Source: Alphaproteobacteria bacterium (lineage in GTDB: Bacteria > Pseudomonadota > Alphaproteobacteria > Rhodobacterales > Rhodobacteraceae). From it: a stretch of 37,859 nt of DNA. The translations under genes were made by a program, and so were the position numbers. Shown here in pieces: positions 1 through 37,859 of the stretch. The stretch lies in NCBI GenBank assembly GCA_030424645.1, contig JAUHWP010000018.1, positions 1-37,859 on the forward strand, given 5' to 3'. How positions within the stretch are numbered: position 1 is the first letter of the stretch; each line of letters begins with the position of its first letter. The notes below the pieces were generated by a model. That model was given only the letters and a program-made list of their open reading frames with translations, was not told the origin of the DNA and ran no database searches.

Positions 1-122
1 ACGGGCGGGCAAGGCTGGGGTTCGTTCGATCGCTGCGGTGCATTCGGCGGTGGCTTCGGCCAAACAAGGCGGGTTATGGCAGGATGCCCGCCCGCTCATG
101 TTACGCTAAAACGTTCCGGGCT
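1..122. other. window edge, no supported gene
   Basis: This is the stretch downstream of the broken LacI gene. A short minus-strand open frame begins with ATG at 99 and runs off the left edge (33 codons visible). It has no clear ribosome binding site and no family resemblance I can recognise. It could be the start of a gene read leftwards or plain spacer. Confidence 0.3.
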
Positions 123-1167
123 TCATGCTTTCGGTCGCAGCGTTCCGCGTTCAACCACCATGCATGCGGACTTTCGCACCTCGGGGGCGCGGTCGGGGTT
201 CTTCAGCATGTCCTCGACCAGATCCACCGAGGCCGTGATGATCCGTTCGATCGGCTGATGTATGGTGGTCAGGTCGATGCTTTGCCAGCGGGCCATCTTC
301 AACTCGTTCAACCCGATGATGCCGATATCGCGGCCCGGCTCCAGCCCGTGATCCTTCAACGCCGACCATGCGCCGATGGACAAGCCGTCGTCGCCGCAGA
401 AATAGGCCTGGGCGGGATCATGTTCCAACTGGCGCAACATCTCGGCCCGTCCTGCCCCGAACGAATAAGCGCCGGCGAATGAGCTTGTGAAACCGATGCG
501 GGTGTGTCTGGCGATTTCTTCCCCGAACCCCAAAAAAGCGGTCCTGCGCGGATGTCGCTTCTTCGGGACCGCCCAGATAGGTCAGTTTTTCATATTCCTG
601 TGCGATCAGTTCGCGCGCTGCAATCCGGCCGCACTCCACGTTGTCGATGCCCACCACATGGACGTCCGGCATTGCGCTGAAACGTCCGAACGTATGCACC
701 ACCGGGACACCCGCATCGTGAAAGGCCCTGGAAAAACTCGGCGGCAGGGTCGAGGACGCAACGACCACCGCATCCACCGAATACTGGCGCAGCATTCTTA
801 CCGAATTTGTCGGCTCTTTCTCGTCGGTCAGGTTGACGATCAGGGGGCGCAACCCGCGTTCCTGCAAGGTGCGGGTAAACTGATCGAATATCTCAAGGAA
901 GATGGGGTTTTGAAAGTTGTCTGAAATCAGGCCAATCAGTTTGGTGCGCCCGGTGGTGAGCGATGACGCCAGCGCATTGTGGCTGTAGCCCTGTTCCTGG
1001 GCGGCGCGTTCGACCTTTTCCCGGGTTTTCTGCGATACCGAAGCCCCCTTGGTGAAGGTGCGTGAAACTGCCGAGCGGGAAACGCCTGCAAGTTCTGCAA
1101 CGTCCCTGAGCGTGACACTTGCCAGATCTATCCCCCAATCCGCCTTGGTTATGCCCGAGCGATGCAA
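123..1167 (-). pseudogene. LacI-family transcriptional regulator, frameshifted
   Basis: The two parts together form a full-length LacI/GalR repressor. The N-terminal part (418-1167) has the helix-turn-helix TLRDVAELAGVSRSAVSRTF near residues 18-37, then the hinge and the first lobe of the periplasmic-binding-like effector domain. The C-terminal part (123 to about 533) continues the second lobe, with features such as YFCGDDGLSIGAW and the family-typical IGIIGLNE. The reading frame breaks at a run of six A and four C at 528-537 (T6G4 on the coding strand). Removing one G restores ...RFFGFGEEIARH. No ATG lies in frame ahead of the HTH, so the start is unsure; TTG at 1167 is the best visible candidate. 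The gene is either inactivated or carries a sequencing or assembly error. Members of this family usually control sugar uptake genes, but no sugar operon adjoins it here, so its target is unknown. Confidence 0.85.
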
Positions 1168-1187
1168 CCAGATCTCTGTTTTTACAT

Positions 1188-1216
1188 GATATAGTGGCGA
1201 TTCAATCCGTTATATC
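1188..1216. promoter_or_regulatory. weak inverted repeat upstream of LacI gene
   Basis: GATATA (1188-1193) and TATATC (1211-1216) form a 6-bp inverted repeat with a 17-base spacer. It lies about 20 bases upstream of the presumed LacI start, in the 251-bp divergent gap before the phospholipase D-like gene. It could be an autoregulatory or promoter element. The arms are short and AT-rich, so chance is a fair alternative. Confidence 0.25.
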
Positions 1217-1418
1217 GACCCAAATAGGGGAAACGGGTAGAAAGCCACGCAGTTTGCGCGCAAGCCCGGTCAGTGGCGCGCGGCGCGGATCGGCGCGGGC
1301 GCGGTCTTGGACCCGCCACCCGCACCGTCCATTCGATACGCCTGCACGATCTGGAATGGGCGAGTTGTCCACGCAAGTTTCTCTATACAGGTGGAAGGCG
1401 GCCCCATAACGTATACCT

Positions 1419-2969
1419 ATGAAGAGGTTTCTTGGTCGTGTAGTGAAAAGTGTTGCCGCGCTGGCTGTTGTGATCTTGCTTGCGCGTTTCCTGTTCCCTT
1501 TACCGGATATATCGCAGCGCCCGTTCAGCCGGGCTGTGCCGTTCGATGCGGCGACAACCTTGGGCGCGCGTGTCAGTGCCGCAAATGATGCACATCCCGG
1601 CAAAAGCGGTGTGATACCGCTTCAGAACGGACATGATGCCATTGCAAGCCGGCTGGCACTGATCAATGCGGCCGAGCGATCCATCGACGCCCAATACTAT
1701 ATCTGGCACGACGACATCTCGGGTATTCTGATGCTTGAGGCTTTGTTGAACGCGGCCAGGCGCGGTGTAAGTGTGCGGTTGCTGCTGGATGACAACGGCG
1801 TGCCGGGGCTGGACGGGTTCATGGCGGCCCTGAACGCGCAGGACGGCTTTCAGATACGGCTGTTCAACCCATCGACCATCCGTCGGCCGAAGCTTCTGGG
1901 GTATTCCTTCGATTTCTTTCGCATGAACCGTCGAATGCACAACAAGTCCCTGATTGTCGACGGGGCCGTGGCGATCATCGGGGGGCGCAACATCGGGGAC
2001 GAGTATTTCGAAGTTGGCGATGACAACTTCTATGTCGACATGGACGTGCTGGTGGCGGGAACCGTGGTGGGCGATACCGCGGCGGTGTTTGATGACTATT
2101 GGAACAGCCAGTCGGTGTTCGGGGTCGAGACCGTCATCGACGGGGTGGGCGATATCGGGGCCTTTCAGTCCCGCGTTTCGCAGGTGCACAACGACGATCA
2201 CGCGACACCTTTTCTGACCCAGTCCGATGTCAGCGCCACGGAATACGCCGACGGCAGCAAAGCGCTGGAATGGACTGACGTGCAGTTGGTGGCTGATGAT
2301 CCGGTGAAGGGTTTGGGCATCGCCACGCGTGACCAGCTTATGATCACCCGGCTTGGCAATATCCTGGGCGAGGTCGAGCAACGCCTTGACCTGGTGTCGG
2401 CCTATTTCGTTCCGGGCCGGAACGGGACCCGGTGGTTCACCGATCTTGCCGAAGACGGCAAGGACGTTCGCATTCTGACCAACGCCCTGAACACCACGGA
2501 TGTGTTGATGGTCCATGCCGGATACACCAAGTACCGGACCGACCTTCTGCGGGCTGGGGTCCGTTTGTATGAACTCAAGCTGCGCGGCGGCGGATCGTCA
2601 GAGGCCAATTTGCAAACCATGCCGTTCGGTCTGTCCGGGGCAAGTCTGCACGCCAAGACCTTCGCTGTGGACGGGAAACGGGTCTTCATCGGGTCGTTCA
2701 ACTTCGACCCCCGGTCCGCGACCCTGAATTGTGAAATGGGGTTCCTGATCGACAGCCCGACCATCGCCCGCCGCATCAGCACCGGTTTCGATGGCCCGTT
2801 GCAAGCGGTCAGCTATCAACCCGAGCTGACATCGGAAGGCGACCTGATCTGGCAGGAAAAGAACGAAAACGGGCAAGCGACCCTGCACAAGGACGAACCC
2901 GGCGCGACTTCTTTTCAGCGGGTCGCGTTTTTTGTTCTTGGGCTTTTACCAATCGAGTGGATGCTTTGA
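1419..2969 (+). CDS. phospholipase D-like / cardiolipin synthase-like membrane protein
   Basis: This 516-residue protein has an N-terminal hydrophobic anchor (about residues 9-28) and two HKD motifs of the phospholipase D superfamily. The first is HNKSLIVDGAVAIIGGRN, with H174, K176 and D181. The second is LHAKTFAVDGKRVFIGSFN, with H411, K413 and D418. Both catalytic triads are intact, so an active phosphodiesterase or phosphatidyltransferase is expected, acting at or outside the inner membrane. The family includes cardiolipin synthases and secreted phospholipases, and sequence alone does not decide between them. The C-terminus is again hydrophobic (VAFFVLGLLPIEW). The ATG at 1419 follows a purine-rich stretch but no ideal Shine-Dalgarno. 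The HdeD-like gene starts 30 bases downstream on the same strand and may be co-transcribed. Confidence 0.88.
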   Translation: MKRFLGRVVKSVAALAVVILLARFLFPLPDISQRPFSRAVPFDAATTLGARVSAANDAHPGKSGVIPLQNGHDAIASRLALINAAERSIDAQYYIWHDDISGILMLEALLNAARRGVSVRLLLDDNGVPGLDGFMAALNAQDGFQIRLFNPSTIRRPKLLGYSFDFFRMNRRMHNKSLIVDGAVAIIGGRNIGDEYFEVGDDNFYVDMDVLVAGTVVGDTAAVFDDYWNSQSVFGVETVIDGVGDIGAFQSRVSQVHNDDHATPFLTQSDVSATEYADGSKALEWTDVQLVADDPVKGLGIATRDQLMITRLGNILGEVEQRLDLVSAYFVPGRNGTRWFTDLAEDGKDVRILTNALNTTDVLMVHAGYTKYRTDLLRAGVRLYELKLRGGGSSEANLQTMPFGLSGASLHAKTFAVDGKRVFIGSFNFDPRSATLNCEMGFLIDSPTIARRISTGFDGPLQAVSYQPELTSEGDLIWQEKNENGQATLHKDEPGATSFQRVAFFVLGLLPIEWML

Positions 2970-2999
2970 AAACTGGTTTGTCGTTGAAAGGGTAGCACT

Positions 3000-3527
3000 A
3001 TGAAACATTGGATTCTTTGGATGATCGCCGGCGTGATCTCGATTGTCGGTGGGTTTTTCGCACTGGCCAACCCGCTGGCAGCTTCGCTGACCGCCGAGAT
3101 ACTCGTTGGCTGGTCCTTCGTTCTGATCGGCTTGATCGTCGGGGTCCTGGCCTTTCCCGACCAGGGCTGGGGTGCGCGCATCTTCCTGCTGTTGTTCGCG
3201 CTGCTGTTCCTGCTGTTGGGGATCAGCCTGCTGGCCAACCCGCTGCAAGGGCTGCTGGCGCTGACTTACACGATAGCGATCCTGCTACTGATGGCCGGGG
3301 TGTTTCGGCTGTTCCTGGCATTCCGGGCCGAGTTCAGACCGTTTCGCTGGGTCATGATCATTTCCGCAGCCCTGTCGATCGTGTTGGCACTGATGATCTT
3401 CTCGAACTTTCCGCAGGCGGCCGCGGTGGTCCTGGGGATATATCTGGCGATCGAACTGATTTCGAATGGCGTGTCGTTGATCGTCATCGCCTTGGCGCGC
3501 AAGTCGATCATCAACGAGCTGGGTTAG
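3000..3527 (+). CDS. HdeD-like (DUF308) integral membrane protein
   Basis: This 175-residue, very hydrophobic protein has about six predicted membrane spans. They are arranged as repeated two-span units (for example the segments near residues 4-24, 31-52 and 58-78, then three more). The pattern, including the opening WILWMIAGVISIVGGFFALANP, matches HdeD/DUF308 membrane proteins, which are linked to acid resistance in E. coli but are of unclear function elsewhere. The ATG at 3000 has AAAGGG about 8 bases upstream. It follows the phospholipase D-like gene closely, suggesting a shared membrane or envelope-stress role; that link is inference. Confidence 0.85.
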   Translation: MKHWILWMIAGVISIVGGFFALANPLAASLTAEILVGWSFVLIGLIVGVLAFPDQGWGARIFLLLFALLFLLLGISLLANPLQGLLALTYTIAILLLMAGVFRLFLAFRAEFRPFRWVMIISAALSIVLALMIFSNFPQAAAVVLGIYLAIELISNGVSLIVIALARKSIINELG

Positions 3528-3544
3528 GGCATATCAGGATCAGG

Positions 3545-3577
3545 AACAGGGTCAGGCGTGGCAGCCGAACCCTGTTT
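3545..3577. terminator. bidirectional terminator between hdeD-like gene and nanA
   Basis: AACAGGGT (3545-3552) pairs with ACCCTGTT (3569-3576), and the loop contains a further GGC/GCC pairing. T residues follow on the plus side, and a short T/C tract follows on the minus side. It lies between two convergent genes, as expected for a shared terminator. Confidence 0.6.
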
Positions 3578-3607
3578 CCGCTTCAGCGAGAGCCTGTCGC
3601 GGTCGGA

Positions 3608-4504
3608 TCAGGGGATCCAGCGTTTGACTTCGGGATCGTCCAGCATTGCGTGCAGGTCGGGTATGGCGGCCTTCGACAGCACGCTGAACGGTGCCCGGCA
3701 GGGACCGCAATCCACCCCGAGATGTTGCAACGACAGCTTGACCCCCGGCATGACGCCCAGGCGGAACAGCACCGTGACATAGTTCCGGGATATCGTCTGA
3801 AGGTTGCATGCACGCGCCACATCGCCCGCCTGCATTGCGGCGTCCAGCGCGGTGTAAAGCTTGCCAAGCACATTGTATGTCGAGCCGATCCCGCCGTCCG
3901 CACCTGACAGTGCGCCGGTCATGAACGCCTCGTCCGAGCCGAAATAGATCAGCTTGTTCGGGTGGTGTTGGCGCAGTTGGGCAAGGATGAACAGGTTCAT
4001 GCTGGAAAACTTGATGCCACCCACGCCCGGCAGCTCGATGATCGCTGAAAGCTCCTCCAGCGTCGATTCCCGTCCGATCCGTCCGGGCACCTCGTACACG
4101 ATCAGCGGCAGGTCGGTAGAGGCGGCGAGTGCCTTGTAATAGCTGAGTATTTCTGTGCCGGTAAATTTGTAGGAATGGGGTGGCAAAGCTGACAACGCAT
4201 CATACCCAAGCCGCTGTGCATTCTTTGCCAACCGGATGGAATCGCGCAGGGACGGCTGGCCGATATGGGCGATCAGCTTTGCACCGCTGCCCTTGGCGGC
4301 ATCCAGGACGATCCCTTGCTGCTCGGCCAGTTCGTCGGTCGACATCAAGCCGGACTCACCGGTGCTGCCCCCCACATACAACCCCGTCAAACCTTGCCGC
4401 AGGTTATAATCGACAATGTTGCGCTGACGTGCCTCGTCCAGATCCTCGTGGTCTGAAAATCCGGTCAGAAGCGCGGAATACATCCCCTTCAAGTCAGTAG
4501 TCAT
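3608..4504 (-). CDS. nanA: N-acetylneuraminate lyase
   Basis: This 298-residue TIM-barrel aldolase of the DapA/NanA family cleaves N-acetylneuraminate to N-acetylmannosamine and pyruvate in the cytoplasm. The substrate-carboxylate motif GSTGE is at residues 46-50, the catalytic Tyr at 137 (VYEVP) and the Schiff-base Lys at 165 (GGIKFSS). The NanA-type sugar-binding block, with D191, E192 and S208 in GADGGIGSTYN, is also present. These positions coincide with those known for E. coli NanA and favour NanA over dihydrodipicolinate synthase. The start at ATG 4504 is chosen because GAGGA lies 8 bases upstream; a longer upstream open frame has no such signal. It is divergent from nanR and the TRAP/nanE/nanK genes, with a palindromic site in between, so control by NanR is likely. 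Confidence 0.95.
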   Translation of the reverse strand: MTTDLKGMYSALLTGFSDHEDLDEARQRNIVDYNLRQGLTGLYVGGSTGESGLMSTDELAEQQGIVLDAAKGSGAKLIAHIGQPSLRDSIRLAKNAQRLGYDALSALPPHSYKFTGTEILSYYKALAASTDLPLIVYEVPGRIGRESTLEELSAIIELPGVGGIKFSSMNLFILAQLRQHHPNKLIYFGSDEAFMTGALSGADGGIGSTYNVLGKLYTALDAAMQAGDVARACNLQTISRNYVTVLFRLGVMPGVKLSLQHLGVDCGPCRAPFSVLSKAAIPDLHAMLDDPEVKRWIP

Positions 4505-4597
4505 ATGAGTTTCCTCGGGTTTTTGGGTTGTGACGGCGAATTGGGTGCCGATATCTTGCGGCGATACCTGGGGTTTGAATAGAGCAATTCGACGCCG

Positions 4598-4639
4598 TGG
4601 TAAAGTATGGTTTGACAATAATCTGATTTGGCTTTACCA
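4598..4639. promoter_or_regulatory. candidate NanR operator in nanA-nanR intergenic region
   Basis: TGGTAAAG (4598-4605) and CTTTACCA (4632-4639) form a perfect 8-bp inverted repeat with a 26-base spacer. It lies inside the 166-bp gap between divergent nanA and nanR. A TTGACA-like -35 element for the nanR direction sits at 4612-4617 between the arms. The TGGT/ACCA half-site style fits GntR-family regulators in general. Direct evidence of binding is absent, and the spacer is long, so looping or two separate dimers would be needed. Confidence 0.55.
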
Positions 4640-4670
4640 AAACGCCAGTCAGTGGATCGGAGGAGCCCAC

Positions 4671-5393
4671 GTGATTCAAAACAACAAGGATATGCAGGCC
4701 GGAAAGGCCAAAGGCGCGGCGTTGGAGATTGCAACCGCGCTGGAAGACCGCATTCAGTCCGGTGGGATTGCCGTCGGGGATCCTCTGCCGACGGAACGGG
4801 CCTTGTGCGAAGAGTTTGCAACCTCGCGCCCGACGGTGCGCGAAGCGATGCTGCTTTTGCGGGGCAGGGGGTATGTCAGCCTGGAAACCGGCCACCGGCC
4901 ACGGGCCACGAAGCCGACGCTGGACGGGATCCTGACCTCGGCCGCCAGCCATATCTCGAACTTGCTGGGCGATGCGGAAAGCGGCGCGCATCTTGAACAG
5001 ATGCGCCAGTTCGTGGAAGCCGGCGCCGCGCGGATCGCTGCGGGAAATGCCACGTCCATTCAACTGCACCAGATCCGCGCAGCACTGGAGTGCAACCGCG
5101 AAAGCATCGACACGGATCGTTTCGCCGAAAGCGATATTGCCTTTCACCGTGCAATCGTTGCCGTGGTCGGGAACCCGATCATATTGAAACTGCACGATAT
5201 GTTCGTCAGCACGATGCTTGCGAACCGTCCCAACCGTTCGGTGTTCGGCGGTTCGGATCAGACATCGTATGACGAACACCTGGCGATTTACGATGCCATC
5301 GTCGCGGGGGATGCGATGCGGGCGGCAGAATTGACGGATCAACACCTGATGCGGTCCTACCGGTCAAGACTGGCGGGTGCTGGCACGGAGTAG
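4671..5393 (+). CDS. nanR: GntR-family (FadR/FCD subfamily) regulator, probable sialic acid repressor
   Basis: This 240-residue regulator has an N-terminal winged helix of GntR type (residues about 15-75), with the typical blocks PLPTERALCEEF and SRPTVREAMLLLRGRGYV. A C-terminal all-helical FCD effector domain follows. The FCD metal-site residues D155, H159, H203 and H225 are all visible (ESDIAFHRAI, DEHLAIYDAI, TDQHLMRSY). The start is GTG at 4671, because GGAGGAG ends 5 bases upstream; the open frame extends further upstream but without such a signal. It is the first gene of the run nanR-siaPQM-nanE-nanK and is divergent from nanA. Context therefore makes it the likely repressor that responds to Neu5Ac or ManNAc-6-P. 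The symbol rests on context as much as on sequence. Confidence 0.85.
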   Translation: MIQNNKDMQAGKAKGAALEIATALEDRIQSGGIAVGDPLPTERALCEEFATSRPTVREAMLLLRGRGYVSLETGHRPRATKPTLDGILTSAASHISNLLGDAESGAHLEQMRQFVEAGAARIAAGNATSIQLHQIRAALECNRESIDTDRFAESDIAFHRAIVAVVGNPIILKLHDMFVSTMLANRPNRSVFGGSDQTSYDEHLAIYDAIVAGDAMRAAELTDQHLMRSYRSRLAGAGTE

Positions 5394-5466
5394 TTGGGCG
5401 TTTTGGCCTGCGGCCAGCAATGCCCTGACGATCAGACATTCAATCACAACAGCGAGGAGAAATATC

Positions 5467-6429
5467 ATGATGCTGAAACAGATTGTCGGAGGCGCCATTG
5501 CGAGCCTTATGCTGGCCGGCGCGGCCAGCGCGGAAAAAGAACTGACCTTCGGAACGCAAGAGAACGAGGCATCACCCATGTATCAGGGGATGCTGGCGAT
5601 GAACGAGGCGCTTCAGGACATCTCGGGGGGCGAGATGTCGCTGAAGCTGTTCCCGTCGTCGACACTGGGTGATTTCAAGGCGATGGTGGCCCAGACACAG
5701 GCGGGCGAATTGGACCTGGTGATGACCGGCTACCCGGACATGAGCTATATCATTCCAGAGCTGAAGCTGATCGGCGCCCCCTATGTCGTGTCCGACTTCT
5801 CGCACCTGAAAGACCTGATCGCCGGTGAGTTCGGCCAGAAGATGGACGCAGCATTCACCGTGCAGGGCGTGAAGGTGCTGGATGTCTGGTATCTGGGCAC
5901 CCGTCACACCACGTCGAACCGCCCGATCAACTCGCTTGAGGATATGAAGGGTTTGCGCCTGCGCACCCCGAACGTGCCCTTCCTGATCGCCTATGCCGAA
6001 AACACCGGTGCGTCGCCCGCGCCGGTTGCCTTCGCCGAGGTCTATCTGGCGCTGCAGACCAACCAGGTCGATGCCGAGGAAAACCCCCTTCCGACCATCG
6101 AAGCGATGAAGTTCTACGAGGTGCAGGACTATATCGCGCTGACCGGGCATTTCGTCGCCTCGTCGGCCATTCAGGTCGGAACGCAAACCTGGGACAGCCT
6201 GTCGGATCAGGAAAAGGCCTGGCTGCAAGAGGCGATCGCAAAAGGTGGCGAGGTTGCCAACAAGATCGTCATGGACAAGGAAGAAAGCCTGATTGCCGAG
6301 TTCGAGGCCAAGGGCCTGACCATCACGCGGCCTGACACCGGCCCGTTCCGGGATGCGATGCAGCCTTACTATGACGAACTGGAAGCCGAGTTTGGCGAAG
6401 GCAGCATTTCGGCGTTGTTCAAGAAATAA
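5467..6429 (+). CDS. siaP: TRAP transporter sialic acid-binding periplasmic protein (DctP/SiaP)
   Basis: This 320-residue substrate-binding protein has a signal peptide ending in AGAASA near residue 22. It is strikingly like known SiaP proteins, with the blocks GTRHTTSNRPIN (residues 145-156), LRLRTPNVP (Arg166) and VYLALQTNQVDAEENPL. In SiaP an Arg in the LRLR-PN block binds the carboxylate of sialic acid. The end (TRPDTGPFRDAMQPYY) also matches the family. ATG at 5467 is preferred because GAGGAG lies 7 bases upstream; a second Met follows immediately at 5470. It captures Neu5Ac in the periplasm for SiaQM. A strong hairpin follows the stop codon before siaQ. Confidence 0.93.
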   Translation: MMLKQIVGGAIASLMLAGAASAEKELTFGTQENEASPMYQGMLAMNEALQDISGGEMSLKLFPSSTLGDFKAMVAQTQAGELDLVMTGYPDMSYIIPELKLIGAPYVVSDFSHLKDLIAGEFGQKMDAAFTVQGVKVLDVWYLGTRHTTSNRPINSLEDMKGLRLRTPNVPFLIAYAENTGASPAPVAFAEVYLALQTNQVDAEENPLPTIEAMKFYEVQDYIALTGHFVASSAIQVGTQTWDSLSDQEKAWLQEAIAKGGEVANKIVMDKEESLIAEFEAKGLTITRPDTGPFRDAMQPYYDELEAEFGEGSISALFKK

Positions 6430-6435
6430 ACCACG

Positions 6436-6459
6436 GGCGCGGGCTGTCTGGCCCGCGCC
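6436..6459 (+). terminator. intra-operon hairpin between siaP and siaQ
   Basis: GGCGCGGGC (6436-6444) and GCCCGCGCC (6451-6459) give a perfect 9-bp stem with a 6-base loop. It begins six bases after the siaP stop. There is only a short, interrupted T tract, so it is more likely a partial terminator or an mRNA 3'-end stabiliser that keeps binding protein in excess over permease. That role is inferred from position. Confidence 0.65.
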
Positions 6460-6489
6460 TTCATCACACGGATCTTGGGGGCAGGGCGC

Positions 6490-6981
6490 ATGGACAGACA
6501 GCGAAGATACAGTGTCGAGGGCTGTGCCGCGACGGTGTTGTTTCTTGGGCTGATCACGGTGGTGCTGTTGCAGGTGTTCGGCCGGTCCGGCCTGTTCTCG
6601 GCCCCCGTCTGGACCGAGGAACTGGCCCGCTGGATCTGGGTCTGGATGGCCTTCATCGCCACCGGAGAGGCCGAGCGGCGCAACGTCCAGTTGCGCATGG
6701 GCGTATTCGTGGAATTCCTGCTGGGCAGGTCGCGTTTCGTTCTGTTCACCCTGATCGACCTTCTTTATCTGGCGATCACCTGCCACCTGCTTTGGATCGG
6801 CTATAAAACGGTGATGCGCACATGGAACAACGAAGCCGTGACGTTGCCGTTCTCGGATGCGGTGCTCTATGCCTCTTACCCGGTTGCGGCTGTGTTCATC
6901 ATATGGCGGGTGGCGGTGCGTATCCGGTGGCAACTGGTCAATCGGCGTCCCTTTGAATTCGGCGAGGGAGAGGCCCGATGA
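6490..6981 (+). CDS. siaQ: TRAP transporter small permease subunit (DctQ/SiaQ)
   Basis: This 163-residue membrane protein has about four spans and the DctQ signature region around WTEELARWIWVWMAFIATGEAERR, which marks the small TRAP subunit. It partners SiaM in the inner membrane for sodium-driven sialic acid import. ATG at 6490 is chosen; a TTG five codons upstream is possible, and GGGGGCAGGG lies just ahead. Its stop overlaps the siaM start by four bases (ATGA), so translation is probably coupled. siaQ and siaM are separate genes here rather than fused. Confidence 0.88.
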   Translation: MDRQRRYSVEGCAATVLFLGLITVVLLQVFGRSGLFSAPVWTEELARWIWVWMAFIATGEAERRNVQLRMGVFVEFLLGRSRFVLFTLIDLLYLAITCHLLWIGYKTVMRTWNNEAVTLPFSDAVLYASYPVAAVFIIWRVAVRIRWQLVNRRPFEFGEGEAR

Positions 6982-8252
6982 TCCTGATCGTTGTCTGTTC
7001 CACCTGGCTGTTCCTGGTGTTCGGCGGTGTGCCGATCGGGGTCGCCATGATCTTGGTTTCGGTCGGGTATTTCTATCACACCGGAATGGGCATGTCCTTT
7101 GCCGTGCAACGCATGGCAGACGGGCTGAACAGCTTTCCCATGCTTGCCGTCCCGCTTTTTCTGCTGGCTGCGGCCATCCTGAACTCGGCCGGGATCACCA
7201 ACCACCTGTTCGGATTCGCCCGCGCCCTGGTCGGACGGTTCACCGGCGGGTTGGGGCATGTGAACGTGCTGGCATCGTTGTTCTTCTCGGGCATGTCGGG
7301 GTCGGCGGTGGCGGATGCCGGCGGGCTTGGGAAGATGGAAATCAAGGCCATGCGCGATGCGGGCTATGACGACGAGTTTTCCGGGTCGGTCACGGCGGCA
7401 TCGTCGATGATCGGACCCCTGGTGCCACCGTCGATCACCATGGTGCTTTACGGCGTGATTTCGAACACCTCGATCGGCAAGCTGTTCCTGGGTGGTGTCG
7501 TGCCGGGGTTTCTGTGTGCGGGCGCGCTGATGGTGATGGTCTATGTGCTGGCAAAGCGGCGCGATTATCCCCGGGACGAGGTTCAGACCGGCGCCGAAGT
7601 GGGTCGCCTGTTCATCAAATCGTTCCCCGCGCTGTTGACCCCGCTGGTGATTGTCGGCGGCATCTTCAGCGGCTTGTTCTCGCCCACCGAAGCGGCCGCG
7701 GTGACGGTGCTTTATGCGATCCTGATTGATCTGGCATTCTATCGCGAACTGACATTCCGCCGGTTCTTCGACGCGGTATATGAAACCGCGGTGACATCGG
7801 CCTCGATCGGTACGATCATCGCGGGGGTGTCGGTGTTGGGCTTTGTCCTTGCGCGCGAGCAGGCCCCGCAGCAGATCGCAAGTTTCTTTCTGTCCTTCGT
7901 CGACAGCCCGCTGAGCTTTCTGATCGCCGTGAACCTGATGATCTTCGTGCTTGGCGCCTTTATCGAGTCGCTGGCGATCCTTCTGATCGTCGTGCCGGTT
8001 CTGATCCCCCTTGCGCTGGGCTTTGACATCGACCCCGTCCATTTCGGCATCATCGTGGTCCTGAACCTGATGATTTCGACCCTGACGCCACCGATGGGGA
8101 TGGCCCTGTTCGTTGTCGCGCAGGTGGGCGAGATCGAATATCACAAGCTGGCCCGCGCCATTCTTCCCTGGCTGATCCCGCCCCTGATCGTTCTGGCGCT
8201 GGTGTGCACCTTTCCGATCCTTGCCACCGGGCTTCCCGACCTGATGCAATAG
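6978..8252 (+). CDS. siaM: TRAP transporter large permease subunit (DctM/SiaM)
   Basis: This 424-residue protein with about 12 hydrophobic segments has typical DctM blocks. Examples are FFSGMSGSAVADAGGLGKMEIKAM near residues 95-118, VTAASSMIGPLVPPSI, and the late block LNLMISTLTPPMGMALFV. It forms the sodium-coupled translocation pathway for sialic acid together with SiaQ. The start overlaps the end of siaQ, and nanE begins three bases after the stop, so it sits in one tight operon. Substrate assignment rests on SiaP and the Nan enzymes around it. Confidence 0.93.
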   Translation: MILIVVCSTWLFLVFGGVPIGVAMILVSVGYFYHTGMGMSFAVQRMADGLNSFPMLAVPLFLLAAAILNSAGITNHLFGFARALVGRFTGGLGHVNVLASLFFSGMSGSAVADAGGLGKMEIKAMRDAGYDDEFSGSVTAASSMIGPLVPPSITMVLYGVISNTSIGKLFLGGVVPGFLCAGALMVMVYVLAKRRDYPRDEVQTGAEVGRLFIKSFPALLTPLVIVGGIFSGLFSPTEAAAVTVLYAILIDLAFYRELTFRRFFDAVYETAVTSASIGTIIAGVSVLGFVLAREQAPQQIASFFLSFVDSPLSFLIAVNLMIFVLGAFIESLAILLIVVPVLIPLALGFDIDPVHFGIIVVLNLMISTLTPPMGMALFVVAQVGEIEYHKLARAILPWLIPPLIVLALVCTFPILATGLPDLMQ

Positions 8253-8255
8253 ACC

Positions 8256-8933
8256 ATGACCATTCTGCAAAAACTCAAAGGCGGGCTTGTCGCCTCGTGC
8301 CAACCGGTGACTGGCGGTCCGATGGATTGCACGGATATCATCGTTGCCATGGCCTGTGCGGCGGTGAACGGCGGGGCCGATGGGCTTCGTGTGGAAGGCG
8401 CCGATAATGTGCGCGCCGTCCGCGCTGCCGTTCCCGTCCCGATCATCGGCATCGTGAAACGGGATCTGCCAGACACGCTGGTGCGGATTACGCCCCTGGT
8501 GTCGGATGCGGTTGATCTGGTGCGCGCGGGGGCCGATATCGTGGCCTATGATGGCACCGACCGCCCGGCGATTGATGCGCGGCCCGATATCATCGCGGCA
8601 ATCATCGGGGGTGGCGCGCTGGCCATGGCGGATTGTTCGACACTTGGCGATGTGAAAGCCGCAATTGCGGCGGGCGCTGCAATCGTCGGGACCACGCTGT
8701 CGGGTTACACCGATGAGACAATGACAGGAAGCATCGCGCCCGACCTTGATCTGGTCACGGCCGCCTCGAAGTTTGATACGTTCGTGATGGCCGAAGGGCG
8801 ATACAACGCGCCCGATCTGGCGCAGCAGGCGATCAGGGCCGGGGCCGATTGCGTCACGGTCGGCAGCGCCATCACCCGTGTCGAACACATCACGCAATGG
8901 TTCGCATCGGCGGTGCGCGGTGCCACGACATGA
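8256..8933 (+). CDS. nanE: N-acetylmannosamine-6-phosphate 2-epimerase
   Basis: This 225-residue TIM-barrel enzyme of the NanE family interconverts ManNAc-6-P and GlcNAc-6-P. The family landmarks are LVASCQPVTGGPM near the N-terminus, GIVKRD with Lys68, VAYDGTDRPAI, ADCSTL, and the catalytic glutamate block FVMAEGRYNAP with Glu180. These agree with the conserved Lys/Glu pair described for the family. It is of normal length for NanE. It starts three bases after siaM and overlaps the nanK start by four bases if ATG 8930 is used. In the pathway it acts after NanK. Confidence 0.93.
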   Translation: MTILQKLKGGLVASCQPVTGGPMDCTDIIVAMACAAVNGGADGLRVEGADNVRAVRAAVPVPIIGIVKRDLPDTLVRITPLVSDAVDLVRAGADIVAYDGTDRPAIDARPDIIAAIIGGGALAMADCSTLGDVKAAIAAGAAIVGTTLSGYTDETMTGSIAPDLDLVTAASKFDTFVMAEGRYNAPDLAQQAIRAGADCVTVGSAITRVEHITQWFASAVRGATT

Positions 8934-9829
8934 GGACCAGCCATCCCATGCGCGATGTCAGCGGTATCGCGCTTGACCTCGGGGGCACCAAGGTTGCCGC
9001 AGCCCGGGTTCTGGATGGCGTTGTCACCGAACGAGTGATCCGCCCGACTGACGGCGGCGGAACCCCGGAACAGCATGTCGCACAGATGTATCAGATGGCA
9101 TGTGACCTTGGATTGAAGGCGGACGAACGGGTCGGGATGGCCGTCGCGGGGCGCGTTGATGCCGCCGGTTTCTGGCATGCCGTGAACAGGGGAACGCTCA
9201 GTGCGGTGCAAAACGCCAATCTGGCAGCGCTGGTGCGGCAAGCATTTGGCCAGCCCGTGCCGATCGTGAACGATGCGCTTGCCGCCGCCATTGCCGAATA
9301 CGAACTCGGCGCGGGGGAGGGAAGCAACACGATGGCATACATCACGATCTCGACCGGTGTCGGGGGCGGGTTCGTGATCGACGGCCATCCCTTGGAGTCG
9401 ACCAGCGGGTTGGCCGGACATATCGGGTTCACAACCTCACGCCTGTCTGCACGCGGTTGCGGCTGTGGGCGGGTCGGGACGGTCGAAAGCGTCGCTGGCG
9501 GGCGTGCGATGGCAGCGATTGCCGCCGAGGGCGGGCATCCCGCAAGCTCGGCCAAACAGGTGTTTTCGCAGTGGTATGCCGGGGCGGACTGGGCCGCCGG
9601 TATCATAGACCCCTCGGCGGCGGCGATTGCGGAACTGATTGCGAACCTGACCACGACCATCGGGCTTGACCGGGTCGTTCTGGGGGGGAGCATCGGCCTT
9701 GCAGAGGGTTATGCCGACCGTGTCCGATATTTTTCCCGGCAGGAACCGGCGTTGTTTTGTCCCCGGATCGTGTCCGCCGGCCTTGGGCAGGACAGCGTGT
9801 TGCTGGGTGCCCTGATCAAGGCGATGTGA
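8930..9829 (+). CDS. nanK: ROK-family N-acetylmannosamine kinase with altered zinc motif
   Basis: This 299-residue ROK kinase presumably phosphorylates ManNAc to ManNAc-6-P. Visible features are the phosphate-binding DLGGTK (residues 16-21), the catalytic Asp115 in VNDALAA, the glycine-rich STGVGGGFVIDG and the ROK block GHIGF. The usual ROK zinc site is His plus CxCGxxGC. Here His164, Cys177 and Cys179 are present, but the last Cys is Thr184 (CGCGRVGTVES). ATG at 8930 overlaps the nanE stop; ATG at 8948 (MRDVSG) is an equally plausible start, with GAGGA about 11 bases upstream. It is the last gene of the nanR-siaPQM-nanEK run. Confidence 0.88.
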   Translation: MRTSHPMRDVSGIALDLGGTKVAAARVLDGVVTERVIRPTDGGGTPEQHVAQMYQMACDLGLKADERVGMAVAGRVDAAGFWHAVNRGTLSAVQNANLAALVRQAFGQPVPIVNDALAAAIAEYELGAGEGSNTMAYITISTGVGGGFVIDGHPLESTSGLAGHIGFTTSRLSARGCGCGRVGTVESVAGGRAMAAIAAEGGHPASSAKQVFSQWYAGADWAAGIIDPSAAAIAELIANLTTTIGLDRVVLGGSIGLAEGYADRVRYFSRQEPALFCPRIVSAGLGQDSVLLGALIKAM

Positions 9830-9874
9830 CATTTCCTGCGACAAGGCGTTGTGGTGCCGATCCGAGGGGCAGGG

Positions 9875-9896
9875 CGAAAGCGAGATATCGCTTGCG
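9875..9896 (+). terminator. hairpin after the nan operon
   Basis: AAGCGA and TCGCTT pair around a GATA loop (9878-9893), extended by an outer GC/GC pairing across one mismatch. It lies 45 bases after nanK and before an unrelated gene. The following bases (GTATTTG) make a poor T tract, so it is a weak terminator candidate. Confidence 0.4.
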
Positions 9897-9962
9897 TATT
9901 TGCCTCACCGCCACGTTTTGCAGTAGCGTGAGCAGGGAACGACCATCACTGGTGCTGCCGAC

Positions 9963-10583
9963 ATGATCACGGATATCGACGATTATTTTACGAAAGGCTG
10001 CGGGCGCTGTTCGCGTTTTGCAACGCCCGACTGTTCGACCCGAACCTGGGCGCAGGGACTGCAAGACCTGCGGCAGCTTTGTCGTGAGGCAGGCCTGTCG
10101 GAAACCGTGAAATGGGGTCATCCCTGCTATGTCCATGCTGGCCGTAACATCGTGATCATCGGGGCTTTTCGGGGTGATTTCCGCCTGACCTTTTTCAATG
10201 CCGGGCTGATGAAAGATCCTGAGAACCTGCTTGAAAAACCGGGGCCAAACACTCGTAATCCCTGCCTTGTCCGGTTTGCAAGCAACGACCGGGTCGCGCC
10301 CATGGCGCCTGTTATCCGATCCTATCTGCAAGAAGCGATGACCTATGCCGAGGCGGGGCTTACAGCGCCAAAAGAAGACACGGAAACCGAGTTGCCGGAG
10401 GAGTTGGTCGATGCCCTGGCAAGCGACCCGGACCTGTCAGCGGCCTTTGACGCGCTGACACCGGGGCGGCAGCGAAGCTATGTGATCAACCTGAACTCGG
10501 CGAAACAATCCGCAACACGCATTGCGCGCATCGGTCGGTTTCGCGACAAGATCATTTCGGGCAAAGGTGCGAATGAAAGGTGA
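9963..10583 (+). CDS. YdeI/OmdA-like protein (DUF1801-type domain)
   Basis: This 206-residue protein appears to have two parts. Residues about 15-115 (SETVKWGHPCYVHAGRNIVIIGAF...) resemble the DUF1801/YdeI fold. The C-terminal part (LTPGRQRSYVINLNSAKQ, then ATRIARIGRFRDKI) matches the OmdA-like tail found in bacteriocin-protection or YdeI proteins. The biochemical role is not established. The ATG at 9963 lacks a strong ribosome binding site. It is separated from nanK by 133 bp and is convergent with the amino acid ABC genes, so it is probably a single-gene unit. Confidence 0.8.
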   Translation: MITDIDDYFTKGCGRCSRFATPDCSTRTWAQGLQDLRQLCREAGLSETVKWGHPCYVHAGRNIVIIGAFRGDFRLTFFNAGLMKDPENLLEKPGPNTRNPCLVRFASNDRVAPMAPVIRSYLQEAMTYAEAGLTAPKEDTETELPEELVDALASDPDLSAAFDALTPGRQRSYVINLNSAKQSATRIARIGRFRDKIISGKGANER

Positions 10584-10604
10584 CGAAACGTCCCCGACCG
10601 CGCG

Positions 10605-11333
10605 TCACAAGACCGACGCCAGAAACGCCCGGGCGCGTTCGGTCTGCGGGGCGTTGAAGATCTGATCCGGTGTGCCGGTTTCGATGATCTTGCCGCCGTC
10701 CAGAACGCAAACCCGGTCGGCGGCTTCCTTGGCAAAACCCATCTCATGCGTGGCCAGGATCATCGTCATGTTCTCGGCCTTCAGCTTCAGAAGCGTGTCC
10801 AGCACCTCGCTGACCAGTTCCGGGTCAAGGGCCGAGGTCACTTCGTCAAACAGCATGATGCTGGGCCGCATCGCCAGGGCGCGGACGATGGCGACGCGCT
10901 GTTGTTGACCGCCCGACAACTGGTCGGGATAGGCATTCATGCGATCCTTCAGGTTGAACCGTTCGAAAAGCTGCGTGACCTCGGGCAGCAGGTCTTTCTT
11001 GGTGCGTTTGAACACGCGCGACGGGGCCAGCAACACGTTCTCGACCGCGGTCATATGGGGGAACAGGTTGAAGCTTTGAAACACCAGGCCGATCTTGCGG
11101 CGAATGGGCTGCGGGGCCACATCGGGCAGCGAGATATCCTGACCGTTGAACCAGATTTCGCCTTCGTCAATCGGCTCCAGCAGGTTGATCGTGCGCAAAA
11201 GCGTTGATTTTCCGGACCCTGACGCGCCGATCAGGCAGATCATCTCGCCTTCCGCGACCTCAAGATCAATGCCGCGCAACACCTCGGTCGGGCCGAAGGA
11301 CTTGGTGACGTTCGACAGGCGAAGGATGGTCAT
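10605..11333 (-). CDS. polar amino acid ABC transporter ATP-binding protein
   Basis: This 242-residue ATPase of the GlnQ/HisP type has Walker [10 protein letters not shown], the Q-loop in LVFQSFNLFPHMTAVENV, signature LSGGQQQRVAIVRAL, Walker B IMLFDEVTSALD and the switch His in ATHEMGF. It energises uptake of a polar amino acid or related solute through the permease just upstream. The ATG at 11333 overlaps the permease stop by one base (TGATG), indicating translational coupling. The open frame continues upstream of this ATG but only as an antiframe of the permease gene, so the longer start was rejected. Confidence 0.93.
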   Translation of the reverse strand: MTILRLSNVTKSFGPTEVLRGIDLEVAEGEMICLIGASGSGKSTLLRTINLLEPIDEGEIWFNGQDISLPDVAPQPIRRKIGLVFQSFNLFPHMTAVENVLLAPSRVFKRTKKDLLPEVTQLFERFNLKDRMNAYPDQLSGGQQQRVAIVRALAMRPSIMLFDEVTSALDPELVSEVLDTLLKLKAENMTMILATHEMGFAKEAADRVCVLDGGKIIETGTPDQIFNAPQTERARAFLASVL

Positions 11334-12163
11334 CAACTGCGCGCCTTGTTCTGTTTCGCGATCAGGTAATCGGCAAAGCGCGTGACCGGAATTGTGACCG
11401 CAAGGAAGATAATCGCGGCCCCCACATAGGGCGTGAAATTCGCCAGAAGCGACTTGTGGACCCCTGCCTGGCGCAACAATTCGACCGGGCCGATGAAGGA
11501 CAGCAGCGCGACATCTTTTTGCAATGCGACCAGCATGTTCATGTTGGCGGGCACCACCCGGCGGATCGCCTGCGGCAGCACGACATAGCGCATGATGTCG
11601 GTATGAGACAGGCCCAGCGATTTGGCCGCTGCCCGCTGGCTTTCGTGGATGCTTTCGATCCCGGTGCGGAAAATCTCGGCCACATAGGCAGAGTAGGTCA
11701 GGATGAGCGCCAGAGACCCCCAGATATAGGGGCTGTTCCACGGGCGTTGCAGGCCAAGGCCGGGCACCCCGAAGCCGATCAGGAACACGATCAGGATCAC
11801 CGGCACGCCGCGAAAGATGTCGGTGTAAAGCACCCCGAAGATGCGCAGCGGAAACAGCGCGGGCGCACGGGCGTCGCGACACAGCGCGATCAGCAGGCCC
11901 AGGATCGCGATGATCGGGGTGCACCACAGGAAGATGGCAACATCCCAGCGAAACGCGGACAGAAGCGACGGGAAGGTCTTTGCCAGAATCTCGCCATCGA
12001 AGAAGCTGGCGCGCACCCGGTCCCAGCCCGGCGTCATCGGCAGGAAGATGACGATCAGGCCCACCACGACGATGGTGCTGAGCGTGGCAACCGCGACCGA
12101 TTTGCGCCGCGCCCGTTGTTCATAGATTTGGCGGGCCGTAAGGCCCGCGCTTGCCGTTTTCAT
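11333..12163 (-). CDS. polar amino acid ABC transporter permease
   Basis: This 276-residue HisM/GlnP-type permease has five or so membrane spans. The EAA-like loop SQRAAAKSLGLSHTDIMRYV continues into LPQAIRRVVPA, the site that contacts the ATPase. It is the only permease gene in the cluster, so it probably works as a homodimer or pairs with a partner encoded elsewhere. ATG at 12163 is chosen; an upstream extension would run into the binding-protein gene. It lies 11 bases after the binding-protein stop, in the order binding protein, permease, ATPase. Confidence 0.9.
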   Translation of the reverse strand: MKTASAGLTARQIYEQRARRKSVAVATLSTIVVVGLIVIFLPMTPGWDRVRASFFDGEILAKTFPSLLSAFRWDVAIFLWCTPIIAILGLLIALCRDARAPALFPLRIFGVLYTDIFRGVPVILIVFLIGFGVPGLGLQRPWNSPYIWGSLALILTYSAYVAEIFRTGIESIHESQRAAAKSLGLSHTDIMRYVVLPQAIRRVVPANMNMLVALQKDVALLSFIGPVELLRQAGVHKSLLANFTPYVGAAIIFLAVTIPVTRFADYLIAKQNKARS

Positions 12164-12174
12164 GGATCGTGTCG

Positions 12175-12996
12175 TTACTGGATCAGCGGAACGCCGGTGG
12201 TTTCCTGCAGCCATTCGGCCTCGATCGCGGCAAGGGTTCCGTCATCCTTCATCGCGGCCAGGGCTTCGTCGACGCAGGCTTTCAGCGGGCTTCCCTCTTC
12301 CATCAGAATGCCGAACTGGTCGGGGTTTTCGCTGCGGTCGGCGGCGAACTGACCCAGAAGGGCGCCATCTTCCAGCACCACGGCGCTGAGATAAAGCGCG
12401 GTGGGCAAGTCGAACAGGGCGGCGTCGATCTGGTTGGCCTTCATCGCTTCGACGACGTTGACATTGTCGTCATACAGAAGCGGCGTGTCCGGCGGCGCGA
12501 TCACCGAATTCACGGTTTCCAGCGCCGTCGTGCCTGCCATGACGCCCCATTTCAGGGACTTGAGAGAGTCGATCTCGGCCGTGGCCCCGCCGTCCACCGT
12601 TGGCTGACGCACCAGAACCGCCATCGCGGCTGAATAATAAGGCTCTGAGAAATCGACCACTTTTTCGCGGTCTTCGGTGATCGAGAACTGTTGCAGGTTC
12701 ACGTCGAACTCTTTCGCGCCCGGTTGGATCGACTGGTCGAAGGTCGCGCGGGTCCAGACCACGGCGTCTTTTTCAAACCCCATGCGCTTGGCAACTTCAT
12801 AGGCAACAGCGGCCTCGAACCCGGCGCCGCTGGCGGGGTCATCGTCCATCACCCAAGGGTAATAGGCCGGGTTGCCGGTGGCGATGGTCAGAACGTCGGG
12901 TGTCAGGGTTTTGCCATCGGCGCAGTGCTCGTCGGCAAGCGCGGATGTTGCCCCCATCAGGCTGAATATCAGGGCAGTCGTGAAAATCGGTTTCAT
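12175..12996 (-). CDS. amino acid ABC transporter periplasmic binding protein (SBP_bac_3 type)
   Basis: This 273-residue protein has a signal peptide (MKPIFTTALIFSLMGATSALA, predicted cut near residue 21). The mature domain follows the family 3 solute-binding pattern, with TEDREKVVDFSEPYY, where the Arg typically binds a ligand carboxylate, and late blocks such as FGILMEEGSPLKACVDEAL. The exact amino acid cannot be read from sequence. ATG 12996 is supported by GGAGA 6 bases upstream; longer versions of the frame lack a signal. It heads the three-gene importer operon. Confidence 0.92.
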   Translation of the reverse strand: MKPIFTTALIFSLMGATSALADEHCADGKTLTPDVLTIATGNPAYYPWVMDDDPASGAGFEAAVAYEVAKRMGFEKDAVVWTRATFDQSIQPGAKEFDVNLQQFSITEDREKVVDFSEPYYSAAMAVLVRQPTVDGGATAEIDSLKSLKWGVMAGTTALETVNSVIAPPDTPLLYDDNVNVVEAMKANQIDAALFDLPTALYLSAVVLEDGALLGQFAADRSENPDQFGILMEEGSPLKACVDEALAAMKDDGTLAAIEAEWLQETTGVPLIQ

Positions 12997-13090
12997 CGGA
13001 ATCTCCAATTGGAAGGCGCCTGTGACTTTAGGGCGGGCCGAACTTGGCTGTCCAGATGAAGTTGAGCTTCGATTGCAGGAAGATGTGGGT

Positions 13091-13117
13091 CGCGGTGAAC
13101 CGTGACGGTTCACCGCG
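13091..13117. repeat. 27-base near-perfect palindrome after the secretion operon
   Basis: Arms of 13 bases beginning CGCGGTGAACCG read as an inverted repeat around a single central base. As RNA this gives a 12-bp stem with a three-base loop. It lies 19 bases beyond the stop of the membrane fusion protein (minus strand) and about 95 bases upstream of the amino acid binding-protein start. It is probably the terminator or 3'-end hairpin of the secretion operon. The lack of a T tract leaves an operator role for the downstream operon open. Confidence 0.6.
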
Positions 13118-13135
13118 TGAGCACTGCGCGTGTCG

Positions 13136-14431
13136 TCATTCTTCGCGGAAGGCCAGATCGAGGTAATCGGTGAAGGGCTTCAGCAGATAAGATGCCGGGC
13201 TTTGTGCGCCGGTCTGGATGAACGCCTCAACCGGCATACCGGGTATGATCTCGTTCTCGCCCAAGAGGTCGAAGGCGGCGGGGTCGATTTCGACCTCGCC
13301 CGCAAAGTATCGCTGCCCGGTTTGCTCGTCCTGAATTGCATCTGCCGAAATCAGGCTGATCTGCCCCGATACTTCAGGCGTGGTACGCGCGTTGAACGCC
13401 GGGAACTTCAGCACCGCGTCCTGCCCGACAGTCACCCGGTCGATCTCGGTCGGGGCCAGTTGCACCGACACGATCAGCGGGCTGTCGTCCGGCACGATGG
13501 CCGCCACTTCGCCACCGGCGGGCACAACGGACCCGACAGTGAACACGGTCATGCCATAGACCACACCAGTCACCGGGGCCTTCAGGTTCAGCCGCGACAG
13601 GCGGGTTTCGACGGCGCGCAGTTTCTCCTGCAACTCGGCCTCGCGCGGTTGCAGGTTGCGGATTTCTTCCTGCGCGCTTTCCTGCCGTTCCGAGCGGGCT
13701 TTCAACCGCTCGATCTCATACCCTGCAATGGCGTTTCTTGTGGCCGCGATCTGGGCCTCGGTTTCGCCGGTCAGGCCGTTGATCTGGGCCACTTGTTTTT
13801 GCAGGTCCAGAACCTGTGACCGTTCGGTCAGGTTCTTGTTCAGAAGGTCCTGAAAGGTCTTCAGATTGTTGTCCAGAAGCTCTGCCTGCTCGCGATTGGC
13901 GGCAAGCTGCTTTTCCAGCCCGACGATCGACGCTTCCGATTGCGCACGGCGTTCGCGCAACTGGTCATCGGTCTGGCTCAGGGTCTTGCGGCGCGTGTCG
14001 AACAGGGTCTGCTGGGTGTCCAGGATCCCTTGCAGGTCGGCACTCCCCTCGGCCTTTTCCCGCAGGTCCGGGCGGAAGGTGATCTGCCCGGCTTCGACCG
14101 CTTCGGCGGACAGGCGGTCGATATTGGCCTGCACTTCGAACAGGGCGTGGCTGATGATGTTCTGCTCCGATTGCAGTTCGGCGTCGTCCAGCAGGATGAT
14201 CGTTTCACCCGCCCGGATCGTATCGCCGTTGCGCACCAGAATGTCGGCCACGACGCCGCCATCCGGGTGCTGCACCACCTGCTTGCGCTGGTCCACCTCG
14301 ACATAGCCCGATGCGACCACGGCGGCATTGATGGTGGAATAGGCCCCCCAGGCGGCAAGCCCGCCAAACCCGATTGCAAGCGCCCACAAACCTTGTGCGA
14401 CATATGTTTTAGCGTTCCAGTCACTGGGCAT
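13136..14431 (-). CDS. type I secretion membrane fusion protein (HlyD/PrtE family)
   Basis: This 431-residue protein has one N-terminal membrane span (about residues 13-31). It is followed by a split lipoyl-like domain (GYVEVDQRKQVVQHPDGGVV, GDTIRAGETIILLDDAEL), a long coiled-coil stretch (about 90-280) and a beta-rich C-terminal part. This is the layout of HlyD/PrtE periplasmic adaptors that link an inner-membrane ABC exporter to TolC. ATG 14431 is supported by GGAGG 7 bases upstream. The start overlaps the end of the ABC gene by 11 bases, so the two are co-translated. No outer membrane channel or RTX-type substrate gene is nearby. Confidence 0.92.
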   Translation of the reverse strand: MPSDWNAKTYVAQGLWALAIGFGGLAAWGAYSTINAAVVASGYVEVDQRKQVVQHPDGGVVADILVRNGDTIRAGETIILLDDAELQSEQNIISHALFEVQANIDRLSAEAVEAGQITFRPDLREKAEGSADLQGILDTQQTLFDTRRKTLSQTDDQLRERRAQSEASIVGLEKQLAANREQAELLDNNLKTFQDLLNKNLTERSQVLDLQKQVAQINGLTGETEAQIAATRNAIAGYEIERLKARSERQESAQEEIRNLQPREAELQEKLRAVETRLSRLNLKAPVTGVVYGMTVFTVGSVVPAGGEVAAIVPDDSPLIVSVQLAPTEIDRVTVGQDAVLKFPAFNARTTPEVSGQISLISADAIQDEQTGQRYFAGEVEIDPAAFDLLGENEIIPGMPVEAFIQTGAQSPASYLLKPFTDYLDLAFREE

Positions 14432-16160
14432 GTTCAAGCCTCCGGCCGTGTTGTGCCGGCACGACGGCCGGGCCTTTTCTGACGAATTTATCCAGAACAT
14501 CCTGACGTGGCCCGAAGGCGCGCATCTTGCCGTTGTCGATCAGAAGCACGCGTTCACACTGTGCCAGCGCCGAGGGGCGGTGCGAGATGATCAGCACCGC
14601 CTGACCGGCCGCCTTGGCGTCCGATATCGCTTGGTTGAGCGAGCGCACACCGCCATCGTCAAGGCTGGAGTTCGGTTCGTCCAGGATCAGGACGGCGGGG
14701 TCTCCGAACAGGGCGCGCGCAAGGCCCACACGTTGCCGCTGCCCCCCCGACAGGCGACTGCCCCCGTCGGTGATCACCGTGTCGTAACCGTTGGGCAGGC
14801 TCAGGATCAGGTCATGCGCGCCGGCAGCGCGGGCCGCCTTGACGATCAGTTCCGGGTCGGCTTCCGGGTCGAACCGTGCCACGTTTTGCGCGATCGTGCC
14901 GGGAAACAGCACCACGTCCTGCGGCAGATATCCCAGAAGGCGGCCAAGACGGTCGGGCGCGTATTGGTGAAGGTCGGCGCCGCCCAGCCGGATTTCCCCG
15001 GTGCGCGGGGGCCAGACCCCGGTCAGGGCTTTGGCCAAAGTGGATTTCCCCGCCGCGCTTGGCCCGATGACGGCCACCGCTTCGCCGGGCTGGATGTCGA
15101 AACTGACACCCAGCAGCAGGGGTTTTGCGGCCCCCGTCGGCGCCACGGAAAGGCCTTTGACCTCCATCCGGCTTTCGGGGGCGGGCAACGGCATGACCTC
15201 GGGCCGGGGCGGGGTTGTGGTCAGGATGTCGCGCAGCGACCGCCACCCCTGGGCTGCCGCCTGAAACACACCCCATTGCGCGACGGATTGTTCGACCGGG
15301 GCCAGCGCCCGTCCCAGCAGGATCGACCCGGCAATCATCGCGCCGGGGGTCAGTTCGCCGCGCAAGACCAGCCACGCGCCCAAGGCAAGGATGCCGGACT
15401 GCAACAGCAGGCGGAAGGCCTTGGTTGCGGCGGCCAGCCGCCCGCGCTTGTCGGCGGCAAAGATGCGGCTTTTCAAGGCGTCACGCCGCACATCGCCCCA
15501 GCTGTCGGCCAGCGGCTCTTTCATCCCAAGCCCCTGAACCGTTTCGATGGATTTACGCATGTAATCGGTGCGCCCGTCGGCTTGGGCCGCCAACTGACCG
15601 GCTTCAGCCTGTGCAGCGCTTGTGACGCGTTGATTGGCAAAGGCCAGGATGAACAGAACCACCCCGCCCGCCAGGGCGAACCAGCCCATCATCGGGTGAA
15701 AGATGAACAGCAGCGCCAGAAAGGCAGGGGCCCAGGGCAGGTCGATCAGCGCCGTCAATGCCGGAGAGGCCAGCAGCGATTGAATGCTTGTCAGATCGCG
15801 CAGCCCGGTCGCTGGGCGCGCGCGCTGATCGGCATTTTCGGCCTGTCGCAGCACGGCATCGAAGACGCGCCGGTCAAGCGCCGACTGAAATCCCGCGCCG
15901 ACGCGCGCCAGCACACGTCCCCGCACATGATCCAAAAAGCCCATCAGGGTGTAAAGAAACACCACAAGGCCGAACAGGGCCACCAGCGTTGCCGAGGATC
16001 GGCTGGACAGCACCCGGTCATAGACCTGTAACATGAACAGCGGACCGGTCAGCATCAGCAGATTGACCGCCGCACTGAATATGGCGACGCCGATAAGTTC
16101 GTATCGGAACCCCGCCAAGGTGCGGCTGAGTTCGCGGGAAGGGTGTCTTGGATCGGTCAT
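14421..16160 (-). CDS. type I secretion ABC transporter/permease (PrtD family)
   Basis: This 579-residue protein fuses a six-span export domain (about 1-310) to an ATPase. The ATPase has Walker [10 protein letters not shown] (366-374), signature LSGGQRQRV (470-478), Walker [13 protein letters not shown] with Glu495, and the switch His in [11 protein letters not shown]. The lack of an N-terminal peptidase C39 domain and the length fit PrtD/AprD-type exporters, which secrete unprocessed proteins with C-terminal signals such as RTX proteases or adhesins. ATG 16160 is chosen because GGAGCGG lies just upstream; Met at 16184 and GTG at 16217 are alternatives. The cargo is not encoded in the window. 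Confidence 0.92.
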
Positions 16161-16731
16161 TTCCGCTCCGTTTTGGTCAGGCATGGCAGCAGGCGTGCCG
16201 CTTGGATCGCGCGACACACCGTTGATGGGATCGGAAACGGTCGGGGGGCGGGTGCCGAAGGCGATGCCTTGCCAGCAGACCCCTTGTGGTCATCTGTTTC
16301 CGTGAGTGGTCGGGGCTAAAAAGGGTGAAAACCGACCGAGGGGGAGTCTTCCTGGCCGGGTAGGGCCTGTTGGGCGGTCCCGCGCTTATTTCCGGCGTGG
16401 GCGTCGGCAATCTTGTGCCCATGGGCGCATACGCGCAGAGGTGGAACCGGAATCCGCCCAGTCCTTCGGCCTGAAACGGTGCAAAACCGCCTATGCCGAA
16501 GGCTCGGCGGTGGAGGTTTCGAAGCAGTGGGGGTGAGTCGGTCTGCCGTGCGGAGGGCTGGCACGCCGCGCGCCCGCCCGTTTCGCGGGCGTTTTCAGCC
16601 TCCGGATTGTCAGGCTTCGGTGCGTCGGGTGCTGGTCATTGCGGCGGGTGTGGTCTTATGGTCAGACCATTGCAGAACGCCGCGTGATGGTCGCGCGGCA
16701 GTCAGGACGTTCAGGGAAGGCAGTTCCGTCG
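16161..16731. other. 571-bp gene-poor region with orphan terminator
   Basis: I see no convincing protein gene on either strand here: the open frames are short, overlap one another and resemble nothing known. The stretch holds several self-complementary segments, such as TTCCGG near 16390 with CCGGAA near 16447, and ACCGCC with GGCGGT near 16487-16513. It also holds a rightward terminator at 16571-16595. A non-coding RNA on the plus strand, ending at that terminator, is the most economical reading. Promoters for the secretion operon (leftward) and the phosphatase (rightward) must also lie here. Confidence 0.4.
16571..16595 (+). terminator. rho-independent terminator without an obvious upstream gene
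   Basis: CGCCCGC (16571-16577) and GCGGGCG (16585-16591) form a 7-bp GC stem with a 7-base loop, followed by TTTT. The T run is on the plus strand only. The nearest upstream gene is transcribed away from it, so the transcript it ends is unexplained. Confidence 0.65.
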
Positions 16732-17493
16732 ATGCGCTGGTTGACCCGCCGAAACCGAAACAAGCCCGTCATGGGCACGGCTGCCGTCGATACACCTGTG
16801 CAGCCGGACGGGTCGTTCTGCGTGATTGGCGATATTCATGGACGCATGGACCTGTTGTCCGGTGCCCTTGCGCGGATCGCGGCAGATTGTCCGGGTCGGC
16901 CTGTCGTCTTTGTCGGCGATTACATTGATCGCGGGCCTGACAGCGCTGAGGTGCTGCGCAAGCTCTTTGCCCTTCACTCTGCCGATCCGGGCAGGTTTGT
17001 CTGCCTGATGGGCAACCACGAAGACATGATGCTGGGGTTTCTGGACGATACATTACGCGACCCTCGTATCTGGTTGCAAAACGGGGCTGAGGCGACGCTG
17101 CGAAGCTTCGGGGTGTCCTGTCCTTCCGGTGCGACCGCGGCGAAGGGGATCGGGCAGACACGTGCCGGGCTGGCACATGCGATGGGAAACGATCTTGTGG
17201 CGTGGCTGCGTGCGCGGCCATTGGCCTGGCAGTCCGGCAATGTCTGGGTGACACATGCAGGCGCGGACCCTCTTGTCGACATGGGCCGGCAGGATCGCGC
17301 CGCGCTGCTTTGGGGGCACCCCGATTTCCGCAGGATAAGGCGGTCCGACGGTCGATGGGTCGTGCATGGGCATACCATTGTGCCACGGGTTCAGATCGCT
17401 GACGGGCGCGTCGCCATCGACACCGGTGCCTATCGCACCGGGCGGCTGTCAGTTGTGCACATATCGGGTGATGGTATAGATATCCTGGCCTGA
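16732..17493 (+). CDS. PPP-family metallophosphatase (serine/threonine phosphatase-like)
   Basis: This 253-residue protein has every metal-binding block of the PPP phosphoesterases: GDIHG (33-37), GDYIDRG (62-68), GNHED (94-98), THAG and HGHT. Bacterial members include PrpA/PrpB-type protein phosphatases and ApaH-like Np4N hydrolases; the small size favours the bacterial PrpA-like group. It presumably acts in the cytoplasm with two metal ions. ATG at 16732 is preferred because GGAAGG lies about 11 bases upstream and the N-terminus before GDIHG is then of moderate length; ATG 16687 is an alternative. No kinase or obvious partner is adjacent. Confidence 0.87.
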
Positions 17494-17623
17494 TCACGGG
17501 CCGGATTGCGACGATTTTTCCGCGCCTTCGTGGCGAATTGGGTTGATGCGGGTGGTGGGTGTGACAACATCCGGTTGCAACATCCCCCAGGCGCACGCCC
17601 CAGGACGAACCGCAAGAAGACCC

Positions 17624-18355
17624 ATGAGCCCTGACCAAGACAACGCCAGCCGCACGCCGATCTACCGGATGGAGGAACTGACCAAGACCTACCGGACCGA
17701 GGCGGTCGAGGTGCACGCCTTGCGTGGCGTCACTGCCGAGCTTCCGGCAGGCGAGATCATCGTGCTTCTGGGGGCCTCGGGGTCGGGCAAATCCACGCTT
17801 CTGAATATTCTGGGCGGGCTGGACACCGCCACATCGGGCAAGGCGTGGTTTCGCGAACAGGAGCTGACCACCAGGTCCGACCGCGAGCTGACCCGCTATC
17901 GGCGCGACCACGTGGGGTTCGTGTTCCAGTTCTATAATCTTGTCCCGTCGCTGACCGCGCGGGAAAACGTGGCGCTCGTGACCGAGATTTCGACCCATCC
18001 CATGCCGCCCGAAGAGGCGCTGGAACGTGTCGGCCTTGGCCACCGCATGGATCATTTCCCGGCCGAGATGTCAGGGGGCGAACAGCAACGGGTCGCCATT
18101 GCCCGCGCCATCGCAAAACGACCCGAGGTCCTGTTGTGCGACGAACCGACCGGCGCGCTGGACAGCAAGACCGGTGTTCAGGTGCTGGAAGCGCTGCACA
18201 AGATCAACACCGAGCTTGGCACTTCGACGCTGGTGATCACGCACAACGCGGGCATTCAGGCGATGGCGCACCGGGTTGTATTCTTCGCGGACGGCACCAT
18301 CACCGAGATTCGCCAGAACGCCGACCGGATCGAACCGACCGAGATCGTGTGGTAG
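17624..18355 (+). CDS. ABC exporter ATP-binding protein (MacB/LolD type)
   Basis: This 243-residue ATPase has Walker [10 protein letters not shown], the typical LolD/MacB stretch [20 protein letters not shown], signature [15 protein letters not shown], Walker [13 protein letters not shown] and the switch His in VITHNAG. This group powers mechanotransmission-type exporters rather than importers. ATG 17624 follows a weak AAGAAG. The permease gene starts two bases after the stop, and a membrane fusion gene follows. The three make a tripartite exporter of the MacAB or DevBCA kind. The substrate is unknown. Confidence 0.92.
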
Positions 18356-18357
18356 CC

Positions 18358-20721
18358 ATGCGGGTTCTGGATCGAAAACTGCTTCGCGATCTCAGGCGGC
18401 TTTGGACACAAAGCCTGGCCATCTCGGCGGTGCTGGCGGTCGGGGTCATGATCATGGTCATGTCCAACGGTGCCGAACGCAGCCTGCGTGAAACCCGCGA
18501 TACCTTTTACGAACGCAATCGGTTCGGCGACCTGTTCGCCAGCGCCTCGCGCGCGCCGAACGCGCTGGCGGCGGATATCCTGTCGATTGATGGTGTAACC
18601 CGGGTGGACACGCGCATTTCCGATTTCGCCATTCTGGACATTGCGGATATGTCGGAACCCGCTGTGGGGCAGGTCTTGTCACTGCCGGCATCGGGCCTGC
18701 CTGCGATGAACATCCCGACCATCACCAAGGGCCGTATGCCGGAACCCGGACGGCGCGACGAGGTGTTGGTGAACCAGAATTTCGCGGATGCGCACGGGTT
18801 TTCGCCGGGGGACCGGTTCGGTGTCACCTTGAACGGGCAGAAGCGGGACCTGATAATCACCGGCACCGCGCTCAGCCCCGAGTTCATTTACACGATCGGC
18901 CCGAATTCGATCATGCCCGACGACCGGCGTTTCGGCATCCTGTGGATGGCCGAGGATGTTCTGGGCGCGGCCTTCAACCTGACCGGGGCGTTCAACGCGG
19001 TGTCGGTTCAACTGGATCGCGATGCCGACCCGGACGCCGTGACCGATACGCTGGACAAGGTGCTGAAGCCCTATGGCGGCACCGGGGCCTATCCGCGCAA
19101 GGACCAGATCTCGAACGCCTTTCTGGATGGCGAGTTGACGCAACTGGGCGTCATGGCCGAAGTCGTGCCGCCAATCTTCCTTGTGATCTCGGCCTTTCTT
19201 GTGAACATGGTGCTGGGGCGGCTGATCGCGTTGGAACGTGAACAGATCGGGCTTCTGAAGGCGCTGGGCTATCACCGGGCCGAGATCAGCTGGCATTACA
19301 TCAAGCTGGCGCTGGTGATCGGCTGTGTCGGCGTGGCGCTTGGCTGGGGGTTCGGTATGCTGGCCAGCCACGGCATGGCCCAGCTTTATGCCGAGTTCTT
19401 TCATTTTCCCTATCTGGTCTTTGTGCAGTATCCGTCGGTCTATGCCATCTCTGCCGGGGCGGGGCTTCTGGCGGCGGGGCTTGGCGCGATCAGCGCGGTG
19501 CGGCGGGTGGTCGGGCTAAGCCCCGCGGTGGCCATGGCGCCGCCTGCGCCGACTCGGTTTCGTCGCGGATTGCTGGACCACCTGATAGTGTGGTTGAAAC
19601 CGCGCCAGCCCACGATGATGATCCTGCGCGCCATCGGCCGCTGGCCGGTCAGGGCCGGGCTGACGACACTTGGGATCGCAACATCAGCCTCGGTCATGAT
19701 TGCCGCATTGTTCATGTTCGACGCGATGGACGAGCTTTTGGATGTGAGCTTTGTCCAGATCAACCGGCAGGATGCGATCGTGCAATTTGCCGCGCAACGG
19801 TCCGAAGACGTGCTGGAAGATGTGGCCAACCTGCCCGGCGTCATGGCCGCCGAGGGCGTATGGGCCATGCCCGCGCGGCTGACCAACGGGCATCTGACCC
19901 GGCGCATCGCAATCGAAGGACGTCGGCCCGAGGACAGCCTGTCCCGGGTCTTTGACACGGAAACAAACCTGCTGGTGCGCCCCGAGCACGGCATCGTCCT
20001 GGCCCGCCGTCTTGCCGATCATCTGAACGTCGGGGTCGGGGACGAATTGACGGTCGAGTTTCTGACGATCCCGGACAGTCAGCACAGGCTGACGGTCACG
20101 GGGCTGGCCGGGCAGTATTTCGGGCTGGGTGCCTATATGAATGCCGAAACCCTGGCGCGTCTTGTGGATCGGCCGGTGCAGGTCACACAAGCCAATCTGC
20201 TGATTGACGCCGCGCAGGAGGACAGGCTTTTCGAAACCATCAAAGCGGCACCGGCGGTGGCCGGGCTGACCTTGCTTTCTCAGGTGCGACAATCCTTTAA
20301 CGATACGATTGCCCAGAATGCGGGCATGACCACCACGATCAACTCGTTCCTCGCGGCGCTGATTGCCATCGGTGTGGTCTATAACTCGGCCCGTATCCAA
20401 CTGTCCGAGCGGGCGCGCGAACTGGCCAGCCTGCGCATCCTCGGGTTCACCCGGGGCGAGGTCAGTTATATCCTGCTGGGCGAGCTTTTCCTGCTGACCG
20501 CCGCTGCGATCCCCCTGGGTCTGGTGATCGGTCGGCTTCTGGCCGGGGCGATGGTGGCGAGTTTCGACAGCGATCTGTATTCCATCCCGCTGGTGGTGTC
20601 GCGGGGCACCTATATGTGGGCGGCGGGTGTGGTGGCCGTGGCATCGGTCGTGTCGGCGATGATCGTGCGGCGGCGGATCGACCGGATGGATCTGGTCGCC
20701 GTCATGAAGACAAGGGAGTAA
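18358..20721 (+). CDS. ABC exporter permease with two FtsX-type domains
   Basis: This 787-residue membrane protein has an N-terminal span (about residues 19-36) followed by a large periplasmic domain. Three spans follow near 260-385 (VPPIFLVISAFLVNMVLGRL and onward), then a second soluble domain and a C-terminal FtsX set (TTINSFLAALIAIGVVYNSA, LGELFLLTAAAIPLGLVIG). Duplicated FtsX modules of this size occur in DevC-like or lipoprotein-type exporters. The start at 18358 is chosen because the ATPase gene ends two bases before it; the frame is open further upstream but only as an overlap with the ATPase gene. The membrane fusion gene follows four bases after its stop. Confidence 0.9.
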   Translation: MRVLDRKLLRDLRRLWTQSLAISAVLAVGVMIMVMSNGAERSLRETRDTFYERNRFGDLFASASRAPNALAADILSIDGVTRVDTRISDFAILDIADMSEPAVGQVLSLPASGLPAMNIPTITKGRMPEPGRRDEVLVNQNFADAHGFSPGDRFGVTLNGQKRDLIITGTALSPEFIYTIGPNSIMPDDRRFGILWMAEDVLGAAFNLTGAFNAVSVQLDRDADPDAVTDTLDKVLKPYGGTGAYPRKDQISNAFLDGELTQLGVMAEVVPPIFLVISAFLVNMVLGRLIALEREQIGLLKALGYHRAEISWHYIKLALVIGCVGVALGWGFGMLASHGMAQLYAEFFHFPYLVFVQYPSVYAISAGAGLLAAGLGAISAVRRVVGLSPAVAMAPPAPTRFRRGLLDHLIVWLKPRQPTMMILRAIGRWPVRAGLTTLGIATSASVMIAALFMFDAMDELLDVSFVQINRQDAIVQFAAQRSEDVLEDVANLPGVMAAEGVWAMPARLTNGHLTRRIAIEGRRPEDSLSRVFDTETNLLVRPEHGIVLARRLADHLNVGVGDELTVEFLTIPDSQHRLTVTGLAGQYFGLGAYMNAETLARLVDRPVQVTQANLLIDAAQEDRLFETIKAAPAVAGLTLLSQVRQSFNDTIAQNAGMTTTINSFLAALIAIGVVYNSARIQLSERARELASLRILGFTRGEVSYILLGELFLLTAAAIPLGLVIGRLLAGAMVASFDSDLYSIPLVVSRGTYMWAAGVVAVASVVSAMIVRRRIDRMDLVAVMKTRE

Positions 20722-20725
20722 CCGG

Positions 20726-21940
20726 ATGAGCTGGAACATGCGCAACACGATATTGGCCGGGGTGGCCGTGGTCGCGGTGGCGGGCTTTGCCTATGTCGCG
20801 ACCAAACCGGAACCCGTTCCGGTCGATATTGCCACCATCGCGCAGGGACCGATCGAGGTGACGGTCAATGCCGAAGGGCGCACGCGCGTGCGTGATGTTT
20901 ACGACGTGTCCGCGCCCGTCGCGGGGCAGCTGGCGCGCAGCCCGGTGGCAATCGGGGACATGGTGACGGCGGGCGAAACCATCGTGGCCCGAATCGCACC
21001 GGGCGATCCGGCGTTTCTGGACGTGCGCTCGCGGGCGCAGGCCGAAGCGGCGGTGGCGCAGGCCACGGCAGCGGTATCGGTGGCAGAAGCGCAGATTTCA
21101 ATGGCCGAGGCTGACCTTGCCCACGCACAGACCATCCTGAACCGTCTGCACGACCTGCATTCGCGCGGCACCATCCCGCAGGCACAGCTTGAGGATGCCG
21201 AACTGGGGGTCGACGTGGCGGCGGCACAGCTGGACAGTGCGCACGCGGCCTATGACATGCGGGTGGCCGAGCTTGCCGCGCAGAAGGCCACGCTGATCGA
21301 ACCGCGCGATCAGGACACCGCCGGTCAGGGTGACGCCTGCTGCATCGACGTGAAAGCGCCGGTGTCAGGCAAGGTTCTGACCGTGGTCAATGAAAGTGCC
21401 CGCCCGGTTCTGTCAGGCGCGCCGATCCTGTCCATCGGTGAAACTGATGATCTTGAGATCACGGCGGAAATCCTGTCCACCGATGCCGTGCGCCTGTCGC
21501 CCGGTGCCGTGGCCTATGTCGACAGGTGGGGCGGTGACGGTGCACTGGAGGCGCGCGTTCGGGTGATCGAACCCGCAGGGTTCACCAAGGTATCCGCCCT
21601 TGGCATCGAAGAACAGCGCGTGCGCGTCGTGCTGGACCTTCTGACCCCCAAGGAAGACCGCGCCGCGCTGGGCCATGGGTTCCGCACCTTTCTGCGGATC
21701 GTCGAATGGCAGGGCGAGGGGGTGATCGTGCCCCTGTCGGCGCTGTTCCGCGATGGCACGGACTGGGCGGTCTTTGTTGTCGAAGGGGACTATGTGGCCT
21801 TGCGCAAGGTCGAGCTGGGGCAGCGCAACAGCGACGAGGCGGTGGCGTTGTCCGGTCTTGCCGAAGGCGAACAGGTTGTCACCCATCCGGGCGACCGCGT
21901 GGCGGACGGGGTGCTGGTGGTGGATCGCACCACGCTTTAG
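20726..21940 (+). CDS. periplasmic adaptor of ABC exporter (HlyD/MacA-like membrane fusion protein)
   Basis: This 404-residue protein has a single N-terminal span (about 8-26). The lipoyl-like halves are VSAPVAGQLARSPVAIGDMV and VKAPVSGKVLTVVNES, separated by an alanine-rich coiled-coil hairpin (about 90-195). A beta-barrel and a membrane-proximal region complete the adaptor. An unusual DACCID sits just before the second half-motif. GGGAG precedes the ATG by about 8 bases. It completes the ATPase-permease-adaptor operon; an outer membrane channel must come from elsewhere. Confidence 0.9.
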   Translation: MSWNMRNTILAGVAVVAVAGFAYVATKPEPVPVDIATIAQGPIEVTVNAEGRTRVRDVYDVSAPVAGQLARSPVAIGDMVTAGETIVARIAPGDPAFLDVRSRAQAEAAVAQATAAVSVAEAQISMAEADLAHAQTILNRLHDLHSRGTIPQAQLEDAELGVDVAAAQLDSAHAAYDMRVAELAAQKATLIEPRDQDTAGQGDACCIDVKAPVSGKVLTVVNESARPVLSGAPILSIGETDDLEITAEILSTDAVRLSPGAVAYVDRWGGDGALEARVRVIEPAGFTKVSALGIEEQRVRVVLDLLTPKEDRAALGHGFRTFLRIVEWQGEGVIVPLSALFRDGTDWAVFVVEGDYVALRKVELGQRNSDEAVALSGLAEGEQVVTHPGDRVADGVLVVDRTTL

Positions 21941-22135
21941 GCTTCGACACCCAAATTCCGTTTGACAGGACAGCCCCCTTTCACCAAAGATCGCGCCATC
22001 CGCAGCGATGGCGTCGCTGCCCTGCGCCTTGGCCCAGCCGCCAGCGCAAGGTCCGGAGATCAACTGCCCTGCACGCCGGGGAGTTTGGTTGGCCGGGCAC
22101 ACATGCTTCGGCCTCGGAATACGGAGACCTGAGAT

Positions 22136-23344
22136 ATGTCACGCACCCAGTTTTTTGTTTGTGAGAACGGTGAGAAAGCCCCGCTGCCCTTTTCGAACGC
22201 CGAATACGAGCACCGGTTGAAGACCCTGCGCGGGATCATGGCGGACCGCGGGGTCGAGGCGGTTCTGTTCACCTCGATGCACAACATCGCCTATTATTCG
22301 GGCTTTTTGTACTGCTCGTTCGGACGGCCCTATGGCTGTGTGGTGACGGCGGATCGCTGCACCACCGTGTCGGCCAATATCGACGCGGGCCAGCCCTGGC
22401 GGCGCAGCTTCGGCGACAACGTCATCTATACGGACTGGGAGCGGAACAACTACTGGCGCGCGGTTAAAGACGTTATGGGCGAGGCCAAATCCGTTGGGAT
22501 CGAAGGGGATCACCTGACGCTATCCCAACGGGCGCTGGCCGAGGAATTTCTGGCCGGTGCCAGTTTCACCGATATTGCCCCGGATGCGATGACGGCACGG
22601 ATGGTGAAATCCGCCGAGGAAATCGCCCTGATCCGCGAAGGGGCACGAATTGCCGACCATGGAGGTGCCGCCATTCGCGATGCCATCCGCGTCGGTGCGC
22701 GGGAAATCGACATCGCCATGGCTGGGCGTGACGCGATGGAGGAAGAAATCGCCCGTGCCCATCCCGACAGCGAAATCCGCGACAGTTGGGTCTGGTTCCA
22801 GTCCGGCATCAACACCGATGGCGCCCACAACCCGGTGACGACGCGCAAACTGGAAGCCGGCGACATCCTGTCCTTGAACACATTCCCGATGATCTCGGGC
22901 TACTACACCGCGTTGGAACGCACCCTGTTCATCGGTGACCCCGACAAGGATAGCCTGCGCATCTGGGAAGCCAATGTCGCTGCGCACGAGCTGGGCATTT
23001 CGCTGATCAAACCCGGTGCGACCTGCTCGGGCATCACGGCCGAGATCAACCGCTTCTTCGAAAGCGAAGGGCTGCTGCAATACCGATCGTTCGGGTATGG
23101 GCACAGTTTCGGGGTGCTGTCGCACTACTATGGCCGCGAAGCCGGGCTGGAATTGCGCGAAGATATCGACACCGTGTTGGAGCCTGGAATGGTCGTGTCC
23201 ATGGAACCCATGCTGTTCCTGCCCGAAGGCACAGCGGGTGCCGGCGGCTATCGCGAGCACGATATTCTTGTTGTAGGCGAAACGGACGCCGAGAACATTA
23301 CCGGCTTCCCCTATGGTCCCGATCACAACATTGTGTCGGCATGA
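22136..23344 (+). CDS. creatinase (creatine amidinohydrolase)
   Basis: This 402-residue enzyme has the pita-bread (M24 peptidase-like) fold and hydrolyses creatine to sarcosine and urea. It matches the well-studied Pseudomonas creatinase closely along its whole length. Examples are NYYS-like NIAYYSGFLYCSFGRPYG, NIDAGQPWRR, the block SGINTDGAHNPVTTRK with catalytic His231, YYTALERTLF, YGHSFGVLSHYYGREAGLEL and VVSMEPM. The length is typical (about 400). Unlike M24 peptidases, creatinase needs no metal. The ATG has GGAG 9 bases upstream. A PotABCD-like ABC operon follows in the same direction after 180 bases. No sarcosine oxidase or urease genes are present in the window. Confidence 0.92.
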   Translation: MSRTQFFVCENGEKAPLPFSNAEYEHRLKTLRGIMADRGVEAVLFTSMHNIAYYSGFLYCSFGRPYGCVVTADRCTTVSANIDAGQPWRRSFGDNVIYTDWERNNYWRAVKDVMGEAKSVGIEGDHLTLSQRALAEEFLAGASFTDIAPDAMTARMVKSAEEIALIREGARIADHGGAAIRDAIRVGAREIDIAMAGRDAMEEEIARAHPDSEIRDSWVWFQSGINTDGAHNPVTTRKLEAGDILSLNTFPMISGYYTALERTLFIGDPDKDSLRIWEANVAAHELGISLIKPGATCSGITAEINRFFESEGLLQYRSFGYGHSFGVLSHYYGREAGLELREDIDTVLEPGMVVSMEPMLFLPEGTAGAGGYREHDILVVGETDAENITGFPYGPDHNIVSA

Positions 23345-23407
23345 CGCGAAATTCGCATAATGCGTCGGGTTCGGGTGGAGCCTGCGACACAATAATATAG
23401 AAACTGC

Positions 23408-23438
23408 GGTTGTTGCGATCAATAATTTCGCAACAACC
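23408..23438. promoter_or_regulatory. 11-bp perfect inverted repeat between creatinase and ABC operon
   Basis: GGTTGTTGCGA (23408-23418) and TCGCAACAACC (23428-23438) flank an AT-rich 9-base spacer, about 85 bases before the ABC ATPase start. No T tract follows, and the spacing of half-sites is about two helical turns. This suits an operator for the transporter operon better than a terminator, though it can also fold as RNA. The regulator is not identified. Confidence 0.55.
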
Positions 23439-23524
23439 TGCGGATTTGCTGTTGATATTCACGTAAGGTTCGTGTTGGCTTATGCCCAACAAACGAAAAG
23501 AAAAATATAGACCAGGGGGGTCAC

Positions 23525-24625
23525 TTGGCTGATGCAGCTTCCAACGACGGCTTCGTCGTTTTCGATCGTGTCCAGAAAAGCTATGATGGGGAAACACTGG
23601 TTGTCAAAGACCTGAACCTCTCAATCGCACGGGGCGAATTTCTTACGATGCTTGGGCCATCGGGGTCCGGCAAGACAACATGCCTGATGATGCTGGCCGG
23701 TTTTGAAACGGCAACCCACGGCGATATCCGCCTTGATGGCCAGCCGATCAACAACATCCCACCTCACAAGCGTGGCATCGGGATGGTCTTTCAGAACTAC
23801 GCGCTTTTCCCTCACATGACCGTTGCAGAAAACCTCGCCTTCCCGCTGGAAGTGCGAAAGATCGGCAAGTCCGAGCGCGAGGCGAAAGTCAAACGCGCGC
23901 TGGATATGGTGCAGATGGGGGCGTTCGGCGGACGCCGGCCCGCGCAATTGTCCGGCGGGCAGCAACAGCGGATCGCCTTGGCCCGCGCGCTGGTGTTCGA
24001 ACCCGAGCTGGTCTTGATGGACGAACCGCTGGGCGCGTTGGACAAGCAATTGCGCGAGCATATGCAGTTCGAGATTACCCGCCTGGCGCACGATCTGGGC
24101 ATCACCACCGTTTACGTGACGCACGACCAGACCGAAGCGCTGACCATGTCCGACAACGTGGCGGTCTTCGACGATGGCCGCATTCAGCAGCTGGCGCCGC
24201 CCGATTTGCTGTATGAGAAGCCGGAAAACAGCTTTGTGGCGCAATTCATCGGCGAAAACAACACCTTGGAGGGTGTCGTGACCGAGATGAAGGGCGACAC
24301 CTGCATCGTCAAGCTGGATGATGGCGAGGTGATCGACGCGACGCCGATCAATGTCAGCAATGTGGGCGACCGCACCCTTGTTTCGATCCGCCCAGAGCGC
24401 GTCGAATACAACAAGGATCGCTTGCAGCAGGGGGTTCACACCCTGAAAGCCGAAGTGCTGGAGTTCATTTACATGGGCGACATCTTCCGCACGCGTCTGC
24501 GGGTGGCGGGCAATGACGAGTTCATCATCAAGACCCGGAACGCCCCGGATGTCGAACGGCTGACCCCCGGTCAACAGATCGAGATCGGCTGGCTGCCTGC
24601 CGACTGTCGCGCACTGGACACCTGA
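23525..24625 (+). CDS. ABC importer ATP-binding protein, PotA-like
   Basis: This 366-residue ATPase of the spermidine/putrescine (CUT1/POPT) group has Walker A GPSGSGKTT (44-52), the segment MVFQNYALFPHMTVAENLAFPL, signature LSGGQQQRIALARAL, Walker B VLMDEPLGALD and the switch His in VTHDQTEAL. A C-terminal TOBE/OB regulatory domain spans about 245-366. The start is TTG at 23525, just downstream of AGGGGGG; no in-frame ATG lies near. It is the first gene of an ATPase, binding protein, permease, permease operon. The sequence group alone suggests polyamine-like cargo; the neighbour suggests creatine. Confidence 0.92.
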   Translation: MADAASNDGFVVFDRVQKSYDGETLVVKDLNLSIARGEFLTMLGPSGSGKTTCLMMLAGFETATHGDIRLDGQPINNIPPHKRGIGMVFQNYALFPHMTVAENLAFPLEVRKIGKSEREAKVKRALDMVQMGAFGGRRPAQLSGGQQQRIALARALVFEPELVLMDEPLGALDKQLREHMQFEITRLAHDLGITTVYVTHDQTEALTMSDNVAVFDDGRIQQLAPPDLLYEKPENSFVAQFIGENNTLEGVVTEMKGDTCIVKLDDGEVIDATPINVSNVGDRTLVSIRPERVEYNKDRLQQGVHTLKAEVLEFIYMGDIFRTRLRVAGNDEFIIKTRNAPDVERLTPGQQIEIGWLPADCRALDT

Positions 24626-24736
24626 TACGCTGTGCTTCGGGGCCGTGATGGCTCCGGGCATCCTAGCCAGGGGTTCGTCATGTACCCGTTCATGCGAACC
24701 CGACCAATCAAACGGGAAAACTAGGGAGAATAAAGT

Positions 24737-25843
24737 ATGAAACTTGTGAAGACTCTTTTGGCCAGTTCTGCCCTGACCGTCGCCGCCGGTGCGGTCTCGG
24801 CCCAGGATATGGCCAACGAGCTGACTCTCGTTTCTTGGGGTGGCGCTTACCAAGCCAGCCAGGTCAAAGCTTATGTAGAGCCTTATCTGGAAATGCACCC
24901 CGAGGTCAGCGTGACGTGGGACGAAAGCTCGGCGGAAGCCGTGGCAAAACTGCGTGCGATGAACGAAGCCGGCAATGTGACCTGGGATCTGGTTGACGCT
25001 GTTGCGTCGGATTCCATGCGCCTGTGCGACGAAGGTCTGGCGGAAGAGCTGAACCACGATGAAATCCTCGCAGCCGCACCCGACGGGACGTCGGCCACCG
25101 AAGATTTCGGCGAATTGCTGGTATCTGACTGCTTCGTGCCGCAGATCGTGTATTCGACCACCTTCGGCTATCGCACCGATATGGTGGGCGATACCCCGCC
25201 GTCCTCGGTCTGCGATATCTTCGACCTTGAGACATATCCGGGCAAGCGCGCCTTGCAAAAACGTCCGATCGACAACATGGAATGGGCGCTTTACTGCGAC
25301 GGCGTCGACAAGGATGCCCTGTATGACACGCTGGGCACCGATGAAGGGGTCGAGCGCGCATTGGCGAAACTGGACACCATCAAGGATCAGGTCGTCTGGT
25401 GGACCGCTGGCGCCGAAACCCCGCAGCTTCTGGCCGATGGCGAAGTCGTGATGGGCTCGACCTTCAACGGTCGTCTGTTCTCGGCGATTGCCGAACAGAA
25501 CCAGCCGATCGGGATGCTGTGGGACATGCAGTCCTTTGACCTTGACGGTTGGGTTGTTCCCGCCGGTCTGCCTGCGGACCGCCACGCGCGCGTCATGGAC
25601 TTCCTGAAGTTTGCGACCGACACGCAGCGTCTGGCCGATCAGGCCGCCTATATCTCGTACGGCCCGGCGCGTGCCTCCTCGGCTCCGCTGGTGGGTCTGC
25701 ATGCCGAACTGGGCATCGAGATGGCGCCGCACATGCCGACCGATCCCGCGAATGCCGGCAATGTTCATGTCTATGACTATGAATGGTGGGCCGATAACCG
25801 CGACGATCTGAACGCCAAGTTCGAAGCGTGGCTGGCCAAGTAA
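24737..25843 (+). CDS. periplasmic solute-binding protein, PotD-like
   Basis: This 368-residue protein has a signal peptide ending AVSAQ near residue 23. It has a PotD-type body with LTLVSWGGAYQASQVKAYVEPYLEMHP at the mature start, the block WDLVDAVASDSMRLCDEGL, IVYSTTFGYRTD, and FDLDGWVVPAG-like segments. Polyamine-binding members use acidic and aromatic residues to hold cationic amines, and several Trp and Asp residues occur at comparable places. Creatine, a guanidino zwitterion, is a plausible alternative ligand given the adjacent creatinase. ATG 24737 is preceded by GGGAGAA. A strong hairpin follows the stop. Confidence 0.88.
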   Translation: MKLVKTLLASSALTVAAGAVSAQDMANELTLVSWGGAYQASQVKAYVEPYLEMHPEVSVTWDESSAEAVAKLRAMNEAGNVTWDLVDAVASDSMRLCDEGLAEELNHDEILAAAPDGTSATEDFGELLVSDCFVPQIVYSTTFGYRTDMVGDTPPSSVCDIFDLETYPGKRALQKRPIDNMEWALYCDGVDKDALYDTLGTDEGVERALAKLDTIKDQVVWWTAGAETPQLLADGEVVMGSTFNGRLFSAIAEQNQPIGMLWDMQSFDLDGWVVPAGLPADRHARVMDFLKFATDTQRLADQAAYISYGPARASSAPLVGLHAELGIEMAPHMPTDPANAGNVHVYDYEWWADNRDDLNAKFEAWLAK

Positions 25844-25854
25844 TTCTGGCTGAC

Positions 25855-25878
25855 GGGAGGGGCCGCTCGGCCCCTCCC
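25855..25878 (+). terminator. intra-operon hairpin after the PotD-like gene
   Basis: GGGAGGGGCC (25855-25864) and GGCCCCTCCC (25869-25878) form a perfect 10-bp stem with a GCTC loop, 11 bases after the stop. It is followed by an A-rich stretch rather than T residues. As after siaP, it probably protects or partly terminates the binding-protein message ahead of the permease genes. Confidence 0.65.
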
Positions 25879-25966
25879 ACCCAAATAAAGTTTAGGCACG
25901 ATTTGTTTGTCACTTTGACTGAATCGAAACCGATAACGACAAGAAGCTTACGCTGACAGGGATGAC

Positions 25967-27241
25967 ATGAGCGATATGACCGATACCAGCGGCCCGGTTC
26001 TGGCCGCAGATGGAACGCCGCTAAAGCGCAGTCTGGCAAAGGCACTCAGGCGACAGAAGCTTCGTGCGTTGATGCTGATCGCGCCCTTGCTGTTGTTCAT
26101 CCTGGTCAGTTTCATTCTGCCGATTGGCGACATGCTGTATCGCTCGGTTGAAAACAAAATCGTGGTGAACACGCTGCCGCGCTCGGTCGAAGCCCTGAGC
26201 GGCTGGGATGCCGACAGCGGCGAGTTGCCAGACGAAGCGGTGTTCGCCGCAATGGCGGCAGACTTGAAAGAAGCCTACGAAGCCCGAGCGCATACCAGAG
26301 TTGGCTCGCGGCTGAACTATGAATATCCGGGCATCTCGTCGGTGTTTCGCAAATCGGGGCGAAGCGCCGGCCGGTTCGACCTGGAAAGCGGTGGCCCCTG
26401 GAAAGATGTATTGATCGACCTGGACGACGGTTGGGCCGACCAGGGTGTCTGGCGCACCATTCAAACCTATTCGCCACCGGTCACGTCGGGCTATTTCCTG
26501 AACGCCGTCGATATGCGTGTGGGGCCGGACGGGGCGGAAATGCGCCCTGAAGCCGAGCGGATTTACATGAACCTGCTTGTCCGCACCCTGTGGATGTCGC
26601 TGTTGATCACCTTCTCATGTATCGTTCTGGCCTATCCGGTGGCATGGCTGCTTGCGAACCTGCCGACCCGCCAGGCCAACCTTTTGATGATCCTCGTGTT
26701 GCTGCCGTTCTGGACATCGCTTCTGGTGCGAACCTCGGCGTGGAAAATCCTGCTGCAACAACAGGGTGTGATCAACGATATCCTGGTCTGGGTCGGGCTG
26801 GTCGATGACAATGCCCGCCTGATCATCATCAACAACCAGTTCGGCACGATCGTGGCGATGACCCATATCCTTTTGCCGTTCATGATCCTGCCGATGTATT
26901 CGGTGATGCAGACCATTCCGCCCAGCTATCTGCGGGCTGCGAAAAGCCTTGGCGCGACAGAGTGGACGGCCTTCTGGCGGGTGTATTTCCCGCAGACCAT
27001 ACCGGGTATCGGGGCAGGCTCGATCCTCGTGTTCATTCTGGCCATCGGTTACTATATCACGCCAGCTTTGGTCGGGGGGACCAAGGGGACGTTCATTTCG
27101 AACCAGATCGCCTTCCATATCTCGACGTCGCTCAACTGGGGTCTTGCCTCGGCATTGGGTGCCATTCTTCTGGCGGTCGTGCTGGTGCTCTACTGGGCCT
27201 ATGACAAGATCGTCGGTATCGACAACGTGAAGCTGGGGTAA
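25967..27241 (+). CDS. ABC importer permease, PotB-like, with extracytoplasmic insertion
   Basis: This 424-residue permease has a first span at about 33-54, then a soluble stretch of roughly 150 residues (55-205) before the second span. The remaining spans carry the EAA loop AAKSLGATEWTAFWRVYFPQ with continuation TIPGIGAG. Classical PotB is about 285 residues, so the insertion after span one accounts for the extra length. It should face the periplasm and may touch the binding protein. The stretch contains polar blocks such as GWDADSGELPDE and GGPWKDVLIDLDDGW and no hydrophobic segment. The second permease starts five bases after its stop. Confidence 0.9.
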   Translation: MSDMTDTSGPVLAADGTPLKRSLAKALRRQKLRALMLIAPLLLFILVSFILPIGDMLYRSVENKIVVNTLPRSVEALSGWDADSGELPDEAVFAAMAADLKEAYEARAHTRVGSRLNYEYPGISSVFRKSGRSAGRFDLESGGPWKDVLIDLDDGWADQGVWRTIQTYSPPVTSGYFLNAVDMRVGPDGAEMRPEAERIYMNLLVRTLWMSLLITFSCIVLAYPVAWLLANLPTRQANLLMILVLLPFWTSLLVRTSAWKILLQQQGVINDILVWVGLVDDNARLIIINNQFGTIVAMTHILLPFMILPMYSVMQTIPPSYLRAAKSLGATEWTAFWRVYFPQTIPGIGAGSILVFILAIGYYITPALVGGTKGTFISNQIAFHISTSLNWGLASALGAILLAVVLVLYWAYDKIVGIDNVKLG

Positions 27242-27246
27242 CGGAC

Positions 27247-28101
27247 ATGGCGAAACTTCCTCCTTATGCAACGACGGGCCAGCGGATCTGGCATTATACC
27301 TTCCTGGTGATTTGTGGGCTGATCTTCTTCTTCCTGATTGCCCCGATTGCCGTGGTGATCCCGCTGAGCTTCAATTCGCAAAACTTCTTCACCTTCACCA
27401 AGGAGATGCTGAGTTTGGACCCCGACGGGTATTCGCTGAAGCACTATCGCGACTTCTTCTCGAACCCGGACTGGCAGAATGCCATGTGGAACTCGATCAA
27501 GATCGCGCCGGTGGCGACGGTGATCTCGGTGTCGCTGGGCACGCTGGCCGCGATCGGGCTGAGCCAGCCGCACGTCCCGGCCCGACGGGCGATCATGGCA
27601 ATCCTGATTTCGCCGATGATCGTGCCGCTGATCATCTCGGCGGCGGGCATGTATTTCTTCTATTCGAAGATCAACCTTGCAGGCACCTATTGGGGCGTTG
27701 TTCTGGCCCATGCGGCGCTGGGCATTCCCTTCGTGATCATCACGGTGACAGCGACGCTGGTTGGGTTCGATCGCTCACTGACGCGGGCTGCGGCGAATAT
27801 GGGGGCTGATCCCGTAACAACCTTCTTCCGGGTGCAAATGCCGCTGATCCTGCCGGGTGTGATCTCGGGCGCCCTGTTTGCCTTCATCACGTCCTTTGAC
27901 GAGGTGGTGGTGGTGATCTTTGTCGGGTCCGCCAAGCAACAAACGCTGCCGTGGCAGATGTTCACCGGCCTGCGCGAACAGATCAGCCCAACCATTCTGG
28001 CGGTGGCCACGATCCTTGTGGCTGTGTCGATCGTGCTGCTGACGATTGTCGAGCTTTTGCGCCGCCGTTCGGAACGGTTGCGCGGGATGAGCCCCGGCTG
28101 A
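27247..28101 (+). CDS. ABC importer permease, PotC-like
   Basis: This 284-residue permease has about six spans and the EAA loop RAAANMGADPVTTFFRVQMP continuing LILPGVISGALFAF. The length is typical for PotC. It pairs with the PotB-like subunit to form the channel of the creatinase-linked importer. A basic C-terminal tail (LLRRRSERLRGMSPG) fits the positive-inside rule. A rho-independent terminator follows 28 bases after the stop and closes the operon. Confidence 0.92.
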   Translation: MAKLPPYATTGQRIWHYTFLVICGLIFFFLIAPIAVVIPLSFNSQNFFTFTKEMLSLDPDGYSLKHYRDFFSNPDWQNAMWNSIKIAPVATVISVSLGTLAAIGLSQPHVPARRAIMAILISPMIVPLIISAAGMYFFYSKINLAGTYWGVVLAHAALGIPFVIITVTATLVGFDRSLTRAAANMGADPVTTFFRVQMPLILPGVISGALFAFITSFDEVVVVIFVGSAKQQTLPWQMFTGLREQISPTILAVATILVAVSIVLLTIVELLRRRSERLRGMSPG

Positions 28102-28129
28102 TCGCAGCGTCGCCCATAGAACAAGACAG

Positions 28130-28153
28130 CGGCACCCTTTCGGGTGCCGTTTT
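28130..28153 (+). terminator. rho-independent terminator of the PotABCD-like operon
   Basis: CGGCACCC (28130-28137) and GGGTGCCG (28142-28149) pair around a TTTC loop and are followed by TTTT. This is a textbook intrinsic terminator between the importer operon and clpP. Confidence 0.85.
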
Positions 28154-28255
28154 CGTTGGATACGATCCCATCCGCCGCGGTCAGGGATTTGTTAACCAAA
28201 TTCAGCCAACCCTGTCACGATTGTGCCGTGCGGGGACGGTGGGGGACCAGCCCCC

Positions 28256-28285
28256 CTTGCAGCCCCTTTCCACCGGCACTAACAT
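28256..28285 (+). promoter_or_regulatory. possible heat-shock (RpoH-type) promoter of clpP
   Basis: CTTGCA (28256-28261), a 17-base spacer and CTAACAT (28279-28285) resemble the CTTG...CTAT-like pattern of alphaproteobacterial sigma-32 promoters. It lies about 55 bases before the clpP start, and clpP is commonly heat-shock induced. The match is partial and was not tested against alternatives. Confidence 0.3.
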
Positions 28286-28339
28286 CATGCGTCAGGGGCT
28301 GAACCAACGGCTCTGGCGTGAACATGAAAGCAGGCTCAA

Positions 28340-28969
28340 ATGCACGATCCACTCGAAATCTATAACAATACCCTTGTGCCCATGGTGGTCGAACAGACAT
28401 CGCGGGGCGAACGGGCCTATGACATCTTTTCCCGCCTGCTGAAAGAGCGGATCATCTTCGTGAATGGCGCCGTTCATGACGGGATGTCCAGCCTTGTGGT
28501 GGCGCAGCTTCTGCACCTTGAAGCCGAGAACCCGAAAAAAGAAATCTCGATGTATATCAACTCGCCCGGCGGCGTGGTGACATCGGGGCTGTCGATCTAT
28601 GACACGATGCAATATATCAAGCCCGCTGTGTCCACGCTGGTGATCGGGCAGGCGGCGTCGATGGGGTCGGTTCTGTCGGTAGCCGGTGAAAAGGGGATGC
28701 GCTTTTCGCTGCCGCATTCGCGGATCATGGTGCACCAGCCGTCCGGCGGGTTCCAGGGACAGGCCACGGATATCATGATCCATGCCGCCGAGACCCAGAA
28801 GGTCAAGGACACGTTGAACCAGATCTATGTGAAGCACACGGGCAACGCGCTGAAAGACGTTGAAAAAGCGCTGGAACGCGACAACTTCATGTCGCCGCAA
28901 GAGGCCAAGGACTGGGGTCATATCGACGAGATCGTCGAGAATCGCGGCAAGGGCGATGGCGAAGAATAA
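28340..28969 (+). CDS. clpP: ATP-dependent Clp protease proteolytic subunit
   Basis: This 209-residue serine protease assembles as a 14-mer chamber for ATP-dependent proteolysis in the cytoplasm. The catalytic triad is visible: Ser107 in GQAASMGS, His132 in [10 protein letters not shown], and Asp181 in ERDNFMSP. Other landmarks are RIIFVNGAV and YINSPGG. It begins [20 protein letters not shown], probably with a short propeptide removed on maturation. It stands 161 bases before clpX, the unfoldase that feeds it, in the usual order. Confidence 0.97.
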
Positions 28970-29130
28970 GGGGTTGCGCGGTCAGATGCCGGGCAATACC
29001 ACACCGGGCGGGCGCCGGGAAAAACCGGATTGTGCCTGCCCGGACACTGGCCTAGACTTGGGGCGACGGTATAAAGACCGCTCGATCGGGCGCAAACCGG
29101 GTTCCGGCGTGAACCTTATAGGACGAGATG

Positions 29131-30399
29131 ATGGCGAATAATTCTTCCGGCGACAGTAAAAACACACTTTATTGTTCGTTCTGCGGCAAAAGCCAACATG
29201 AGGTGCGAAAGCTGATTGCGGGCCCGACCGTGTTCATCTGCGACGAATGCGTCGAACTGTGCATGGACATCATTCGGGAAGAAACCAAGACCACGGGGCT
29301 GAAGGCCTCGGACGGGGTGCCGACCCCGATGGAGATTTGCCAGGTTCTGGATGACTACGTGATCGGTCAGGGCCATGCCAAGCGCGTGTTGTCCGTGGCG
29401 GTTCATAACCATTACAAGCGACTGAACCACGCCGCTGCCGCCGGGGACGAGATCGAACTGGCGAAGTCCAACATCATGCTGATCGGTCCCACGGGCTGCG
29501 GCAAGACGCTGCTGGCGCAAACGCTGGCCCGTATTCTGGATGTGCCGTTCACCATGGCCGATGCGACCACGCTGACCGAGGCGGGGTATGTCGGTGAAGA
29601 TGTAGAGAACATCATCCTGAAGCTGCTTCAGGCATCGGAATACAATGTCGAACGCGCGCAGCGCGGTATCGTCTATATCGACGAGGTCGACAAGATCACC
29701 CGCAAGTCGGACAATCCCTCGATCACCCGCGACGTGTCGGGCGAGGGCGTGCAGCAGGCACTTCTGAAGATCATGGAAGGCACCGTGGCCTCGGTTCCGC
29801 CGCAGGGTGGGCGCAAGCATCCGCAGCAGGAATTCCTGCAGGTCGACACGACCAACATCCTGTTCATCTGTGGCGGGGCGTTTGCGGGTCTGGACAAGAT
29901 CATCGCGCAGCGCGGCAAGGGGTCGGCCATGGGCTTCGGCGCCGATGTGCGTGAAAACGATGACCGGGGCGTGGGCGAGTTGTTTCAGGAATTGGAGCCG
30001 GAAGACCTGCTGAAATTCGGGCTGATCCCGGAATTTGTCGGCCGTTTGCCGGTGATCGCGACGCTGGAAGACCTCGATGCCGAAGCTCTGGTCACGATCC
30101 TGACCAAGCCCAAGAACGCTTTGGTCAAGCAATACCAGCGCCTGTTCGAACTGGAAGATGCGCAACTCAGCTTCACCGATGACGCGTTGAAGGCCATTGC
30201 CAAGCGTGCCATCGAACGCAAGACCGGCGCACGTGGCTTGCGCTCGATCATGGAAGACATCCTGCTGGATACCATGTTCGACCTGCCGGGGCTTGAGAAT
30301 GTCGATGAGGTCGTGGTGAATGAAGAGGCCGTGACCTCGGACGCCAAGCCGTTGATCATCTATGGCGAGGCTGCGAAGGAAGAGGTCAGCGCAAGCTGA
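29131..30399 (+). CDS. clpX: ATP-dependent Clp protease ATP-binding subunit ClpX
   Basis: This 422-residue AAA+ unfoldase has an N-terminal zinc-binding domain (C15, C18, C37, C40 in CSFCGK and CDECVELC). The AAA+ core has Walker A GPTGCGKT (119-126), Walker B VYIDEVDK (D184, E185), the pore-loop GYVGED and the RKH loop (GGRKHPQ). Sensor 2 is in GARGLRS. The ClpP-docking loop reads MGF in place of the common IGF. ATG at 29131 is preferred because AGGA lies 7 bases upstream; ATG 29128 directly before it is an alternative. It recognises and unfolds tagged substrates for ClpP. Confidence 0.97.
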
Positions 30400-30435
30400 T
30401 CAAAACCGACAGAATAGCCAAAAGGCCGAATATCG

Positions 30436-30461
30436 AGCCACCGCCCGCGCGGTGGCTTTTT
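30436..30461 (+). terminator. rho-independent terminator of clpX
   Basis: AGCCACCGC (30436-30444) and GCGGTGGCT (30449-30457) pair around CCGC and run into TTTT. A perfect 9-bp stem with a T tract 37 bases after clpX makes this a strong intrinsic terminator. Confidence 0.88.
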
Positions 30462-30585
30462 CGTTGGACAGCAGAACTGCGCCAACCTGCCGCATTTCGC
30501 CCAAAGCCCGCCGGAACCGCCGCAAAACACTGGACCTTCCGGCCCGCTTGCGCCATATGAGGTGAGAACAAAACCGGAGACTGAC

Positions 30586-30960
30586 ATGCGTTTCATCTTG
30601 TCCCTGCTGACCTGGTATCACCGCGAGACTATCGGCACCCGTCTGTTCACCTGGCGCAAAGGCGTGAAGGTGGGTGAGGATGAGCAAGGCAATGTCTTTT
30701 ACCGCAACCGCGACGATAGCCGCCGCTGGGTGATTTTCAACGGCGAGCCAGAGGCAAGCCGTGTCAGCCCCGACTGGCATGGCTGGTTGCACCACACCTT
30801 TGACAACAGTCCGGCCGAAGCGCCGCTGGCCCACAAGGCGTGGGAAAAGCCGCATCAGGACAACCTGACCGGCACGCCGCTGGCCTATGCGCCCGCTGGG
30901 TCGTTGCGTCAGGCCGAACCGGCGGATCGTCGCGACTATGAAGCCTGGCAGCCCGAGTAA
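30586..30960 (+). CDS. NADH:ubiquinone oxidoreductase subunit NDUFA12-like
   Basis: This 124-residue protein has the NDUFA12 (B17.2/17.2 kDa) pattern: [55 protein letters not shown]. These accessory subunits attach peripherally to complex I and are shared between mitochondria and alphaproteobacteria, which supports the taxonomic call. ATG 30586 is supported by GGAG 7 bases upstream; an earlier GTG in frame is less likely. The remaining nuo genes are not here, as is usual for this gene. Confidence 0.92.
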
Positions 30961-31012
30961 GCGGCCACACGTCAGCATCCTGTTCCGTATTCCCTGATCG
31001 AAAGGGGCTGCT

Positions 31013-31468
31013 ATGAGCGATAGCCATACAACAGAAGTCGTCACCGGCAGCGTGGTTCTGGCCGCGGCGGTCGGGTTTTTCCTTTATGCCGGTCAGATCG
31101 TCGGCTTTTCCGGGACAGGGGCCAGCAACAGCTATACCGCGTCCTTCCGCACGGCGGACGGTATCTCGGTCGGGACGGATGTGCGACTGGGCGGTGTGAA
31201 AGTCGGCGCCGTCACCGGCATCAGCCTGAACCCGGAGACCTATCGCGCGGACACCGCCTTTACCGTGCAATCGGATGTGGTGCTGCCCGACGACACCGCG
31301 ATCATCATCTCGTCCGAAGGGTTGCTTGGCGGCTCATACGTAGAGCTTTTGCCCGGAGGATCGCCCTTCAATCTGGAACCCGGCGCCGAGATCGAGGACA
31401 CCCAAGGCTCGGTCAGTCTTGTTCAGCTTCTGTTGAAATACGTCGCCGGAAGCGAGGATACCCAGTGA
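31013..31468 (+). CDS. MlaD-like MCE-domain protein
   Basis: This 151-residue protein has one N-terminal span (about 9-27) and a single MCE domain. The domain includes YTASFRTADGISVGTDVRLGGVKVGAVTGISLN and the central GLLGGSYVELLPGG. MlaD forms hexameric rings in the periplasm that pass phospholipids between membranes. The usual partners MlaE and MlaF are not adjacent. AAAGGGG lies 7 bases before the ATG. Its stop overlaps the GTG start of the DUF2155 gene (GTGA), so the two are translationally coupled. Confidence 0.9.
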   Translation: MSDSHTTEVVTGSVVLAAAVGFFLYAGQIVGFSGTGASNSYTASFRTADGISVGTDVRLGGVKVGAVTGISLNPETYRADTAFTVQSDVVLPDDTAIIISSEGLLGGSYVELLPGGSPFNLEPGAEIEDTQGSVSLVQLLLKYVAGSEDTQ

Positions 31469-31827
31469 TCCTTCGCGCTGCCATCGCAGCCCTTGCCCTG
31501 ACGCTTCCGGCGATTTCGGCCAGCGCCCAGACAGGCAAGGCGACCGGGGCGATGCTTCGAGGATTGGACAAGGTGTCCGGCACGCCGGTGGATTTCACCA
31601 TGAAGGTCGGGGATACGGTCGAACTGGGCAAGCTGCGCGTCACGCTGGGTGAATGCCGCTATCCCACCGACAACCCGTCCGGGGATGCCTATGCGTGGCT
31701 TGTGATCCGGGACGGGAACGATGATCAGACCACGTTCGAAGGTTGGATGATCGCCTCGTCCCCCGCGCTGAACGCGCTGGATCACCAACGCTATGACGTC
31801 TGGGTGCTGCGCTGCACGACGGACTGA
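31465..31827 (+). CDS. DUF2155 periplasmic protein
   Basis: This 120-residue protein has a signal peptide ending ISASAQ (about residue 22). The short mature domain has the DUF2155 features ATGAMLRGLDKVSG, GDTVELGKLRVTLGEC, YPTDNPSGDAYAWLVI, FEGWMIASSPALNALDH and YDVWVLRC. Two Cys (in GEC and LRC) could form a disulfide. The molecular role is unknown. GTG at 31465 overlaps the MlaD stop, which suggests a linked envelope function. Its 3' end overlaps the convergent aat gene by 37 bases. Confidence 0.88.
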   Translation: MILRAAIAALALTLPAISASAQTGKATGAMLRGLDKVSGTPVDFTMKVGDTVELGKLRVTLGECRYPTDNPSGDAYAWLVIRDGNDDQTTFEGWMIASSPALNALDHQRYDVWVLRCTTD

Positions 31828-32447
31828 GCGTCGGGCAGGGGCTGTGACGTGATGTCGGCAACCCCATGTGACAGAGCCGTTTCCAGTCGTTCGTGATATG
31901 CTTGGCGCGGGATTTCCACGGCACCCAGGCTGGCCAGATGTGGCGTCAGGAATTGTGTGTCAAACAAGGTAAAGCCGGTATTCGACAGATGGCGGGTCAG
32001 ATAGGCCAGCGCGATCTTTGACGCATCCCGGTGGCGCGAGAACATGCTTTCCCCGAAGAACGCGCGTCCCAGCGTGACACCATACACGCCGCCGACAAGG
32101 GCGTCATTGTCCCACAGCTCAAGCGAATGCGCGTGGCCCACGCGGTGCAGTTCGTTATACAGGTCGAAGATCGTGGTGTTGATCCAGGTTTCGTCGCGGT
32201 CGGCACAGGCCGCGACGGTTGCCGCGAAATCCCGGTTCAACGCAACCTGAAACGGCGACCGCCTGATCGTGCGCGCCAGGCTGCGCGAGACATGAAATCC
32301 GTCCAGGGGGAAAATTCCGCGTGCTTCCGGGTCGACCCAGAAGACCCGCGGGTCGTCGCGGCTTTCGGCCATGGGAAACACCCCCATGGCATAAGCGCGC
32401 AGCAAAAGGTCGGCGCTCAGCCGTGGCGGATCATGGGGCGGGGCCAA
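31791..32447 (-). CDS. aat: leucyl/phenylalanyl-tRNA-protein transferase
   Basis: This 218-residue enzyme attaches Leu or Phe to proteins with N-terminal Arg or Lys, marking them for ClpAP degradation. Typical blocks are LLLRAYAMGVFPMAE, VFWVDPEARGIFPLDGFHVSRSL, WINTTIFDLYNELHRVGHAHSLELWD, GGVYGVTLGRAFFGESMF and LFDTQFLTPHLASLG. The best start is TTG at 32447, six bases after the accC stop; no in-frame ATG occurs before the conserved region. It probably follows accB-accC in one transcript. Confidence 0.93.
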   Translation of the reverse strand: MAPPHDPPRLSADLLLRAYAMGVFPMAESRDDPRVFWVDPEARGIFPLDGFHVSRSLARTIRRSPFQVALNRDFAATVAACADRDETWINTTIFDLYNELHRVGHAHSLELWDNDALVGGVYGVTLGRAFFGESMFSRHRDASKIALAYLTRHLSNTGFTLFDTQFLTPHLASLGAVEIPRQAYHERLETALSHGVADITSQPLPDAQSVVQRSTQTS

Positions 32448-32453
32448 CGGCCC

Positions 32454-33806
32454 CTAGCCCAGATTTTCGTCCAGCCAGCGTTCCAGCCAGTGGATGTTGT
32501 AGTTGCCGGTGTGAATGTCTTCTTCCGCCAGCAACTGATGGAACAGGGGCACGGTGGTTTCGACACCATCCACGATCAGTTCGCCCAACGCGCGGTGCAG
32601 CCGCGCCAGCGCTTCGGGGCGGTCACGCCCATGCACGATCAGCTTGCCGATCAGGCTGTCGTAATAGGGTGGGATCGAATAACCGTCGTAAAGCGCGCTG
32701 TCCATGCGCACCCCCAATCCGCCGGGGGCATGATACTGGGTGATCTTGCCGGGGCAGGGGGCGAAATTCGGCAGGCGTTCGGCGTTGATGCGAATTTCGA
32801 TCGCGTGGCCGTTGACCTCAAGGTCGTCCTGCCCAAAGGACAGCGGCATCCCTTCGGCGACACGAATTTGTTCGCGCACCAGATCGACGCCGAAGATCGC
32901 TTCGGTCACGGGGTGTTCCACCTGAAGGCGGGTGTTCATTTCGATGAAATAGAACTCGCCATCTTCATAAAGAAACTCGATCGTCCCGGCGCCGCGATAT
33001 CCCATCTCGGCGATAGCCTTGGCGCAGATCCCACCGATATGGGCGCGTTCCTCGGGGCTGATGCTGGGGCCGGGGGCTTCTTCAAAGACTTTCTGGTGGC
33101 GGCGCTGTAGTGAGCAATCACGCTCGGCCAGATGCACGCCATTGCCCTGACCATCGCCAAATACCTGCACCTCGATATGGCGCGGTTTCTGCAGGTATTT
33201 CTCCATATAGACTTCCGAGTTGCCGAAAGCCGCCTTGGCCTCGGACCGGGCGGTCGAGAAAGCGGTGTCGATCTCGGCCTCGGACCGTGCCACTTTCATG
33301 CCGCGCCCGCCACCGCCGGCCGTGGCCTTCACGATCACGGGATAGCCCATCTCGCCGGCCAGTTTGCGCGCCGTTGCAACGTCGGGCACACCGCCGTCCG
33401 ATCCGGGCACAACCGGAATGCCCAGCTTGATTGCAGTTTCCTTGGCCGTGATCTTGTCGCCCATCATGCGGATATGTTCCGCCGAAGGGCCGATAAACGT
33501 GATCTCGTGATCTTCCAGAACCTGAACGAATTGTTCGTTCTCGGACAGGAAGCCATATCCGGGATGCACCGCTTGTGCGCCGGTGATTTCGCAGGCTGCA
33601 ATGATCGCCGGGATGGACAGATAGCTGTCGGTGCCCGGCGGCGGTCCGATGCAGACGCTTTCATCTGCCATCCGCACATGCATCGCATCCACATCCGCAG
33701 TCGAATGAACTGCCACGGTTTTTATTCCCATCTCACGCGCGCCACGAATGACGCGCAGGGCAATCTCTCCGCGGTTGGCGATCAGGATTTTGTCGAAATG
33801 GGCCAT
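32454..33806 (-). CDS. accC: acetyl-CoA carboxylase biotin carboxylase subunit
   Basis: This 450-residue ATP-grasp enzyme carboxylates the biotin on AccB with bicarbonate and ATP, the first step of fatty acid synthesis. Visible features are [21 protein letters not shown] at the N-terminus, the ATP-binding glycine loop [25 protein letters not shown], the catalytic region [17 protein letters not shown] and [10 protein letters not shown]. The length is standard. It starts ten bases after accB. The ATG has GGGACAT-type purines upstream. Confidence 0.96.
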
Positions 33807-33816
33807 GTTATGTCCC

Positions 33817-34320
33817 TTATTCGATGATCATCAGGGGGGCGCCGAACTCAACGGGGGCGCCGTCTTCGACCAGAATTCGTTTGACCGTGCCCGCCCGGGG
33901 GGCCGGTATCTGGTTCATGGTTTTCATCGCTTCGACGATCAGCAGGGTCTGGCCTTCTTCGACCGCGTCCCCGACACCGACAAACGGAGGTGTGCCTGGT
34001 TCTGCCTGCAAATACACGGTGCCCACCATCGGCGAGGGAACGGCACCCGGATGGCTGGCCGGATCTTCCGAGGGGCCTGTCGAACCGCCAGCGTCGGCGG
34101 CGGCTGCCGCAGGTGCGGGGGTTGCTGCGGGCGCCGCTGCAAAGGCGGGCGCTGGGGCAGCCATCTGCACCACTTCCTTGGCCCGGCTGACGCGCACGTT
34201 CAGGCTGTCATTTTCGCCATAGTCACGCATGACCTCGACTTCGGACAGATCGTTTTCCTGCAGGATTTTTGCCAGTGCCTCGATGAAGGACACGTCATTT
34301 TCATGATGTTTTTTCGTCAT
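33817..34320 (-). CDS. accB: acetyl-CoA carboxylase biotin carboxyl carrier protein
   Basis: This 167-residue protein has an N-terminal acidic/basic helix region, an Ala-Pro-rich linker (about 52-80) and a C-terminal biotinyl domain. The biotin attachment site is EAMKTMN with Lys133. It is followed by the typical end [15 protein letters not shown] and LMIIE. The biotin moves between AccC and the carboxyltransferase. The gene leads the accB-accC-aat run. A 6-bp inverted repeat (TTGCCC/GGGCAA, 34341-34363) lies in its upstream region and may form a 5' leader hairpin. Confidence 0.96.
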
Positions 34321-34576
34321 GGGTCCTCACCCTTGTTAGTTTGCCCAGTGTTCGCGCGGGCAATGTATGATTGCAAGGCTTATAAGGCGACCGGTAGGGG
34401 GAGAAAAGCGATTAAAGCAATTCGTGGATCATCGGGGCTGCGGCTTTTTGCAAGGCAGAACGGTGCGACGACGGGTCTGGTGCGGTCGAAAACACGGGCG
34501 TTGGGTGGCGGTGAATTCACATCGGACCGCCCCGTGTGTTTCCGCAACCGCCTGTGGATGCTGCGTTTTCAGAACC

Positions 34577-34957
34577 TCACACCCGGCCTGACCCATCATC
34601 TTCTGACGGTTGGGGGGCGAGTGTTCCAAACTGTTGATCCCGCGTGCGCCCGCTTTCCAGCCGGGCCAGTTTCTGCTGCAATTTCTGGTCCAGCTCAAGC
34701 ACATTGAGCTGAAAACTGGGCGGGGGGCCGGTCAATGTATCGGGGTCGATCCCGGCCCCGGCCTCTGCCGCTGTTGATGTCTTCCGCTCGGGTGCGGGCA
34801 ACACATCGTGGTGTGTTTGCGTATTGTGCATGTCTGCACGCGGTTTGCCAGCGCCGGGCGCGGCTTCGACTTTCGAACTGTCCGGCGGCTTGCGCACAGG
34901 GGTATTGGCCAGCAAACTGGCGTGTGCCCCAAGCGGGGCAGGTCGTGTGAGTTCCAT
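34577..34957 (-). CDS. small uncharacterised protein
   Basis: This 126-residue protein is mostly polar and low-complexity. It has a Pro/Ala-rich first two thirds and a likely short helix or coiled coil near the end (FQLNVLELDQKLQQKLARLE). I do not recognise a family. Met at 34957 (MELTRP) is chosen because GGAGCG lies just upstream; Met at 34969 is the alternative. It lies 256 bases ahead of accB on the same strand, and 90 bases separate it from the LuxR-type gene. Codon use looks normal for the region. It could still be a spurious frame. Confidence 0.45.
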   Translation of the reverse strand: MELTRPAPLGAHASLLANTPVRKPPDSSKVEAAPGAGKPRADMHNTQTHHDVLPAPERKTSTAAEAGAGIDPDTLTGPPPSFQLNVLELDQKLQQKLARLESGRTRDQQFGTLAPQPSEDDGSGRV

Positions 34958-35059
34958 TTCGCGCTCCATCTGTCATGGGTCCCAACCGAGGAAAAGAATA
35001 GTTAATCTTTCTTTCCAAAGCGTTAATCGCAGCGGACGGAATGGAGGATTGGTTAACAG

Positions 35060-35602
35060 CTACAGCGGCATGCCCGAGAATTTCGCGACCAGTTCCGGCA
35101 GTTTGCGCGCCCCGAATTTTTGCAAAAGCCGGGCGCGGTGGGCTTCGACCGTGCGATAGCTGAGATTCAGCATCAGGCCGATCTCTTTTGACGTGCGGCC
35201 CTGGCAGGTCAGGATGGCCACATCCCGTTCGCGCGGGGTCAGGGCCACAACGGGACGTTCGGCGGACAGGTCGGCAAAGCTCCAGACCCCTTGTTTGAAC
35301 GGGGTTTCAGGTGTCAGGCTGGTGCCGCGCACACGGCACCAGAACAGATCGCCGTCCAGCCGCCGCATGATGCGTTCGTCCTCATAGCGCCCCGTTTTCC
35401 TCAGCCGGTCGCCGCCGATCCGCTCGACTTTCTCGTAGTCCTTCAGGGACGGATACAGGCGTTCCAGCGGCATGTCCGTGAAGGCCGTCACCTCGTCGCC
35501 GAACATCTCGGCGAAACGCAGGTTGCAGTGCCGCACGATCCGGTTTTCGGTCAGCGCAAGCCCTGTCGGTGCGTGCATGAAGGCAAGGTCCATTGGCGTC
35601 AT
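35060..35602 (-). CDS. PAS-LuxR family transcriptional regulator
   Basis: This 180-residue regulator has an N-terminal PAS-like sensor domain (about 5-115: FMHAPTGLALTENRIVRHCN, FAEMFGD, and the PAS core with GDLFWCRVRG). A LuxR/GerE helix-turn-helix follows (about 120-178: LTPRERDVAILTCQGRTSKEIG, LSYRTVEAHRARLL). There is no receiver domain, so it is not a classical response regulator; a ligand or cofactor bound by PAS may control it. It is divergent from the acyl-CoA synthetase-like gene, with a palindrome between, and so may control that gene. That link is inference. Confidence 0.88.
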   Translation of the reverse strand: MTPMDLAFMHAPTGLALTENRIVRHCNLRFAEMFGDEVTAFTDMPLERLYPSLKDYEKVERIGGDRLRKTGRYEDERIMRRLDGDLFWCRVRGTSLTPETPFKQGVWSFADLSAERPVVALTPRERDVAILTCQGRTSKEIGLMLNLSYRTVEAHRARLLQKFGARKLPELVAKFSGMPL

Positions 35603-35631
35603 GCACGCATCCTGCCAAAGCTTTCACGGCA

Positions 35632-35643
35632 ATTCAATTGAAT
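35632..35643. promoter_or_regulatory. palindrome between PAS-LuxR gene and ligase gene
   Basis: ATTCAATTGAAT is a perfect 12-base palindrome, 30 bases upstream of the PAS-LuxR start and 84 bases upstream of the ligase start. Its position between divergent genes suits an operator for the regulator. Short AT palindromes also arise by chance. Confidence 0.4.
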
Positions 35644-35660
35644 GCAGTGTCGCGAAAGAC

Positions 35661-35689
35661 TTGCCCGCAACCGGAACGCGGCTGATTAT
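35661..35689 (+). promoter_or_regulatory. possible promoter of the acyl-CoA synthetase-like gene
   Basis: TTGCCC (35661-35666), a 17-base spacer and GATTAT (35684-35689) resemble a housekeeping promoter with four of six matches in each box. It lies 37 bases before the ligase ATG and just downstream of the 12-base palindrome. Confidence 0.35.
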
Positions 35690-35726
35690 CGAACCGGCAA
35701 CCGCGCAGATAACGGAAGGGGCGGCA

Positions 35727-37235
35727 ATGAACCTTGCTTTGTGGTTAGAGAGAACGGCGAAGGTGCATGGTGATCGACCTGCCATCTATCGCGGCGCCGA
35801 GCTGACGCACACATATGCACAATTCTTCCGGGCGGCGCAGGGTCTTGCCGGTGCGCTGAGGAACGCGGGCATTCAGCCGGGCGACCGGGTGGCGTTGTTC
35901 ATGAAGAACTGCCCTGCCTATCTGCTTGGCTTCTATGGCGTCTGGGGGGCGGGGGCGGCCGTGGTGCCGATCAATGCCAAGCTGCACCCGCGCGAAGCCG
36001 CGTTTATCTTGAACGATTCCGGCGCCAAGCTGGTGCTTGTGACGCCGGACCTTGGGGATGAGCTGGCCGATGCCACGGATCTTCCCGTCGTGGATGTCAC
36101 GGGTCAGAAGTTCCACACCATGTGCGACGACGCGTCATTGCCCGTCGTGTCGCGGGATGATGGCGATCTGGCATGGTTGTTCTATACCTCCGGCACCACC
36201 GGGCGTCCCAAGGGGGTTCATATCAGTCACGGGATGCTGCGCGCCACATCGCTGAGCTATCTGCTGGATTGCGATCATGTTTCGCCTGGCGATGCCGCGT
36301 ATTACGCAGCCCCGATGAGCCATGGGGCAGGGATCTATGCGCCGATCCACGTCGCGGCGGGTGCGCGCCACATCACGCCGCTGTCCGGCGCCTTCGACGA
36401 GGTCGAGCTTTGCGATGCCGCCCGCGATCAGGGGCCGCTGTCGATGTTCCTGGCACCGACCATGGTGCGGCGCCTGACCGATGTCGCCAAGGCGGCAGGG
36501 CGACATGGCGACGGGATCAAGACCATCGTGTATGGCGGTGGGCCGATGTATCTGGCCGATATTGTCGAGGCGGTCGACTGGTTCGGTCCGCGCTTCGTGC
36601 AGATCTATGGTCAGGGCGAATGCCCGATGGCGATCACCGCCCTGTCGCGGGACGAGGTGGCCGACCGCGCCCATCCCCGCTGGCGTGACCGGTTGGCATC
36701 CGTCGGGCGCGCGCAAAGCGTGGTCGAGGTGCAGATTGGCGATGCACAGGGCAAGGCCCTGCCCCCCGGTGAGGTGGGCGAGATCATGGTCCGCGGAACG
36801 CCGGTGATGCCGGGCTATTGGCAAAACCCCGAAGCGACGGCAAGCACCATCGTGGATGGCTGGCTGATGACCGGGGACATGGGGTTTCTGGACGAGGAGT
36901 GCTATCTGACCCTGCGGGACCGGTCGAAGGACATGATCATTTCCGGCGGCACCAACATCTATCCGCGCGAGGTGGAAGAGGTGTTGCTGACCCACCCCAC
37001 AGTTCGCGAGGTCAGCGTCGTCGGACGACCGAGCGATGAATGGGGTGAAGATGTCGTGGCGTTCGTGGTCCTGTCGGCAGGGGCGCGGTTGGACGAAGCC
37101 GCGTTGGATGCGCATTGTCTTTCACAAATCGCGCGCTTCAAGCGGCCAAAGGCGTATTACGCGCTGCCGGAACTGCCCAAAAACAACTATGGCAAGGTGC
37201 TCAAGACCGAGCTGCGGGCACGCCTGACCTCATAA
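35727..37235 (+). CDS. AMP-dependent acyl-CoA synthetase/ligase
   Basis: This 502-residue member of the adenylate-forming family activates a carboxylic acid as acyl-AMP and then usually as acyl-CoA. The P-loop-like motif YTSGTTGRPKG, the A5 motif YGQGECPM (in place of the common YGxTE), the hinge region TGDMGFLDEECYLTLRDRSKD, GGTNIYPREVEEVL and the A10 lysine in NNYGKVLK are present. The chain length preference cannot be read off; long-chain or aryl acids are possible. GGAAGGGG lies 6 bases before the ATG. It is divergent from the PAS-LuxR gene. Confidence 0.92.
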   Translation: MNLALWLERTAKVHGDRPAIYRGAELTHTYAQFFRAAQGLAGALRNAGIQPGDRVALFMKNCPAYLLGFYGVWGAGAAVVPINAKLHPREAAFILNDSGAKLVLVTPDLGDELADATDLPVVDVTGQKFHTMCDDASLPVVSRDDGDLAWLFYTSGTTGRPKGVHISHGMLRATSLSYLLDCDHVSPGDAAYYAAPMSHGAGIYAPIHVAAGARHITPLSGAFDEVELCDAARDQGPLSMFLAPTMVRRLTDVAKAAGRHGDGIKTIVYGGGPMYLADIVEAVDWFGPRFVQIYGQGECPMAITALSRDEVADRAHPRWRDRLASVGRAQSVVEVQIGDAQGKALPPGEVGEIMVRGTPVMPGYWQNPEATASTIVDGWLMTGDMGFLDEECYLTLRDRSKDMIISGGTNIYPREVEEVLLTHPTVREVSVVGRPSDEWGEDVVAFVVLSAGARLDEAALDAHCLSQIARFKRPKAYYALPELPKNNYGKVLKTELRARLTS

Positions 37236-37260
37236 GAAAAGGCGCGCCCGAAGACGCGCC
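37234..37260. terminator. bidirectional terminator between ligase and lipoprotein genes
   Basis: GGCGCG (37241-37246) and CGCGCC (37255-37260) pair around an 8-base loop. On the minus strand the stem is followed by TTTTCTT, and on the plus strand by a weaker CTTCCTGATTTT. The convergent arrangement of the two genes supports a shared terminator. Confidence 0.65.
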
Positions 37261-37285
37261 CTTCCTGATTTTCGGTGCGTCCTGA

Positions 37286-37567
37286 TCAGACAGGGCAGGG
37301 ACGGGTGCGATAGGTGCCGTCGCCGTTCGAATAGGCGCATTGGTTGGTGTGATAGTTGCGGGCAACCATGATACCGGCAGCGGCGCCGGCAAGCGTGGTC
37401 AGAACGGTCCAGTTCTTGTTGGCCCCGATGGCGTTCGCGGTGATCAGGCCAGCGCCGATCCCGGCCACACCACCGACGATCGTTTTTTCCTGATCGGTCA
37501 GCGGACGGTTACAGGCCGGCAGTGCCAGTGCTGCAACGCAGGCAAGGGTCATAATGGCTTTTTTCAT
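37286..37567 (-). CDS. small glycine-zipper-like lipoprotein
   Basis: This 93-residue protein has a lipoprotein signal peptide with lipobox LPAC (Cys19 would be lipidated). A glycine/alanine-rich hydrophobic stretch follows (VGGVAGIGAGLITANAIGA, then LAGAAAGIMVARN), like glycine-zipper envelope proteins. The tail has a Cys pair (QCAYSNGDGTYRTRPC). AGGAGG lies 5 bases before ATG 37567, a near-perfect ribosome binding site. The function is unknown; related small lipoproteins are associated with the outer membrane. Confidence 0.85.
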   Translation of the reverse strand: MKKAIMTLACVAALALPACNRPLTDQEKTIVGGVAGIGAGLITANAIGANKNWTVLTTLAGAAAGIMVARNYHTNQCAYSNGDGTYRTRPCPV

Positions 37568-37751
37568 AGTATCCTCCTGGATGAATCGTAAGTTCACCTT
37601 AGTTTGTAAGGATTTGTAGCGGCAAGGGAATGTTATCCGCGGCGCAGGGGCAGGAAGCGGCGGGAACCCGCCAAGGGAGCGTATAGGTCGCGACCGGGGC
37701 CGGTGGAAACGGTTGTTTTCTGGTCCGGTTTGCAACCTGCGCATTGAAACG

Positions 37752-37767
37752 CCGACCGGCCGGTCGG
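37752..37767. promoter_or_regulatory. 16-base perfect palindrome near the right edge
   Basis: CCGACCGGCCGGTCGG is a perfect palindrome about 185 bases upstream of the lipoprotein gene, in a stretch with no gene that runs to the window edge. The CGACCGG half-sites are of a kind used by TetR-type repressors. No such regulator is visible in the window, and high GC raises the chance of coincidence. Confidence 0.4.
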
Positions 37768-37859
37768 GGGATCGACTGCACGGACGGTATCTTCCCGCGT
37801 GTTTACATATCGTGGGTGAAATAATCCGGTGCTTGGATAAAAATTTCCCAAACTGCTAG

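Follow-up and report, generated by a model that had tools for sequence, protein, structure and literature searches.

Orphan intrinsic terminators in intergenic regions serve as small-RNA markers in general annotation practice, and are often read as signposts of a transcript that ends there. A small RNA of a different setting is UpsM, which is reported to come from the long leader of the dcw cluster of R. sphaeroides (PMC5089854). We analysed a window of 37.9 kb, the whole stretch of DNA under study, located on contig C189 of a 3.24-Mb draft genome (G000, the source genome). A preliminary description had proposed a small RNA ending at an orphan terminator in this window. Among open-licence papers, judged by their titles, we found none on this locus. 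In the sequences compared here, the terminator is convincing yet appears to be species-specific, and the conserved sequence accompanies the adjacent operon, which is encoded on the opposite strand.

The terminator lies in the intergenic stretch 16161-16731, between a minus-strand PrtD-type exporter with its HlyD adaptor and a plus-strand phosphoesterase. The type I secretion ABC exporter (14421-16160) belongs to the PrtD subfamily, as its match to TIGR01842 (647.6 bits) exceeds the cut-off of 510.15; the conserved context proposes its start at 16160, an ATG after GGAGCGGA. The HlyD-type periplasmic adaptor is encoded at 13136-14500 on the same strand (TIGR01843, 344.1 bits; cut-off 208.65). 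The calcineurin-like phosphoesterase (PF00149), referred to below as the phosphatase, occupies 16732-17493 on the plus strand and has a conserved start, ATGCGCTGG. Downstream of the phosphatase, an ABC ATPase, a large permease and an RND/MacA-type adaptor stand in a row on the plus strand (17624-21940), the permease having a weak LolCE match of 37.8 bits, far under the cut-off. On the other side of the locus, an inverted repeat, GCGGTGAACCG-TGA-CGGTTCACCGC, is present at 13092-13116, in the gap that separates the hlyD end from the solute-binding gene. The synteny of this locus is conserved in six further genomes of the genus (G006, G007, G009, G011, G014 and G016).

Upstream of the phosphatase, the alignment revealed a promoter-like pair on the plus strand, TGGTCA-N18-TATGGT (16633-16662). 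In the eight genomes compared, which include G012 (described below), CTGG and TA of this pair are invariant, the spacing is nearly constant, and TATG is found in six. It may well act as the phosphatase promoter. A scan of 16161-16731 for promoters of the sigma-70 type gave no match on either strand.

The orphan terminator itself spans 16575-16595 on the plus strand. It consists of a 6-bp GC stem with the loop TTTCG (CGCCCG-TTTCG-CGGGCG) and a TTTT tail; the stem runs from 16575 to 16591, our scan places the stem region at 16571-16591, and in an alternative fold 16570-16577 pairs with 16585-16592. The GC-rich stem leads directly into the U run, as in intrinsic terminators, with a T run just 4 long. 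The standard terminator scan did not list the site at 16575-16595 because it requires 5 T in 8, and the tail here has 4. We scored hairpin and tail together with a custom score, whose strict threshold was chosen after the score of this site was known; at this threshold, the whole 37.9 kb contains three sites on the plus strand and one on the minus strand. Dinucleotide shuffles of the whole window (n = 40) had a mean of 0.03 sites on one strand, and at most 1. When the 570-base intergenic stretch was shuffled (n = 1000), a fraction of 0.001 yielded a site above the strict threshold. The remaining two plus-strand sites, at 28130-28153 (29 bases past the permease end at 28101) and 30436-30461 (37 bases past the clpX end at 30399), both follow the ends of plus-strand genes, which indicates that the custom score picks credible terminators. 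As a sequence feature, the orphan plus-strand terminator is real, non-random and convincing. On this point the analysis agrees with the preliminary description, which had reported a good plus-strand terminator at 16571-16595 with no protein gene behind it; the nearest upstream gene, that of the PrtD-type exporter, indeed runs the opposite way.

Conservation in close relatives, on which that description had staked its proposal, does not hold for the terminator: a plus-strand hairpin comparable to it is absent from all six orthologous regions. As judged from these regions, the terminator is species- or lineage-specific. Weak terminator-like sites were observed on the plus strand of G009 (two, with hairpins of -5.1 and -6.1) and G014 (one, -5.7); the minus strand carries two terminator-like sites in G006 and one in G011. 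In G009, the hairpin of -6.1 abuts a promoter-like CTGGTC and was also picked up by the standard scan. These sites of the relatives were dropped as a common feature, since none is shared between genomes. The terminator-like hairpins with T runs in G006 (L092, near 2576) and G011 (L095, near 1370) lie on the exporter strand, in or beside the conserved array that is described below.

A conserved non-coding element, covered by our profile R1, spans 16292-16494 and is present once each in 7 of the 21 genus genomes; conserved blocks extend past it to about 16541 (no strand is assigned to the element or its blocks). Block A, CCGTGAGTGGTC (16300-16311), contains the longest run invariant across the seven genomes, 9 bases. 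The exact block occurs once each in five of the seven, always at this locus, and a one-mismatch variant takes its place in G006 and G007. Elsewhere in the seven genomes the exact block has no copy, which would be unusual for the site of a shared regulator. In G009 (L089, 2670-2705), two copies of block A stand 21 bases apart, the second with one mismatch. Block E, AAAAAGGGTGAAA (16318-16330), is diverged in G011 and G016. Block T (16371-16391) is a 6-pair dyad or hairpin (16371-16388) followed by TTT, with a weak plus-strand terminator-like shape, and its tail is TTTT or longer in five of the six relatives. The remaining blocks are block B, a dyad, TCGGCAATCTTGTGCC (16404-16419), the dyad-like block C, AAACGGTGCAAAACCGCCTA (16474-16493), diverged in G000 and G011, and the degenerate block D (16532-16541), which reads GGTGAGTCGG in G000 and GGTGAGTCGCC in G009 and G014. 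Three of the blocks, B, C and T, form short dyads resembling GGYR-N6-YGCC.

The spacing of the blocks is also kept. Blocks A and B lie 103-106 bases apart in all seven genomes, A and C 173-175 in the five genomes where the pattern recognises C (not G000 and G011), and A and D 232-236 in the six where D is recognised (not G016). The coding sequences around the array are much less constant. Four-fold sites agree between G000 and each of the six relatives at 0.46-0.57 in the first 300 exporter codons and at 0.38-0.47 in the phosphatase, and the four-fold columns invariant across all seven number just 14 of 128 in the former and 2 of 52 in the latter. So few invariant four-fold sites against a 9-base invariant run in block A point to selection, and not to recent shared descent.

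The stretch does not appear to encode a protein. Six-frame translation of the intergenic stretch from the seven genomes gave no reading frame open in all orthologues, in line with the earlier remark that no convincing open frame is present; protein-like minus-strand patches in G009 and G007 fail in the other genomes, and a hidden coding sequence was rejected. Two further candidates were discarded. A sigma-54 promoter at block B (a TGGCAC...TTGC look-alike) has a spacing one base short of the consensus. A genome-wide regulon for blocks B and C did not emerge: with a degenerate pattern, 6 of the 21 genomes yielded 7 matches in all (2 in the reversed control), and 4 of the 7 fall at this locus.

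We examined the distribution of the element with profile R1. All 21 genus genomes encode some PrtD-like protein, and the orthologue of this one is found in seven (86-100% identity; next best 52%). Each of these seven exporter-pair genomes has one strong match (127-154 bits) at the locus; as the profile was built from those seven sequences, these matches arise by construction, and absence elsewhere is the test. No strong match was found in the other 14 genomes, which include the incomplete G010 (56%) and G008 (87%); in these 14 the profile scored just two partial hits, at 17.7 and 19.4 bits. In the genus as a whole, weak matches number four (17.7-19.4 bits; G003, G009, G014 and G018). Under stricter filters, the search of 198 family genomes returned the source genome at 148 bits and partial matches in 29 others (17-21 bits, E 3.4e-4 to 0.01), which we take as chance. 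A search of 99 loci by nhmmer gave 10 strong matches, representing the seven genomes with three of them seen twice, and two more at E 0.25 and 0.59. A blastn search of 61 genomes missed G011 and G016 and is unfit as an absence test.

One genome shows the locus without the pair. G012 (L162) keeps the permease, the solute-binding gene, the phosphatase and the next ABC gene, and its solute-binding gene directly adjoins the phosphatase; neither HlyD nor the exporter is present there, the genome lacks the element, and the promoter-like pair is retained. In the seven genomes, the PrtD-HlyD pair and the element together separate the solute-binding gene from the phosphatase as one unit, and this unit is missing as a whole in G012. 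Since the element is found only alongside the exporter pair and the promoter-like pair is kept in G012, the array tracks the secretion pair, and the promoter-like pair tracks the phosphatase. G012 represents one event only, and few independent events underlie the joint absence of pair and element from the genomes other than the seven.

What might be transcribed from this stretch can be weighed against these observations. A small RNA of this species, read on the plus strand and ending at 16575-16595, would make use of a strong, non-random terminator that has no plus-strand gene before it, and of a stretch that is non-coding. The single sequence, however, folds in an ordinary manner. Compared to shuffled sequences, the plus strand gave z -0.33 for 16292-16600 and z -0.60 for 16480-16600, and so lacks the excess stability of a structured RNA; the several complementary segments reported earlier are present, but the folding energy across 16292-16600 is not beyond chance. 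The covariance search suggested in the preliminary description, against 6S RNA and other known families, found none of 4227 Rfam families in the window at gathering score, and two permissive searches gave one chance-level match each. With no sigma-70 match on the plus strand and with only the weak sites of G009 and G014 in place of a comparable terminator, we regard such a small RNA as unlikely. What stands of the original proposal is the convincing orphan terminator in a non-coding stretch that is partly under selection; the evidence lends no support to a conserved small RNA, and a plus-strand transcript ending at the terminator is possible. The terminator also lies upstream of the phosphatase on the same strand, as an attenuator in a long phosphatase leader would, but the conserved promoter-like pair between it and the gene, and its own lack of conservation, make attenuation very improbable.

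The conserved element could itself be an RNA, either a short plus-strand one of about 16300-16391, beginning around block A/E and ending at the T hairpin, or an extended, structured one covering T-B-C. The T, B and C stems stay paired on the plus strand mainly via G-U: read on this strand, their non-Watson-Crick cells comprise 25 G-U versus 3 others, a partly circular count, because the prediction of the stems used that strand. The changes in block T are likewise of the G-U type, except for one pair broken in G011 and G016. We take this bias as a hint of plus-strand RNA, and the conserved T residues after the T hairpin and the uniqueness of exact block A to the locus speak in the same direction. 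Consensus folding of the alignment was better than conservation-preserving shuffles on the plus strand, where none of 200 was as good (z -3.89); most of this came from the part between T and C (z -5.20, again none of 200), and the part from A to T alone was weak (13 of 200 shuffles as good on the plus strand, 73 of 200 on the minus). The minus strand also beats its shuffles (z -2.21, 2 of 200 as good; T to C, z -3.14, 1 of 200), as is expected of DNA dyads too. The stems are only 4-6 pairs long, none of the 16 T, B and C pairs has a two-sided change, and their covariation is not above shuffles, a comparison of low power with seven sequences. RNAalifold predicted 29 pairs on the plus strand with a covariation term of -1.07; the three pairs with two-sided change each have at least one broken cell as well, and all lie outside those 16. 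Dyad DNA sites would account for T, B and C about as well as RNA, and an RNA made from the element seems quite doubtful to us. Still less probable is a locus-specific non-coding RNA, divergent within 16292-16494, that travels with the PrtD-HlyD pair and controls it, and that is extended here to the terminator at 16575-16595. The structure may instead belong to the minus-strand mRNA, as a prtD-hlyD leader with hairpins before the ribosome site. A possible leader hairpin with a 10-bp stem and a 9-base loop precedes the exporter start (16192-16220, minus strand, though the strand is uncertain). It reaches z -2.4 to -2.8 in four of the seven genomes and is no better than shuffles in the other three, and the plus-strand fold of the segment is the more stable one in five of seven; being significant in just four and often more stable on the opposite strand, it was rejected as a conserved RNA. 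Two leader hairpins have 12 G-U versus 4 A-C cells on the minus strand by a hand count that is circular, as they were predicted on that strand. The minus-strand leader alignment has two-sided changes in 2 of 38 pairs, with an unfavourable covariation term of +0.32, and the whole exporter leader of the window is ordinary (z -0.41). We consider the leader reading unlikely.

As the probable and most economical explanation we favour a conserved divergent control region, in which the array serves the secretion operon on the minus strand and plus-strand transcription is halted by the lineage-specific terminator ahead of the phosphatase promoter. On this model, 16161-16731 would be the shared upstream region of the PrtD-HlyD pair on the minus strand and the phosphoesterase gene on the plus strand, and the block array (about 16300-16541) would regulate the secretion pair in cis, most likely as a set of DNA-binding sites together with a promoter and a leader. 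We infer that transcription factors bind these sites, and that a plus-strand transcript, starting in or beyond the array, ends at 16575-16595. The terminator would then keep this transcription out of the phosphatase promoter at 16633-16662, and thereby insulate it. If the array controls the PrtD-HlyD exporter, the search for its regulator in this marine genus can concentrate on a defined stretch of about 240 bases.

Compared to other upstream regions of PrtD/HlyD type I secretion genes, the element lies directly upstream of the pair and within the genus occurs only with it; the block array here comes without a named regulator, and the 197 other family genomes gave only the partial matches of 17-21 bits. 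With the orphan terminators that mark small RNAs, the present site shares a strong hairpin and U run without an upstream gene. It differs from them in that it is not conserved between species, its single sequence is no more structured than background, and it matches no known family. UpsM, from a related bacterium, is likewise an RNA encoded upstream of genes, and differs in that it is reported to be part of the leader of the genes downstream of it (PMC5089854).
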